Assembly: GCA_016934825.1 (NCBI GenBank)
Contig: JAFGSB010000033.1
Span: 1-61,265, forward strand
Direction: 5' to 3'
Source of the DNA: Candidatus Zhuqueibacterota bacterium
GTDB taxonomy: Bacteria > Zhuqueibacterota > Zhuqueibacteria > Residuimicrobiales > Krinioviventaceae
Length of the DNA stretch: 61,265 nt
Made by a program: the position numbers and the translations under genes. The notes below the pieces were generated by a model. That model ran no database searches and had not been told where the DNA came from. It was given only the letters and a program-made list of their open reading frames with translations. This document shows positions 1-61,265 of the stretch, in pieces (positions within the stretch are counted from its first letter, which is position 1; every line of letters starts with the position of its first letter).

Positions 1-64
1 AAATTTTTTATTTCAAAGAACTTTTTGGCTATAGCACAAAGCCAAAAAAATTATTTGACTTTAA

Positions 65-415
65 TCAGAATAACTCTGCGGTTGATTTATTAGCCGCCCG
101 CTTCGCTCGATGAACGCGGATGCACGCGGATGATGTTTTATCGGGGTGTAAAGACCCCTTATTTTTATTCTTAACAGTGCTCAACAATGGAGCTATCAAA
201 GACACTGCATAAATATACTTATCTCGATGATTATAGAAACCCTTCCTATCCAATTCGGCACCCAACGTTTTATTACTAAGAATTATAACCTTGCCCACCT
301 CTTCAATTAGGGTGATGCTCAGGAAGCTTGCTAAAGCGAAATCGCCCCTGTTGTAAAACTCTCTACTTAGCTGCCAGTATCTTTCAAGGTGTTTTTGGGT
401 ATCTAGTGATAACAT
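65..415 (-). CDS. AbiV-like HEPN protein, apparently truncated
   Basis: Encodes 116 residues. The segment from about residue 20 to 75 (NRGDFALASFLSITLIEEVG, then K, then a later NHRDKY) matches the helical core of AbiV-type abortive infection proteins: an amphipathic helix with an EE.GK motif followed by a conserved H..K. AbiV of Lactococcus blocks phage translation by binding a phage protein; that role is family knowledge only. Family members are usually about twice this length. The last 30 or so residues are the translation of a Cys/Arg/Lys-rich stretch that coincides with an intergenic repeat (CGCGGATG copies near 115-135), so the C-terminus looks lost. The start has a GGAAG ribosome site 8 nt upstream. 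It stands alone at the window edge, so no partner can be named. Confidence 0.5.
   Translation of the reverse strand: MLSLDTQKHLERYWQLSREFYNRGDFALASFLSITLIEEVGKVIILSNKTLGAELDRKGFYNHRDKYIYAVSLIAPLLSTVKNKNKGSLHPDKTSSACIRVHRAKRAANKSTAELF
105..137. repeat. CGCGGATG-type intergenic repeat
   Basis: Two near-tandem copies of CGCGGATGxACGCGGATGATG lie at about 116-135. They resemble the scattered rRNA-like intergenic phrases (CTCTGCGT, ATCCGTGGCG) found elsewhere in this window. This copy is read as the C-terminal codons of the AbiV-like gene. Confidence 0.4.
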
Positions 416-547
416 CTATGAAACTTCCAATCTACAATTAAAATGCATTCATTAGACATTGTTTTTATGAGGGCACAGCCTTGAAGCTATCAATTTCAAC
501 CATATAATCCTATAGGGGCACAGTCCTGGATCGATTAGAATAAAATT

Positions 548-578
548 CTCTGCGTCCTCCGCAATCTCTGCGTTTAAT
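548..578. repeat. CTCTGCGT intergenic repeat
   Basis: The sequence CTCTGCGTCCTCCGCAATCT followed by CTGCGTTTAA belongs to a widespread class of short direct intergenic repeats built on CTCTGCG. The same phrase recurs near 3509, 5230 and 5314. The 416-676 gap holds nothing else that I can support. Confidence 0.5.
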
Positions 579-676
579 TCATAATAAACAAATTGATAGA
601 ACTGACTTTATCGCAGAGGGAAATGAAGTGCGGCGCACTATAAAAGCACACCGCACATACATAATCACATACAATC

Positions 677-2605
677 TCACCAGCCGCCCCCGCCGCCGCC
701 TCCTCCGCCGCCGCCGGAGGAACCGCCGCCGCCGCTGCCGGAGCTCGATCCCGGCGCGGTGGACGAGGACGAGATCGCGGACGAGAACGACGCGCCGAGA
801 CTCGATACCAGTCCCGATGTGCCCAACGTATTCCACGACTTGCCCGAATACCAGGACGGCGAGTAGCCCTGCTTCGCGCTTGCTTTTGCCAAAACATCGG
901 CAAACTTGTCGCTCCAGTCGTTTTCGACATCCAGCGCCAGGGCGTACGGCAGGTACTTTTCGAACAGTTCCGGGGTTTTATCGGGCGGATTAAGCAGATT
1001 CAGGCGTTCTTCCTCGGCGGTCTGCAGATACATTTTGAATCCCTCGATCAAATCCATTATTCTGCGGCCGTGAATGGTCGGCGCTTTTAACAGATTATAA
1101 AAAATAAAATTAAGGGTAATAAGCAGCAAAAAAAACAGCGCCGCCATGAACGAAGCCATAAAAGCAAATCCTACCAGCGCGGCCAGTTCAAAAAAGAAGA
1201 ACGGCAGGGCAAACAACGTCACGCCCATTACTGCCGCCAGGTTCCCGGCTTTTAAACCGCCCCGTGAAAAAACCGCTTTCCAGCCGGTCAGCGTACCTTT
1301 GAGCAGGGCCAGACACCCGGCCGTCCACCCGGACAGCCAGATCGCCAGAAATCCGGCGCCCTCTTTAACGGGCGCGTAAATCACAACGGCAACAAGTGTC
1401 AGTATAGTTATTATGATACCCGGCACGAGATAAGAAGCGTTATGCCGGAAATTCATTTTTTCGAAATTCAATTTCAGATCTTTTTTCAGGGCCTGAATGG
1501 CCGAACTGATTGTCGCGTGGTTGGTCTGTTTGAACTCTATCTGGCGGTTATATTTACCGAACAATTTGGCGGCGATCTTTTTTTCGCCGTTTGACAGCAC
1601 GGATTCGCTCACATTGGTCCTGAGAAGCTCATATTTACCTTTTTCCTCTTTTATTGTTACGTACCCTTTGACTGCCATATCGACAACAGCGGCGGCAAAA
1701 ACCCGGTCGCTGTATCCCATACGCATCACGTACCGCGTGGCGGCCGGCGAATACCCGTCCGGCGGCTTGAACTGCGGCACAATTGTTCCTTTATCCGGGT
1801 CCTTTCCCACCTTTGACCACGCCAATATATAGTAAAAAAACAACAGACAAAATCCGATCAGCGAGGCCCCTGCGGCTTTATTGTTCTTTAACAGAAACTT
1901 GGTTTTGTCCATGGCTGAGGGTTCGGGGACGATACCTTTGGTGAATGAAACCGCGATGGTCAGACCTTCATAAGGTGAAAGCGGCGCGGTTGTGGTAAAC
2001 CGGACATTGCCGCTGTAATCGGTCCCGATGGTAAAATCCTTGCCCTGCGCGCCCCTTGGGCCGGTATATGCCGCCGTGTTGATCACATCGGCGCCCGCGG
2101 GGAGCTGAACAACGGCTTCCGCTTTGTTTATCACAAAACCCCAGTCAAGTCCCGTCACGTTCCAGTACAGTTCATCAAAATCATCGAAAAAGCCCAATTG
2201 GTGGTCCGTTTTATAGACAAGGGTGTAAGTAAATTCTCCGGGTGAAAGATAAACATCACGGTCGCCGATATACACTTTAACGCCGTTCCGCATGTCTTCG
2301 GTAAAATAGGGCTCCGGCTGACCGTTTTTCAGTACTTCCGACACGTCGAATCCCACCCTGACCGTATTGCCGTACCGGTCTTTATACTTTGTGGGGAATG
2401 TTCGGAAGATGCCGCGTTTGATCTCCTGCCCGGCGCAGAACACCTTGATCGTCTCCGTGACCGTCATAGCCCCGTCTTCATGTATTACGATATAGCTGTG
2501 ATAGTTTAATATCTTTTCAGTCTGCGCCTCAACGCCGGTGATCAGAAAACAAAAAATGAATCCCGCCAACAGCAGGGCCGTGAGGATAAATTTTTGACTT
2601 TTCAT
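677..2605 (-). CDS. DUF2207 domain membrane protein
   Basis: A 642-residue predicted membrane protein. Residues 1-27 form a signal peptide. About 30-245 is the extracytoplasmic DUF2207 beta domain, with the typical opening (Y..I.I..DG...V.E.I) and the RGI.R.FP motif. A membrane helix lies near 245-265, a cytoplasmic stretch follows, and two hydrophobic blocks are near 390-435 and 455-505. The C-terminus is a Ser/Gly tract that becomes almost pure Gly and ends in Trp. Such tails are common in DUF2207 and TPM-domain proteins. The start has AGGTGG 5 nt upstream. It follows the LemA gene by 36 nt and is almost certainly cotranscribed with it; LemA/DUF2207 pairs are common but their function is not established. 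Confidence 0.88.
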   Translation of the reverse strand: MKSQKFILTALLLAGFIFCFLITGVEAQTEKILNYHSYIVIHEDGAMTVTETIKVFCAGQEIKRGIFRTFPTKYKDRYGNTVRVGFDVSEVLKNGQPEPYFTEDMRNGVKVYIGDRDVYLSPGEFTYTLVYKTDHQLGFFDDFDELYWNVTGLDWGFVINKAEAVVQLPAGADVINTAAYTGPRGAQGKDFTIGTDYSGNVRFTTTAPLSPYEGLTIAVSFTKGIVPEPSAMDKTKFLLKNNKAAGASLIGFCLLFFYYILAWSKVGKDPDKGTIVPQFKPPDGYSPAATRYVMRMGYSDRVFAAAVVDMAVKGYVTIKEEKGKYELLRTNVSESVLSNGEKKIAAKLFGKYNRQIEFKQTNHATISSAIQALKKDLKLNFEKMNFRHNASYLVPGIIITILTLVAVVIYAPVKEGAGFLAIWLSGWTAGCLALLKGTLTGWKAVFSRGGLKAGNLAAVMGVTLFALPFFFFELAALVGFAFMASFMAALFFLLLITLNFIFYNLLKAPTIHGRRIMDLIEGFKMYLQTAEEERLNLLNPPDKTPELFEKYLPYALALDVENDWSDKFADVLAKASAKQGYSPSWYSGKSWNTLGTSGLVSSLGASFSSAISSSSTAPGSSSGSGGGGSSGGGGGGGGGGGW

Positions 2606-2641
2606 AAAGCCACCTGTAAAATTCTAAGCAGTGTGTTATAA

Positions 2642-3193
2642 TTAAAATTTTACCTTTGGGACCGCTTTTTCGGCCTCGTCCATATCGAAAAATTCAGCTT
2701 TGACAAAATTATACTTTTTGGCGACCAGGTTGCTGGGGAAAGATTCGATTTTGATGTTCAGATTCCTGACGGTGCCGTTATAGTACCGTCTGGCCATCTG
2801 GATCTGGTCTTCAATTTCGGCAAGCTGTTTTTGCAGATCGAGAAAATTCTGGTTGGCCTTGAGATCGGGATAATTCTCTGCCACGGCAAACAGGTTGGCC
2901 AGGGACCGCGATAACGCGTTTTCCAGTTCCCCCTTTTTGGCGATTTCCTGCACCGCCATACTCTTTGAGCGTAATTCCGTTACTTTTGTTAAAACACCTT
3001 TTTCATGCGTCATATACCCTTTCACAGCCTCGATGAGATTCGGTATAAGATTCGCGCGTCGTTTCAACTGTACCTCCACGCCGCTCCACCCCTCTTCCAC
3101 CAGGTTTCTGTTACGCACCAACTGGTTGTAAATAACAATAGCCCAGATTACAGCTATTACCGCAAGCACTACTAAAAGAATAAAAAGGCCCAT
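2642..3193 (-). CDS. lemA: LemA family protein
   Basis: A 183-residue protein with one N-terminal membrane helix (residues 3-22, Leu/Val/Ile rich) followed by the LemA helical bundle: YNQLVRNRNLVEEGWSGV, then the RR.NLIPNL motif, then further long helices ending in a FP.NL segment near residue 155. Length and order are normal for the family. It is probably anchored in the inner membrane with the helices outside the cytoplasm. AAGGA lies 7 nt before the ATG. It is the first gene of a two-gene operon with the DUF2207 protein. The molecular function of LemA is unknown. Confidence 0.93.
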   Translation of the reverse strand: MGLFILLVVLAVIAVIWAIVIYNQLVRNRNLVEEGWSGVEVQLKRRANLIPNLIEAVKGYMTHEKGVLTKVTELRSKSMAVQEIAKKGELENALSRSLANLFAVAENYPDLKANQNFLDLQKQLAEIEDQIQMARRYYNGTVRNLNIKIESFPSNLVAKKYNFVKAEFFDMDEAEKAVPKVKF

Positions 3194-3534
3194 GTTTTTT
3201 TCCTTTTTTCAGATAACAGGTAAATGCAAAAAAATAATTCTTTAACAGTTCGGAAAATAAAACGCGCCATGCAGTACGGCACTTTTAAGTTCAGCGACTT
3301 TCACAATATAATTAAAAACAAGAATGACGTCAATAGTATTCTCGTTTGGAGACAGATAATTTTCCTGATCGTCCCGTGATTTACAGGAAAAATCTATTTA
3401 AAATACCGTAATTTCAAACCATCTTGTTGTTTTAGTTATTAAAAACAGAGACACGGGTACGCAGGGAAACGGAGAACAAATCCGGATATTTATTTTCTTA
3501 CCGGGTAATCTCTGCGTTCACAGCGGACTCTTGA
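3194..3534. other. Intergenic, CTCTGCGTT repeat
   Basis: An AT-rich spacer. It contains repeat-like phrases AACAGAGACACGGGTACGCA (near 3443) and AATCTCTGCGTTCACAGCGG (near 3506), members of the CTCTGCG intergenic repeat class in opposite orientations. No gene or clear terminator is seen. Confidence 0.45.
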
Positions 3535-4944
3535 TTATTGGGATTTTAGATATAACACGGCATCAGCTTCTCCAAACGGAGATGTCAGGATTAATTTTTC
3601 CCCGCCCGTGACAGTCCCGGTTTCCCCAAATTCCCCGCTGTTCGGGTCAAACCATTCCGCTTGAAAGGGGCCAGGGGCGTCCAGCAGATCAACAGTGATC
3701 TCCTGACCATCCGGCAGGTAAACAAGATATTCCACGCCCTTGTTTGCCAGACAGTAAGTCGATGAAGCCAAATCCGGTTGCGGGATCATCCGGATCAGGT
3801 CCATACGTTGCGCATACAAAAGTGTATATCCCAGACTTTTACGCAACGGTTCGGCCCAGGCCAAATCAAAATTCCTGGACAACACTTTGCCGTCATAACA
3901 GTCCATAAAAATCGGGTTCAGGCCGCGCAGGAAACTCTTCCACACCCAGGCCTGATTTCCGCCGATCCCCCAGAGATGGTCCGTATCCGTCAAAATGACT
4001 TTTGAGCCGTTCCCCGGCGGCGGGTTGTCCCGGTATCCGCCTTCATGATTCGGAGATATCCAGTCGGCCGGACTGTCAAAAAGCGTCTGATTGCTTCCGC
4101 CCTTATATTGAAATGTCATCCCCACCGGATGCTGATTTGCGCATGTTTTTTCATAATCCTTGATAAAAGATATCATATCGTACTGCCAGTCCGTGGAGGG
4201 CGGGTGATTTTCATTGGAAATTTCATACAGCACATTGTCAAAGCTATTGATCGTGTCGATCACTTTTTTAACATAATTTTTTTGCATTGACGTGATTTCT
4301 TCATTTACACCGGTATGAATTTCAATCCCCATACCGTCGCCGTCAAGATCTCCATTTATACCGTTGATATTGTTTTCGGGATGAAACGGGTGATTTTCAA
4401 ATGCGTTTGGCGAGAACTGGAGTCCCCAACCTTCAAACAACATGACGGATACATAGATACCGTTATCTGCGGCATATTTCACCCGGTATTTAAGACGATC
4501 AAAATATTCGGGATCCCATTTTTCGAGGTCGAATTTGGGCTTTCCATCCAGCGCGTTTCCCGGTCCGGTTCGCGCCCAGGGATGCGGGGCAACATAATGA
4601 TCCTTTGCCTCTGTCTCTCTATTTCCCCGGGTATCCCAATTCATAAGCTCCCAGGCCCACAGGCGAATAAAATTGTGATTATATTTTTTCATCCAATGTA
4701 TATAGTTGACATAATCAAATTTTTCAGCAATATCACCCGGACTCATATCTACAAGATTATTCCAGGTATGGGCACCCGTCAGGTATACCGCCTGTCCGCG
4801 ATCATCGGTAAAATATCGCGGATTGATTGTGCTGACACGTAATGTCCCAAACATTTTATCCTGCCGGGATTGGGTACAGGCAATTATGACCAAAAAAGTA
4901 AAACAGATGAAAAAAAACATGTAAATGATAATGCGTTTTTTCAT
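3535..4944 (-). CDS. Secreted glycoside hydrolase-like lipoprotein with collagen-binding-type C-domain
   Basis: About 469 residues from the chosen ATG, which has GGAG 7 nt upstream; an earlier in-frame ATG at 4959 has no ribosome site. Residues 1-22 form a lipoprotein signal ending in VIIAC. The body has the look of a clan GH-A barrel: RYFTDDRGQAVYLTGAHTWN opens strand 1, FIRLWAWE follows, and YEISNENHPP carries the NE pair expected for the acid/base. At the expected nucleophile strand the text is ILTDTDHLWG, so the catalytic Glu is not obvious. The last 80 residues (EYLVYLPDGQEITVDLLD onward) match the putative collagen-binding domain found after DUF4038-type hydrolases. It is monocistronic in this window. 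Substrate unknown. Confidence 0.7.
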   Translation of the reverse strand: MKKRIIIYMFFFICFTFLVIIACTQSRQDKMFGTLRVSTINPRYFTDDRGQAVYLTGAHTWNNLVDMSPGDIAEKFDYVNYIHWMKKYNHNFIRLWAWELMNWDTRGNRETEAKDHYVAPHPWARTGPGNALDGKPKFDLEKWDPEYFDRLKYRVKYAADNGIYVSVMLFEGWGLQFSPNAFENHPFHPENNINGINGDLDGDGMGIEIHTGVNEEITSMQKNYVKKVIDTINSFDNVLYEISNENHPPSTDWQYDMISFIKDYEKTCANQHPVGMTFQYKGGSNQTLFDSPADWISPNHEGGYRDNPPPGNGSKVILTDTDHLWGIGGNQAWVWKSFLRGLNPIFMDCYDGKVLSRNFDLAWAEPLRKSLGYTLLYAQRMDLIRMIPQPDLASSTYCLANKGVEYLVYLPDGQEITVDLLDAPGPFQAEWFDPNSGEFGETGTVTGGEKLILTSPFGEADAVLYLKSQ

Positions 4945-5553
4945 GACAAAACTCCACATTTTTAATAATCTGCTTGCGCTGTTTTGATGAACTTAAACCG
5001 GGATTTTTCACCGGTTAAAACATGTTTACAAATGAATTAAATATTTCAGGGGAAAAAATCAAGTTTTAATTAATAGACAATAGTCAGATTCCAATTTACT
5101 TTAATCAATAAACCAGTTTAATTATTACCAATAAATGATTCGAAAAGTCATAAATTGACTATTGCGCTGTTCATGTGAATTCGCATGATCCGGGGACGAT
5201 AAAATCAGTTATAAAATTAAAACATCTTCATTTTTAACGCAAAGACGCCGAGCGCGCAAAGTTTCGAATTGGGAAAAATTGAAAATTAAAATGATCATTA
5301 TCTTATTGAGCTGTCTCTGTGTTCACTGCGGGCTCTGCGTTAATTTATACAGGCTGGAAAATCATTTTGCATTATTCAGACAGTAATGAGTTACATAAAT
5401 TTTGATATTCAAAAACCAATTTAATCACGGTATGCAAATGATTCGGAAAACCATAAATATATTATCACTATATTAGTAATTTGTGTATTCAGCGGGCAAT
5501 AAAAATTAATCTCATCGGAAATTCGATAATAAAAGAAAACCGGATATTATTAT
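4945..5553. other. 609-bp AT-rich intergenic region with decayed direct repeats
   Basis: No gene seen. Two diverged direct repeats of about 50 bp lie at 5110-5157 and 5412-5458, sharing AAACCA.TTTAAT and AAATGATTCG.AAA..CATAAAT. Between them are CTCTGCG-class phrases: AACGCAAAGACGCCGAGCGC (near 5238) and GGGCTCTGCGTTAA (near 5330). A 17-mer at 5176-5192 recurs with two changes at 6524-6540. Confidence 0.45.
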
Positions 5554-6390
5554 TTAATATAAAGGTGATGCCTCCGAATCGTTCGACAAATTCAAATTTA
5601 TATAAATACCAAGCTGGATGCTCAGGTCATTGAAATTATCGGATAAATCCGATACATCCCGAATCTCCGTTACTTTTATTCTTTGTCCGTTCTCATTATA
5701 TTCATTTATATAATAAGTCACGATATCACCGCTTGTGGCTGATATTACTCCGCCCAATGAATTATATTCAAAACGGACAGAGTTGGATTTTTCCTGATCC
5801 AGGGACCTTTTTACAATATGATACCTGACCGAAGCCAGAATTCCATATTTTTTGGTTATAGGGAATTTCACACCGGACAAAATATTAAAACCATAGGAAT
5901 TTTTAAACGGGATCACATTTTCCGGCGCTGTAAGGATAACCGGTCGCGTCACGGAACCTGTATACAGGCCAAAACCGCCGCCGATAAAAAAAGCCGGTTT
6001 TTTATTTGGGTGTACTTTCATATAAAATAAATCCACTCCCAATACATTTTGATTGAAATGATAATCAGCATAAGACGGACCGGTGGTGTAATCCAGTCTT
6101 CCATATTCGGGGTAAACGAATTCCGTCTCCCAAACCGCGGGATAGGTTCCGTTAAAACTTCCCAGTTGGCGTTCATAAAAAATCTGCGCCCAAAATGATT
6201 TATTGATTTTCAGGATTGCACCCGCATTGACAGAGGGGGAAAATTCATCCAGATAATTACCCCCTGATTGTAAAAAAATAATAAAGTTGTTTTCCGGCTC
6301 CGGCGTGGAAGTATTTGTTTTGATTTGACCGAATAATAAAAGAGGAATACATAAAATGAGTGTTAATATGAAAAGACTTTTAACCGGCAT
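5554..6390 (-). CDS. Outer membrane beta-barrel protein
   Basis: A 278-residue protein with a signal peptide (1-22, ending LLLFGQ). The rest alternates polar and aromatic residues in beta-strand pattern, for example SFWAQIFYERQLGSF, NQNVLGVDLFYMKVH, KPAFFIGGGFGLYTGSV and YGILASVRYHIV, ending in a short strand with aliphatic residues. This is the pattern of an 8- to 10-strand OmpA/OmpW-like porin domain. GGGAGGT lies 7 nt upstream of the ATG. It has no close neighbours on its strand. I do not recognise a specific family; the function as porin, adhesin or lipid-binding barrel is open. Confidence 0.6.
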   Translation of the reverse strand: MPVKSLFILTLILCIPLLLFGQIKTNTSTPEPENNFIIFLQSGGNYLDEFSPSVNAGAILKINKSFWAQIFYERQLGSFNGTYPAVWETEFVYPEYGRLDYTTGPSYADYHFNQNVLGVDLFYMKVHPNKKPAFFIGGGFGLYTGSVTRPVILTAPENVIPFKNSYGFNILSGVKFPITKKYGILASVRYHIVKRSLDQEKSNSVRFEYNSLGGVISATSGDIVTYYINEYNENGQRIKVTEIRDVSDLSDNFNDLSIQLGIYINLNLSNDSEASPLY

Positions 6391-6815
6391 AACAGGACCT
6401 CCCTTTGAATAAAATCATACTGCAATGACGTTTTCTATAAAGTGTAAGCAAATTAACAGATATTATTAAACACTCAAGTTGTTTTTAATTTAACAACCTG
6501 TTTTTAGTAATAGATTTTCCTTATGAATCCGCATGATCTGTGGGTAATGAAGCAATTAATCTCACCTGTATAATATAACCGTCTGCAATCTCAAGCGGAC
6601 AATCTTTGATATTCTTCAAAACAAAAAAACACTACAAACTCCAGACAAGAGGATTCTGTTGTGCTTTTTTATCTCATAAACATCCCCGAAAATGATAAAA
6701 ACTTTTCTTAAAAGTAAAACGAAAAAAATAAAAAATCAATATTTTTCTGGTATGAGTTTATTCATTTTGTTCCCCGGTTATAATAAAGAACAGTCATGAT
6801 ACAATGTAAATCAAA
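6391..6815. other. 425-bp intergenic region below the EPS operon
   Basis: AT-rich. It contains a copy of the TGAAT.CGCATGATC.G 17-mer (6524-6540) also found at 5176. A candidate terminator for the EPS operon is listed separately. No ORF with a credible start is seen. Confidence 0.4.
6623..6667 (-). terminator. Candidate intrinsic terminator of the EPS operon
   Basis: On the minus strand the sequence reads CACAACA, a loop of about 21 nt, TGTAGTG, then TTTTTTTG: seven-pair arms with one mismatch followed by a T run. It lies about 150 nt past the stop codon of the last EPS gene. The long loop makes this a moderate call only. Confidence 0.35.
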
Positions 6816-7505
6816 TCATTTCATCCCCACAACATAAACCGACGGCAGGAGTATATTATCCAGGGACATTTGTCGTGTAAAAGAAATCAGGGGGCGTAAT
6901 TGCGGCCATTTTAAATCATAGTACATGGGTGTTACGGTTCTGATAAAACGAAAATTTTGCCGCATCAAATTTTCAAGTTCCTTTTCCGTAAAACCGGCGT
7001 GCGCGCCCAGTTCATTTTTAAATTTTCCTGTAAGCCGGAATTTCCAGTCTATACAGTTCTGTTTCAGTTTGGCAGAAAAAGGTTTATCTCTCATCCCGAA
7101 ATAACCCACAAGACGCGATCTGTTCGGCACACCGATATATACAATCCCGTCCTCTTTTAACACCCTGTGCAGTTCACGTAAAAAAAAGTTCGGGTCCTTT
7201 ACATGCTCAAGCACATGAAACGAATAAACAACATCGAAAAGGTTGTCCTTGAACGGCAGGGACTTCCCGTCGTAATTCAAAAGTCGCGCGTGATCGCAGG
7301 CCCACAGGTCGAATTTCTGATCGACATCGACGCCGTATACTTTTGCGCCCAGCAGTTCCTGTAAATAGGCCGCTTCGAATCCTTTTCCGCAGCCGGCTAC
7401 AAGCACTTTACGAACATTCTCGATTTTTACGAATTGAAAAATAATCTGGATGAATGTCAATAACTGGGGCGTATAGCGGCTTATTATTTTTTCTTGATTT
7501 AACAA
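6816..7505 (-). CDS. Class I SAM-dependent methyltransferase (EPS cluster)
   Basis: 229 residues. Motif I is VLVAGCGKGFEAAYLQ (about 35-50), the acidic residue after beta-2 is in YGVDVDQKF, and the Methyltransf_11 signature YSFHVLEHVKDP with LKEDGIVYIGVPN follows. It probably methylates a sugar or small precursor of the exopolysaccharide, by context. The start is a TTG one nucleotide after the stop of the GT4 gene, with no upstream ribosome site; translational coupling is likely. It is the last gene of the 11-gene operon. Confidence 0.8.
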   Translation of the reverse strand: MLNQEKIISRYTPQLLTFIQIIFQFVKIENVRKVLVAGCGKGFEAAYLQELLGAKVYGVDVDQKFDLWACDHARLLNYDGKSLPFKDNLFDVVYSFHVLEHVKDPNFFLRELHRVLKEDGIVYIGVPNRSRLVGYFGMRDKPFSAKLKQNCIDWKFRLTGKFKNELGAHAGFTEKELENLMRQNFRFIRTVTPMYYDLKWPQLRPLISFTRQMSLDNILLPSVYVVGMK

Positions 7506-7506
7506 A

Positions 7507-8763
7507 TTATTTCAGTTTGATATTATTTAAAATGGATAATAATGATTGATTAGAGGGTAATGTTTTTGTATCATGGACGGATTCATGATGCAGCACCCGG
7601 TAATAAAGCGAGCGGTATTTTTCCGCGATTTTCCATAAATTATAACTCTGCAATACCTCAACCCTGGCATACGCGGCAATTCTTTTACGTAAATTATCAT
7701 TATTGATCAATACCCTGATGCCGGAGGCAAACTCTTTGGTGTTTTCACAATTTACAACATACCCGTATTTACCGTTTTGTAACAATTCATCCGTGATACC
7801 GGGAAGATAATTGGCAACCACCGGCAAACCGCACGCCATCGCCTCGATTACGGCATTGGGCTGCCCTTCCTGCCTGCTTGCGTGAATATAAATATCTGCC
7901 GCCTGCATATACTCTTGTATATTCGCCTGAACGCCTTCGAACTTTATATTTTTGTAAAGGTCCGAATCTCCGATCAATTTTAACATTTTCTGGCTGAATT
8001 CATCCACTTTAAATGTTCCGAGGGCGTAATTTCGGCACAGTTTATTGGGTCCGACAATCAGTAGCGTAAATTTTTTAGATATCGTTCTTTTCAACTCGGA
8101 AAGCGCTTTTATCATTAAATCCATACCCTTGTTATAATTAACGGAACCAACCGTCAGCAAAACCACATGATCTTCGGGAATGGAAAATCTATGCCGCAGG
8201 TTTATTTTTTCCTCTTCCGGTACGGGTCTGAACAGGTTTGGATTGACGCCATTGGATAATCTGGTATAAAATTGTTCTTTCCTTTTTTGTTGTTCGCAGG
8301 TTTTTTCCAGCAATGAAGAAGTGGGGACAATAACCCGTGACATATTAAAAAGTGACATGAATAAATAACCGAATTGTCTTTTGCGTACGGTTATCGGATC
8401 ATCAACATTGAAATTGGTAATTTTTTGTACAAGCGGTAAACCGGTCAATTTGGCGGCCAGATTTACCGGGGCGATGAATCCGTGTGAATGGATAAGGTCA
8501 AATTTACTGTGATTTTTAATGATAAACCTGAACATGTCCCAGCCATAACGTATATGTCTCATAGTAGTCGTTTTATCCCGCAAAACACGGTTCACTTTAA
8601 TACCATCAATATAATCACACCCGACAAGCTGTTTGTTTTTTGTTCCCGTTAAAACTTCCACTTTTATACCCAGTTTCACAAGCTCAAGTGATAATCTGTG
8701 GCATTGCAGCCCGGCGCCTGAGAACTCGGGCGCGTAATTCCAGTTTGTCATCAATATCCGCAT
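7507..8763 (-). CDS. GT-B glycosyltransferase family 4
   Basis: 418 residues. The N-terminal half starts with MRILMTNWNYAPEFSGAGLQ, typical of GT4 acceptors. The C-terminal donor domain has VGSVNYNKGMDLMIKAL and the E..PNAVIEAMACGLPVVA motif (near residues 305-322) that binds nucleotide-sugar. No signal peptide, so it acts at the cytosolic membrane face, adding a sugar to the lipid-linked EPS repeat unit. GAGGT lies 6 nt upstream of the ATG. The ATG follows the stop of the upstream GT2 gene by one nucleotide. Donor sugar cannot be inferred. Confidence 0.9.
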   Translation of the reverse strand: MRILMTNWNYAPEFSGAGLQCHRLSLELVKLGIKVEVLTGTKNKQLVGCDYIDGIKVNRVLRDKTTTMRHIRYGWDMFRFIIKNHSKFDLIHSHGFIAPVNLAAKLTGLPLVQKITNFNVDDPITVRKRQFGYLFMSLFNMSRVIVPTSSLLEKTCEQQKRKEQFYTRLSNGVNPNLFRPVPEEEKINLRHRFSIPEDHVVLLTVGSVNYNKGMDLMIKALSELKRTISKKFTLLIVGPNKLCRNYALGTFKVDEFSQKMLKLIGDSDLYKNIKFEGVQANIQEYMQAADIYIHASRQEGQPNAVIEAMACGLPVVANYLPGITDELLQNGKYGYVVNCENTKEFASGIRVLINNDNLRKRIAAYARVEVLQSYNLWKIAEKYRSLYYRVLHHESVHDTKTLPSNQSLLSILNNIKLK

Positions 8764-8764
8764 C

Positions 8765-9754
8765 TTATACCTCGAAAGAAATTTTGTTCATTTTCTGTCT
8801 CTTTTTAAAAGTTCTGAATGCCAGGCGCGTATGAAAACGAAAAACACATTTATATAACACATCCGATGCCGGAAACCAAAATCGCCGTATGAGACTTGCA
8901 TAAGTCATGATGTAGGGTACGGTATACCGGTTAACGACCAGCGTGCGCAAAAAATATTTCATTCTTTTCAAAACCGGCAATTCCGGAGCGTAAACCCCGT
9001 ATCTTTGCGCCAGTTGCCGACGCAGTTCCGGTTCTTTATGATACCAGTATCCGACCGCCTTTCCGTACAAAACACCCTTTTCCACGAATTCATTCAGATC
9101 CATGGGATGGTAATGAGTAACAACTATTTCATTAATATAATAAAACTCCAATCCTAATTTATATAATCTATAAGCCAATTCCGTGTCTTCCGCAGCCACA
9201 AGATCGTTATTAAATCCACCCGCGCTGTTTACAACAGACCACTTTAATGAAGAATTTGCGGTCCTGTACTGCCACCAATTTAGTTTAAGAGTTTTATGCC
9301 GTCCGGAATAAAGCTTTGTATCCCATAATCTGGCCTGGGATTTGTTCGCCAGTTCCGATGCCATTTTCACGTCACCCAAAACACAAACCGGCCGGTTAAA
9401 ATGCCGGTGGAACTGGAGGTGTTTGGATATAACATCTTTATCCGGAATAGTATCGGCGTCAAGAAATAAAATAATATCACCGATAGATTGAGTCAGACCC
9501 AAATTGCGCGCATTTCCCGCCGACTTTCCTTCCGCTTTGAAATATTGCAGGTTTATATTTCCCCGCCGGATAAAATCATTTACCAGGTTAAAAGTATTGT
9601 CCGATGAATTGTCATCTATAATAATAACCTGAAACAAATCAGCGGCACACTGCTGTTCCTCAAGGGCCAGCAATGTTTTTTCCAAAACATCACACCTGTT
9701 TCGTGACGGAATAATTACCGAAAGTTCAGGAAATTTCTGCTTGCTAACAGTCAT
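8765..9754 (-). CDS. GT-A glycosyltransferase family 2
   Basis: 329 residues. The start LSVIIPSRNRCDVLEKTL, the acidic IIIDDNSSDNT and the metal-binding FLDADT are the GT2 hallmarks. AAEDTELAYRL corresponds to the ED acceptor-base motif. The C-terminal 80 residues are basic and probably lie on the membrane. It transfers a sugar during EPS repeat-unit assembly, by context. AGGAC lies 8 nt upstream of the ATG. It follows the flippase gene by 18 nt. Confidence 0.9.
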   Translation of the reverse strand: MTVSKQKFPELSVIIPSRNRCDVLEKTLLALEEQQCAADLFQVIIIDDNSSDNTFNLVNDFIRRGNINLQYFKAEGKSAGNARNLGLTQSIGDIILFLDADTIPDKDVISKHLQFHRHFNRPVCVLGDVKMASELANKSQARLWDTKLYSGRHKTLKLNWWQYRTANSSLKWSVVNSAGGFNNDLVAAEDTELAYRLYKLGLEFYYINEIVVTHYHPMDLNEFVEKGVLYGKAVGYWYHKEPELRRQLAQRYGVYAPELPVLKRMKYFLRTLVVNRYTVPYIMTYASLIRRFWFPASDVLYKCVFRFHTRLAFRTFKKRQKMNKISFEV

Positions 9755-9772
9755 ACAATTTCGTCCTTAATA

Positions 9773-11200
9773 TTATCGGACTGAATCGAGTTGTCTTAAA
9801 TAATTTATATCCATTTGCGTTAAAGTTTTACTGATCCATAAATAAAAAACATACAAAACCACGCCGGTAAAAATGGGAATGACAATTAATGTATCCTTTA
9901 ACAAAAATATTATAAACGACATGATCGCCGCGCCGTAAACAGGTTTAAGGCTTTGGAACGAAATGGTCATTCTAAAAAGTTTTTTGGACACCCAGTAAAA
10001 TTCTACGGCGAAAAATACCAGTCCCGCCAGCAACATGGCAATTGCGGTTCCCAGAGTACCCAGAAAGGGTAACAATACCAGATTGGCAACAAACACAACA
10101 CCGGTTGCCGCAATATTGGCCATTAAATCCAGTTTTTGCATGTTCCGGCTGATCAGGGAATAGGCAAGAACCGGAATGATGCCAAACGGGATGACCAGCC
10201 ATATTGATATTCTAAGGATCGGAACCGCCTCCGTCATGTTCGCGCCGTAAATGAGGCTGATTATTTGCGGAGCCATAACGGTTGTTCCGGCCGTGACAGC
10301 AATCGTGAACATGCTGATATATTTAATCGATTTTTTACTGAGATTCTCAAATATTTTGTAATCTTTGTGGGCAAATCGCGACACGACCGGGAAAAATGCC
10401 TGGCCGTAAGCGAAGGATACGGCAATACAAAGCTCTACCAGTTTAAACGCCGCACTGAATAATCCCGCGTCCGCTTCTCCTTTCAGCCTGGTCAATAAAA
10501 TCACGGAAAGTGACCAGAATAAACCGTTAAAAACGGTAATAAGAGAAAAAGAGGGCGCCTGTTTTAACAGATACCGTAGAAATGAGTGTTCACCCTGCCA
10601 GACCGGCGGCGCAACCCGGTCAACCGCATACCGAAAACAAATCACAAAAGATACAACTTTGCTGAACATAAAGACCAGGATCATTTCACGGATTCCGGCG
10701 CCGTACATCAACAAAACAAGCCCGGTTCCCACTTTGAATATATTCTCTGCCGTCCGGGCAATAGCAATATAACCCATTTTTTCAGCGGCGCTTAGGATCG
10801 ATTTACTCCAATAAAACCCTGATGCCGGAATAAGTGCAAAGGCCATAGCCATAGCTGCATACGAACTCTCCGGGTTGGGACGTAAAACAAATACGGCGCC
10901 GATCATTAGAACTGCAAACAATACCGATAAAAATAAACCCAGTTTTAAGAGTTGTCCAAAATATTGACCGGCCCTGTCACGATCTCTGGCGACATCACGT
11001 ATAACAACCGTTCCCAAACCCAGCGTTGAGATGGCGGAGAATAAAGTAAAAAGCGACATCGCAAAGGCAATTGAACCCAAACCGGAAACGCCCAGTTTTC
11101 TGGCAATTAATATCCAGAATATTGCCGAACCCAGACGATTTAAAATTTCGGTAAAGGTTCGCGCCGCCGTATTTGAAATGATTGACATGACCGCATTCAT
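9773..11200 (-). CDS. Wzx-type polysaccharide flippase (MOP superfamily)
   Basis: An integral membrane protein of 475 residues with about 12-14 hydrophobic helices. The opening (AARTFTEILNRLGSAIFWIL, LGVSGLGSIAFAMSL, LGLGTVVIRDVARDR) is typical of Polysacc_synt/RfbX flippases. It would move lipid-linked repeat units across the inner membrane. The longer reading frame begins with TTG at 11233 inside the upstream gene; I chose the ATG at 11200, just after that gene's stop at 11205, and an ATG at 11188 is also possible. It sits in the EPS operon between a methyltransferase and the glycosyltransferases. Confidence 0.9.
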   Translation of the reverse strand: MNAVMSIISNTAARTFTEILNRLGSAIFWILIARKLGVSGLGSIAFAMSLFTLFSAISTLGLGTVVIRDVARDRDRAGQYFGQLLKLGLFLSVLFAVLMIGAVFVLRPNPESSYAAMAMAFALIPASGFYWSKSILSAAEKMGYIAIARTAENIFKVGTGLVLLMYGAGIREMILVFMFSKVVSFVICFRYAVDRVAPPVWQGEHSFLRYLLKQAPSFSLITVFNGLFWSLSVILLTRLKGEADAGLFSAAFKLVELCIAVSFAYGQAFFPVVSRFAHKDYKIFENLSKKSIKYISMFTIAVTAGTTVMAPQIISLIYGANMTEAVPILRISIWLVIPFGIIPVLAYSLISRNMQKLDLMANIAATGVVFVANLVLLPFLGTLGTAIAMLLAGLVFFAVEFYWVSKKLFRMTISFQSLKPVYGAAIMSFIIFLLKDTLIVIPIFTGVVLYVFYLWISKTLTQMDINYLRQLDSVR

Positions 11201-11204
11201 TATT

Positions 11205-12020
11205 CTATTCAACCTTATCTGCTTTTTGAGCAATAATCAACATTCCGTTACCTTCGTGATTCTTTTTTCTTAAATCCGCCCACATGAGCAGTAAAACAAA
11301 CGGATGTACAAGAAAAAAATAAAACGGAAAAATATATTTAAAAAACGGACTATACTGAATACCCGTTACAATATCATATGACAACCGGCCATAAGGGCCG
11401 TAGGAAATCATTTCTTCAATAATGTCAAAACCGGTCTTTTCAAGTTTAGTCTGCAGTTCCTGAACGGAGTAATATCGCGCGTGGTCATGTGGATATTTCG
11501 CGTTCTTTGCTCTTGTCATTTTGTGTATTTTTCTTCCCAAAAAAGCAAAAACCCGTCGTTCCGACGCAGGGACATATATAATCAGACACCCTTTATAATT
11601 CAGGGCCCGGTAAAATAAATTCAAAACCTGCTTATCATTTTTTATATGTTCCAAAACACTGGCGCAGAGAATAAAATCGAATTTATCTGTCTCTTTTATA
11701 TTTAAAAGGCTGTTCTGTTTAAAATTCAAATTATTTAGTTTTGTCTTGACGGCAAAATACAAATTATCTTCAACCTGGTCTTTGTCCGTGTCAACACCGA
11801 GAACATCAGCATGAGGATAAAGTCGTGAAACGAAAACCGCATGCTGGCCTAGCCCGGTCCCGGCATCCAGAAATGTAAACACTTTTTTCCCCTCTAATAC
11901 CATTTTCAGGGCCTTACGGATATACCACTCCCTTAAGGTTGTTAAATAAATAACCCAATACATTATTCTTCTCAAAAAAATTCTTTTACCGATAAAAGCG
12001 GCAATTTCTTTAGACGTCAT
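11205..12020 (-). CDS. SAM-dependent methyltransferase (EPS cluster)
   Basis: 271 residues. Motif I is FLDAGTGLGQHAVFVS, the acidic beta-2 end is VLGVDTDKD, and CASVLEHIKNDKQVLNLF is the Methyltransf_11/23 signature. A hydrophobic, aromatic C-terminal stretch near residues 225-250 may contact the membrane. It probably modifies an EPS sugar or a lipid-linked intermediate. The start overlaps the end of the O-antigen ligase gene by 11 nt, a sign of translational coupling. It is distinct in sequence from the other methyltransferase at 6816. Confidence 0.8.
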   Translation of the reverse strand: MTSKEIAAFIGKRIFLRRIMYWVIYLTTLREWYIRKALKMVLEGKKVFTFLDAGTGLGQHAVFVSRLYPHADVLGVDTDKDQVEDNLYFAVKTKLNNLNFKQNSLLNIKETDKFDFILCASVLEHIKNDKQVLNLFYRALNYKGCLIIYVPASERRVFAFLGRKIHKMTRAKNAKYPHDHARYYSVQELQTKLEKTGFDIIEEMISYGPYGRLSYDIVTGIQYSPFFKYIFPFYFFLVHPFVLLLMWADLRKKNHEGNGMLIIAQKADKVE

Positions 12021-13521
12021 TTGATAAAGCCCCGTTCATACTATATACGGAAAAATTAAAATCACGCTTTATATTCAAATTGTTTATTCCTTCAATAATG
12101 GCCGCCAATGTAAAAAAGATCAGTAATAAAGTTAAGCTCTCTTTATAACTTTTATCCGTCAAGGCGGTTAACAGATAACCGGCAAAACTGCCCATTATAC
12201 CAATTGCCACAGCCGAATATAATCGTAACCGGCTTCGCACGGCTTTTTTTATTCGAATGAAAAAAGCAACCAACAGCCACAAATAAACAGCGAAACCCGG
12301 CCCACCGATTTCAGCCAAATAAAGTAAATAGGTATTATGAACCGCAGCCTTTCTGGTAAATGGATCGTCGGCGTCCCAGTATTTTTCCAGAGCCGTGCCG
12401 TAGTTATTTATTCCAACTCCCAAAACGGGGTGGTCCTGAATGATGTTCCAGGCTACTTTCGCGGTTGTTATTCGTGTTCGCGCCGAGCCCATATCATAAG
12501 ATGTTATACGCCCGATAATAACGGGGCCGAACGCCGAGATAATACCCGCAAATATCAGGGTCGCAGCGAAAAATTTTAAAAGTGTCCGAAAACTCATCAA
12601 CCGCCAGGCAAACATGTAGGGGATCATGATAAAAACGGAAGAAAACAAACCAATCCATGAACTGCGTGTCAGAGTCGAAATCAAGGCAACGATTCCCGAT
12701 ATCGAAACAATTGCGGAAAACCATCTTACTATACGGGAGTTGGCAACAAGAGATAATATAATTGATACCGGCAGCAGCAATCCGATATAACGCGCCAGAT
12801 GATTACAGTGTCCGACCGTACCGCCGGGCCTGGACACATCCGCCGATTCCATCTCAAAAGCGAGCATTCTGTTCGATTCGCCCAACCCGAGGAGGCCCAA
12901 ATGCGTACTGCCCGAGAAAAATTGTATTCCGACGATAACAGCCTGGGAAACCAAACCGAGAAAAAGGGCAGTCAGTAATAAAGTTATATCATCTTTATGT
13001 CGTATATTATTCGCAATAACCAAAAAAAACACAAATACCTTGAATAAATTAAAAATATCAAAAGCGCTCCATAATACATCGGCGGCATTTATCACGGACA
13101 AACAATAAAATAAAAACAAGAATACAGTTGGCCAGGAAATGGCGGGGAAAAAGTGAAATTTCACTGTCCCCTTATGACTCACAATATAATAGATTGTATG
13201 GAATAAAAGAAACAATAACAACACTTCAGTAAGTCCTATACTGAAAGAATTCGCACCACCGGGACTGGGATGAAACATAAAATTATAATCTGCGTTCAGG
13301 GGAATTGAAAAAACAAGCAGTCCCAGAATAAACCGTCGAATGTTTTTAACCAGGGCAAGAGCAAATGGGAAAAGCATCCCCAAAAGTGTAAATATCGCCC
13401 ACTTTAAGTCCAGGGTCCATACGGCCCAAACAGAAATAGCAACACAAAGTAGTGAAATAAAAAATGTAATCAGGAATGATAAAGGGCCAATGCGGTTATT
13501 CTTTTGGGTCAATGTAAGCAT
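12010..13521 (-). CDS. O-antigen ligase / EPS polymerase family membrane protein
   Basis: About 503 residues with 10-12 membrane helices. The large periplasmic loop carries the Wzy_C/WaaL signature: G.G..N (ILGVGINNYG) and the downstream HNTYLLYLAEIGGPGF with its conserved His. It either polymerises lipid-linked repeat units (Wzy) or ligates the glycan to a carrier (WaaL); in an operon with Wzx, Wza and Wzz the polymerase role is more likely. I chose the ATG at 13521 (AAGGACG about 9 nt upstream) over an in-frame TTG at 13545 that would overlap the previous stop. Confidence 0.85.
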   Translation of the reverse strand: MLTLTQKNNRIGPLSFLITFFISLLCVAISVWAVWTLDLKWAIFTLLGMLFPFALALVKNIRRFILGLLVFSIPLNADYNFMFHPSPGGANSFSIGLTEVLLLFLLFHTIYYIVSHKGTVKFHFFPAISWPTVFLFLFYCLSVINAADVLWSAFDIFNLFKVFVFFLVIANNIRHKDDITLLLTALFLGLVSQAVIVGIQFFSGSTHLGLLGLGESNRMLAFEMESADVSRPGGTVGHCNHLARYIGLLLPVSIILSLVANSRIVRWFSAIVSISGIVALISTLTRSSWIGLFSSVFIMIPYMFAWRLMSFRTLLKFFAATLIFAGIISAFGPVIIGRITSYDMGSARTRITTAKVAWNIIQDHPVLGVGINNYGTALEKYWDADDPFTRKAAVHNTYLLYLAEIGGPGFAVYLWLLVAFFIRIKKAVRSRLRLYSAVAIGIMGSFAGYLLTALTDKSYKESLTLLLIFFTLAAIIEGINNLNIKRDFNFSVYSMNGALSNDV

Positions 13522-13537
13522 GATAGGGCGTCCTTTA

Positions 13538-14440
13538 TTATGCAATCAGACGTCCATACAGACCATCGGGGATATCCATTTTTTGTCGGTTTAAAGCGAC
13601 ACCGAGTAAATTGGCTTTGGCCGCAACCAGTTTACGTTTGGCTCTTTGTGCGCTGTCCCATCGGGTAAAACCGGCGCATACGATCAGGATTACGCCGTCC
13701 GAAACAGAGGCGGCGCTCATGGCTTCAACAGAAGTTAATACCGGCGGAGAATCAATGATCACATACCTGAAATGGTTCCGCCATTGCCTGACAACGGTTC
13801 GGAACCTGTCGGAACTGAACAACTCGACAGATTTTGTATCCGCATGACCGGCCGTAATTATTTTTAAATTGCTGCCCTGAATCGAAACCAGATTTTTACG
13901 CCAATCCATGTTTTGTTCCAGTATTTCACCCAGTCCCTGTTCCACATCGATGTCAAAATAGCGGTGCACGCTTGGCTGATTTAAATTCGCATCAACCAGA
14001 AGAATATCATTTCGGCCCGAACGTGCGGCGTTGTCCGATCCGTATCGTTTATCTTCAAGAGGCACAACATTGGAATTTCTCCGCTTATTCACTATCGCTC
14101 GCAGATCGTTCGAAAACAGCATGTCGGAATTATCGGCTAACTTTTTACTGTCTATCTTTTTAATCAGCCCCCCGGCCATTAAAAATGATAAATAGGTTGC
14201 AATGGTGGAGGATCCTTCCCCGTTCATGGAACTGGTAATTGACAAAACCCGTATATTCCCCCCTTTGTTCGCAATGCGAATATATTCTCTAAGGCCGTAA
14301 AAATCATTTATTATTTCCTGGGGAAGATCGAATACAAAAATTCCTTTATTATTGGAGTGTATTTCCTGCTCATTCCATGGAGAAAAATTCAGATTATCCT
14401 TTTCCTCCAGACGAACCAACAAATCATGAACAACACTCAT
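13538..14440 (-). CDS. CpsD/CapB-like EPS ATPase with degenerate Walker A
   Basis: 300 residues. The domain is that of bacterial tyrosine kinases of the Wzc/CpsD type: Walker A' is ILLVDANLNQPSVHRYF and Walker B is YVIIDSPPVLTS. The Walker A loop reads SSMNGEGSSTIA where the family has GEGKST, so the phosphate-binding Lys is Ser. The usual Tyr-rich C-terminal tail is absent; only one Tyr lies in the last ten residues. By context it should pair with the Wzz protein at 15782 to control chain length. It probably binds nucleotide poorly or not at all and may act as a scaffold. GAGGTG lies 5 nt upstream of the ATG. Confidence 0.82.
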   Translation of the reverse strand: MSVVHDLLVRLEEKDNLNFSPWNEQEIHSNNKGIFVFDLPQEIINDFYGLREYIRIANKGGNIRVLSITSSMNGEGSSTIATYLSFLMAGGLIKKIDSKKLADNSDMLFSNDLRAIVNKRRNSNVVPLEDKRYGSDNAARSGRNDILLVDANLNQPSVHRYFDIDVEQGLGEILEQNMDWRKNLVSIQGSNLKIITAGHADTKSVELFSSDRFRTVVRQWRNHFRYVIIDSPPVLTSVEAMSAASVSDGVILIVCAGFTRWDSAQRAKRKLVAAKANLLGVALNRQKMDIPDGLYGRLIA

Positions 14441-14474
14441 CTTATCACCTCGTGATCTACTAAATATAATATAA

Positions 14475-15485
14475 TCAATTTATTGACAACCTGTTCAAAT
14501 CCAGCCCGCCGAACTGGCCGGAAATATTTTCCAGCAATCCGGCAGGTTTAACAATTTGTTTTACATTTGTTTTTTGTACTGTATCCTGGTCCGGCATATT
14601 ATTCTCTACCAGTTTACGTTGTTTCAGGGCGTTATAATTCGCCCGTGAGACGGCGGGCGGAGGTCCCGCTGCCATGACAATACCTCTTTCAAACAACTCG
14701 GCAATCAAAACGGCATCTACATGGTCCAGATTTCGTCTCGCCGCAAACATCAGGGCGTTATCACACACCTGGTTGATCAAACGGGGAACTCCATCGGATA
14801 TTTTTTTTACCAGCTTTAAGGCGGTATCTGAAAAAATATCGTCACGTTTGGCTCCGGCGATATATAACCGATGTCTGACATACCGGATCGTATCATTCAA
14901 ATCCAGCCTGGTCAAAACAGCCTTTAAACATACTCTTTGCTTCAACTGCTGTAATGAAGGGTGGTCCAAATGTGCATCGAGTTGCGGCTGTCCTGATAAA
15001 ATAATTTGTAACAGTTTATTTTGCATTGTTTCCAAATTGGATAACTGACGTATTTCTTCAAGTACGTGCGGTTTAAGGTTTTGCGCCTCATCTATGATAA
15101 GCAGCGGAATATTTTCACGTTCATATTCCTTGATGAGAAAAGTATACAATTCCATAAAAATTTCACTCATCTCATCACTTTTTAATTTCAATCCGAAATC
15201 GCGGCATATAAATTTTAAAAGTTCTTTAGACTCCATGGTCGTATTAAAAACCCATGCAAAACGGACACGTTTTGTTAATCCGTTCAACAGGGTCCGGATC
15301 AAAGTACTTTTCCCAAGACCGGGTTCGGCTACGATGGCATTTATTCCACGTTTATTGGTAATTCCGGTCATCAAACGATCCAGAGCTTCCTGATGAATTT
15401 CACTTTTATACAGGAATCTGGGATCGGGTGTTGTCGAAAAAGGCTCTTCCTTTAATTTGAAATATTTAATATACATTTCATTCAT
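14475..15485 (-). CDS. ExeA/XrtA-associated type AAA ATPase
   Basis: 336 residues. The N-terminus YFKLKEEPFSTTPDPRFLY is the mark of the GspA/ExeA family and of the ATPase of exosortase (XrtA) polysaccharide loci. Walker A is AEPGLGKST (first Gly of the motif is Ala), Walker B is LLIIDEAQNL, and the sensor region LSGQPQLDAHL follows. The C-terminal 70 residues are less conserved and hold no peptidoglycan-binding domain or membrane helix. It probably powers or gates EPS export or chain control. The chosen ATG follows GTGGA; a second ATG three codons later fits the family start better. It lies between an XRE regulator and the CpsD-like gene. Confidence 0.82.
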   Translation of the reverse strand: MNEMYIKYFKLKEEPFSTTPDPRFLYKSEIHQEALDRLMTGITNKRGINAIVAEPGLGKSTLIRTLLNGLTKRVRFAWVFNTTMESKELLKFICRDFGLKLKSDEMSEIFMELYTFLIKEYERENIPLLIIDEAQNLKPHVLEEIRQLSNLETMQNKLLQIILSGQPQLDAHLDHPSLQQLKQRVCLKAVLTRLDLNDTIRYVRHRLYIAGAKRDDIFSDTALKLVKKISDGVPRLINQVCDNALMFAARRNLDHVDAVLIAELFERGIVMAAGPPPAVSRANYNALKQRKLVENNMPDQDTVQKTNVKQIVKPAGLLENISGQFGGLDLNRLSIN

Positions 15486-15521
15486 TCCACAGGTAAAAAA
15501 TTCAGCATCAATTTTAAAAGA

Positions 15522-15734
15522 TCAAGCCATGGCCGCTTTATTTATATTTTCATGAAAAATCTCATCAATACGTACATTAAAAATCTCGGCTACCTTTCTT
15601 TTAAAATCTACGGTCGCTTCAATCCTGTTGTTCTCAACCATGGATAAATAAGTCGAACTGCAACCCAGCAAAAAAGCCAATTCGTATTGTTTCAGGCCGG
15701 CTTCCCATCGTTTGATTTTTAATTGATTTCTCAT
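15522..15734 (-). CDS. XRE-family HTH regulator in EPS operon
   Basis: A 70-residue Cro/CI-type helix-turn-helix protein: LKIKRWEAGLKQYELAFLLG, then CSSTYLSMVENNRIEA as the recognition helix. It has no other domain. GGAGGA lies 6 nt upstream of the ATG at 15734; an in-frame GTG precedes it. It is embedded between the Wzz gene and the ATPase gene on the same strand, so it is transcribed with the EPS operon and may adjust it by feedback. No matching operator was found. Confidence 0.85.
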   Translation of the reverse strand: MRNQLKIKRWEAGLKQYELAFLLGCSSTYLSMVENNRIEATVDFKRKVAEIFNVRIDEIFHENINKAAMA

Positions 15735-15781
15735 CACACATCCTCCAAATTGCTGTTATTTAAATTTTAAAACATATACTT

Positions 15782-17311
15782 TTAATCGACTGCTGCCACC
15801 TTATCCATTGAATAATTATCTTCAAGCCGTGGTACAAGCCTTTTATAGTGACCCCGTTCAAAATCCGGAATGGCCGCCAAAATCGGCAAGCCGAGACAAT
15901 GCTGCGCATCTTCAACGGTGTTAACGGAATGATCAAACATTTCAATAAAAAATGCACATCCGAGGGACAGAATAAAACCCAATACCAAAGCCAAACCGGC
16001 AAATAAAATTTTGTTGGGTTTAACCGGTCGGTATGCAACAATGGGTGGTTCCAGTAAGCGGACCTGCACAAGATATTCTTTTTTACTGGCCGCAATTCGG
16101 GCCTGCTCGCGCTGTTTTATCAGCATTGAATACACTTCCCGCAAATCATTAATTCCGATTGTAAGTTTGCCCAGTTCATATTCCTGCCTGGACAGTTCCG
16201 ACACAGAATAGACAACCTGGTTCATGCGCCCTGCCAGAGCTTGTTCCGCCGCTTTTAACGCTCTAACGCTGGTTTCCTCCGCCCGAATAATCTCCTCAAC
16301 TTCCGATCTTATTTTTTGTCGCGTTGATTCAATATCTTGCAGTACAAGAGCCATTTCCGGATGTTTAATAGTATATTTTTTTTCTAAAGAGCTCTTTCGC
16401 AGTTCAAGCTCTAACAGGGTCTTTTTTAATTCATTCAAATAATCCAGCCGGCCGACCTTTTCAGTTGATTCCGTATTGGGAAACGCGATGTCCTCGCCAT
16501 TTTCTAACTGTTCACGAATGACATTTAACCTGGCTTCGGTGGCAATACGTTCCGACCTGACCCGGGTTAACTCTTTATCAAAATCGGCAATCGATGAAAA
16601 TAAAATCTGGGTTTGCTGATCCGGTTGTAATACTCTTTCCCGACTTTTAAAAAACATACCCTTCTGTTCCAGTTCGTCAATCTGTTTTTTGATCTCCTGG
16701 ATTTGGGTTTCGAAAAATTCATACGCCCTGGTATCCCGGTCCAGTGACGGCCGCTGCTCGATATATTCCCGGACGACCCTGTCAACAACGGTGGCGGTGT
16801 ACACCGGGTCCTCATTTTCATAACTGACCAAAATGACATTTGTATCTTTTTCCCGTTCGATATTCAGCTTTTTCGCCAGTTCGGAAAGTGCTTTATTAAA
16901 AGGAACATTCATCTCCCCGGCCACAACCTGTTTACCCAAATGAAGCTTTTTCAACAGACCGGCAATCAAACCATTTTGGTTATTTTCTTTTTTATCCATT
17001 TCGAGTTCGCGCACAACCGGTTCCAGAATACTTCTCATCTTCATAATAACAAGTTCTGAACCGATTTGATCATAACTCACCCGGCTGTCAGTCTGCACCA
17101 ATCCCAACAGATGGGCCTTCTCATTGTCTCCCTGATAATTAACCATTACTTTTGCAGAAGAACGATAGACCGGGGGTAATACAAATGCCGCTCCAACAAC
17201 GCCAATTACGATTAACAGAAACAGGGTTAAAATAATTTTTCGCCTTTTATAGATGATACTCATAAAACTGTATGTAGACATTGGACTGTCATACTTGCTG
17301 TATTCTATCAT
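15782..17311 (-). CDS. Wzz/GumC-type chain-length determinant
   Basis: 509 residues. Two membrane helices flank a long periplasmic coiled-coil region: TM1 near 27-50 (ILTLFLLIVIGVVGAAFVLP) and TM2 near 438-460 (FAGLALVLGFILSLGC). Wzz signature VMVNYQ and AKKLNIEREKDTNVILVSY lie near the start; the GNVR-like segment YELGKLTIGINDLREVYSML lies before TM2 with the P.KPNK motif. There is no fused kinase domain; the separate CpsD-like protein at 13538 would fill that role. It acts in the inner membrane with Wza to control length and export. AAGGA lies 7 nt upstream of the ATG. Confidence 0.92.
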   Translation of the reverse strand: MIEYSKYDSPMSTYSFMSIIYKRRKIILTLFLLIVIGVVGAAFVLPPVYRSSAKVMVNYQGDNEKAHLLGLVQTDSRVSYDQIGSELVIMKMRSILEPVVRELEMDKKENNQNGLIAGLLKKLHLGKQVVAGEMNVPFNKALSELAKKLNIEREKDTNVILVSYENEDPVYTATVVDRVVREYIEQRPSLDRDTRAYEFFETQIQEIKKQIDELEQKGMFFKSRERVLQPDQQTQILFSSIADFDKELTRVRSERIATEARLNVIREQLENGEDIAFPNTESTEKVGRLDYLNELKKTLLELELRKSSLEKKYTIKHPEMALVLQDIESTRQKIRSEVEEIIRAEETSVRALKAAEQALAGRMNQVVYSVSELSRQEYELGKLTIGINDLREVYSMLIKQREQARIAASKKEYLVQVRLLEPPIVAYRPVKPNKILFAGLALVLGFILSLGCAFFIEMFDHSVNTVEDAQHCLGLPILAAIPDFERGHYKRLVPRLEDNYSMDKVAAVD

Positions 17312-17339
17312 CTTTTTTCCTTATTCATTACAGTTCAGT

Positions 17340-18077
17340 TTATTTTCGATTATACCAGTAAGTATACCTGGACCAGACATCAAACGGCGGCAACAGAACA
17401 TCATAAAACTGGGTAATAAAAGAATTCAAATCGGAAATAAAAGTTCTCGGAACATAAATCATATCAAAGCCCTGTACTGGTAAATCCTTATTTAAATTTT
17501 TTCGTACGGAAGATAAAGCCAGATCGACACGGAGCGCTTCGCCTGTTTGATTTCCATCATTACGGATCAGGATCACGCTTCCTAATTTAGCACTGCCCTT
17601 TGGTCCACCGGCCACCGCAATCGCCCGTAACATGGTCATACCTTTTGTCAAAGGATAAATTCCGGGGTTCTCGACTTCTCCCATAACATAAACATCCTGA
17701 CCGCCAAAATCCCGAACAATGACGGTAACATCGGGATCAAGCAGAATTTCACTGTAAGTCTGGGTGATGATATCATCAAGTTCGGAAGGTGTCATTTGAA
17801 TAACATAAACATCACCAACACGCGGCAATGTAATTCTGCCGTCCGGCCGGACTGTAACTGTTTCGTTATATTCAGGATTATTAAAAAACTTTATTTCAAT
17901 ACTATCCCCGTAGCCGAGCCTGTAAACAGAGGATTCTGTAATATTATTCGCCGGGATTTTTAATTTGAACACGGTTCTGTTTGGATTCGAGTTTTGGGCG
18001 TTGACCGGGGGATTAACGGAACAAGAAATAATTGCTAAAAATCCTGATAATAACAGTGATAATATGGTCTTGTTCAT
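17340..18077 (-). CDS. Wza-type polysaccharide export lipoprotein
   Basis: About 245 residues from the chosen ATG. Residues 1-18 form a lipoprotein signal (lipobox AIISC). The Poly_export domain is YRLGYGDSIEIKFFNNPEYN to VYVIQMTP (about 50-125), followed by SLBB-like repeats (VYVMGEVENPGIYPL, TMLRAIAVAGG). It forms the outer-membrane secretion channel for EPS. The reading frame extends upstream to 18149 with an internal ATG at 18107, but only the ATG at 18077 begins a normal lipoprotein signal. It is the first gene of the EPS operon. Confidence 0.9.
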   Translation of the reverse strand: MNKTILSLLLSGFLAIISCSVNPPVNAQNSNPNRTVFKLKIPANNITESSVYRLGYGDSIEIKFFNNPEYNETVTVRPDGRITLPRVGDVYVIQMTPSELDDIITQTYSEILLDPDVTVIVRDFGGQDVYVMGEVENPGIYPLTKGMTMLRAIAVAGGPKGSAKLGSVILIRNDGNQTGEALRVDLALSSVRKNLNKDLPVQGFDMIYVPRTFISDLNSFITQFYDVLLPPFDVWSRYTYWYNRK

Positions 18078-18380
18078 AAAAGTTATTTTCTTTTGTTTTC
18101 TTTTCATTAAACTATTGCGGCAGGATAACTCCGCCCTACCTCCGCACACCTTGTAAATAATTTAATATTTATATAATCTAATCTCACCTGTATTCGTGTT
18201 TCACTTTGTGCTGGTGTTTTAATTTATTTAATATTGTTCTCACATGCCCGGAACCGGTTTATATAATTATTTGATATCTCCGGTCAACGGACTTTTTACT
18301 ATATATATTGTTCTAAAAAATAAATTATTTACTAAAAATTTTTAATAAATATTTTTAGTCACTCTGCTTTTTCACAGTGC
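18078..18380. other. Upstream region of the EPS operon
   Basis: AT-rich. It must hold the EPS promoter on the minus strand. I searched for a -24/-12 (GG...GC) box and found none that fits; I see no riboswitch-like fold. Confidence 0.35.
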
Positions 18381-19451
18381 TTACTTTGTCAGGGACATCT
18401 TTTTGGTCATTTTAAACTCATTTACCTGTATGGTATACAGATAAACACCACTGGGCACTACCGTTCCGTTTTCATCTTTACCGTCCCATTGGAAATTGTA
18501 AACTCCGGCTGTCTGTTGCGAATCAACCAGATTGCGCACCAATTGTCCTCGAATATTAAAGATCGCCAGTTTTACCTTTCCGGCATCTTTGAGTGCATAC
18601 TTGATCGAGGTAGTCGGATTAAACGGATTCGGATAGTTTTGAGAAATAAAATACTCAGTCGGTTTGGCTAAACCGATTGCTTTTCTTGCCGTGGAGAACT
18701 GAACATCTCCGGCAGTTGACACATCTGCAAGCCAGTAATAATAAACTTTGTTATCCTCAACTTGAGTATCGATCCACTTGTATTCATTACGCGACTGCGA
18801 ATTTATGGCGCCGTCTATCATTTCATCTGTCAAACGCTGTTTTTCGCCATCAATAGACTCGCATCGATATATATGAAATCCGAGATTTTCCGTTTCCGAT
18901 TGTGTTATCCATTTTAAAACAACTTTGCCCGGTTCGGTTATCGTATTGAAAAATGACAATTCCACGGGTGTACTTTGTCTTTCGACTGTCTGTACCTGGC
19001 CAAAATTATGAAATTCTATTTCACCGGATAAAACATAAATCTGAGAGTTTCCGAAAGCGTCCTGCATACCGTTTACAACCGGTGAATTCCACACCCGGAC
19101 ATAGATCTTGAGGCCGGTGACAAATATTTCATTTGAAAATGTTTTACTAAATCTACCTGCAGCGGCCAAGCCTGTCAGAGTACCGTAACCGATATAAGTG
19201 GAATCAATGATAACATCATCACCTGTTGCATTTCCCATTTCATCGGCCTGATTAATGTTCCCATCGGGACCTGTCCAGATCAACTGCACCAAATCTCCGC
19301 TGTTTGAATTACCAATTAAATATGAACCGTCAATATCCAGACAACCTTCATTTGAAACCGCTTCAAATGTTCCGGAGCTTGAAGTCGATACAATAACAAA
19401 TTGTATTAAGAGTAGTAAAGTTAATATTCCGTTCAGACGTTTGATCTTCAT
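18381..19451 (-). CDS. Secreted protein with type IX sorting domain
   Basis: About 356 residues. The ATG at 19451 has AGGAG 6 nt upstream; an earlier in-frame start at 19490 has none. A signal peptide (1-25) is followed by a Gly/Asp-rich beta domain (residues 30-165), then a fibronectin-like segment (VELSFFNTITEPGKVVLKW, ENLGFHIYR), then the type IX secretion C-terminal domain (SQNYPNPFNPTTSIKY, RGQLVRNLVD, SGVYLYTIQ, KMTKKMSLTK). It would be exported through the outer membrane and anchored or released. It is 39 nt downstream of the FN3 protein gene and probably shares its transcript. Confidence 0.82.
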   Translation of the reverse strand: MKIKRLNGILTLLLLIQFVIVSTSSSGTFEAVSNEGCLDIDGSYLIGNSNSGDLVQLIWTGPDGNINQADEMGNATGDDVIIDSTYIGYGTLTGLAAAGRFSKTFSNEIFVTGLKIYVRVWNSPVVNGMQDAFGNSQIYVLSGEIEFHNFGQVQTVERQSTPVELSFFNTITEPGKVVLKWITQSETENLGFHIYRCESIDGEKQRLTDEMIDGAINSQSRNEYKWIDTQVEDNKVYYYWLADVSTAGDVQFSTARKAIGLAKPTEYFISQNYPNPFNPTTSIKYALKDAGKVKLAIFNIRGQLVRNLVDSQQTAGVYNFQWDGKDENGTVVPSGVYLYTIQVNEFKMTKKMSLTK

Positions 19452-19490
19452 TATAATCTCCTGTGATAAAATCTCAATTTCCCGTATCAA

Positions 19491-20780
19491 TTAATTAGGG
19501 TTAGGAAATTGCCAGGTTTTATTAGGATTGTCACTCTTAATCATAATAATATAACCGTGGCCTGCCTTGAAGGCAATGCTTGACAGAGCGTCACCACGCT
19601 CATTCACCCACTCACCATCCCAACTCGTGCCAGAGCCACTCACAAGCCAGGCCACATTAAATTGGTTAATTCCTTTCCATTGCATTACTTTGTCGGCGGT
19701 AGAACCACAGATACCGCCGGTAATCGCACCGCTTTGTCCGAGATTGCTTTCAGCTAACGTTACATCAACCGGAAAACATGAGCCGATAAAATTCGGTCCC
19801 GGATTCAAAGTGAACGTACGATTTTCTTCATTACAAACTTTTCCCGTTACAGTAACAACCGAATCCGGCAGAGGATTAATTACTTCAATCCAGAATGAAG
19901 TATTCGGATTGAGTCTAATTGTAGATTCCATATCGCCGGTTTTACGCAGCCATTTTCCTTCATAAGAGCTTGTTGTACCCTCTACCAGCCATGCCATGGT
20001 ATAACCATTCCCGTTCCAGACATGCACTTTATCCGAACGACTTGAGAAACTGCTGCCGGTGAGTTGTGTCCCCAGAACTCCCGATAGAGACGAGTCCGCC
20101 GGAATAAGAGGCAGAGAAACCAGATTTTTACCGGTCTGTAGTTTAATATTGAACGCGCCTATTGTTTCAAATGTAAACAAATCATTCGTACCGGACTTTG
20201 CTTTGACTATATAATAACGGCCTTGTCCCGGGGTTTTCGCAAATGTATTGTCCGAATATTGCGTTTGGGTAACCGTAGTTAAAGGAGTCTGCGGGGTGAA
20301 AAACGGATTTGACTCAGCATAAATCTCATAAGAATCCGCGTTTGTCACCGGATCCCATGTAATATTAATTCCGTTTGTTGTTTCGGAAAAAGTTGCCTCT
20401 GTCCTTCTGCTTGAAGCGACTGCGCTTGCTTCGGCCGACGGATCGCTTTCGTTACCAGCCCAGTCATAGGCTGTTACGACAACATAATATGTCTGCCCTA
20501 TTACCAGATTCCCGATTATATATTGTGTTGTATCACCAACGTCATACGAGTTCCAATTAGTGCGATCTCCTGAAGTTGTACCACAATATACCTTATATCC
20601 CGCCAAATCACTCTCCACATTCGGATTCCACGTCGCAATAAGTGAACCCGATGAAAAAGCCGTGCTTATTGATAAACATGTGATAAGTGATATTAAAGTA
20701 CAATTTTTAATTAATAAAGTTGATACGCGACTGGTTTTAAGAGGAAATACTTTTTTCACCGCGCGGAAAGTTGCAATCAT
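19491..20780 (-). CDS. Secreted FN3 protein with two C-terminal repeats
   Basis: 429 residues. A long N-region (1-24) precedes a signal helix (about 25-44). Two fibronectin III-like domains follow (IATWNPNVESDLAGYKVYCG and ITWDPVTNADSYEIYAE). The C-terminal 200 residues are two copies of an 80-90 residue module, each with a LVSLP/FIGSC opening, SDKVHVWNG..YTMAWLV / ADKVMQWKG..FNVAWLV, G.W....GD...SI and a final FWIEV/GYIIMI strand. There is no type IX C-terminal domain, unlike its operon neighbour. GAGGAG lies 8 nt upstream of the ATG. Function unknown; surface adhesion or matrix role is plausible. Confidence 0.7.
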   Translation of the reverse strand: MIATFRAVKKVFPLKTSRVSTLLIKNCTLISLITCLSISTAFSSGSLIATWNPNVESDLAGYKVYCGTTSGDRTNWNSYDVGDTTQYIIGNLVIGQTYYVVVTAYDWAGNESDPSAEASAVASSRRTEATFSETTNGINITWDPVTNADSYEIYAESNPFFTPQTPLTTVTQTQYSDNTFAKTPGQGRYYIVKAKSGTNDLFTFETIGAFNIKLQTGKNLVSLPLIPADSSLSGVLGTQLTGSSFSSRSDKVHVWNGNGYTMAWLVEGTTSSYEGKWLRKTGDMESTIRLNPNTSFWIEVINPLPDSVVTVTGKVCNEENRTFTLNPGPNFIGSCFPVDVTLAESNLGQSGAITGGICGSTADKVMQWKGINQFNVAWLVSGSGTSWDGEWVNERGDALSSIAFKAGHGYIIMIKSDNPNKTWQFPNPN

Positions 20781-21519
20781 TATGACTCTCCTCTTTCAAT
20801 ATTTATCATATATAATCAAATTTTTTCCCATGCCCTACAAAAGAGCTCTGTAAATATTTATTTATCTATTCTGTCTTAAGCAGAGTTTATGCCAAAAGAC
20901 AAATTATTTTATCAAAAATAATTAAAAAAAATGACTTATTGTAAATATATATTTTTATTGATAATACACTATATGCAAATGGATTGTATTTTTTCAATTT
21001 GGATTAAAAATTTAATATTGCAATCATTCTCATTTACTAAATGGTTATTGAAAGGGACAGATATGAAATACTGTTGACACTATGCCCCAACGACTTTACT
21101 GAAACCTGTGAGTGTTGTTATGTTTACATAATATCATTGGATATATCGGTCCGCTTTACATTATAAAAAATTGATTTATCCATTTTTACACTTTTAATAT
21201 TCAAAAATGTTATTAAAAAAAATAAAACTAATGTTCGTTACAGGTATATTCGCACTTGGGTCATTTTTATTATGATAAAATGGTCAAGTTGCTCAACACA
21301 AAGTGACTTGTTTTGCATGATTTAAATTTATCACCCGGCCGATTGGATTATCTTAAAAATTCGTATTTCAAAAAAGTACTTGAGGATTACAGGCAATAAA
21401 TTTTACAGGTTGTGTGAGGGAGAATAAATAAGAAATGTTACATCTAAAAAAGCAAAAAATCAGAAATGCCGGCCAATATAAAAGTGATACAATATTTACC
21501 GGCAATGATTCGTATTTTA
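20781..21519. other. 739-bp AT-rich intergenic region
   Basis: No ORF with a credible start was found. The sequence is unusually AT-rich and holds the promoter for the FN3 gene at its left end and the 3' end of the receiver gene at its right. No sigma-54 box, riboswitch or terminator with a T run could be supported. Confidence 0.4.
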
Positions 21520-21954
21520 TTATATAACCAAAGTATTAATCGCTTTTTTTTCAACGATCTTTTCTGTTGCGGAAATAATTGCCTCGGTCTCATTTTGTGA
21601 CATGGGTTTGTATGCCTGGTAAGTGATACCCAGTTCGGCGGCAATTTTTCTTATACGATGGGTAAAATCATCAGTAATCAGAATAACCGGTAAACGTGGA
21701 CGCAGCCTGCGTATTACCGGTAAAATTTCCACACCCATAACACCGGCAAGTTCAAGATCAAGGATCAATAGATCGACATCATTATCCAGTATTTCAATTA
21801 ATACACTTATACCTTTTTGTACAAATCGAACTTCATAATTTTCGCCGTTTAATCGTTGTTTCAATCCTTCGACAACGCCAAAGTCAATCGTACCGACTAC
21901 GATCAATTTCATTTTATCCGTTTTTATGTTTTTGTTCATCATCCCAACATTCAC
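21520..21954 (-). CDS. Stand-alone response-regulator receiver protein
   Basis: 144 residues, a single CheY-like domain. Beta-1 is KLIVVGTIDFG, where canonical receivers have a DD pair; only one Asp is near. The phospho-acceptor Asp is in LLILDLELAG, the Thr in VILITDD and the Lys in YKPM. So the acceptor is kept but the metal-binding acidic pair is altered. There is no output domain. The first ATG may be replaced by ATGs four or five codons later. Its own sigma-54 promoter lies 55 nt upstream, so it is probably a target of the NtrC-type activator encoded just beyond it. Confidence 0.8.
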   Translation of the reverse strand: MNVGMMNKNIKTDKMKLIVVGTIDFGVVEGLKQRLNGENYEVRFVQKGISVLIEILDNDVDLLILDLELAGVMGVEILPVIRRLRPRLPVILITDDFTHRIRKIAAELGITYQAYKPMSQNETEAIISATEKIVEKKAINTLVI

Positions 21955-22008
21955 CCTTTTTACTATATGAATAAGATTAATTATTCTTTAACTTTTCACT
22001 CAGGTCAA

Positions 22009-22028
22009 ATACAACATTCGTGCCAATT
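22009..22028 (-). promoter_or_regulatory. Sigma-54 (-24/-12) promoter
   Basis: On the minus strand the sequence reads AATTGGCACGAATGTTGTAT. It matches the consensus YTGGCACG-N4-TTGYW, with GG and the TTG of the -12 element at the correct spacing. Transcription would begin near 22000, leaving a leader of about 45 nt before the receiver gene at 21954. A sigma-54 activator is encoded immediately upstream (22279-23712). Confidence 0.75.
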
Positions 22029-22278
22029 GCACATACAACGGAACCAATAATATAAAATATTGTATTTTATAAATTTAGATTAATGTATATTTTTATACAT
22101 TTAAATTTTATTAATTGTTGATTTTCAATTTGTTGCAACAAAGCCACTGCAAACAACCAAAATCAATTATAAATAATTGTTTTTATTGCAGAAAAAAGTA
22201 TCCGCGCAGAAAAATATGTTTGTCCCCCGGAATGGGCAAATCCCCCGTAACAGAGTCGATGTATTATTCTATAATAAA
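22029..22278. other. Region upstream of the sigma-54 promoter
   Basis: AT-rich. It contains a perfect 12-bp palindrome TTGTTGCAACAA (22131-22142), about 110 bp upstream of the -24 box, at a distance typical for an enhancer site of an NtrC-type activator. That role is inference; only one copy was seen. Confidence 0.35.
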
Positions 22279-23712
22279 CTACTCGTTATCAAAATCTTCT
22301 TTTACGCCGCGAAATTTTATATTTCTTGATTCAATTAATCTGTAAATGGTTTTCCTGTTCAACCCGGCGGCGTCTGCCACTTTGGTTATATTGTTATTAT
22401 ATTTTTCCAACAGGTTTTCTATATACTGTTTTTCAAAAGCTTCGGTAATCCGGGCTTTGGATGTTTTAAAATCGAGCTCTTCGTTTGTATCGACATAAAC
22501 ACGCTTGGTTGTGGGACGAATTTTTTCCGGTAAATCTTCGGGACGCAATTCCGGCCTGGTGGCCAGGGCCAGCATTCTTTCAATAACTCCCTGCAACTGG
22601 CGGACATTGCCCGGCCAATCGTATTCCTGCAGTAATAATAACGTTTCACTGGAAATTTTTTCAACTTCGACAACGCCAATATTTCTGTACTTTTTAAGAA
22701 AATGATACGCCAAAACCGGAATATCTTCCCTTCTTTCCCGCAACGGCGGAATATGTACATGAATAACATTGAGCCGGTAATACAGGTCTTCACGCAATTT
22801 ATTCATTTTAACCAGTTCTTCAGGATCACAGTTTGTCGCACTGACAATACGGACATCGATTTCCCTCTCCTTAACACTGCCCAGTCGTCTGACCTTACGC
22901 TCCTGAATGACCCGCAGTAATTTGTGCTGCATTTCATTGCTTACTTCGCCGATCTCGTCCAGTAAAATTGTGCCTTTGTCCGCTGCTTCAAACAGACCGG
23001 GTTTATCGGTTATAGCGCCTGTGTAAGCACCTTTTACATGCCCGAACAACTCACCTTCAAGCAAGTTATCCGGTAGAGTTCCAACCGCCACAGGGACAAA
23101 TGATTCGTTTTTCCTCGGGCTGTGATAATGAAGTCCGCGGGCTATAACTTCCTTGCCGGTGCCGGTTTCGCCGGTAATTAAAATCGTTGCGTTGGTCATA
23201 GCCACTCTTTTTACTGTTTCAAATACATTTCGTATGGACTGGCTTGTACCAACCGCACCATAAAAACTGCCGTCATCGGTCAGATCCACCCGGCTTCGCA
23301 GAAAGGCATTTTCTCTCTGAATTTTGGCAAATTTAAACGCACGGTCAATAGGTACCAGAATATCATGATGGGTTTGAACTTTTTGAATAAAATCAAACGC
23401 TCCTTTTTTAAAAGCATCAACTGCGGCAGGTACGTTACCATAAGCGGTATATAAAATCACGATGAGATCGGGATCGATTTTTTTCGCTTCTTCCAAAATT
23501 TCTATACCGGACGACTCGCTTTCCATTTTCAAATCCGTCAGCACAACCAGCGGTTGTTCTGATTTTATTATATTAATCCCCGCCGCGGTACTTGGAGCCG
23601 TTAAACAATCATACTTTGTATTTTTTAATAAAGATACAATAGAATCTAAAACTGTCTTATCATCATCAATTATTAAAATTTTATTGGAATCTAAATTATT
23701 TAATTCATTCAT
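22279..23712 (-). CDS. Sigma-54-dependent response regulator, NtrC/PrsR type
   Basis: 477 residues. The receiver (12-125) has KILIIDDDKTVLDSI, phospho-acceptor in VLTDLKM and Thr in ILYTAYG. The AAA+ domain (150-380) has Walker A GETGTGKE, the sigma-54 contact loop GAYTGA (usual GAFTGA with Tyr), Walker B GTILLDEIGE and the sensor WPGNVRQL. The Fis-type HTH is near 430-470 (NNITKVADAAGLNRKTIYRL). It is the third gene of an operon with two histidine kinases. AGAGGA lies 9 nt before the ATG. The most direct target visible is the -24/-12 promoter at 22010. Confidence 0.93.
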   Translation of the reverse strand: MNELNNLDSNKILIIDDDKTVLDSIVSLLKNTKYDCLTAPSTAAGINIIKSEQPLVVLTDLKMESESSGIEILEEAKKIDPDLIVILYTAYGNVPAAVDAFKKGAFDFIQKVQTHHDILVPIDRAFKFAKIQRENAFLRSRVDLTDDGSFYGAVGTSQSIRNVFETVKRVAMTNATILITGETGTGKEVIARGLHYHSPRKNESFVPVAVGTLPDNLLEGELFGHVKGAYTGAITDKPGLFEAADKGTILLDEIGEVSNEMQHKLLRVIQERKVRRLGSVKEREIDVRIVSATNCDPEELVKMNKLREDLYYRLNVIHVHIPPLRERREDIPVLAYHFLKKYRNIGVVEVEKISSETLLLLQEYDWPGNVRQLQGVIERMLALATRPELRPEDLPEKIRPTTKRVYVDTNEELDFKTSKARITEAFEKQYIENLLEKYNNNITKVADAAGLNRKTIYRLIESRNIKFRGVKEDFDNE

Positions 23713-23733
23713 AAGTCATATCCTCTTCAAACT

Positions 23734-24813
23734 TTATTCTTGTTGTTGAGCGATGGGTAACAATATTAATACAGTGGTTCCGCTATTTGGTTTACTGCTG
23801 ATTTCTATACTGCCGTTATGATTGGCAATAATCCCATAACTGATAGACAACCCTAATCCCGAATGATTTTCATCCTTGGTTTTAAAGAACGGGTCAAAGA
23901 CCTGTTCGATATACTCCTCCTCAATACCAACGCCGGTATCTTTTAAAATAATATTAATATAATCTGATGAAAGTTTATCAACTGTTGTTGTGATTGAAAA
24001 TATTCCACATGACGGCATGGCCTCCAGCGCGTTGCGGATGATATTAATAATACATTGTTCCAGGGTGATTTCGCTTCCGAGCACGGGGGGTATTTCCGGG
24101 TCCAAAGATATTTTGTATTCAATATTTCTCCGACTTAATAATAACCTTGACAGTTCAATCGATTTTTCCACAATATCATTAATATCTAAAATTCGGAAAC
24201 TGGTTTCCGATTCTTTACTAAATGAAACCAAAGCGTTTGTAATGACGGACATGGAATATATCTGTTCCTGTACCAGTTCCAATTCACCTCTTACGCGCGC
24301 TATATTTTCAGCATCAATATTGTTTATCAGTAAACTGCCGATCCGGTTAAGAACTGCGGCCAAAGGATTGTTCAATTTATGAGCGACCTGCGCAGCTAAT
24401 AGTGAAATATTGGTCATTTTTTCATGCAAAAGGTCATGATGTTGACGGCGTTTTTGCAGGGTAAGATCTTTTATCGTGAATACAACACCGGAAATTTTTG
24501 AATCTTTGACGAGGGGCTCCGTAGTAATCGAAAACCAGAAATTTATATTATTGTACGGTATGGATATTTCAACAGTTTCGGTTTTCCCGTTTTCAACTGC
24601 CTGAAGACAAAGTTTAATTATTTTGTCATCACAAAACTGGTCCGATATCTCCCGAATTGACTTGTTTTTTGCGATTTTACCGGAAAAGTCCTTTTGATGA
24701 TCCAGATAACCCGTAAAATCATTGATAATCAGGTTACGGTCAAGCTGAATAACAAGTTTCTGGGGTTCTGTAATATTTTCTGAATTTTTCATAGAGCCAG
24801 AAATATCCTTCAT
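23734..24813 (-). CDS. Soluble PAS-histidine kinase
   Basis: 359 residues, no membrane helix. A PAS-like domain covers about 20-120 (FWFSITTEPLVKDSKISGVV). The phospho-acceptor box is AAQVAHKLNNPLAAVLNRI (His near 145). The ATPase domain has N-box NIIRNALEAMPS, G1 DTGVGIEEEYIEQVFDPFFK and G2 GLGLSISYGII. It belongs to the NtrB/PrsK-like group that pairs with NtrC-type regulators, and its partner is the next gene, 21 nt downstream. It lies 54 nt after a second kinase of the same layout. No extracytoplasmic sensor is present, so the signal is internal. Confidence 0.9.
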   Translation of the reverse strand: MKDISGSMKNSENITEPQKLVIQLDRNLIINDFTGYLDHQKDFSGKIAKNKSIREISDQFCDDKIIKLCLQAVENGKTETVEISIPYNNINFWFSITTEPLVKDSKISGVVFTIKDLTLQKRRQHHDLLHEKMTNISLLAAQVAHKLNNPLAAVLNRIGSLLINNIDAENIARVRGELELVQEQIYSMSVITNALVSFSKESETSFRILDINDIVEKSIELSRLLLSRRNIEYKISLDPEIPPVLGSEITLEQCIINIIRNALEAMPSCGIFSITTTVDKLSSDYINIILKDTGVGIEEEYIEQVFDPFFKTKDENHSGLGLSISYGIIANHNGSIEISSKPNSGTTVLILLPIAQQQE

Positions 24814-24867
24814 TTTAATTCTTGATTACACACCAAGTTGTTTTAAAACATTAAATGGAATCACTGC

Positions 24868-26019
24868 TCATATTTTTTCTTCTGTATCCTTCGGTTTGGG
24901 CAAAATGATCGAAACTTCAGTACCGCGCCCTGTCTGGCTTTCAATATTGATCATTCCGTTGTGATTTAAAACAGCCGCATAGGCAATTGTCAGACCCAGG
25001 CCCGCGCCTTTTACCCCCTGTTTGGTCGTATAAAACGGATCAAAAACTTTGACCATATTTTCTTTTGTCATTCCAGATCCGGTGTCTTTTACTTTTATTA
25101 TATAACGGCCGTTATTTTCATTTACATAGTCCAATTGAATAAATACCTCCCCCTTTTCGCCTGCGGCTTCGAAAGCGTTTTTTACAATTTCACTGACTGC
25201 CCGTTCCAGCCTGATCTCATTACATTTTAAAGGAGGACAGTCCCGGGCAATTGTTTTTTGCGCATGAACATTTTTATAAGGCCGTTGAAATTCAACGATC
25301 ATCACGGCTCTGTTAACAATTTCAGACAAATTACACAGTTTCGGTTCTTCTTTTGAATGTATTTGTAAAGCACCGATATTATCGATAATAGAATAAATTC
25401 TACCGGCCTGATTTTGAACCAAAGTAATTTCTTCCTTTAAATCAATATTACCTTCCTCAAGCTCACTTTCAATATCCTGCGTCTGTAAAAAGTCCATCCG
25501 TGTCATAATAACGGAAAGAGGATTATTAATATCATGGGCAACTTTACCGGAAAAACTACTGAGCATCTGAAATTTATCCTGCAACGATTCATCCAGACTT
25601 AAATTTTCGCTAATTTCCAACTTTTTGGACACGATTAATACTGCATCAATTCCGGCATTTTTATCAAGGCGTATGATATGATATTGTACCCAGTTCATAT
25701 CACGGGTACTGTCTTTGACCTTTAAACTTTTTATAAAACCATCAGTACCGGAAATGGCGTCATGGATTGTGTTTCGCACCTGTGCCTGATCATAATTCGG
25801 CATCGTCTTGAATAAATTTTGACCAACCGGATTTTCTCCCAGGATATCCTTTAAAGCCTGGTTACAATTCAATATATTGAAATCAAAATCAATCACGACG
25901 ACATTGTAAGGGAATGCATTGATAATTTCTGACAACAGACTGTTCAAAGCCGATAATTGAGAGGTATGCTGCTGGAGATCGGAGATCACCTGTTCATTAT
26001 TTTGATTTTGCTTAGGCAT
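24868..26019 (-). CDS. Soluble PAS-histidine kinase, first gene of the sensory operon
   Basis: About 383 residues, no membrane helix. A short coiled coil (5-35) leads to a PAS domain (INAFPYNVVVIDFDFNILNC onward). The acceptor box is SFSGKVAHDINNPLSVIMTR, with N-box EIVKNAFEAAGEKGE, G1 DTGSGMTKENMVKVFDPFY and G2 GAGLGLTIAYAAV. Closely resembles the next kinase in domain order but is not a recent duplicate. A GTG at 26031 is an alternative start; I chose the ATG at 26019. It opens the three-gene operon with the second kinase and the sigma-54 regulator. Confidence 0.88.
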   Translation of the reverse strand: MPKQNQNNEQVISDLQQHTSQLSALNSLLSEIINAFPYNVVVIDFDFNILNCNQALKDILGENPVGQNLFKTMPNYDQAQVRNTIHDAISGTDGFIKSLKVKDSTRDMNWVQYHIIRLDKNAGIDAVLIVSKKLEISENLSLDESLQDKFQMLSSFSGKVAHDINNPLSVIMTRMDFLQTQDIESELEEGNIDLKEEITLVQNQAGRIYSIIDNIGALQIHSKEEPKLCNLSEIVNRAVMIVEFQRPYKNVHAQKTIARDCPPLKCNEIRLERAVSEIVKNAFEAAGEKGEVFIQLDYVNENNGRYIIKVKDTGSGMTKENMVKVFDPFYTTKQGVKGAGLGLTIAYAAVLNHNGMINIESQTGRGTEVSIILPKPKDTEEKI

Positions 26020-26131
26020 TTTCGAAAACACACATCTTTCTTGAGATGTAATTCGTTATTTTTAATCAATATAATAACTTTGTCCAGTTTATGCAACATT
26101 TTTTTTTGAAAAATACACAACTTTTAAAACA

Positions 26132-26149
26132 TGAGACATTTTTGTCTCA
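26132..26149. promoter_or_regulatory. Palindromic operator candidate
   Basis: TGAGACA-TTTT-TGTCTCA is a perfect inverted repeat with 7-bp arms and a 4-bp centre. It lies 113 bp upstream of the kinase operon start (minus) and about 200 bp upstream of the gene at 26347 (plus), in a divergent intergenic region, so it could serve either. No factor is assigned. Confidence 0.4.
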
Positions 26150-26346
26150 AAGCTGTTCCTCTTGAAAAATTATTCATATAGCGAGTGTTTCCCCGTATCC
26201 ACATTATCCGGATACAAAGTGAGCATGTTTTCACTTGATATATATATTTCAATCCATTAAATTCATATCAAAATGTATGCTGGTTTTTGGTTGTAAGAAA
26301 TTCACAACTCAATACTTTAATTGCCGTTTATAAAGACAGGATTTTT

Positions 26347-26898
26347 ATGGGAATGTATTTTGATAAACCCGGTCCAGATAATACCGAGAATACGCTGCGA
26401 ATTGCATTTACCGAAGCTAAAAAACGAAAAATTGAAAATATCCTTTTGGCTTCTACAACAGGTGAAACTGCGGGGAAAGCCCTGGAATATTATCAAAAGT
26501 CAAATGTCCGGCTGATCGTTGTGACCCATAATTATGGTTTTGTAAAACCGGGTGAACAGCAATTTTCGCCGGCCGTACATCAAGAACTCGTTAAAGAGGG
26601 AGTGATCGTACACACGGGTACAATGGTTCTGCGTAACCAGGGTACGGCGATCCGAAAAAAATTTGGGTACTCACAGGAAGAACTGATCAATGCCGTATTG
26701 CGTATGATCGGACAGGGCGTTAAAGTGGGGATTGAAATGGCCGCCATGGCGTGCGACGCCGGGCTTGTCCCGCCGCAGGATGTGATCACCATTGCCGGAA
26801 CCTCAAGGGGCGCCGATACGGCTCTTGTCGTTGCCGCCAATTCTTCCAACCGGTTTTTTGATATCAGAGTTCGTGAAATTCTGGCCAAACCTCGATGA
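26347..26898 (+). CDS. Stand-alone pyruvate kinase C-terminal (alpha/beta) domain protein
   Basis: 183 residues from the chosen ATG, preceded by AGGA. The opening YFDKPGPDNTENTLRIAFTE, the ILLASTTGETAGKALEY strand and the LIVVTHNYGF strand match the PK_C fold found as a single-domain protein in many anaerobes. Later VGIEMAAMACDAGLVP and ITIAGTSRGADTALVV complete it. There is no catalytic barrel. A TTG at 26287 would add 20 poorly conserved residues. Function is unknown; the domain binds effectors in pyruvate kinase. Its stop overlaps the ylxR start by four nucleotides (ATGA), so the two are translated together. Confidence 0.82.
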   Translation: MGMYFDKPGPDNTENTLRIAFTEAKKRKIENILLASTTGETAGKALEYYQKSNVRLIVVTHNYGFVKPGEQQFSPAVHQELVKEGVIVHTGTMVLRNQGTAIRKKFGYSQEELINAVLRMIGQGVKVGIEMAAMACDAGLVPPQDVITIAGTSRGADTALVVAANSSNRFFDIRVREILAKPR

Positions 26899-27200
26899 AA
26901 AAAAATACAACACCCCAAAATGTTTCCCGTCCCGTGCGGACATGTATCGGCTGCCTGACGAAAAAAAATAAATCCGGGCTGTTCCGGTTTGTCTTGCTTG
27001 CCGACGGTTCCGTTACCCTTGACAGGGAACAAAAGCATCCCGGCAGGGGTGCATATGTATGCCCTGATCTGAACTGCCTGGAAATCGCCATAAAGAAAAA
27101 TCAATTCGCCCGGGTATTCAGACAAAAAATTTTAAATAGCTCTTTAAAATTATTAAAAACAGAATTTACGGAATGCCTGAAAACAAAATCCGAACTTTGA
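26895..27200 (+). CDS. ylxR: YlxR/RnpM family RNA-binding protein
   Basis: 101 residues. The signature PVRTCIGC..K..KSGLFRFV and GRGAYVCPD.NCLEIA is that of YlxR (DUF448), which in Bacillus binds RNase P RNA. It has a basic surface and no other domain. Its start overlaps the previous stop by four nucleotides and its end overlaps ylxQ by 28 nt. In most bacteria this pair lies between nusA and infB; here it does not. Confidence 0.92.
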   Translation: MKKNTTPQNVSRPVRTCIGCLTKKNKSGLFRFVLLADGSVTLDREQKHPGRGAYVCPDLNCLEIAIKKNQFARVFRQKILNSSLKLLKTEFTECLKTKSEL

Positions 27201-27490
27201 TCGGTTTCGCGACCAGGGCGGGAAAAATCGCAGTGGGACGCTCGGCCGTAACCAAAGCTTTAATTAAAAATAAAGTCCACCTGCTGATGATCGCCGAAGA
27301 CGCTTCGCCAAAAATCATCAAGGAATACGGCAAAGTCCCGAATGTCAAAGCGTGTTATTTTTTATCCAGAACCGAACTGGGTGAATTGACGGGAAGAGAT
27401 GAGACTGCTGTACTTGGAATATGCGACGCAAATTTTGCCAATTCGATAAAAAAACTGATTCCCCCGGAATCGTTTTCTATAAATTGCTGA
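27173..27490 (+). CDS. ylxQ: YlxQ, L7Ae-family ribosomal protein
   Basis: 105 residues with the L7Ae/L30e fold: IRTLIGFATRAGKIAVGRSA, then LLMIAEDASPKI, then ELGELTGRDETAVLGI. It binds kink-turn-type RNA in homologues. It is translated in a different frame from the overlapping ylxR end. Its 3' end overlaps the end of the convergent queT-like gene by 14 nt. A ribosome site is not obvious; coupling to ylxR is likely. Confidence 0.9.
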   Translation: MPENKIRTLIGFATRAGKIAVGRSAVTKALIKNKVHLLMIAEDASPKIIKEYGKVPNVKACYFLSRTELGELTGRDETAVLGICDANFANSIKKLIPPESFSINC

Positions 27491-27947
27491 AACGGTTTTT
27501 GATCGCGTACAGCAAAAACAGGCCGAGGAGATAACAGGCCGCAAACTGGCCCACGGCAATATAGCCGACGGTAACCCAATAGGGAACATCGGCGAGCCAG
27601 GCAAGATACAAACTGACGCCAAATGCATTTATAACAACGGGCGGTAACGGCGCAAGCCACGGCTTGTTGAACCGCCGCAACCAGTAGGTCAAAAACGCGG
27701 CGATCAGGGTGAGGAAACTGCCGCCGAAAATATCGATCGGACCATAACCGCCGAAGATGTTTGCGGCCATACAACCCAGGTAAAGCCCGGGAATGGCCTG
27801 TGGAAAAAAGTAGGGTAATACGGTCAACGCCTCGGCAATACGCACCTGGACAGGACCGTAACTGACAGGCGCTAAAATTAATGTTAACGCGGCGTATAAT
27901 GCGCCTATGATCGCCGCTGTGGTAATGAATCGGGTATCTAACTTCAT
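27477..27947 (-). CDS. queT: QueT-family transporter (queuosine precursor ECF S component)
   Basis: 156 residues with five or six hydrophobic helices. The start MKLDTRFITTAAIIGALYAA, then LAPVSYGPVQVRIAEALTVL (the VQ.RI.E.L motif), PYFFPQAIPGLYLGC and the NIFGGYGPIDIFGGS loop define the QueT family. It would bind preQ1/queuosine precursors for an ECF transporter. The reading frame extends upstream to 28271, but that part is the shadow of the nth gene. GGAG lies about 11 nt before the ATG. Only six bases separate its start from the divergent nth start, so each promoter must lie inside the other gene. Confidence 0.88.
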   Translation of the reverse strand: MKLDTRFITTAAIIGALYAALTLILAPVSYGPVQVRIAEALTVLPYFFPQAIPGLYLGCMAANIFGGYGPIDIFGGSFLTLIAAFLTYWLRRFNKPWLAPLPPVVINAFGVSLYLAWLADVPYWVTVGYIAVGQFAACYLLGLFLLYAIKNRFSNL

Positions 27948-27953
27948 ATCATT

Positions 27954-28613
27954 ATGGACTCCAAAACTAAAACAAAACTCATTACAGAACGTCTGGAGAA
28001 AGCCTTTGGTATACCGAAATGGAAAGGGAAAGGCAAACCTCTGGACAGCCTGATATTGACTATTCTGTCGCAAAGCACCAACGACCGAAACCGGGACATG
28101 GCTTACACCCGCCTGAAAGAACGGTTCCCGGATTGGATGTCGGTCATGAACGCTCCGGTGGAAAAGATTGTCGACGCCATACGTCCCGCCGGACTGGGAA
28201 ACCAGAAAAGCGTCCGTATCAAAGATGTGCTCAAATGGGTCTATGACACATACGGCACATTTGATCTGCATTTTCTATGCGACAGGGACCCGGAAGAAGT
28301 GATCCACACTTTTCTGCAGCTCAAGGGTGTGGGCATAAAAACCATCAGTGTAGTGTTGATGTTCACCTGCGGCGTGGATATATTTCCGGTCGACACACAT
28401 GTACACCGCATCTGCCGGCGGCTGGGCCTGGTACCTGACAAAACCTCCGCCGAAAAAACTCATCACCTGATGCAGTCAATCGTACCGGCCGGCAAATCCT
28501 ATTCACTGCACATGAACTTTTTGAAACTCGGCCGCACAATTTGTCTGGCCCGGAAACCGAAATGTGCCGTATGCCCGGTAAACACTCTTTGTCCGTCCGC
28601 ACAACCGGACTGA
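27954..28613 (+). CDS. nth: Endonuclease III family DNA glycosylase
   Basis: 219 residues. The HhH-GPD fold shows LDSLILTILSQSTNDRNRD (canonical LS.QT.D), the hairpin LKGVGIKTISVVL with the catalytic Lys, the catalytic Asp in FPVDTHVHRICRRLGL, and a C-terminal iron-sulfur loop C-x6-C-x2-C-x5-C. It removes oxidised pyrimidines or similar lesions. The SQST in place of SQQT and the C-terminal PSAQPD end suggest a branch near Nth/UPF thermophilic glycosylases rather than classical Nth. It abuts the convergent alkyltransferase-like gene with no gap. Confidence 0.88.
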   Translation: MDSKTKTKLITERLEKAFGIPKWKGKGKPLDSLILTILSQSTNDRNRDMAYTRLKERFPDWMSVMNAPVEKIVDAIRPAGLGNQKSVRIKDVLKWVYDTYGTFDLHFLCDRDPEEVIHTFLQLKGVGIKTISVVLMFTCGVDIFPVDTHVHRICRRLGLVPDKTSAEKTHHLMQSIVPAGKSYSLHMNFLKLGRTICLARKPKCAVCPVNTLCPSAQPD

Positions 28614-28946
28614 TCAATCCTGAAGTTCATCCGGTAACGGACGCCAGCCGTATTTTTTCAGGTCGATAATACCGTACAAATCCGGCAGCACACCTTCCTG
28701 TTCCAGTAATTGTCTTTGCAGAAAGCCGTACTGATTATCCTCATCCAGACTTATTTTGCCCCTGGAATTGATCACCCTGTGCCAGGGCAGGTCCAGTTCT
28801 TCGGGACAAGCGTTCATGGCCCAGCCGACGGTCCGGGCCGCGCGGGGATTGCCCAGCAGCGTGGCAATTTGTCCGTATGTCGCTACTTTACCCCACGGTA
28901 TCCGGTTGACGATACGCCACACATTTTCAAAAAATCCTGATGCCAT
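28614..28946 (-). CDS. Alkyltransferase-like (ATL) DNA repair protein
   Basis: 110 residues with the fold of the MGMT C-terminal domain: IPWGKVATYGQIATLLG, ARTVGWAMNACP, then LPWHRVINSRGKIS. In active methyltransferases the last motif is PCHRV; here the acceptor Cys is Trp. This is the mark of ATL proteins, which bind O6-alkylguanine and hand it to nucleotide excision repair. AAGGA precedes the ATG. It converges exactly on the nth stop codon. Confidence 0.9.
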   Translation of the reverse strand: MASGFFENVWRIVNRIPWGKVATYGQIATLLGNPRAARTVGWAMNACPEELDLPWHRVINSRGKISLDEDNQYGFLQRQLLEQEGVLPDLYGIIDLKKYGWRPLPDELQD

Positions 28947-29071
28947 TTTCCTTATTTATTTACCACAATGTATGAAATTAAAGTTTTTCATACAAGTAAA
29001 GAACATGATTATGTTTATGGTGGCTTGTTCAAAAGGTAGAAGTCAGTGTGCGCCAAGGCGTACTCTACTGG

Positions 29072-30109
29072 TTAAATAAACGTGGTTTCAGATTTAGGGT
29101 GGCTGATGCTGCCTTTACTTTGCAACTGTTTGAAATCATTCACGGAAATATAAACTTCATTCCAGTATCTGAGGGCGATTCCTGTATTAAATGTCATTTC
29201 ACCCACGTCTTCCCCGAAAACAAAATGTCTGATCGCAGCCTCTGTTTCGTTAAATCCGAATTTCGCGCGCATGACCGTTGTACCGGAAAACCGCGGATTT
29301 ATTTCTATCACCACGGGTTGACCGTCTGATATTCTCATTTGGAAATTACATGGACCGTAAGGTTTTAACCGGTTGCCGATCTGTCTTACTTTTTCTTCAA
29401 TATCCGGGAAATGGTCAATTATTGCCCGATAGGTCGTTCCGCAGTATAACTCGCGTTTGATGGTAATAACCCCGGCTATTTTATTGTCCCGTGTCATAAA
29501 CAAACCGGAAGTGTATTCCTGGTCCTCCGTTCCGACATACTCCTGAATAATTGTATTATTATTTCTTTTCACAAAAACCTGTAATTCATCATAATTATAC
29601 GCAATATTTACACCCCTTGAGGCGGAACCCGATCTCGGTTTGATAATGACCGGAAATCCCTTTTGAGCCAGGAATTCTTTTATTTCTTTTTCCTGATGCG
29701 GAAGAAAAGTGTGGGGCGCGTTGAATCCATTTCTTTTTAAAAACAAAAACGTTTCCCATTTATCATTACCGATTTTTATCACTTTGGGAGAACTGACAAT
29801 AACTCTGGCGTTCGTTTCCTGTTCAATTATTTCTTTGTGCTGCGCTAAAACGGGAAGTTCCGGATCACAGCCAATCAAAAGGGCATGTATATTTTGCTCC
29901 TTACAAATTTGAATTATTTTTTCTATGTAATTCTGAGAATGAACCGAAGGAGTTATATAGCCTGAATCCGCCCTGTAAAGGCCGGCAGATAAAGGATTGC
30001 AATCCATAGTAATAATTCTGCAACCCAGCCCGCACATTTTCAGAGCTTTCATAATACTTTGTCCAACCCCTCCCCCAACAGCGGTAACCAGAACATTTAC
30101 TTCATTCAC
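29072..30109 (-). CDS. ATP-grasp family ligase
   Basis: 345 residues. An N-terminal Rossmann-like part (NVLVTAVGGGVGQSIMKAL, ALLIGCDPELPVLA) leads into the ATP-grasp core: FPVIIKPRSGSASRGV, IIQEYVG, and the metal-binding QPVVIEINPRFSGTTVMR. It resembles CarB/PylC-type carboxylate-amine ligases. The substrate is unknown. The start is a GTG whose GTGA overlaps the stop of the PHP gene, with GAGAGG upstream. It is the last gene of the SDR-PHP-ATP-grasp operon. Confidence 0.87.
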   Translation of the reverse strand: MNEVNVLVTAVGGGVGQSIMKALKMCGLGCRIITMDCNPLSAGLYRADSGYITPSVHSQNYIEKIIQICKEQNIHALLIGCDPELPVLAQHKEIIEQETNARVIVSSPKVIKIGNDKWETFLFLKRNGFNAPHTFLPHQEKEIKEFLAQKGFPVIIKPRSGSASRGVNIAYNYDELQVFVKRNNNTIIQEYVGTEDQEYTSGLFMTRDNKIAGVITIKRELYCGTTYRAIIDHFPDIEEKVRQIGNRLKPYGPCNFQMRISDGQPVVIEINPRFSGTTVMRAKFGFNETEAAIRHFVFGEDVGEMTFNTGIALRYWNEVYISVNDFKQLQSKGSISHPKSETTFI

Positions 30110-30813
30110 AGGATACCTCTCAGTAAATTCACAATCGTACCGGTCTCCGGGTCGGAATGGGCGTCCGAACCCAAAGAAATAAATATATCCTCACTTATGC
30201 AAATCTCAAGCCATTCCTTTATATTGTTGCAATATTTGGAATTTATTTCAATGGCGACGTTGTATTGTTTGGCCGCTTTGACTATTTCCCTGAAATACCC
30301 GACCGGGAATTCACCATAATATTTCTCATAAATGCCTCCCGGATGGGCCAATATGTCAATCGGGGCGTTTTCGATGAGTCCCATGGACGCTTCAAATTCC
30401 ATTTGGACTGCTTTTTCTGGGCTGATTTGTTCGAGTTCCGACAAGTTCTCCAATCCCGGATACCTGTGCACTGCGCCGATAACCACTTCCGATTCATTTA
30501 TCATCTCCGTGGTGGCATCAAGAGCGCCCTGATAATCAAGGGCCTTTGCCTCAATACCATAGTAAATTTTTAATTGGGGATAGGCCTTTCTAATATTTTT
30601 CACTTCCCGGGAAAAGGTCCCAAACCAACCTGAAGATTTTCGTACATGCTCCGTAAAAGCAATTGCGGACAACCCCTTTTTGATTGCAGAAATTATATAT
30701 TCCTCTATGGAACTTTTACCGTCCGTAAAAGTTGTGTGAATATGAAAATCCACCGTGGGTATGTCTTTTGGAAGTCGTGACGCTCTAAATAAAATGGGGT
30801 TTCTTTTTTTCAT
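30106..30813 (-). CDS. PHP domain phosphoesterase
   Basis: 235 residues. All PHP metal-binding motifs are visible: DFHIHTTFTDG, AFTEHV, YYGIEAKALD, VIGAVHRYPG, DILAHPGG, VAIEINSKY and LGSDAHSDPETG. It should hydrolyse a phosphate ester using three metal ions; the substrate is unknown (histidinol phosphate or a nucleotide or sugar phosphate are the family possibilities). There is no polymerase or other fused domain. It starts 7 nt after the SDR gene and overlaps the ATP-grasp gene by four nucleotides. Confidence 0.88.
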   Translation of the reverse strand: MKKRNPILFRASRLPKDIPTVDFHIHTTFTDGKSSIEEYIISAIKKGLSAIAFTEHVRKSSGWFGTFSREVKNIRKAYPQLKIYYGIEAKALDYQGALDATTEMINESEVVIGAVHRYPGLENLSELEQISPEKAVQMEFEASMGLIENAPIDILAHPGGIYEKYYGEFPVGYFREIVKAAKQYNVAIEINSKYCNNIKEWLEICISEDIFISLGSDAHSDPETGTIVNLLRGIL

Positions 30814-30820
30814 GTCTTGA

Positions 30821-31771
30821 TTATGTGAGATAAGCGTTAATCAGTTCTTTTACACCTTCTTTAACAGATATGGAGGGATACCATCCGACTTTGGTTTTCA
30901 CTTTTGTAATATCCAGCCAAACAGATGACAATCCTTTACTGTCAATGTAATTTTGTGTATCTATATAAGAAATTTCAGGCTCTTTCAGACCCAGTTCTGT
31001 TGCCGACTCTTTATAAATCGCGGCCAGCTCGTTCATACTTACAGCCCTGCCGCCGCCGACATTATAGGATTCATTCCAGGCGGAATCGGGGGCGGTTAAC
31101 AATTTATAAACACAATCACATACATCCCTGACATGAACCAGGTCTACGGATTGATTGCCATCTCCATACAGCGTCAGTTTTTCGCCCTGGCATACGGAAC
31201 GGGCGAATTTGTTCGTAAATTCAACTTTGATACGGCTGGGTAAAGTCCCCACACCAAACATATGCACCAGGCGCAGGTTCGCGTATTTCGTGTTCGATCC
31301 GGCTAAATTTTTTGTTATAACTTCATTGACATAAGTGATCAAAAATTTTGGAGTGACGGGTTTGGGAATCAGGTCTTCTTTGAGCGGCATGGTGCTTTGA
31401 GGACCATATATACCGAACGCCGATGCAAAGATAAAATACGGCACATTGAATTTATGTGCCGCCTGTACAATCCGAAACGTTCCGCCGACATTATTATCAA
31501 TAACAAACCCGCTTTTATCCTCACAGTCAAAAGGATTATGTTCACTGGCAAGATGAACAACGGCGTCGATGTTGCCGAAATCATAAACATGATCCCGCAA
31601 ATCTCCGTAAATATATACAAGCTTTTGAGGAAAATTAATTTTCGCGCCGAGTTCCCTGACTTTTTCACGGTCACGCACCAGCGCAAAAACTTTAACATTT
31701 TTTTCTTTAATTAAACGGGAAATCAATGCGGATCCCAGATAACCCGTTCCTCCGGTTATGAATACGTTCAT
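30821..31771 (-). CDS. NAD-dependent epimerase/dehydratase-like (extended SDR)
   Basis: 316 residues. The NAD-binding motif is FITGGTGYLGSALISRL, with AVVHLASEHNPFD and a Ser-containing FIFASAFGIYGP. Where extended SDRs carry YxxxK the text reads KFLITYVNEV, so neither the Tyr nor the Lys is where expected. The later part (LTLYGDGNQSVDLVHVRDV, YNVGGGRAVSMNELA) fits nucleotide-sugar epimerases. It may be inactive, use another residue, or act on a different step. AAGGTGG lies 9 nt upstream of the ATG. It is the first gene of the three-gene operon. Confidence 0.85.
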   Translation of the reverse strand: MNVFITGGTGYLGSALISRLIKEKNVKVFALVRDREKVRELGAKINFPQKLVYIYGDLRDHVYDFGNIDAVVHLASEHNPFDCEDKSGFVIDNNVGGTFRIVQAAHKFNVPYFIFASAFGIYGPQSTMPLKEDLIPKPVTPKFLITYVNEVITKNLAGSNTKYANLRLVHMFGVGTLPSRIKVEFTNKFARSVCQGEKLTLYGDGNQSVDLVHVRDVCDCVYKLLTAPDSAWNESYNVGGGRAVSMNELAAIYKESATELGLKEPEISYIDTQNYIDSKGLSSVWLDITKVKTKVGWYPSISVKEGVKELINAYLT

Positions 31772-32104
31772 CTGTTTTTTCCACCTTCATGTATTGAATT
31801 AATGAGTAAAATAGAAAGTATAATTATAATAAAACTGAAAATTATTAATCAAAACGGTTAAAGAGTGATATTGGTGGTTTTAAAATCAAAAAAATTATTT
31901 AGATTTAGTATACCTAACAAATTTACAGGAAAAAAAATTGCATAAAATCCTGTTAACCTAAAATATTTTATGACGTGCTGTATTTTTTAAACGGTTGAAA
32001 TGCAAGCGGATTTTTCTTATATTGTTCAATAATTTATAACATGTCCCCATTTAACCGGACACCAGTAAACTCAAATAAATAATTGAGTAATCGGGAGGAA
32101 TCCA
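31772..32104. other. Divergent intergenic region with relic of a MITE-like element
   Basis: AT-rich spacer between the divergent SDR and ABC-F transcripts. A decayed right end of the MITE-like repeat lies at 31995-32067. No other feature is supported. Confidence 0.45.
31995..32067. mobile_element. MITE-like element, decayed right end (copy C)
   Basis: TTGAAATGCAAGCGGATTTT near 31995 resembles the conserved subterminal part of the full copies (TTGAACATGCAAACCGGATC), and TTAACCGGACACCAGT at 32051-32066 is the terminal repeat. No left end could be found in the preceding 200 bp. Confidence 0.5.
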
Positions 32105-32224
32105 ATGATTTTTCATCATGTCTCTTTACGAGTGATTAATCCGTTAAAACGATCTAACGCAGCAGGAGTAAATGATGAAAGAATTTTTAAACGTCAGCAA
32201 TCTGTCTTTTACATACGAAAATAA
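32105..32224 (+). CDS. Candidate leader peptide of the ABC-F gene
   Basis: A 39-residue ORF beginning MIFHHVSLRVINPLKRSN. It has a strong GGGAGGA ribosome site 5 nt before its ATG, stronger than that of the ABC-F gene itself. It runs into the ABC-F coding region in another frame and stops 50 nt past its start. Antibiotic-resistance ABC-F genes are often controlled by translated leaders whose stalled ribosome alters folding of the mRNA. The peptide is not recognised, and it could also be a chance ORF. Confidence 0.45.
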   Translation: MIFHHVSLRVINPLKRSNAAGVNDERIFKRQQSVFYIRK

Positions 32225-33686
32225 TATAGAACCCATATTTTCCTCAGTATCTTTCCAGCTCCAGGCCGGATGGACCGGTATTGTCGGCGCCAACGGCGGC
32301 GGAAAAACCACACTGGTGAAATTATTGACCGGGGAGTTATCCCCGGCATCCGGTATTATAACCTTCCAGGGTACCGCTTGTTATTGCGAGCAAAGGGCGG
32401 ATTTCATTCCACCGGATTACGAAAAATTTTATAATTCGACAGACCGATTTGTTTTCCAGTTGAAAAAATTTTTGAATTTTCAGGATGACTGGCCGTCCCG
32501 ATGGGACACCCTGAGTTACGGTGAAAGAAAACGTCTTCAACTTGCCATCGCGCTGGCAAAACAGCCTTCCGTACTGGCTGTTGACGAACCCACAAATCAC
32601 TTGGACCACAGCAGTAAACAAATCATTATCAAATCTTTAAAGTTGTATAAATCAATCGGTTTACTGATCAGTCACGACCGGGAACTACTGGATTCCTTAT
32701 GTACCCATACGCTGTTTATTTTTCCTCCAGACATCGATCTGCGCAGGTGCGCCTATAGCACCGCCGCAGAAGAGATCGACAGGGAGAAACATTACCAACA
32801 ATTCGAATACGAAAAAACCAAAAAGGAAGTCAAAAGACTGCGCAAACGGGTCATTCAGCAAAGAAATAAAGCCGGTAAAGCGGATAAATTAAAATCAAAA
32901 CGAAATATTCACATCAAAGATCATGATAAAAAAGCGAAAATGGACCAGGCCCGATTGACAGGCAAAGACAGGATTGAAGGAGACATACAAAAAAGGCTGA
33001 ATTCCAGACTGGAACGCGCACAAAAAATCCAAAACTCTTTCGGGATCAAAAAGACTTTTCAGGGGGGCATCAGTTTTCCCGTGAACCGGGCACACACGAA
33101 TTTTCCGGTATTTATTCCCAAAGGTTCCATCCAGCTCGGCAAAAAAAAATATGTGGAATTCCCGGAACTGGTTATCAACTTTGGGGAAAAAATCGGTATC
33201 ATCGGCGATAACGGATCAGGTAAAAGTTCATTTATCAGATATATCCTTAAAAAAAAGTTGATACCGAAAAACAATTTGATCTACATCCCGCAGGAAATAG
33301 ATATTAACGAATCATCTACAATCCTAAAGCGAATTCAGGAGTATGACAACGACACCAAAGGGCAGATTATGACAATTATCCGCCGCCTGGGCTCGGACCC
33401 GTTTCGGGTCCTGGATACGATTATGCCAAGTCCGGGCGAAGTAAGAAAACTGCTGCTGGCGGAAGGGATCATGCTCGATCCTGGTTTGATTTTCATGGAC
33501 GAACCGACCAATCACATGGATGTATTCTCCATTCAGCATATTGAAAGCGCGCTGCAGGAATGCCCCTGTTCCCAGTTACTGGTCAGCCATGATTTTGTAT
33601 TTCTGAAACATACGGTAACATATTACTGGAAATTTCAACAATATGAAAATAACAGGTTCAGGATTGTCGCCCGGGATGTTGTTTAG
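32175..33686 (+). CDS. ABC-F family ATPase (ribosome protection type)
   Basis: About 503 residues. Two ATPase domains in one chain without membrane helices: domain 1 has GANGGGKTTLVKLL, LSYGERKRLQLAIAL and VDEPTNHLD; domain 2 has GDNGSGKSSFIRYI, SPGEVRKLLLA and FMDEPTNHMD. Between them is a long, basic, charged helical linker (about 200-290; KKEVKRLRKRVIQQRNKA) as in Vga/Lsa/Msr proteins that enter the ribosome and displace antibiotics. Two adjacent ATGs occur; the second (32175) is 6 nt after AGGAG and preferred. Translation factor EttA-like roles cannot be excluded. The upstream leader ORF supports regulated expression. Confidence 0.88.
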   Translation: MKEFLNVSNLSFTYENNIEPIFSSVSFQLQAGWTGIVGANGGGKTTLVKLLTGELSPASGIITFQGTACYCEQRADFIPPDYEKFYNSTDRFVFQLKKFLNFQDDWPSRWDTLSYGERKRLQLAIALAKQPSVLAVDEPTNHLDHSSKQIIIKSLKLYKSIGLLISHDRELLDSLCTHTLFIFPPDIDLRRCAYSTAAEEIDREKHYQQFEYEKTKKEVKRLRKRVIQQRNKAGKADKLKSKRNIHIKDHDKKAKMDQARLTGKDRIEGDIQKRLNSRLERAQKIQNSFGIKKTFQGGISFPVNRAHTNFPVFIPKGSIQLGKKKYVEFPELVINFGEKIGIIGDNGSGKSSFIRYILKKKLIPKNNLIYIPQEIDINESSTILKRIQEYDNDTKGQIMTIIRRLGSDPFRVLDTIMPSPGEVRKLLLAEGIMLDPGLIFMDEPTNHMDVFSIQHIESALQECPCSQLLVSHDFVFLKHTVTYYWKFQQYENNRFRIVARDVV

Positions 33687-34078
33687 CAGGTAATCTGTTC
33701 CGGGCTTAACAAAATCCCGGTACAATAAATCTGAAAATAAAGACCCGATCTTTAGTCCACACGGCACCTGGGGATATTGTAATAATTCTCCCCGTCCTGT
33801 CCCGTTTGGGGATGGGGCGCAGGGGACAACAAGGTGGATTTGACCTAAACTCATCACAGGTACGTCCGCCTAAAGGGAAAGGGTTCAGCAAAGTGCACCG
33901 CATATTAAATATGAAATGAGTGAAAAATACTGACAAAAGCCCGTACATAATTTTTCTTGCTTTTCATACTCATTATTTATAATATGTTTTATATAACATT
34001 TATATGTCATGGGGCAGTACGTTATATGATATTTAAATAAATATTTATTATAAGATTCTTAATACAATCCAGGAGAAA
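33687..34078. other. Intergenic, GC-rich palindromic repeat
   Basis: A weak stem (CCGGG...CCCGG) lies at about 33698-33718 after the ABC-F stop, without a T run. At 33790-33823 is an inverted copy of the TTGCGCCCC palindrome family. The rest is AT-rich with nothing supported. Confidence 0.45.
33790..33823. repeat. TTGCGCC palindrome, inverted copy 5
   Basis: Read on the minus strand: CCTGCGCCCCATCCCCAAAC then GGGACAGGACGG. It matches the start of copy 1 (TGCGCCCCAATCCC) with the right arm partly decayed. Confidence 0.4.
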
Positions 34079-34084
34079 ATGATA

Positions 34085-35520
34085 ATGTCAAAAATCAAGC
34101 ATTATTTCATTATTCTCATATTATTAGTAAGCATTGTATGTAAAGTTCATTCACAACCGGTGTATATTGGTAACGTGGAAGGTTCTACTATCATAAACAA
34201 CAATGATTCATTTTTATATGACAGAGATGCTATGCCCTGTTCAGTAGATTTAATGCGGACAGCGGATGATCCGGTAAACGATGGTGAAGAAATCTCAATT
34301 AAATTTTCAATTAAAAATAATGGTAATCAACCATTAGGACCGGTTCAAGTTATAATGAGACATTATAATGCTTTTGTAGGGTTTGTAGATTATGAAAAAT
34401 ACATCACAACACCTCCATTATTACCCGGCCAATATCACGATGACGTATTTCCGGGGAAAATGGAAGTTGCATTCGAAAAAAAAATCCATACTATTAAAAT
34501 AATAACCAGGTATTACGGTGATGAAAATCCGGGTAATGATACATTAAAAACAATTTTTTTGTCTACCCGGATTCGAATAGAGCCGAAATGTTTGAACCCT
34601 TTCAAAGCAGAAATTATACCGGATTTCCGGTCAAACATCGGACATAACCTTTTATGAGGAAAAGTTTTGTGACGGATGGACGGTTTATGACAGCGCCGAT
34701 GTAAAAACGAATCATCATTTAAACTGCTGGTTTTTAACAGAAGACATTTACGGTGAAAAAAGCGCGAAAATAAATCAGACAGCTTTTAAAAAATTTAATT
34801 GTAAAAAAATACCGGCTCATATTGATATTCCACCCCAACCGCAAAACGAAATATTAATCAGTCCGATTTTCGATATAATCAGAATAAATACACAAAGCTA
34901 TGTTTTTTTTGGAATTTGATTCCGAAATATCCGGGACATCCGGTAAAGATTGTCCGATTTACGCGAGCGTTGTACTGACCACTGACGGTGGTTCAACATG
35001 GAAAACCGTCAAGCAATGGAGCAAAGAAACCCCCGGCAGCGAATATTCCATCGATCACACAAAATATTTCCATTCATTTAATATCGCGCCTCTTATTAAA
35101 GGGGCAAAATCGGTACAATTCAGGTTCTGGTGGAGGAACCTGAACAATTCCGGTGAACCGGCCTCCTGGACCATCGATAATGTAACTTTAATAGTACGTT
35201 ATATTTATTCATGCAATGATCCTGATACCGGGGCAATTTCAGATAAATTTGAATTAAAACAAAATTTTCCCAATCCCTTTAATGCGTCCACAACCTTTAA
35301 ATTCAATATGCCCGAACAATCATCTATAACGATTAAAGTATTCAATACCTTGGGCCAGGAAGTCAAAACGCTGGTCGATAAAAATTATGGACCAGGTTTT
35401 CATGAAATAGTATGGGACGGCAGAGACAATTCAGGTCAATTTGTGACCAGCGGATTGTATTTTTACAAAATGCAGGCAGGGGATTTTATGGAAATTAAAA
35501 AGCTCATCATAATTAGATAA
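34085..35520 (+). pseudogene. Type IX secreted protein, frameshifted
   Basis: Three reading-frame segments make one protein. Segment 1 (34085-about 34640) has a signal peptide and a CARDB-like beta domain (NDGEEISIKFSIKNNGNQPL). Segment 2 (about 34640-34905) continues with FYEEKFCDGWTVYDS. Segment 3 (from about 34906) has LTTDGGSTWKTV, WRNLNNSGEPASWTIDNV and ends in a type IX sorting domain (QNFPNPFNASTTFKF, SGLYFYKMQ, KLIIIR). Both joins are +1 shifts; the second lies in a run of eight T. Either the gene is decaying or the assembly carries homopolymer errors. AGGAG precedes two nearby ATGs (34079, 34085). Confidence 0.75.
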
Positions 35521-35916
35521 ATTATCTTATCAACTCCGTCCCACCCCTTTTGCAGTATGAGACGGAATAAATCTTGTTTTGTTTTGTGTGAGCGATCAAT
35601 CCGGTTGTCCATTCGAGGTAGAGTGAACCGAAATTCACCTGCATTTGAATTTAACATGAAAGCAACAATCCCTCGCTGATTCCCCGGGTAGCGCAGATAT
35701 TTGTATTGATGTGATCGTACCTGGACAGTTACACAAAACAAAATCCCAACGCGAACAAATTTCTCCACATTTTTGAAGGTGCGACTGAATCAACCGCCCT
35801 TACTGAGTATTGTGCGTCGAGGAGTACAAAACAGATTGAAAAATACACCAAAATGCTTTTAGCCGGAAAATTAGAATTGATAATAATCCGATATTTTATT
35901 ATTTTACAGTCAATAT
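35521..35916. other. Intergenic region upstream of MITE copy A
   Basis: It contains a stem near 35537-35567 (CCGTCCCACC...GAGACGG) that resembles one at 50666. A plus-strand stretch at about 35744-35890 stays open for some 50 codons without a start and may be a gene remnant; no family was recognised. Confidence 0.3.
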
Positions 35917-36105
35917 CACTAGTGTCCGGTTAAACCCGGACGCGACCCTCGTAACATATTATTTTATTAACGTTTTCGGATATTATTTCATAAATTGATA
36001 TGTTTGAAAAAATTAAATTTTTTCATTTTTTTTGCTTGATTTTATTGAACATGCAAACCGGATCAGGCAGCGGTGTCCGTTAACCGGACACCAGTGAATC
36101 AATAT
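35908..36105. mobile_element. MITE-like element, full copy A with 9-bp target duplication
   Basis: The element spans 35917-36096 (180 bp). Its ends are CACTAGTGTCCGGTTAA and TTAACCGGACACCAGTG, inverted repeats matching at 16 of 17 positions. It is flanked by AGTCAATAT (35908-35916) and AATCAATAT (36097-36105), a 9-bp duplication with one change. Each end also folds on itself (GTCCGGTTAAACCCGGAC; GGTGTCCGTTAACCGGACACC). It has no coding capacity. The right duplication overlaps the first codon of the downstream gene. Confidence 0.85.
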
Positions 36106-36514
36106 GTTAAAAAAATACATGAAAAAAATATCGCTGAATACAATTTCGTTGCTGCTGTTTTTTGTCTATCTGTTTTACAGCCAGTTTTACCCGTTTGTGC
36201 ATATTCACACGCATGAAGAAAATATACAAAACCCGGGTATTGAACTGCGTTTTCATCCGGTTGACAATTGCAAATTCGGGCATGATTGTGATGACGTCCA
36301 TCATAAAAAGCATCAACATTTTATCGGTGCACAAAAATATACTCATATAAAAGTACAGAACAATATTACAGAACTTTTATACGATAATACTTTAGCAAAT
36401 CAACTGATTTTTTACATTCCGTCCGGCCAAAGTTTTCCCCGACTCGAGACGATATTTAACCCTCAAAATGTAAATATCCGATCCATATCAAGAGCTCCAC
36501 CACGTATTTCCTGA
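36104..36514 (+). CDS. His-rich periplasmic protein of the RND efflux operon
   Basis: 136 residues, or 131 from the second ATG (36119). A membrane-anchor or signal helix (ISLLLFFVYLFYSQFYPFVH) is followed by a His-rich stretch: HIHTHEE near residue 30 and CKFGHDCDDVHHKKHQH near residue 55, with two Cys. It probably binds metal in the periplasm and supplies the efflux pump encoded next. No family is recognised. There is no clear ribosome site, because the MITE-like element ends seven bases before the first ATG; the start codon uses bases of the target duplication. The 120-nt gap to the CusC-type gene is the largest within this operon. Confidence 0.6.
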   Translation: MLKKYMKKISLNTISLLLFFVYLFYSQFYPFVHIHTHEENIQNPGIELRFHPVDNCKFGHDCDDVHHKKHQHFIGAQKYTHIKVQNNITELLYDNTLANQLIFYIPSGQSFPRLETIFNPQNVNIRSISRAPPRIS

Positions 36515-36632
36515 ACATATCCATAAAAATCACATTCATTTATTGAGATCAAAAGAATAAATATTCTTTATCTCCTTATATCCATTAATTTATTACAAAA
36601 GTTAATAACTAACTGAATCATTGGAGATATTT

Positions 36633-37868
36633 ATGCCCCTGAAAAGGTTATTATTTTTCTCAGTTATGTTGATCCTGTCTGTTGCGTTATCAATCGCAGG
36701 TGACACTATCACGGTTTCGTTTCAAGACCTCGAAGATATGGCAAAAACAAACAGTCCGCAAATCCGGACAATAAACGAGATATATAATCTGCAGATTTTG
36801 GACAATAAAATCCAAAAGCAGTGGTCCAATCCGGAAATCGAGACAGAGATTGAAAACGTTAAAAATGACTTTGACCGCGAACGGGAGTACACCCTTGCGC
36901 TCAGCAAAAACTTTTCTTTTCCCTGGACAAGACATTACCTTCGAGCCGGTTTAAAGGAGCAATCCACAGCCTCTAAACAAAAAAAACAGGCGGATTATAT
37001 CAAAACTTTTGCCGGTTTAAAAACAGCCTATATTTTGCTGAAACTAATGGAGAGCCAAATCGAACATTATGAAGGTTTAAGCAAGATAATCGAAAATGCC
37101 GAGTTAACTGCCGCCAACCGACAATCGGAAGGCGCCATATCGGGTTTGGAACATCAGCTTATACAAATGTCACTGTTAAACCTGAAATCACAGTTACTAA
37201 ACACGTATCGGAAAAAGCGTGAATTAACCGACGTGTTTAAACTGGCAATGGGATTTTCCGCGGATCAGGATGTTCAATTAACATCTGTTATCGGGTTTAA
37301 AAATGTCAGTCTGGATTCCAATAATACTTTTATTCATCTTTTTACTACCACCCCGGAATTTTTGCACCATCAATCCCTGATCTCAGCGCAGAAACGAAAA
37401 ATACAACTGGAGAGAACAAATATTTTACCCGGTTTCCAGTTGAGCGGCGGCTACAAACAGGTCAATACCGATTTAAAGGGTTTTGTCGTAGGCCTGTCCA
37501 TGCCCCTGCCGCTGCTGAATACAAACCGGCCGCAAATCCGGAAAAGTGAAAGGGAACTGAACCTGTTGAACCTGAAGCTTGATGTACTGAAAAAAGACAG
37601 GATAATTAAAATCAAAACACAAATAAAATCGATCCGGGAATTTATGGAATTTTTACAGGTCAATTCCGGGCACATACAGGATACTCAATCTGTTATGCAG
37701 AATCTGGTTTACTCTTACCGGGAGGGATGGATCCCGCTGGGCGACGTGCTGGACGGAGTGCAGGTGCTGGCGGAAAGCGTGAACAGCTATTATGTACAGT
37801 TAGGGCAGTATTATGAAAATATATTTCAACTGGAAGCTTTGACCGGCAAAAATTTAATCGAGTTTTAG
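36633..37868 (+). CDS. CusC/CzcC-type outer membrane efflux protein
   Basis: 411 residues. A signal peptide (1-22) is followed by two TolC repeats with long coiled-coil helices: VSFQDLEDMAKTNSPQIRTI opens repeat 1 and ILPGFQLSGGYKQV marks the beta-strand of repeat 2, with the expected heptads around 110-200 and 310-360. It forms the outer-membrane channel of the tripartite pump. GGAG lies 6 nt before the ATG; a TTG at 36621 was rejected. It is 10 nt upstream of the adaptor gene. Confidence 0.88.
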   Translation: MPLKRLLFFSVMLILSVALSIAGDTITVSFQDLEDMAKTNSPQIRTINEIYNLQILDNKIQKQWSNPEIETEIENVKNDFDREREYTLALSKNFSFPWTRHYLRAGLKEQSTASKQKKQADYIKTFAGLKTAYILLKLMESQIEHYEGLSKIIENAELTAANRQSEGAISGLEHQLIQMSLLNLKSQLLNTYRKKRELTDVFKLAMGFSADQDVQLTSVIGFKNVSLDSNNTFIHLFTTTPEFLHHQSLISAQKRKIQLERTNILPGFQLSGGYKQVNTDLKGFVVGLSMPLPLLNTNRPQIRKSERELNLLNLKLDVLKKDRIIKIKTQIKSIREFMEFLQVNSGHIQDTQSVMQNLVYSYREGWIPLGDVLDGVQVLAESVNSYYVQLGQYYENIFQLEALTGKNLIEF

Positions 37869-37878
37869 GAGAATAAAA

Positions 37879-39447
37879 ATGAAATGGTTAATACTATCTT
37901 TAAATATACTGTTTTTTATTGTAACAGGATGCGGAAATCCGTCAGGTAAAAAGGCTGTTTCAGGTGAAACCGGACACGAACACGAAGGTCAAGCACACTT
38001 TTTTTCCGTAACAAAATGGACCGGTCAATTCGAACTATTTATGGAATACGAAGAACCGATCCTGTCGGAAGCTGTGCCGTTCATCATTCATCTGACCCGC
38101 ATGGACACCTTTAAACCTGTCACGCAGGGAACGGTTACCTTATCGTTTAAAAAGACGGGCAGCGAAAAAATAACCAGAGCAAATCTTCCCCTTGCGGAAA
38201 CGGGTATATTTACGTCGGAAATTACTTTACCGGATGCGGGTGAATATCTTTTGTCGCTGATCTATAAAAATGATATTTCCGAATATAATTTTGATATCGG
38301 AGAATTTCACGTGTTTGCCTCGGAGCAGGAAAAAAACGGTGACCATGAGTATGAATCGGAACACGCCCATGAACAGGAAGAAAATCATGCGGAAAACATT
38401 ACTTTTCTCAAAGAGCAGCAATGGCGCACCGACTTTGAGACGCAGGAATGCCGGATTATGCCGGTAAAATCATCCATAACCGCTATCGGCGAGGTTATCC
38501 CAAAACAAAGCGGTTACGCCGATATTGTGTCCCCGGTAGAAGGTCTGCTCAACGTTCAGTACAACAGGGATATGGTTTTTCCCGGAAAAACAGTCACAGC
38601 CGGAGAAAAACTGGTGACCCTGAGTCCGCCTGCTATTGGGGAAGACTCATGGACGGACAAACGGCTCGGTTACGAAAAAGCGCAAAAAGAATACGAACGG
38701 GCAAAAAATCTTTTGCAACGGCAGGCCATATCACAACGTGAATTTGAGCAGGTGCAAAAAGATTACCTGCTGCAAAAAGCCGGATATGAATCCATTCTGA
38801 ATTTATACGGTATTGAACAGGGTGAGAATAAAGCGACCGATAACATGTTTTTGAATATAACAACCCCAATCAATGGTATCGTTCATGACATAATGGTTTT
38901 ACCGGGACAAAAAGTATCCCCGGGACAAAAACTGATGACAATCATTGATCCGTCAACTGTTTGGTTAAAGGTGGATATATTCGAAAAGGACTTTTATCAA
39001 CTGGGCGCACACGGCGGCGCGTCCGCGGCGATTCCAGGAAAAGAGTCGCCTGTTATTTTAAATACGGACCAGCTCAAGCTGTTAAGTAAAGGGAATATTG
39101 TTGATCCGCAAAGCAGAACCATACCTTTTCTGTTCGAGGTCCGGAATAAGGAAAATCTTTTCAGGATCGGTCAATTCCTGCAGTTGGAACTCTATACCAC
39201 AGATGAAAAGCGGGCGCTGGCAGTTCCCAAAAGCTGCATCATTGATGAAGATGTACAGAAAATCGTGTTCGTTCAGCACCGGGGTGAATCATTTGAAAAA
39301 CGGATCGTTAAAACAGGGCCCGCTTTTAAGGACCACATCATTATTAAAGACGGTCTGCATGCCGGAGAACGCGTCGTGACCAGAGGCGCTTACCAGGTCA
39401 AACTGGCATCCATGAATAACATTGTTGGACACGGACATATTCATTAA
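37879..39447 (+). CDS. CusB/CzcB-type RND adaptor lipoprotein with His-rich N-domain
   Basis: 522 residues. Lipoprotein signal (lipobox FIVTGC, Cys near 18). Residues 30-160 form a beta-rich domain opened and closed by His clusters (GHEHEGQAHFF; HEYESEHAHEQEENH), likely metal ligands. The membrane-fusion core follows: ADIVSPVEGLLNVQYN (lipoyl half), a coiled coil (KAQKEYERAKNLLQRQAIS), NITTPINGIVHDIMVLPGQK, then the beta-barrel and membrane-proximal domains to LHAGERVVTRGAYQVKL. It links the RND pump and the TolC-type channel. Metal specificity (Cu/Ag versus Zn/Co/Cd) cannot be settled. Confidence 0.88.
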   Translation: MKWLILSLNILFFIVTGCGNPSGKKAVSGETGHEHEGQAHFFSVTKWTGQFELFMEYEEPILSEAVPFIIHLTRMDTFKPVTQGTVTLSFKKTGSEKITRANLPLAETGIFTSEITLPDAGEYLLSLIYKNDISEYNFDIGEFHVFASEQEKNGDHEYESEHAHEQEENHAENITFLKEQQWRTDFETQECRIMPVKSSITAIGEVIPKQSGYADIVSPVEGLLNVQYNRDMVFPGKTVTAGEKLVTLSPPAIGEDSWTDKRLGYEKAQKEYERAKNLLQRQAISQREFEQVQKDYLLQKAGYESILNLYGIEQGENKATDNMFLNITTPINGIVHDIMVLPGQKVSPGQKLMTIIDPSTVWLKVDIFEKDFYQLGAHGGASAAIPGKESPVILNTDQLKLLSKGNIVDPQSRTIPFLFEVRNKENLFRIGQFLQLELYTTDEKRALAVPKSCIIDEDVQKIVFVQHRGESFEKRIVKTGPAFKDHIIIKDGLHAGERVVTRGAYQVKLASMNNIVGHGHIH

Positions 39448-39482
39448 TTGACTTTTGACCGGATTTGAAAAGAGAGGACAAT

Positions 39483-42400
39483 ATGTTAGATAAATTAATG
39501 CGCACAAGCCTGCAAAACAGACTGGTCGTTATTGTCGCCAGTATTATACTACTTGTTGCCGGCGTTCTGGTTACGAACCGCCTGCCGGTTGATGTTTTTC
39601 CCGATCTGACAGCGCCGACCGTAACAGTCATGACTGAGGCGCACGGCATGGCCCCGGAAGAAGTCGAACTACTGGTTACGTTCCCCATCGAGACGGCCGT
39701 GAACGGCGCCACCGGCGTCAGGCGGGTGCGGTCAACCTCCATACAGGGATTTTCCACGGTATTTGTCGAATTTGAATGGGGTATGGATATTTACAGAGCC
39801 CGGCAGATCGTCACGGAAAAATTACAGGCCACGCAAAACAGTTTCCCGGACGGCGTCGACCAGCCCGTGCTGGCGCCGGTCGCATCGATTATGGGAGAAA
39901 TCATGACCGTCGGCCTGACCGCCGATTCGACCTCGCAAATGGACCTGCGCACCCTCGCTGATTTTATGATCAGAAGACGTCTGATGGCCGTACCCGGTGT
40001 TGCCAATGTGAAAGTTTATGGCGGCGAGGTCAAACAGTACCAGGTCCTGGTCGATCCTTATTTACTCAGAAAGTATGATCTCAGTCTGCATGAGGTGCAT
40101 CTGGCCGTGGCCGGGGCAAATTTCAACGCCGCCGGTGGATTTTATGTACAGTCCGGGAAAGAATACCTTATTCGCGGCATAGGCCGTATTCGCGACCTGG
40201 GGGAACTGCAACACACCGTTATTACCACCCGGAACGGGGTACCGGTTCTGCTGAGGGATGTGGGCAGAATCACCATCGGTATGGCGACCAAACTTGGCGA
40301 AGCCTCGGTTGATAATCAATCCGGTGTACTGATCGTCATCAGCAAGCAGCCGGAAGCGAACACCCTTGAGCTCACGAAAAGGCTTGACAATATACTGAAC
40401 AGCATCCGTAAAACACTGCCGGAAGATATTGAACTGCACACCGATATCTTTAAACAGGCCAATTTTATCACCTTGGCGATCCGAAACGTCACTCATGCTC
40501 TGCGGGACGGGGCGATACTGGTCATCCTGGTGCTGTTGATTTTTCTGGGAAACGTCCGCACCACGCTGATCTCTTCGCTGGCGATACCGCTGTCCCTGAT
40601 GTTTTCCATCCTCATTCTGAAACTGCTCAACCTGTCCATCAATACCATGACCCTTGGGGGTATGGCAATCGCCATCGGCGTACTGGTTGACGACGCGATC
40701 ATTTACGTGGAGAACGTGTACCGCAGGCTGTTACTGAACAGCAAAAAAGCCGTTTCACAGCAAAGCGCTTACAATGACGTGATACTCAAAGCGTCGACAG
40801 AAATCAGGGCGCCGATCGCCATGGCAACTTTTATTGTGATCATCGTTTTTCTGCCGTTGTTCTTTCTCAGCGGTATCGAGGGTCGTATGCTGAAACCGCT
40901 GGGATTCGCCTATGTTATTTCCATTTTCGCGTCACTCCTTGTGGCAGTTACCGTAACTCCGGCGTTAAGTTCATATTTTTTACGAAATGTGTCCGCGAAC
41001 GGCAAAAGGGAAAATATAATTGTCGCTTTTTTGAAAAAACTATATATCCCGATTTTACAATGGTGTTTAAGACATAAAAAACTGGTTGTCGGAGCTGGTT
41101 TTATTCTGCTTATTTTCGCGATAGCCCTGCTGCCGACCCTTGGCCGTTCCTTTTTGCCGGAATTCAACGAAGGGACGCTGAATATCAGTATTGCCACATT
41201 ACCGGGCACTTCACTGGAGGAATCGGATAAAATCGGCCGCATGGCGGAAACAATTCTTTTGGAACATCCCGCCGTGGTATCCGTCAGTCGACGTACGGGA
41301 CGAACGGAAATGGACGAGCATTCGCTCGGCTCGCACGCACACGAGGTCGAGGCCATAATCGATTTCGACAAGATCAGCAAGCAGCAACTGCTTGAAGACA
41401 TCCGCAAGGGTCTGTCGCTGCTGCCCGGCAGCGTTTTCAATATCGGGCAGCCGATCAGCCACCGCATCGACCACATGCTGTCCGGAACGAGGGCGAGCAT
41501 CGCCATCAAACTGTTCGGCCCGGAGCTGGGGCAGTTACGCTCCCTGGCGGCACAGATCGAAAATGAAATACGGACCATCCCGGGCATCGCCGACCTGTCC
41601 TCGGACCAGCAGACCGAAATCCCGCAGGTACGTATCCGGGCCAACCGGCAAAAAATGGCTTTATACGGCATAACCGTGGCCGATGTGGATGAAATGATCG
41701 ACACCGCGTTCCTTGGCGCGAAAACATCACAGGTGTATGAAGTACAGAACCAGTTTGATCTTGTCGTCCGGTACGATCAGAAATACCGGGATAACCTTGA
41801 TGCCGTAAAAAACAGTCTGATCGACACGCCCACGGGTTCGAGGATCCCTCTGGAAATGGTGACCGATATTTCCATCGGCAGCGGCCCCAATTATATCAGC
41901 CGGGAAAACGTACAGCGGAAAATGGTGGTGCAGGCCAACGTCGCGGGACGTGATATCCGCGGCGTTGTGGACCAGATCCGGACCGGTATTGAGCAGCATG
42001 TATCCCTGCCGGCCGGTTATTATATCGAATACGGCGGCCAGTTTGAAAGCGAACAGAACGCCACACGCATCATCACACTGCTCAGTTTGCTGTCCATCTT
42101 TTTTATTTTTATTTCCCTTTACCTGGAATTCCGGAACATACGCCAGGCCCTGCTGGTGATGGTCAACCTGCCGCTGGCGCTGATCGGCGGTGTTATTGCC
42201 ATTTTCATCACGGACGGTATCATCAGTATTGCCTCATTGGTTGGATTTATTACCCTGTTCGGTATTGCCGTCAGAAACGGGATATTAATGATATCGCATT
42301 ACAACCATCTGATCGAGGTTGAGGGCAAAAGCCTGAAGGATGCGGTTATACAAGGCTCCGCGGAACGGCTCAACCCGATCATCATGACGGCGCTGACCAC

Positions 42401-42566
42401 CGGTCTGGCGTTGACGCCGCTGGCGTTCGCGGCGGACAAACCCGGTAACGAGATACAATCCCCTCTGTCCGTTGTTATCCTCGGCGGACTGATCACGGCG
42501 ACCTTCCTGAACATGATCGTTTTACCGGTGCTGTTTGAAAAGTTTGGTTATGTGAAGAAAAAATAA
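39483..42566 (+). CDS. CusA/CzcA-type heavy-metal RND efflux permease
   Basis: 1027 residues, twelve membrane helices in two halves with large periplasmic loops. N-terminus LMRTSLQNRLVVIVASIILL, then VFPDLTAPTVTVMTEAHGMA with P.EVE.LVT. Helix 4 reads GGMAIAIGVLVDDAIIYVEN, with two Asp in the proton-relay position. A second half starts near 41050 (KKLVVGAGFILLIFAIAL; GRSFLPEFNEG). These are HME-RND features. I chose the ATG at 39483, 4 nt after AGAGGA, over a TTG at 39465. It is the last gene of the operon. Exported ion is probably a metal cation; the exact one is unknown. Confidence 0.92.
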   Translation: MLDKLMRTSLQNRLVVIVASIILLVAGVLVTNRLPVDVFPDLTAPTVTVMTEAHGMAPEEVELLVTFPIETAVNGATGVRRVRSTSIQGFSTVFVEFEWGMDIYRARQIVTEKLQATQNSFPDGVDQPVLAPVASIMGEIMTVGLTADSTSQMDLRTLADFMIRRRLMAVPGVANVKVYGGEVKQYQVLVDPYLLRKYDLSLHEVHLAVAGANFNAAGGFYVQSGKEYLIRGIGRIRDLGELQHTVITTRNGVPVLLRDVGRITIGMATKLGEASVDNQSGVLIVISKQPEANTLELTKRLDNILNSIRKTLPEDIELHTDIFKQANFITLAIRNVTHALRDGAILVILVLLIFLGNVRTTLISSLAIPLSLMFSILILKLLNLSINTMTLGGMAIAIGVLVDDAIIYVENVYRRLLLNSKKAVSQQSAYNDVILKASTEIRAPIAMATFIVIIVFLPLFFLSGIEGRMLKPLGFAYVISIFASLLVAVTVTPALSSYFLRNVSANGKRENIIVAFLKKLYIPILQWCLRHKKLVVGAGFILLIFAIALLPTLGRSFLPEFNEGTLNISIATLPGTSLEESDKIGRMAETILLEHPAVVSVSRRTGRTEMDEHSLGSHAHEVEAIIDFDKISKQQLLEDIRKGLSLLPGSVFNIGQPISHRIDHMLSGTRASIAIKLFGPELGQLRSLAAQIENEIRTIPGIADLSSDQQTEIPQVRIRANRQKMALYGITVADVDEMIDTAFLGAKTSQVYEVQNQFDLVVRYDQKYRDNLDAVKNSLIDTPTGSRIPLEMVTDISIGSGPNYISRENVQRKMVVQANVAGRDIRGVVDQIRTGIEQHVSLPAGYYIEYGGQFESEQNATRIITLLSLLSIFFIFISLYLEFRNIRQALLVMVNLPLALIGGVIAIFITDGIISIASLVGFITLFGIAVRNGILMISHYNHLIEVEGKSLKDAVIQGSAERLNPIIMTALTTGLALTPLAFAADKPGNEIQSPLSVVILGGLITATFLNMIVLPVLFEKFGYVKKK

Positions 42567-42662
42567 TTAGTACACCGGGCGAACCACACGGCATATTCTT
42601 GAGGATAGGATTATATACGGATTGGTTCGTTTAAGTACAGAGCAGAGCTTTTCTCCCTACAC

Positions 42663-42697
42663 TTGCGCCCCAATCCCGTCTGCGGGATGGGACGCAA
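42663..42697. repeat. TTGCGCCCC palindrome, copy 1
   Basis: TTGCGCCCCAATCCCG - TCTG - CGGGATGGGACGCAA forms a nearly perfect hairpin of about 14 pairs. Related palindromes are at 33790, 50310, 55378 and 55813, all intergenic. Confidence 0.6.
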
Positions 42698-43104
42698 AAA
42701 GGGATTTACAAAATCTTTATAGCAAGCGGGAAAATCATTCTATTTATGATTACTACCTGTTAATAAATTTTGTTATATAAACGTTCATTGCATTAGTTCG
42801 TGAACGCTTACCTTAAATTTGACCGGAGCGACAATGAGCCGTCAGGATTTGTCTCCTGATGACATGCCCGGCGCACAGGATAACGTACACCTTTTGACTT
42901 CTATCTCCGCTTTAATTTTTAATTCTTTCCAGTCGGTCCCGGACCAAAATCATAGTTATCCTATACATGGGCCGGTACAAATCCCCTTGCGGTCGTTGAG
43001 CCCAGACCGGTTGAAAGCGCAACGACGACACTTGTTTTGATAAAATTTCGTCTTTTCATTGATTTTCTTTCATCTTTTGTGTACTGTTCACAACGATAAA
43101 TTAA

Positions 43105-43141
43105 TAAAAAAAAACTACCTCGCAGCAGGCTACGAAGTAGT
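43105..43141 (-). terminator. Intrinsic terminator of the GH36-like gene
   Basis: On the minus strand, ACTACTTCG, a 10-nt loop, CGAGGTAGT, then nine T. Arms pair over nine positions with one mismatch. It lies about 200 nt beyond the stop of the minus-strand gene at 43344. The plus-strand flank (CAGTTTTAAAA) makes it weakly bidirectional. Confidence 0.6.
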
Positions 43142-43343
43142 CAGTTTTAAAATATTTTATTTTCGAAGCACGTTTCGGGGAATTCGACCCGAAAAGATTA
43201 AATCATTTGTATACGGTTAAGAGCTATGAATACAACTTTTTAATCTTTGATTCTAATAACCCTGTGGTCTTCCCACGGCCTCGACTTTTGAGTTTTGTGA
43301 TATTTTCCAAAAAACAGAAAATATTTTAAAAGCCATATACTTT

Positions 43344-45410
43344 TTATTTGGGCGTTGCTTCAAGCAACAAAAATCTGTCAAATTTTACATTCAGCTTTGC
43401 CGACGGCCCACGTACAATTCCATAATCCTTGTCATTGAAATAATCATGTAATTGATATTCTTTTTTCTCCAGGCCGCGCAATTCCACTTCGCCATCCCAA
43501 TGATCGGCGTAAAAAGCATAATTCAAAGCCGAATCCTTTTCAATGACGTGGGTTTCGGGTTTATCAAAACCAATATCATACAGCGTTCCCAGATACGTAC
43601 CGGTCGGCAGCATCTTCTTCCTGTAAATTTTCATCCAATTATCCCACTCTATTTCTTTTTCGGGAGTCAAGTCAATTCTTGATCTTTGCATGGCGCCCAC
43701 CGGCCAGGTAAATTTTGTTCCGATAATAGCACCGACACCAACTGACGTGGCAAAATCATCCCTGCCGTCACTTAATTCCACATGATCGCCGTAATAAGGC
43801 GCCGAGGGTCCCATTAACGCTTTGAATGTTTTTCCTTTCAACCGGATTTGCCATGAACTGGTCGGATCGGAAGAAACCGGTTGATTCATATAGGGCATGG
43901 TGAAAAAGGAATACGCCGTCCCGCACGGACAAATTTCTACAACGGCATCAGGTTTGATGCTGAGCGCCGTTTCATAAATCACCTTGAAAAACTCGGGTAT
44001 TTTTTCCACAGATTCTTCAGGATATGCATGGTTGTGCGCCGGATTATAACATGGCGGAGCGGCGTTTAAATGCTGTCCGTCGATTTTCAAGCCGTCATAT
44101 CCCCAGGTTTTAAAGAATTTTTCAACCAATTCTTTGGTATATTGCTGAACATTCGGATCCGCCGGGCAAAGATAGAAAGCATTCCACCAGCTTATTCTTT
44201 GTCGGGAACCGTCTTCATTGAGCAACAAATAATCCTCATGATTTTTGATCAAATCAGTGCCCGGATCAACTGCCAGAGGCGCCCACCAGAGTTTTGCCTT
44301 TAGCCCTTCCGCATGAACTTTGTCCACGAACTTTTTCATATCGCTGTCGCCGGCAGGATATTTGTCTTTTAAAAGATACCAGTCTCCTTCTGAAGTTTGC
44401 CAGCCGTCATCCAGCACGACCCAGTCATATCCCAACTTTTTAACCATTGGAATGGTGCCGTATACCTGATCCATTGTAAAATCTCTTCTATATCCCCAGG
44501 CGCACCATACCGGTTCATAGGCGGTAGACGGTATTTCCGGGAATACAATACCCTGTTTAATCATATATCTTCTGTACTCGGCCAATGATGCAAAAAAATC
44601 ACCCTCATGTACGCTCACAAAAGTATTAAATGTGGTAAAACTCTCGCCAGGTTGTAATTCTTTTTCCACTTTATATGAAATTCCCACATCTGCCTGTTGT
44701 TTTTCCGGCATAGTAACAGGAATAGAAACCAGTTTTGGCACCATTTCCACATGCCCAACAGCTATACCGATATCCTGCGCCCATACGTCACTAACCGGAG
44801 TACCGCCGCCGTAATCCGTAGCATTCATACCCATATAATTGTCTTGTTTAAAACCAACTTTTAACGGCAGTACCCAATCGGGCCGATTCCTGTAGGAACC
44901 GCTCTGATAGGACCAAAACTCGGGTACGACGCTGCTATCTGCATTTGATTGAATTGTATACTGGTTATTTGTCCATTCGTCCACCGTCAGATTATTGTCG
45001 CTGGTATTCACATATTTTACCGTGAAAATAGCCATTGTGGGGAAATCATCATAAACGGTAACTGAAACTTCTTTACTCAATAATGATCCGGTAGCTGTGA
45101 GTATGTGTTTTTTCCCACGCCCGATTTTGTCATCAACCTTTTCTACTTTTTTATCCGAGAATATAAAGTCATTCATTATTTTACCGGAAACGGTGACAAA
45201 TTCCGATGGCGAATAATTGTCAGATAAATTTCTTTTTTTATTAAAAACAGCCGTAACACGACTGTTTAAGGATTTGTCGAAATCAATACGAATATTCTTT
45301 CCTTTCACCTGGGCTGCAGGTCGCGGACCAGTCGAGCAGAACAGAAACAACAGTATGCCAATCCCAAATCCTAAGGTGATTTTATAACGCTTGACAGCTT
45401 TTTTCTTCAT
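43344..45410 (-). CDS. GH36-like alpha-galactosidase family lipoprotein
   Basis: 688 residues. Signal with lipobox LFLFC (Cys near 25). A large N-terminal beta domain (about 30-300) precedes the barrel: WVVLDDGWQ, KLWWAPLAVDP, then GYDGLKIDGQHLN, where the Asp after Lys is the expected clan GH-D nucleophile; VVEICPCGTA and QPVSSDPTSSWQIRLK carry the likely acid/base Asp. A C-terminal beta domain follows (from about 600). This is the layout of GH36. Galactoside is the likely substrate but other alpha-glycosides are possible. It is anchored on the outside of a membrane. It is monocistronic; upstream lies MITE copy B. Confidence 0.85.
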   Translation of the reverse strand: MKKKAVKRYKITLGFGIGILLFLFCSTGPRPAAQVKGKNIRIDFDKSLNSRVTAVFNKKRNLSDNYSPSEFVTVSGKIMNDFIFSDKKVEKVDDKIGRGKKHILTATGSLLSKEVSVTVYDDFPTMAIFTVKYVNTSDNNLTVDEWTNNQYTIQSNADSSVVPEFWSYQSGSYRNRPDWVLPLKVGFKQDNYMGMNATDYGGGTPVSDVWAQDIGIAVGHVEMVPKLVSIPVTMPEKQQADVGISYKVEKELQPGESFTTFNTFVSVHEGDFFASLAEYRRYMIKQGIVFPEIPSTAYEPVWCAWGYRRDFTMDQVYGTIPMVKKLGYDWVVLDDGWQTSEGDWYLLKDKYPAGDSDMKKFVDKVHAEGLKAKLWWAPLAVDPGTDLIKNHEDYLLLNEDGSRQRISWWNAFYLCPADPNVQQYTKELVEKFFKTWGYDGLKIDGQHLNAAPPCYNPAHNHAYPEESVEKIPEFFKVIYETALSIKPDAVVEICPCGTAYSFFTMPYMNQPVSSDPTSSWQIRLKGKTFKALMGPSAPYYGDHVELSDGRDDFATSVGVGAIIGTKFTWPVGAMQRSRIDLTPEKEIEWDNWMKIYRKKMLPTGTYLGTLYDIGFDKPETHVIEKDSALNYAFYADHWDGEVELRGLEKKEYQLHDYFNDKDYGIVRGPSAKLNVKFDRFLLLEATPK

Positions 45411-45509
45411 TATTACCTCCGGGAGTATTATTTGTATAGCTTTGGAACAATTTGGATTTAAATTTTAAAATAAGAGAATTATTTTAAAAAAACAAATATT
45501 TTTTTTCAT
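45411..45509. other. Upstream region of the GH36-like gene
   Basis: AT-rich 5' region. The ribosome site GGAGG lies about 8 nt upstream of the ATG at 45410. No operator was seen. Confidence 0.35.
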
Positions 45510-45705
45510 ATATCATACCACCAGTGTCCGGTTAAACCCGGACACCACTCTGGAAATATTATTTTGTTAAAGTTATTAGATATGAAATCATTATTTGACT
45601 TGTATGTAGAAATTAAATTGTTATAATTATATTAATTGATTTTATTGAACTTGTAAGCCGGATCAGGATGTGGTGTCCGTTAACCGGACACCTGTGATAT
45701 CATAC
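45510..45705. mobile_element. MITE-like element, full copy B with perfect 9-bp target duplication
   Basis: The element spans 45519-45696 (178 bp), with ends CACCAGTGTCCGGTTAA and TTAACCGGACACCTGTG (15 of 17 inverted matches). It is flanked on both sides by ATATCATAC (45510-45518 and 45697-45705), a perfect 9-bp duplication. The last 65 bp closely match copy A (GATTTTATTGAAC.TG.AA.CCGGATCAGG); the middle is AT-rich and less conserved. It has no ORF. The pattern is that of a non-autonomous DNA transposon moved by a DDE transposase that makes 9-bp staggered cuts. Confidence 0.88.
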
Positions 45706-46376
45706 AGTAAATTTTAATTATTGCTCAATATTTAAATATTTTATTCGTACAGTATTGCCTGCTACACTATTTCGGGGAACTGTGGAATGCGTATCTGCGC
45801 TCTAATGTGTTTTATCAAGTGTAACTGTTCACAAGTACAACAGTCTGAACGTGTTTGTAACCAGAAATTCCGTGATTGACGATTTCCTACGTCCCAAATT
45901 GCATTTCACCGGAAATTGGAATTGAATCTTTGATTCAAAGGCATGCCAAAAAACCTTTCCCGTTCTATCCCATCTGAAGGAAAAGACGGTAATAGCCTTC
46001 AAAACTTCTCTGTAATAATTCTGTAATTCCAACAATGTCCGTATTTTAAGTTGATTTGTTTAATCCTCATTTCAAAGATTAACTTTTTAACTTTTTTATG
46101 TTCCAGGCAGGACTTGAAAAAACTAAAAAAATTGCTTGCCTGTTTTTATCAATTTCATATATTTAACACTGGTGTCCGGGTTAACGGGACAGTGGTGATA
46201 TTTTAATGATTCAAGAAAAAGTAACAATTAAAACAGGGGGCGGAGATAGCATTAAATTATATAATATTGATATAACTTTTTAATCATTGATCTTTTGTCA
46301 TCAGCATCGGTTTTGTAAAAGATACAAACAATAACGCGCTAAAAAATAACGGATCGTATTCAAAAGGACCTGTCAA
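45706..46376. other. Intergenic region with relic MITE and terminator-like stem
   Basis: AT-rich. A stem CAGGCA...TGCCTG followed by TTTTT lies at about 46105-46148, with a 30-nt loop. A minus-strand ORF at 45829-46035 has no ribosome site or recognised family. The relic MITE (46167) is listed separately. Confidence 0.35.
46167..46197. mobile_element. MITE-like relic, both ends joined (copy D)
   Basis: CACTGGTGTCCGGGTTAA and TTAACGGGACAGTGGTG share their TTAA, so the 31-bp sequence looks like the two terminal repeats of the MITE-like element with everything between deleted. It is flanked by ATATTTAA and ATATTTTAA, which may be the remains of a target duplication. Confidence 0.55.
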
Positions 46377-47498
46377 ATGAAAATTGTTTTTCCGCTTCTC
46401 AGTTGGATTTTCGGTTGTTTGTTTTTTCTTCTGTTTTTACTCAGTTTATATTCCAGGCATTTTCTACCCGCGCTTTTAGTCCTGCTCATCTCTGTTTTGC
46501 TTATCCCCCCTGTTCGACACTGGATAAGTGATTTCTTACGGGTCCCCATACCCACCTGGCTGAGCGGTGTTTTAATCCCCGTGTTATTTTTCCTGTTTGT
46601 ATTCCTGATCTTTAAGGATATGGGCAACAAATACTCCATATATAAAAATCCTGATATTGAAAAAAGGCTCATAGCTATATACGAAACCCGTATCGCCCAA
46701 TGGCCGGTTCCCTATGAAAGCCGATATATCGACACGCAATACGGCAAAGTCTTTGTGATCGTCAGCGGCCCGGAAGACGCGCCGCCGGTTTTTCTGCTTC
46801 ATGCATCCGCCATGGGCAGTTGGTCGTGGTTATATAATATAAAAGGATTGAACAAATATTATCGTACCTATGCGGTGGATACGATCGGCGACGCCGGGAA
46901 AAGTGTGCTGAAAGACATCGATACATTTCCAAACGACGGCAAAGCTTTGACCGAATTATATACGGAGATTATGGATACACTATGCGTGCAAAAAGCATGT
47001 TTTATAGGCGCGTCCCAGGGCGGATTTATCACCACCAATATGGCGCTTTACGCACCAGACCGGGTCGAAAAGATCATTTTATGCGGGCCCATGGGATATA
47101 CGGGCACAAATGCTTCCGTGTTGAGAATATTGTTCACAACGATGTTTCCGGTCAAACCGGTGCAGGAAAGCGCGACGCGCTGGGCATTCGGCGACGATCC
47201 TGAAATTCAGAATGTGGTTGGAGAATGGTTTGGTTTAATTTTGCAGGGCGTCATCTCCCGCCAGGCCCGGCCCCAACCGTTTACACGGGAACAACTCTAC
47301 AGTTTAAAAATGCCCGTTTTAATGCTTCTGGGCAGCCGGGACGGTCTGGTCGGTAATCCTGAAAATGCAAAACAGTTCGTTAAAGATATGGACGACGTCC
47401 GGGTCGAGGTGCTCGATACGGGTCATCTGATCAGCGCCGAAAGACCGGATGAATTCAACAAACTTGTAATTGATTTTATCGGACAACCGGAAAGATAA
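46377..47498 (+). CDS. Membrane-anchored alpha/beta hydrolase
   Basis: 373 residues. Three hydrophobic helices fill residues 1-80. The hydrolase domain starts near 115: oxyanion segment VFLLHASAMGSWSW, nucleophile elbow FIGASQGGF (Ser), catalytic Asp in LGSRDGLVG and His in LDTGHLIS. All three triad residues are present. The domain probably faces one side of the inner membrane. AGGACC lies 6 nt before the ATG. Substrate is unknown. It is followed after 4 nt by a small membrane protein gene. Confidence 0.85.
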   Translation: MKIVFPLLSWIFGCLFFLLFLLSLYSRHFLPALLVLLISVLLIPPVRHWISDFLRVPIPTWLSGVLIPVLFFLFVFLIFKDMGNKYSIYKNPDIEKRLIAIYETRIAQWPVPYESRYIDTQYGKVFVIVSGPEDAPPVFLLHASAMGSWSWLYNIKGLNKYYRTYAVDTIGDAGKSVLKDIDTFPNDGKALTELYTEIMDTLCVQKACFIGASQGGFITTNMALYAPDRVEKIILCGPMGYTGTNASVLRILFTTMFPVKPVQESATRWAFGDDPEIQNVVGEWFGLILQGVISRQARPQPFTREQLYSLKMPVLMLLGSRDGLVGNPENAKQFVKDMDDVRVEVLDTGHLISAERPDEFNKLVIDFIGQPER

Positions 47499-47502
47499 TA
47501 TA

Positions 47503-47790
47503 TTGAAAAGTCAAAAAAAAGAAGTGGCAAAAATTAAAGAGATTTTCAAATCGCCGCATATTCACATAGCCCTGGCCACGGGCGCCTGTATCATTATTTT
47601 GGCATATTTTTCCAAACGGGTCCTGCCGAGACCGATAGGTTACCTGGCCAATGCCATTCCGCCGTTTCTGATGGCTGTTTATGAAGCGTTACTAAGCCGC
47701 TTTAAAGACTCGAAGCTCTGCACGACATGGTACTGGATTGCTGCTATTTTCGCCACAACCGCGCTGATCATTGTACTGCATATGGTTTAG
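47503..47790 (+). CDS. Small membrane protein
   Basis: 95 residues from a TTG start preceded by GGAAAG. After a basic N-terminus there are two or three hydrophobic segments (IHIALATGACIIILAYFS, IGYLANAIPPFLMAVYEAL, WYWIAAIFATTALIIVLHMV). It starts 4 nt after the hydrolase stop and is likely its operon partner. I recognise no family. An earlier in-frame TTG at 47470 is inside the hydrolase gene. Confidence 0.6.
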   Translation: MKSQKKEVAKIKEIFKSPHIHIALATGACIIILAYFSKRVLPRPIGYLANAIPPFLMAVYEALLSRFKDSKLCTTWYWIAAIFATTALIIVLHMV

Positions 47791-48187
47791 AACGCTTTTT
47801 TCCTGTTGACTGCCCGCTTGAGTCATATTTCAAATCTGATGCTCAGGTGAGTCATTATCACAGGTCTATCATCTTTTATACGCCTTTTGTCCCGGGATAC
47901 AGATACATGCAACAATCACGTCTGAATTGGCCGATGAATTTATAATAGAAAACATCCGGTTTTTGATGTTTGCATGTTAAGTCTACATGTAATAAACACA
48001 AAAATTTATTTTATATCCTGGAATTCAATGATTGAAATATTCGTTTTAAAAATATAATAAGGCTTTTAATAATTTATCTGTCATTTATATATAAATGAAC
48101 AGAAAATTAAATTTCCCATTTCATTCATTTAAAAGTGAATATATAAATATTCAATTTTTATCTGATCATAATGATTTGAGGAGTAAT
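47791..48187. other. Intergenic, nothing supported
   Basis: AT-rich spacer upstream of the repeat protein. An in-frame extension of that gene to 48095 and a short ORF to 47945 lack ribosome sites. No structure seen. Confidence 0.35.
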
Positions 48188-50137
48188 ATGAAAAAGCAGA
48201 TAATTTTATACGTGCTCATTGTCTTTTTACCGTCGTTAGTAATTGCTCAACCCTACATTGAATGGATCGGAAATGGATGGGGATTGGGGATAGACGATGC
48301 CAATCCGGTAATTGCCGACATCGATTCCGATGGATTACTGGATCTGTTGGTCGGAACTTATAACGGAGATATACGTCATTTTGAACAAACAGCAGTCGAT
48401 GCGTACTCTTTTTCGCTTTTAAACTCCCATTTCAACAATATCAATGTCGGACTGTTTGCCGCTCCTGAATTAACTGATATTGATAACGATAATCGTCTGG
48501 ATCTGATTGTCGGGGAATGGAAGGGTCATCTTTATCACTATGAACAGAGTACAACAAACGCGGACAGTTTTCTATTTATTACCGATAATTTCAGCGGTAT
48601 AAACGTCGAAAGTAATTCGTCACCATTTTTTACCGATCTTGATCAGGATGGGTTACTCGATCTACTAATCGGCGCTCACTCGGGCAATTTATTTCTTTAT
48701 GAGCAGGAAAGCGCCAATTCCGACAATTTTTTACTGATCACGGACAGCTTGAATGTCGATCCCCCAACCATGCGAATTAATCCAGCCGTAACAGACCTGG
48801 ATCAGGATGGATTGCTGGATTTGATCATCGGTGGAAATTCTGGTAATTTCAGCCATTATGAACAGGATGTTTCAGGATCGCTGGATTTTGTACTGCATGC
48901 CCGTTATTTATTTGAAGACAATCCAATTTACGGTGGGTCCGTACCCTGTTTGGCTGATCTTGACAATGACGGACTGCTTGACATGATTGCCGGGGAAATG
49001 GATGGCCTTTATTTTCATTTTGAGCAGGATTCGATGTATTCATCAGAATTTAACATCCAATCTGATAATTTTCTAAATTTAATGGATGTAGGCTCCGGAG
49101 CGGCGCCTTGTTTAACGGACCTCGATGATGACGGACTTTTGGATATTATCGTCGGTGAATGGCACGGTAATATAAATCATTTCGAACAAATCGCTGCCGG
49201 TTCGCTTGACTTTATGCTTGTATCGGATACATTGGGAAATTTTGATGTGGGTGATTACTCTTTACCGGCCATTACGGATCTGGATGCGGACGGCTTAATC
49301 GATCTCATTGTCGGCGAAAGAGACGGAACGCTGAACCATTTCGAACAGGATGCAACCAATCCAAATGATTTTAATCTTCTGACAGAAAATTTTAACGGAA
49401 TTGATTTAATAAATTATTCAGCGCCTTTTTTTACGGATCTGGATGGAGACAATCTAATTGATATGATTTTGGGAGAGAGTGAGGGTAAATTATACCTGTA
49501 TGAACAGCAGGCCGCAAATTCGGATTTGTTTGATCTTGTTTTCGATAGTTTGAATGTATATTCTCTGGACTATCAACCAACACCATATGTTATGGATTAC
49601 GACGACGACGGACTATTAGAGTTGTTCGTCGGCGGCAGTAATGGAAGGATTTATCATTATGAACAAAACGCTGTAAACTCTACGGATTTTGTTCTGCTCA
49701 CTAATAACTTTGAAAATATCAGTGTCGGCAACAAATCTCGTATTGCTTTTGGAGATATTAATGATGATGGTTTTGAGGATTTGATTATAGGTGAAGCAAA
49801 TGGAGGGTTATGTCTTTATTTAAATCAACTCGATACGGACATACGATCACCTCAATCTGTTGATCAAAAACCTGTTCTGTTTCAACTTTACGCCAATTAT
49901 CCCAATCCCTTCAATCCGTCAACAACAATACAATTTTATTTACACAAATCAACCAATATAAAATTAAAGATATTCAACATTGCCGGTCAGGAGGTTGCCA
50001 CGCTGATCAATGGTTTTAAATCTGCGGGTGATCATCGAATCACCTGGGACCCCAAAGGATTGTCAAGCGGTTTGTATTTTTACCGGCTTCAGGCGGGCGA
50101 GTATTCGGCAACGAGGAAGCTTTTGCTGCAAAAGTGA
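48188..50137 (+). CDS. Secreted FG-GAP/VCBS beta-propeller protein with type IX sorting domain
   Basis: 649 residues from an ATG with GAGGAG 6 nt upstream. Signal peptide 1-20. About ten tandem repeats of some 50 residues follow, each with a pattern such as TDLDQDGLLDLLIGAHSGNL, Y/HEQ, then a spacer with NSxxFxL. The DxDxDG cores are calcium-binding loops of integrin-like propellers. The last 85 residues are a type IX secretion domain (YPNPFNPSTTIQFYL, SSGLYFYRLQ, SATRKLLLQ). It is probably a surface-displayed binding protein. The repeat blocks remain close in sequence, suggesting recent internal duplication. Confidence 0.85.
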   Translation: MKKQIILYVLIVFLPSLVIAQPYIEWIGNGWGLGIDDANPVIADIDSDGLLDLLVGTYNGDIRHFEQTAVDAYSFSLLNSHFNNINVGLFAAPELTDIDNDNRLDLIVGEWKGHLYHYEQSTTNADSFLFITDNFSGINVESNSSPFFTDLDQDGLLDLLIGAHSGNLFLYEQESANSDNFLLITDSLNVDPPTMRINPAVTDLDQDGLLDLIIGGNSGNFSHYEQDVSGSLDFVLHARYLFEDNPIYGGSVPCLADLDNDGLLDMIAGEMDGLYFHFEQDSMYSSEFNIQSDNFLNLMDVGSGAAPCLTDLDDDGLLDIIVGEWHGNINHFEQIAAGSLDFMLVSDTLGNFDVGDYSLPAITDLDADGLIDLIVGERDGTLNHFEQDATNPNDFNLLTENFNGIDLINYSAPFFTDLDGDNLIDMILGESEGKLYLYEQQAANSDLFDLVFDSLNVYSLDYQPTPYVMDYDDDGLLELFVGGSNGRIYHYEQNAVNSTDFVLLTNNFENISVGNKSRIAFGDINDDGFEDLIIGEANGGLCLYLNQLDTDIRSPQSVDQKPVLFQLYANYPNPFNPSTTIQFYLHKSTNIKLKIFNIAGQEVATLINGFKSAGDHRITWDPKGLSSGLYFYRLQAGEYSATRKLLLQK

Positions 50138-50168
50138 TAGGCTTATATTACCTGGTGCCGGGCTGGAG

Positions 50169-50259
50169 ACCTGACACGAATGATTGAGAAAATCACCTGT
50201 TTCCCATCCCGGCCTCAGGATGGGAAACACATCATTCACACAGCCTGGCTGTGTCAGGT
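50169..50259. repeat. Nested three-arm inverted repeat
   Basis: Outer arms ACCTGACAC (50169-50177) and GTGTCAGGT (50251-50259); inside, GAATGAT/ATCATTC (50178-50184, 50231-50237); a central hairpin GTTTCCCATCC/GGATGGGAAAC (50199-50209, 50218-50228) and a side hairpin CACAGCC-T-GGCTGTG (50239-50253). All arms match perfectly; the side hairpin shares bases with the outer arm, so two folds compete. Confidence 0.6.
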
Positions 50260-50309
50260 TGACAATTCCGATAATGGCAGCCAACCAAAGCATAGCTTTT
50301 TATCCTTCT

Positions 50310-50336
50310 TGCGCCACAAGTCCAACTTGGGTCGCA
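50310..50336. repeat. TTGCGCC palindrome, copy 2
   Basis: TGCGCCACAAGT - CCA - ACTTGGGTCGCA, a member of the family at 42663. Confidence 0.55.
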
Positions 50337-50406
50337 GGGAAAAATTTAATCACCCTTGTGTTGGGTCCAAGGGCAGATAAAACATCAAATAACTTGAATC
50401 GACAGC

Positions 50407-50471
50407 AGGACAGGATGTCCTACCTTATTGTCCACCCTGGAAAAATTTCCAGGGCGAGCAGTGCGTCGCAC
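50407..50471. repeat. Cluster of three short palindromes
   Basis: AGGACA...TGTCCT (50407-50421), CCCTGGAAA-AA-TTTCCAGGG (50435-50454, nine-pair arms) and GTGCG-T-CGCAC (50461-50471) follow one another closely. Confidence 0.5.
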
Positions 50472-51187
50472 ATTTTCAATTTCCTCCACCCGCACTCGGC
50501 ATAAAAAAAGCCATCCCAGGTTCAGTCCGTGGCGATCCGTGATAATCCGTGGCGAAAATCTTTCATCTGGTTTATCAATGTGCAAGACACGTGCAAAGTT
50601 ATTGTTCACATCCACGTCAATCCGTGTGATTCGTGGGCATGAAAAAAATTATTTGCTTTAATCAATCCCGTCTTCGGCATGAGACGAGAGCTTCACTAAA
50701 AAAACAACAAATAATATAAAAATTCCTTGTTTTTTTCTGCAAAATTTTTATATTTTTAGCATATATCACATAGATACGATTGGACCAGGGTGGCGAGAGC
50801 ATTTCATTATAATATTTTTTTTATTTTTCAGGTTTCAAATCACAGGATTGGAACCCAATTGAATTAAATTGAACGAAAAAAAAGTATACAATCCGGGCTT
50901 TCACCTTATATTTGACTGTCACATTCCGGGCTGTTCCGTCTCTAAGGTGAGAAGGAAGTTGGATTTGAAACTATAATTAAAAGTAATATCGAAAAATATT
51001 AATTGTTTTGATTCATACTGTCTTCCTAATGATAAGTATATTCTAAGTTTTGATAAATTAATATGTAAATTGTGACAATGACAGCATAATATGCTGATTT
51101 TTTAACTTCCTTTTAAAAGTATTACATTTTATTTATTTGCGATCCATCTTGTCGAAAGGATGGGGCGTTGAAATGAAAGGAAAAATT

Positions 51188-52171
51188 ATGGCCAAGTTAG
51201 ACAAAAACATAATAACTTATTATAAAGAAATAATTGATCATGCACATAAAGAAATAGAATGGGTAAGGAAAGCATATATATGGATAGCTTCAATTATAGG
51301 TCTTATCATTATTGTCGGTGGATTTTTTACATACAGTAATTTTAATGATCTAAAAAGTGATATAAAAGAATTCAAAGATAAAACTGAGAAGGATATTGAG
51401 CAATTTAAAGATAATAGGCTTAAACAATTAGATTTAATGTTTGAAGAGATAAAATTAAGTTCAAATATCGAAGCTACTAAAATACAAACTGAAATAAAAA
51501 ATAAAATCGAGACCGAGTTTGATGATAAAAATATTAAGTCATTAGTTGAACAAGTTGCCAAAAATAGAATAAAAAATATTGCAGATGAATTAATAAATGA
51601 AAATATTGAAGATAGAATAAATCCACAATTAATAACTATTCAAAATAAATTATCATTACTCGATGAGAAATTGACTGAATCAAGTAAAAAAAGTATTGAG
51701 TTAAATGAGCTTACTGATTTTTCAATTATATTATTATCAGCACAGAATGATGATAGAGAAGCATTTGATAAACTACTCTATTATATGGAATTTGATAATC
51801 CCAAGTTCAATCAAATAGCGATGAATGCAATTTTATCAATTAGAATGCATTATGGAGGTGTGTTAGTACCAGGTTATCTGAATATCAATTGGATTGAATA
51901 TGACAACCCAACTAAATTAAACATAAATGAATTTATAAAAATATATAACACACTTCCTCCAATATTTCATGCTGACATTGTAAATAATATTTGGAGTAAT
52001 CAAATAATTTCTAAAGAGGCTAAAATAAAATTTTTAATTGATATTTTAAAGAACGATAGAAGTTTAACAGCGGTTTTTTATGCTGGCAAATTTTTATCAG
52101 ATGAATCAAAATTAAAATGGCAACCATTTGATATCAAACCTTTTATTGAGTGGTATGAAGATAAAAGATAG
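51188..52171 (+). CDS. AT-rich orphan coiled-coil membrane protein
   Basis: 327 residues from the ATG that follows AGGA; an in-frame start at 51137 is less likely. A single membrane helix (about 30-50, IWIASIIGLIIIVGGFFTY) is followed by a long charged coiled coil (about 55-190). The C-terminal part (about 195-327) is helical and HEAT-like (DREAFDKLLYYMEFDNPKFN). Base composition and codon use are much more AT-rich than in the flanking cargo genes, and it stands alone between repeat-rich spacers. I do not recognise a family. Anchored cytoplasmic coiled-coil proteins like this are common in accessory islands, but no defence partner is adjacent. Confidence 0.6.
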   Translation: MAKLDKNIITYYKEIIDHAHKEIEWVRKAYIWIASIIGLIIIVGGFFTYSNFNDLKSDIKEFKDKTEKDIEQFKDNRLKQLDLMFEEIKLSSNIEATKIQTEIKNKIETEFDDKNIKSLVEQVAKNRIKNIADELINENIEDRINPQLITIQNKLSLLDEKLTESSKKSIELNELTDFSIILLSAQNDDREAFDKLLYYMEFDNPKFNQIAMNAILSIRMHYGGVLVPGYLNINWIEYDNPTKLNINEFIKIYNTLPPIFHADIVNNIWSNQIISKEAKIKFLIDILKNDRSLTAVFYAGKFLSDESKLKWQPFDIKPFIEWYEDKR

Positions 52172-52560
52172 AAATAACATACTTCATAACACTACACTGA
52201 AGCTTACTGCCCAGGTATTCCGCCCGGTCCTTGATGTTTCACCAACGTCATCGGGGTGCATCACCTTTATTGACGATCGGATGCATCGCATAAAGGCGAT
52301 GCACTCCAAATCCGCGTTCATAGGTATATAATTCCAGTTAGATATTTTCCTATCTTTTGAAATACAACAAAAGGTAATAACCCTCTTGTATCTAATCTCT
52401 CAAGCGGGCTTTTTATATTTTATCAGGGATCAGGGTCATCAATTCTTATACTGTGGTAATACAAAAAGGAAGCCAAATTCCTGCAAAAATCTTTTTGTAT
52501 TCATCGGTAAAATGATTAATTTTAGGGGAGATACAAAATCAAAAATAAAAGGTAATAATC
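52172..52560. other. Intergenic with TGCATCGC stem
   Basis: TGCATCGC - ATAAAG - GCGATGCA at about 52281-52302 is a perfect eight-pair stem; a related TGCATTGCATAAAGG phrase is at 55475. No gene supported. Confidence 0.45.
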
Positions 52561-55347
52561 ATGAAATATAAAATATTCATTTTTGCCTTTTTATTTTATT
52601 TTCAATCCGCGATCCCGCAAATTCTCACATGGTCCCCCCTGTTCTCCACCCCCGATGATACCATCACCATCGTCTATGACGCGACGGAAGGCACACGGGG
52701 ACTGGTCGGCGCGTCCGAGGTTTACGCGCATACGGGAGTTATCACAGAAAAAAGTAACAATCCGTCTGATTGGCGATATGTAAAAACCGCCTGGGGTCAA
52801 AACACGCCGGAAACCAGACTCGATCCGCTGGGCAACGACCAGTGGCAAATCCGGTTTCACATCAGAAGTTATTACGGCGTCCCGGTGACGGAAAAAATTC
52901 TCCAACTGGCATTTGTGTTCCGCAACGCCGCGTGTACACGGGAAGGCAAAGATGTCGGCAACAAGGACATTTTTTTGCCCGTATACGAAGAGGGTTTGAA
53001 TGTAGCTTTTTTAATGCCGACGCCCATTTTCCCGGAACTCAATGACAGCACGGAGATCATCGCCGCCGGCAGCCGCTCGGTCTCCCTGAAATTATTTATT
53101 GATAATGAATTAAAACACACCGTAAATAAGGACACGCTAAAATATACCATCACAGCGACCGAATATGTCAAAAAAAGGCTCAAAATCACCGCTGTTGATT
53201 CAACCGGCGCGGAAAAATCTTTGTCCACCTATTATATCGTCCGGGAACCGGTCAATATTGCAGCCCTGCCGGACAATGTCATCGACGGCATTAACGAAAT
53301 CAATGAAACCACGGTCACGCTTGTGCTGCACGCGCCGTTTAAGGAATTCATATACGTCATCGGCGATTTTAATGATTTTGAAGCCGACCCACTTTATTAT
53401 ATGAACAAAACGCCGGATGGTGAGCGCTGGTGGTTCACTCTAAGAAACCTGGAACCGGACAGGGAAGTCCTGTTTCAATATTATGTCGACGGAAAACTAA
53501 AAATCGCCGATCCCTATACCGATAAAATCATCGACCCAGTCTATGACCCGTTAATCCCGGAAGAGACCTATCCGACCCTGACCCCCTATCCGGCGGATCA
53601 AACTACGGACATTGTGTCCACTTTGCAAACGGCACAGCAGGATTATAACTGGGAAATAACGGATTTTCAAAAACCGCCAAAGGAACAACTTGTCATTTAC
53701 GAACTGCTGATCAGGGATTTTATAAAAGAGCATAACTATCAAACCCTCATCGACACCCTCGATTATTTACAAAATTTAGGTATCAATGCCGTCGAGCTTA
53801 TGCCGATAAATGAATTCGAAGGCAATTCAAGCTGGGGATACAATCCCTCTTTTTATTTTGCCCCGGATAAATACTATGGTCCGAAAAACGATCTGAAAAA
53901 ATTTATCGACGCAGCGCATAAACGGGGCATCGCCGTTATACAGGATATCGTCCTCAACCACGCTTATGGTCAATGTTCGCTGGTCCAGTTATACGCCGGC
54001 GACCTGTCCGAAAGTCCGTGGTTTAACGTGACCTCTCCCAATCCGACCTATTATTGGGGATTCGATTTTAACCATGATAGACCGGCCACACGGGATTTTG
54101 TCGACCGGGTCCTCAAATACTGGGTGGAGGAATATCACATCGACGGTTTTCGTCTCGATTTTACTAAGGGCTTTACCCAAACACCCGGAGAGGGCTGGTA
54201 TTATGACGAATCGCGCATTAATAATTTGAAACGGATCGCCGACCGGGTGTGGGAAACCGATCCGGAAACGTTCCTGATCCTGGAACACCTGACCGTCAAC
54301 ACCGAAGAAAAAGAACTGGCTGATTATGGTATGATGCTGTGGGGCAAAATGACGGAGCAGTACAATGAAGCGACCATGGGGTATCATGATAACGATAAAT
54401 CGGATCTTTCATGGGGCTGGTACAAACGCCGGGGCTGGGCAGAACCGAACCTCGTCACATATATGGAAAGCCACGATGAAGAACGGCTGATGGTCAAAAA
54501 CCTGCAATGGGGCAACTCGAGTGGTGATTACAATATCAAAGACCTGTCCACCGCTCTGGACAGGATGAAAATGGCGGCCGCCTTCTTTTTTACCATTCCC
54601 GGCCCGAAAATGATCTGGCAGTTCGGCGAGCTGGGATACGATTATTCCATCGATTACAACGGCAGGGTCGGCGAAAAGCCCATCCGCTGGGATTATTTTC
54701 AAATGCAGGAGAGACGCGCGTTATACGATGTGTTTGCCGCATTGATCAAACTGAAAACCCGGCATGACGCCTTTAACAGTCAAAATGTCATTTTGTCCAC
54801 AGTCGGCGCGACCAAAAAGATCAAGATCGAACATGAAACGATGAACGTGGTGATCCTCGGCAATTTCGGCGTAACGCCGCAGAACATTATGCCGAACTAT
54901 TATCACGACGGCGCCTGGTATGATTATTTTTCCGGCGATTCGATAAATGTGACCGATCCGTCGGCGCTGGTGTCCTATCTGCCGGGAGAATTTCATATAT
55001 ACACAGATGTCCGGCTGGAAAAACCGCACATTACCGGTCTTCGTGACGAGTTGATCTCGGGTAAACCCGCTCAATTCCGGCTGGCGCAGAACTATCCCAA
55101 TCCGTTTAACCCGTCTACAACCATACAATATGAATTGCCCGAACCGTCCTATGTGACACTAAATATATATAATATCGCCGGACAAAAAGTTATTACCCTT
55201 GTCGACGCGGCGCAAAAAGCGGGATCCTACCGCGTAAGCTGGAACGGCCTGGATTTATCCGGCCGCGCCGTTTCCGCCGGAGTCTACTTTGTCCGGATTT
55301 CGACAAAAAATTATTCGGCAACAAAAAAGATGGTTCTGGTGAGGTGA
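52561..55347 (+). CDS. GH13 alpha-amylase family enzyme with type IX sorting domain
   Basis: 928 residues. Signal peptide 1-20. An N-terminal beta domain (20-150) and a CBM48-like domain (about 250-350, VYVIGDFNDF-like GDFNDFEADP) precede the barrel. The four GH13 regions are visible: DIVLNHAYG (about 460), GFRLDFTKGF with the nucleophile Asp (about 530), LILEHLTV with the acid Glu (about 575) and ESHDEERL with His-Asp (about 635). The last 85 residues are a type IX sorting domain (QNYPNPFNPSTTIQYEL, AGVYFVRIS, SATKKMVLVR). It is a secreted or surface enzyme acting on alpha-glucans. AAAGG lies 8 nt before the ATG. Confidence 0.92.
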   Translation: MKYKIFIFAFLFYFQSAIPQILTWSPLFSTPDDTITIVYDATEGTRGLVGASEVYAHTGVITEKSNNPSDWRYVKTAWGQNTPETRLDPLGNDQWQIRFHIRSYYGVPVTEKILQLAFVFRNAACTREGKDVGNKDIFLPVYEEGLNVAFLMPTPIFPELNDSTEIIAAGSRSVSLKLFIDNELKHTVNKDTLKYTITATEYVKKRLKITAVDSTGAEKSLSTYYIVREPVNIAALPDNVIDGINEINETTVTLVLHAPFKEFIYVIGDFNDFEADPLYYMNKTPDGERWWFTLRNLEPDREVLFQYYVDGKLKIADPYTDKIIDPVYDPLIPEETYPTLTPYPADQTTDIVSTLQTAQQDYNWEITDFQKPPKEQLVIYELLIRDFIKEHNYQTLIDTLDYLQNLGINAVELMPINEFEGNSSWGYNPSFYFAPDKYYGPKNDLKKFIDAAHKRGIAVIQDIVLNHAYGQCSLVQLYAGDLSESPWFNVTSPNPTYYWGFDFNHDRPATRDFVDRVLKYWVEEYHIDGFRLDFTKGFTQTPGEGWYYDESRINNLKRIADRVWETDPETFLILEHLTVNTEEKELADYGMMLWGKMTEQYNEATMGYHDNDKSDLSWGWYKRRGWAEPNLVTYMESHDEERLMVKNLQWGNSSGDYNIKDLSTALDRMKMAAAFFFTIPGPKMIWQFGELGYDYSIDYNGRVGEKPIRWDYFQMQERRALYDVFAALIKLKTRHDAFNSQNVILSTVGATKKIKIEHETMNVVILGNFGVTPQNIMPNYYHDGAWYDYFSGDSINVTDPSALVSYLPGEFHIYTDVRLEKPHITGLRDELISGKPAQFRLAQNYPNPFNPSTTIQYELPEPSYVTLNIYNIAGQKVITLVDAAQKAGSYRVSWNGLDLSGRAVSAGVYFVRISTKNYSATKKMVLVR

Positions 55348-55377
55348 TATAATTTAACTGAAAAAATTTATTCTTTT

Positions 55378-55404
55378 TGTGCCCCATGTGCAATCCGGGT
55401 CACA
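55378..55404. repeat. TTGCGCC palindrome, copy 3
   Basis: TTGTGCCCCATGTGCAATCC followed by GGGTCACA: arms TGTGCCC and GGGTCACA pair with one mismatch. It starts 31 nt after the amylase stop. Confidence 0.5.
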
Positions 55405-55530
55405 GGGGGAACATCTTCCGCGACACGGGGATTTTTCCGGAACCCCGTCCCTTTATGGACAACATTGGGTGTATGCATTGCATAAAGGAGTGGAGCTCCG
55501 GGGCGCTATGCAGAACTTCGTCGCCAACCT

Positions 55531-55691
55531 GTCATTTCGAGGAGCGCAGCGACGAGAAATCCTGTAATAAATCCACGCCCCGGAGCGTCGTCTAATTGGA
55601 CTACAGGCATATGAAATAGTTTTAACTCTTTAGGTGATACACCCCGGGGCGTTGTTCAAAAGAAAAGATTTCTCCCTGCGGTCGAAATGAC
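55531..55691. repeat. GTCATTTCGA repeats in inverted pair
   Basis: GTCATTTCGAGGAGCGCAGC then GACGAGAAATC (55531-55561) and its rough reverse complement AGATTTCTCCCTGCGGTCGA then AATGAC (55666-55691). This is a very widespread intergenic repeat class in environmental genomes. Confidence 0.6.
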
Positions 55692-55812
55692 AAAAAACGT
55701 GTGTTTTTATCAATCTGCGTGATCCGCGGTATCGGCGAGAGAATTTTAATTCTGATTTCCAAATTGTATTTGAAAGGTACATAAATCACAGAGGGGCTGT
55801 GTTTTGTTTACC

Positions 55813-55839
55813 TGCGCCCATGTGTAACTTGGGTCGCAG
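55813..55839. repeat. TTGCGCC palindrome, copy 4
   Basis: TGCGCCCATGTGTAACTTGG then GTCGCA; the arms TGCGCCC and GGGTCGCA pair. It is directly followed by the duplicated gene end. Confidence 0.5.
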
Positions 55840-55845
55840 AAGGAA

Positions 55846-55904
55846 GTATTCGGATACAAAAAAGATGAATCTGGTGAGGTGATATAATCTAACTAAAAAA
55901 AATA
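55846..55904 (+). pseudogene. Duplicated 3' end of the amylase gene
   Basis: From TATTCGG to the A run, about 57 bases match the last codons, stop codon and 3' flank of the amylase gene (55312-55367) at about 50 positions. It encodes the tail of a type IX domain (KKMNLVR) and nothing upstream of it. Confidence 0.65.
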
Positions 55905-55997
55905 TAAAATTTTTTTATTCAAAAAAATATTGACATAATATATAATAATTTGCATATTAAATAAATACCATATAAAAAATTTCCATACAGGGGTCTC

Positions 55998-57356
55998 ATG
56001 CGAAAAAATAACAAGCAAATATTTGTTTTATTGTTATGTGTGCTTACAAGCGCTGTCTACGGGCAAAATCCCATATCATTGCCGCTGCAGAGTAAAGCGG
56101 GCGAAAAAATAACCGGTGTTATTGCGGATCCGGTTTTGGACGTGTACATCAACCCGGCTATGATGAAATTTGATAAATTCACGATTTTTACCGGCGGCAC
56201 GATTGATGACCTGAACGCCCCGTCAAAACTGGACCTTCCGCTAAATAACTCTTTCCTTTATATATTTGTACCTTTTAGAACCTGGAGTTTTGGGGTTATG
56301 GCGGACGGGCAGTTAAAAGATAATATCATGGGATTTAATCAGGATTTAATACACGCGCCTCTCTATGATCACGAATATTATAATCTGAATTTTTTACTGA
56401 ATAAACAATTATTTTCAAAAATCAATCTGGGTATTTCCTGTTTATACAGGAATGCCCCAAATTCCGATATTGATAATTACATCCATACTGATTATTTATT
56501 AAATTCCGTTTATGCCCCGGATAAATTTGCGGGAGGTTATAAATCTTTTGATGTCAAAGCCGGTTTACAAATAAAACTTTTGCCCTCGCTTTCGGTACTT
56601 CCATCGATCACCTGGTCACAAATCTCTAAAAAACAATATAACAAGGAGTATAAAGCGATTTACCCGAATTTCAAAGCAACTTTCAATGGAATTACAGATA
56701 CCACAACATATATTGATAATTATAACTTTTTACCGTTTGATTTCAAATACCCGTCCTATGATATATTGATAAAATGGAATCTTAAAAATATCCTGTTCCG
56801 TTTTCAGGGTAATTACCATACCTACGAATTCACAGAAAAATATGTAAATGAATCGAATGAATATCATCAAATTTACGATCCGTCGACGACTGAACATTAC
56901 ACATATACGGAATACGAAAAGAATGTTTACCAAAAGGATAAAAAACTTTCAAAATATGCATTAAAATTTGGTGCGGACATACCCTTGGGGGATTACTTCA
57001 ATGTGTATCTTGCCTATCATCATCAAATCGGCAAAACAACCAGACCCGATACCGATCCGAAATATTATAGACACGAGTATGGCGACAAATTACAGATGTT
57101 CACATCCGCATTACAGTATAAATTATCGACAAAAATGTTTTTATATTATTCCATCTCTTACAACAGCATTCAAAATCTCGCGCAAAATAGTCATAGTCGA
57201 AGTGTTGTTATATATGACCGGTACCATTACAAATTTTCCGATTATTATCTTGGTTTTGAATATCAGTTCATCAAACATTTAAAAGGATTTTTGTTAATCA
57301 ATAATGTTCCTTATATCCCGGAGTTAATCAGTTTTCAATTACAATACGAATTATAA
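55998..57356 (+). CDS. Putative outer membrane beta-barrel protein
   Basis: 452 residues. Signal peptide 1-23. The mature protein begins with VLDVYINPAMMKFDKFTIFT, like FadL/PorV-type barrels that start with an N-P-A motif, and continues as amphipathic strands with many aromatics (YDHEYYNLNFLLNKQLFSK, YFNVYLAYHHQIGK, MFLYYSISYNS). It ends in a strand (ISFQLQYEL) suitable for BAM recognition. Some 14-16 strands are expected. No specific family is assigned; a PorV-like role in surface export is possible. GGGG lies before the ATG. Confidence 0.6.
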   Translation: MRKNNKQIFVLLLCVLTSAVYGQNPISLPLQSKAGEKITGVIADPVLDVYINPAMMKFDKFTIFTGGTIDDLNAPSKLDLPLNNSFLYIFVPFRTWSFGVMADGQLKDNIMGFNQDLIHAPLYDHEYYNLNFLLNKQLFSKINLGISCLYRNAPNSDIDNYIHTDYLLNSVYAPDKFAGGYKSFDVKAGLQIKLLPSLSVLPSITWSQISKKQYNKEYKAIYPNFKATFNGITDTTTYIDNYNFLPFDFKYPSYDILIKWNLKNILFRFQGNYHTYEFTEKYVNESNEYHQIYDPSTTEHYTYTEYEKNVYQKDKKLSKYALKFGADIPLGDYFNVYLAYHHQIGKTTRPDTDPKYYRHEYGDKLQMFTSALQYKLSTKMFLYYSISYNSIQNLAQNSHSRSVVIYDRYHYKFSDYYLGFEYQFIKHLKGFLLINNVPYIPELISFQLQYEL

Positions 57357-57370
57357 ATAAAATGCATCGG

Positions 57371-57403
57371 CCCTGATGACTGACAGCTGATTGCTGACAG
57401 TTG
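57371..57403. repeat. Short tandem TGACAGxTGATTG
   Basis: Two imperfect copies of TGACAGCTGATTGC in the 57357-57575 spacer. No other feature in this gap. Confidence 0.4.
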
Positions 57404-57575
57404 ATTGATTTAAAAATCCATATCGAAAAACCCACACCATTCGAATTTATCGTTTTTTGTTGCACCGGCAAAATGAGATAATTATATTGATTAAAGTAAT
57501 TTTACAACTAATTATTTTCCCATTTTGAAAGAAGAAAAAAAAAGTAAAAAAAATCATCTAAATTAGGAGACAACA

Positions 57576-58658
57576 ATGAAAAAACTTTTTCTCCTGATAC
57601 TGATCTTTATTTACATTCTTTGCTGTATACCCGTCGTGAAGGCGCAACAGCCGGAAACCGAAAAACCTCCTTATCATGACTGGTGGAACGAATACCGCTT
57701 CATCAGGCCGTTTCGCAGTACCCTGGCCAAAAAGCTTCCGCTTATCACAGTTAAAGGCAATAAATTTGTCAATGCCGACGGTGACACGATTTTGTTTCGC
57801 GGGCTGTCGATTTCCGACCCGGACAAGTTAGCGAACCAGGGGCACTGGAACCGGTCCCATTTTGAACATGTCAAAGAAACGGGCGCGAAACTGGTCCGCA
57901 TCCCGGTGCACCCGATTGCCTGGCGGGAACGGACGCCGGAAAATTATTTGAAATTACTCGACAAGGCGGTTGAATGGTGCTCGGAACTCGACATGTATAT
58001 CATCATCGACTGGCACTCCATCGGCAACCTGAAAACGGAGCTGTTCCAGAATCCCATGTACGACACGACGCAAAAGGAAACATTCGGGTTCTGGCAAACC
58101 ATCGCCCGGCATTACAACGGCAACAATACCGTCGCTTTTTATGAACTGTTCAACGAACCGACAATATTCAACGGACAGCTTGGCCGGATGTCATGGAGCG
58201 AATGGAAAAAACTGAATGAGGATATGATCGCGCTGATCCGCGCGTTTGACAGGGAGACAATCCCGCTGGTCGCAGGATTTGACTGGGCCTACGATCTGAC
58301 GCCGCTGCGCGTCGATCCCGTACAGGCGGAAGGGATCGGCTACGTCACCCATCCCTACGCGCACAAGCGGTCACAACCGTGGGAACCCAAATGGGAGGAA
58401 ACCTTCGGTTTCGCGGCGGACCGGTACCCGATTATCGCAACCGAAATGGGATTCGGACTGAGACCGGGTGAAGAAATGTCCGAAGACCATTATGGAAATC
58501 ACATTTTAGACTATCTTGAAGGCCGCGGTATCAGTTGGGTGGCATGGGTTTATGATCCGGAATGGGGTCCAAGAATGCTGGTATCATGGGACACGTATGA
58601 ACTGACGGCAAGCGGCAAGTTTTTCAAAAAAGCAATGCAGGGACAAAGAGGGAAGTGA
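57576..58658 (+). CDS. Secreted GH5 cellulase-family glycoside hydrolase
   Basis: 360 residues. Signal peptide 1-24. The barrel shows GDTILFRGLSISDPDK, LVRIPVHPIAW, IIIDWHSIG (conserved His), FYELFNEPTIF with the acid/base Glu (about 195), GYVTHPYAH and IIATEMGFG with the nucleophile Glu (about 290), then WVAWVYDPEWGPRML. All catalytic residues are present. No carbohydrate-binding or type IX domain is attached, so it is likely periplasmic or exported by another route. AGGAGA lies 6 nt upstream of the ATG. Confidence 0.9.
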   Translation: MKKLFLLILIFIYILCCIPVVKAQQPETEKPPYHDWWNEYRFIRPFRSTLAKKLPLITVKGNKFVNADGDTILFRGLSISDPDKLANQGHWNRSHFEHVKETGAKLVRIPVHPIAWRERTPENYLKLLDKAVEWCSELDMYIIIDWHSIGNLKTELFQNPMYDTTQKETFGFWQTIARHYNGNNTVAFYELFNEPTIFNGQLGRMSWSEWKKLNEDMIALIRAFDRETIPLVAGFDWAYDLTPLRVDPVQAEGIGYVTHPYAHKRSQPWEPKWEETFGFAADRYPIIATEMGFGLRPGEEMSEDHYGNHILDYLEGRGISWVAWVYDPEWGPRMLVSWDTYELTASGKFFKKAMQGQRGK

Positions 58659-58956
58659 ACGGTTGGAGCGGCGGGGCGAGATACAAGGGAATAAGAGTTC
58701 CGGGAACCTCTTTGTAGATTTTAAGAGTAGGTTTTTATCAGTTAATAAACGAAAAATACCCTCTTTTTTTTAAATAAAATAATAGTTTTTTCTTGTTTAT
58801 TTCTACGAAATTTCATTTATTAACTTGTCAATCAAACGGATACGGGACTTTAGGGTGGAAAGCTTTTCTTTTATTGCGTGTTTTTTTCAGGAAAAAGGTG
58901 GGATAAATCCCACCCTACCAACTATGTTATACTCGTAATAAAACAGGAAAACAAAA
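58659..58956. other. Intergenic with two palindromes
   Basis: AAGAGTTCC-G-GGAACCTCTT (about 58693-58712) lies 35 nt after the GH5 stop without a T run. GGTGGGAT-AA-ATCCCACC (58899-58916), followed by CTACC, belongs to a widespread TAGGGTGGG-type repeat, with a single half-site GGGTGG at 58852. Confidence 0.5.
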
Positions 58957-61265
58957 ATGTTTAATAGAATCCAATTTTTATTATCAATATTAATACTTTG
59001 TATTTGTTCTATGTCGTCTGCTCAAGATTCTGATAATTTGATACAACAACTGAAAAATGAATATGAAAATGTAGAGAATTTTCGATCAGGAAAAAGAAGG
59101 CTCTCAAAAGCATCAAATATGAATTTAGTTCAAACCAGAGAAAACATTTTTAAAATTAAAAATCAACTTCAATCAATAAATAATGAGCTTGAAAATCCAA
59201 TATACTTTAAAAACGATTTAATACTGGATAGCAATTTAGATCTTGTTGATTTTTACCTTTATGAATACAGTGATAATTATTACCAAGCCTTTGGAAGACT
59301 TAAAAATAAACAAAGGAAATATCTTGAATGGGTAAAATTAAGATTCAATTTTTATAATAACGGCGCTTTTGTGGCAACCGATTTTACATACATTGATTTC
59401 GAATCATACGGTTATTATGGTATTTCACCTTATAAATTTTCACTCATAAATACTTTTATTGATAAAGCAGATTTTGATAGCATTGCTTTTCAAATCGAAT
59501 ATGATGACGAAGATGGTGATGATGATATTTTGTGGGATCAAATGCTCGAATTAGAATCAACAAATATTATCCCATCTGGAAGTTATCATAAATGGCAAGG
59601 CGTGGTTCGAAATGATTTTAATTATTCAATGACATTTCCTTGCATCTATGCTTGTATAATGAAACAAGGTAGAATGGTTGCACTTGATTATACCTATATT
59701 GATGTTGATACATTGTATTTCAATTCACTCATAATACAATCTGTAATTACATCACCAACTTTGAGCGAAAGTATTACCTTGAAAAATTATTCTAAACAAG
59801 ATATAGACATTTCTGGTTGGACAATTGGAGATTTAAATGAACCTACTGCATATAAAATTCCACAGGGAACAATCATTAATTCTGGCTTGTCAATAACGTT
59901 TGAACATACTAAGTTGGGATTTCAAATAAATGACACAGGAGAAATAATATATTTAAAGGATCAATACGGCATCACAATTGATATTTGGACTGAAACAATC
60001 GGAGAAGACAGAGATTTTAAATTATTTCGTTTCAAAGAAAACTCTAAAGCAAATTTCGATAGTTATATTGATTTACCAGATTCGTATGATGATATTAAAT
60101 ATTTTATTAATTATTCTTTATATTCTCTGGATGGTAATGGCAATTTACCACCTAACGTTCCAATATTTATTAAAGATAATTATTCAGGTTATTCTAGGAT
60201 CAATACAAATTTCGAAGCTTTTGTAATTGATCCAGAACAAGATAGAATTAATTTAAATGTTGACTTTGGAAATGGTTATATTTCACCATGGGACGGAAAT
60301 TTTTTATCAGGTTACAATGCGAATATTCAATATTCCTACCCTCAAGCAGGTAATTTTTCAATTAAAGCTAAAGCAAGTGACGGTAGCTTTGAAACTCAAT
60401 GGTCAGAAAATACAAATGCATCAATTGCTTTATCATCGATCCCTGTAATTACCACAACGGAAATTGAAAATGCTTCTTATAAGAAGTATTACAATTTTCA
60501 ACTACAAAGCAATGGTGGTATAGATCCTATTACTTGGCAAATTAAAAATGGAATATTGCCAGATGGTTTATCTATAAACTCCGATAATGGTTTGATTACA
60601 GGTGTTCCATTGCATTCTGGTTCTTTTGATTTTTCTGTTTATTGTATTGATTCCGGAATCCCTTCAGTCTCTGATTCTGCTACTTTTCAAATTAAAGTGG
60701 ATAATCAAAAACCGATAATCACTTCACCTGATTCTATAAATACTTTGGTTAATACACCGCTAAATTATATTGCAAAAGCGACTGATCCGGATGAGAATCC
60801 AATTTCTTTTGAATTTTCAGACTATCCAGTTTGGTTATCGGTGATGAATTCCACTTTGAGCGGTATAACCCCAAATCAAATCTTGGACACATCGTTCACT
60901 TTAATTGCCACTGATGGCGATCTTTCCGATACCATGGATGTTATTATTCATGTTCGGACAGAATCACTATCCATTTTATCCCATGATATTCAAGATGCCG
61001 TTTATAAAAACGAATACCATGATACACTTAGAGCAACTGGTGGTTTACCGCCCTATACATGGTCAATAATTAATGGAAATTTGCCAGAAGGATTGGACTT
61101 TAATAATTCAGGGGTATTATCAGGTTTTCCAAGTTCTTCAGGTCATTTCCAATTCACGGCTCAAGTTCAAGATTCGGATAATCCTCCTCAGACAGATTCG
61201 CTTTCATTGGTTTTGGATGTAATTAATAACCCTCCCCAAATAACATCCAGTGATACAATTTCCAC
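58957..61265 (+). CDS. Secreted multidomain protein with lamin-tail and He_PIG domains, partial
   Basis: At least 769 residues; the frame is open to the window end. I read it through without a stop. Signal peptide 1-21 (ending MSSAQ). Residues 25-90 form a coiled coil. About 260-345 is a lamin-tail-like domain (SESITLKNYSKQDIDISGW, GLSITFEHTKLGF). About 430-490 is PKD-like (DFGNGYISPWDG, YPQAGNFSIKAKASDG). Then come Ig-like modules: He_PIG (GGIDPITWQIKNGILPDGLS) near 500-582, a cadherin-like one near 586-666, and a second He_PIG (GGLPPYTWSIINGNLPEGLD) near 671-752. AGGA lies 9 nt before the ATG. It is more AT-rich than its neighbours. A type IX domain may lie beyond the window. Confidence 0.8.
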   Translation, partial: MFNRIQFLLSILILCICSMSSAQDSDNLIQQLKNEYENVENFRSGKRRLSKASNMNLVQTRENIFKIKNQLQSINNELENPIYFKNDLILDSNLDLVDFYLYEYSDNYYQAFGRLKNKQRKYLEWVKLRFNFYNNGAFVATDFTYIDFESYGYYGISPYKFSLINTFIDKADFDSIAFQIEYDDEDGDDDILWDQMLELESTNIIPSGSYHKWQGVVRNDFNYSMTFPCIYACIMKQGRMVALDYTYIDVDTLYFNSLIIQSVITSPTLSESITLKNYSKQDIDISGWTIGDLNEPTAYKIPQGTIINSGLSITFEHTKLGFQINDTGEIIYLKDQYGITIDIWTETIGEDRDFKLFRFKENSKANFDSYIDLPDSYDDIKYFINYSLYSLDGNGNLPPNVPIFIKDNYSGYSRINTNFEAFVIDPEQDRINLNVDFGNGYISPWDGNFLSGYNANIQYSYPQAGNFSIKAKASDGSFETQWSENTNASIALSSIPVITTTEIENASYKKYYNFQLQSNGGIDPITWQIKNGILPDGLSINSDNGLITGVPLHSGSFDFSVYCIDSGIPSVSDSATFQIKVDNQKPIITSPDSINTLVNTPLNYIAKATDPDENPISFEFSDYPVWLSVMNSTLSGITPNQILDTSFTLIATDGDLSDTMDVIIHVRTESLSILSHDIQDAVYKNEYHDTLRATGGLPPYTWSIINGNLPEGLDFNNSGVLSGFPSSSGHFQFTAQVQDSDNPPQTDSLSLVLDVINNPPQITSSDTIS

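Follow-up and report, generated by a model that had tools for sequence, protein, structure and literature searches.

The window, a 61,265-nucleotide stretch of DNA analysed here as a whole, contains two short repeats of about 180 bp that raise the question of whether they are mobile and, if so, what moved them and what they leave behind. The preliminary description had called them a MITE-like family with 17-bp inverted ends and 9-bp target duplications, and coordinates, ends and duplications were all re-read as it gave them (Table 1): the duplication is perfect (9/9) around copy B, as claimed, and has one mismatch (8/9) around copy A, and neither copy has a gene inside it in the ORF lists, in keeping with the claim that no ORF is carried. 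The two copies are 79% identical over a 142-bp right part and 82% identical over the left 45 bp. A right subterminal block of about 65 bp had been described as conserved, and our family alignment agrees, both ends and approximately the last 65 bp being best kept. No match to known RNA families was found for the MITE.

A property that had escaped the preliminary description is that each MITE end is itself a 19–22-bp palindrome, in which the tip is followed by an inner inverted copy (family consensus: left, GTGTCCGGTTAAACCCGGACAC; right, GTGTCCGTTAACCGGACAC), and these ends form strong hairpins. In a further copy of the host genome, lying between ask and dapB, the right palindrome is turned round compared with the rest of the family, a hint of hairpin or cruciform events. 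Taking all the evidence together, we consider it probable that the MITE was moved by an IS4-family transposase and that solo palindromes of 29–34 bp arose from it by collapse between the end palindromes.

Table 1 Features of the repeat family in the window
Feature	Position	Strand	Sequence and basis
Degraded tip or solo remnant	32040–32067	-	CATGTCCCCATTTAACCGGACACCAGTA; no convincing duplication
Copy A, left target duplication	35908–35916	.	AGTCAATAT; direct reading and family statistics
MITE copy A, 180 bp	35917–36096	+	sequence reading, genome search, duplication statistics
Copy A, left-end palindrome	35922–35943	.	GTGTCCGGTTAAACCCGGACGC, tip and inverted inner copy; family consensus
Copy A, right-end palindrome	36073–36091	.	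GTGTCCGTTAACCGGACAC; reading and family consensus
Copy A, right target duplication	36097–36105	.	AATCAATAT, 8/9; direct reading
Copy B, left target duplication	45510–45518	.	ATATCATAC; direct reading
MITE copy B, 178 bp	45519–45696	+	sequence reading, genome search, duplication statistics
Copy B, left-end palindrome	45524–45545	.	GTGTCCGGTTAAACCCGGACAC; reading and family consensus
Copy B, right-end palindrome	45673–45691	.	GTGTCCGTTAACCGGACAC, same letters as copy A
Copy B, right target duplication	45697–45705	.	ATATCATAC, 9/9; direct reading
Probable solo palindrome, 31 bp	46167–46197	.	CACTGGTGTCCGGGTTAACGGGACAGTGGTG; 470 bp from copy B

Copy A sits immediately before a row of efflux genes (window 36104–42566, with an outer-membrane efflux protein at 36621 and an AcrB-type pump at 39465), a position in line with a leaning towards AT-rich sequence upstream of genes, and as it ends only 8 bp before the first ORF, it may influence expression of the row. 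Elsewhere in the window, two 58-nt direct repeats (55309–55366 and 55844–55901; 88% identical, 535 bp apart) lie near the 3' end of a 928-amino-acid ORF and beyond that ORF.

Target duplications, an empty site and a burst confined to the species show transposition

In the host genome, a 5.39-Mb draft in 179 contigs, a copy-B query and a profile scan both found many further copies. Copy B gave at least 43 matches (40 of 205 candidates scored). The core GTGTCCGGTTAA has 95 exact occurrences genome-wide, whereas its reversed control pattern has none, and the 17-bp tip, allowing up to 3 mismatches, occurs 321 times against 24 for its control. A profile scan covering 1.15 Mb of contigs, of which a few were picked for holding copies, detected 37 separate elements at E ≤ 1e-5, of which 23 were well preserved (E < 1e-25); extrapolated from this base, the whole genome would hold about 170 copies, about 110 of them well preserved. 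Median pairwise identity among the 35 best copies was 79%, and by this measure the copies are old.

Where both flanks were readable, the flanking 9-mers were perfect in 16 of 42 members and had at most one mismatch in 25 of 42, compared with 0.28% at that threshold for mispaired flanks. Duplication lengths of 5–8 and 10–13 bp were at background, 9 bp alone rising above it, and the insertion targets are AT-rich.

Comparison of empty sites in related genomes had been proposed as a check, and one such site was found. A copy at C32:103268–103447 (L079:1269–1448) lies inside an ask-dapB-dapA row, at a distance of about 20 bp from the start of dapB, and is flanked on either side by AATTTATAA; in a genome of the same genus (G001), ask and dapB are 15 bp apart and the 180-bp insert is missing. 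A search of the same-genus genome for an ortholog of the region around copy A found none, and no related empty sites were seen within the host's own genome in the sequence examined. The MITE had no counterpart in 59 related genomes, where matches were short tip or AT-rich stretches only, and an exact right-end 21-mer had no match in the collection of genome contigs searched. Together, the exact 9-bp duplications, the empty site and the species-restricted burst demonstrate transposition.

A related MITE of 162 bp, with palindromic left and right ends, is present in two genomes (G015 and G017) of another family in the same order. Of 20 full copies of this MITE of genus g12, 17 are flanked by 9-bp duplications in which no more than 2 positions differ, and a relaxed palindrome search found the same palindrome in bins named candidate division KSB1. 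When the flanks of the G015 and G017 elements were compared, they gave no occupied orthologous site and instead revealed a common host repeat. A further palindromic family, with core GTGTCCCAAATGGGGACAC, occurs in G017 (L204, L273 and L302); its tips are related, its core is distinct, and it too has an apparent solo.

For the movement itself, we propose that an IS4-family cut-and-paste DDE transposase, from an IS elsewhere or a close extinct cousin, would recognize the 17-bp tips CACYRGTGTCCGGTTAA, excise the 180-bp element and insert it, through a cut staggered by 9 bp, into AT-rich DNA that is mostly intergenic.

Solo palindromes within target duplications

Palindromes of 29–34 bp that stand alone between 9-bp duplications, likewise overlooked in the preliminary description, were found in both lineages, their cores matching either the left or the right palindrome of the MITE. 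Of the 28 non-MITE palindromes in G015 and G017 that have the left core (29 bp), 18 had a duplication with at most 2 mismatches, 11 of these being perfect (controls, 0.26%), as did 10 of 14 with the right core (34 bp; controls, 0.55%). The host's own genome has solos at L180 (C12), L219 (C61), C72:22332, C118:48773 and C106:132393, with duplications matching at 7–8 of 9 positions; a permissive palindrome scan of the same genome returned 559 candidates, mostly noise, of which 8 had a duplication with at most 2 mismatches, some of them real. The palindrome near copy B in the window is probably another solo, although its flanks, ATATTTAA and ATATTTTAA, agree only when one indel is allowed.

Solos could be formed from MITEs if the hairpin-forming, repeated tips allowed the left and right tip copies to slip against each other; the interior would thus be deleted, leaving a 29–34-bp palindrome within the original target duplication. 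We infer, from their anatomy, that the solos are mainly products of such collapse, because their core classes number exactly two and equal the two MITE palindromes, and because L203 and L204 have the same core, and the same asymmetric pair of tips (CACTGG/TATTGG), as the MITE subfamily to which L212 belongs.

The host repeat in G017 (GATTCTGTGTCAACAGAATCCAA...AAGTATCTTT...TTTGCAGCAGTCACC...GGCGCAAATACCC) carries nested insertions at one and the same target, AGTRTCTTT, which is occupied by a full MITE in L208 and L277, by a 34-bp solo in L293 and by a different palindromic MITE in L204. As a different MITE occupies the site in L204, this target may be a hotspot.

The same small palindromes might instead be independently mobile minimal elements, each consisting of two fused tips, with the 162–180-bp MITEs being two palindromes plus a spacer; we regard this as unlikely. 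It would suit the well-kept duplications of the solos (11 of the 18 left-core duplications are perfect) and their greater number than full MITEs among the G015 and G017 loci gathered, but these loci were gathered by pattern and the solo:MITE ratio is biased accordingly. It would also suit the tips, which vary in step in solos (CACGAG/CACGAG, CAGGGG/CAGGGG and CCCGGG/CCCGGG) and less so in MITEs (mean agreement of 5.1/6 against 3.6/6, p = 1e-4), and the base at position 5, A being present there in 11 of 16 right tips of MITEs as opposed to 6 of 28 solos (p = 0.003). This better tip matching is not predicted by simple deletion; it could be explained by independent mobility of solos, or by hairpin-templated correction, which can homogenize palindrome arms. 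Against independent movement stand the two core classes and the MITE-specific tip pairs seen in some solos, as deletion predicts. In addition, the known synaptic arrangement of IS4-family elements does not allow two adjacent 17-bp tips to be bound together within 29 bp. Were this unlikely alternative true, with solos moved by an IS4-type enzyme, a bacterial DDE transposon could consist of just two fused tips.

An IS4-family element with matching tips

The family had been proposed to be a non-autonomous transposon mobilized by an IS elsewhere in the genome, and a search for an IS with a similar tip supports this. Contig C159 starts with a 1273-bp IS that has CATTAGTGTCCGGTTAA at both ends, the inner 12 bases being identical to those of the MITE tip, and it likewise makes a 9-bp duplication. 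Its 382-amino-acid transposase has DUF4372 and DDE_Tnp_1 domains (PF01609, 4.9e-31), scores 270 bits with the NCBIfam IS4 model and contains a complete YREK motif (YKARWEIELFFKTIK at residue 287); it is the sole DUF4372 transposase found in the host genome. This IS also forms the end of contigs C154 and C136, and the flanks of C154 and C159 have GGTTAATTT in common, which is the 9-bp duplication of the IS. The IS copies recovered are identical to each other. In three other genomes of the order, CACTAGTGTCCGGTTA or a nearly identical tip goes with the DUF4372 transposases.

The C159 IS or an extinct cousin is therefore the likely source of the MITE transposase, since tip and duplication length are common to both. 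Descent of the MITE by simple internal deletion of the C159 IS was ruled out: the MITE interior is unrelated, and only the tips are shared. In agreement, blastn of the IS against the sampled genome gave no match to the MITE, with no interior similarity next to the tips. The IS has no inner inverted tip copies. A diverged, internally deleted relic of the IS itself lies at C6:1279–1419 (L123), comprising IS bases 1–51 followed by 386–431 at 86–89% identity.

Against this particular pairing, only the tips are in common, no DUF4372 transposase was found in G015 and G017 alongside their related MITE, and the MITE is old whereas the IS is recent; the actual partner may therefore have been another IS. 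It is quite unlikely, in our judgement, that the enzyme which moved the MITE has no relation to the C159 IS, with the likeness of the tips due to convergence or coincidence. The lack of similarity between the two interiors would fit such an origin, as would G015 and G017, in which a related MITE is present and no DUF4372 transposase was found. However, coincidence would have to account for twelve identical core bases, a CA terminus and an identical 9-bp duplication length all at once, as well as for the like tips found with DUF4372 IS elements in three more members of the order; and the relic at C6 indicates that older copies of the IS existed.

Genomic setting and known systems

Among 36 copies in the 1.15-Mb sample, 1 lies between convergent and 14 lie between divergent genes (p = 0.002 by count and 0.04 by length, with crude gene calls taken from longest ORFs). 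That the repeats are regulatory or terminator cassettes under selection, and not mobile DNA, could draw on this bias and on the strong hairpins at the ends but is highly improbable, given that transposition is shown by the exact duplication of 9 bp, by the empty site and by a burst confined to the species, that the bias in position is slight and accords with targeting of AT-rich upstream DNA, that a terminator would predict the convergent sites that are so rare, and that orientation within tandem gene pairs (14:7, p = 0.19) is not significantly biased. We judged a terminator or regulatory role to be weak on these position and orientation counts.

The repeats of copies A and B are short and without a transposase gene, have terminal inverted repeats and a constant-length duplication, occur as dispersed copies with empty sites and share their ends with an autonomous element, the IS on C159; they are a new sequence family within a kind of element already known. 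A high-copy MITE family and a probable IS4 partner are thereby added for an uncultured and little-studied lineage that is related to candidate division KSB1. Among the papers searched, none dealt with insertion sequences of KSB1 or with DUF4372 alongside MITEs.

IS4Sa, a subgroup tabulated with ends CA------T, 8–10-bp duplications, lengths of 1150–1750 bp and a YREK motif (Table 1 of PMC2266710), covers the C159 IS in all of these: its ends CATTAGTGT, 9-bp duplication and 1273 bp fall within the tabulated ranges, so that it resembles IS4Sa in size (1.27 kb), CA------T ends, duplication length and YREK, a resemblance based on these tabulated features (PMC2266710). The C159 IS has only its tips in common with the MITE, whose ends are palindromic and whose interior is unrelated.

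Like Correia, Chunjie, QMITE and MITEAba12 elements, the MITE is short, ORF-less, bounded by inverted repeats, flanked by duplicated target, high in copy number and intergenic (PMC10969869; PMC6382973). Unlike them, it is a new sequence family with both ends palindromic and with 29–34-bp solos that keep the duplication. In nearly precise excision of Tn10, deletion between short end repeats removes all but a small palindrome, which stays within the 9-bp duplication of the original insertion. We liken solo formation to this process, although here it is read from genome sequence only, in MITEs, and is apparently frequent.

The target duplications mark the 29–34-bp palindromes as transposition products, and their proposed origin would provide a concrete route from ordinary transposons to REP-like small palindromes; it also raises the testable question of how small a piece of DNA a DDE transposase can move or leave in place. 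The solos are, like REP and REPIN palindromes (PMC3116915, PMC3733652), very short, dispersed and intergenic, and the same likeness extends to the very small mobile repeats of cyanobacteria, going by a title cited in those two papers. REPs and REPINs, however, lack a target duplication and go with a RAYT gene; MITEs and solos alike are flanked by 9-bp duplications and so are not of that kind. Unlike both the REP/REPIN palindromes and the cyanobacterial repeats, the solos described here lie in 9-bp target duplications and carry IS4-type tips, features that point to a DDE transposase.
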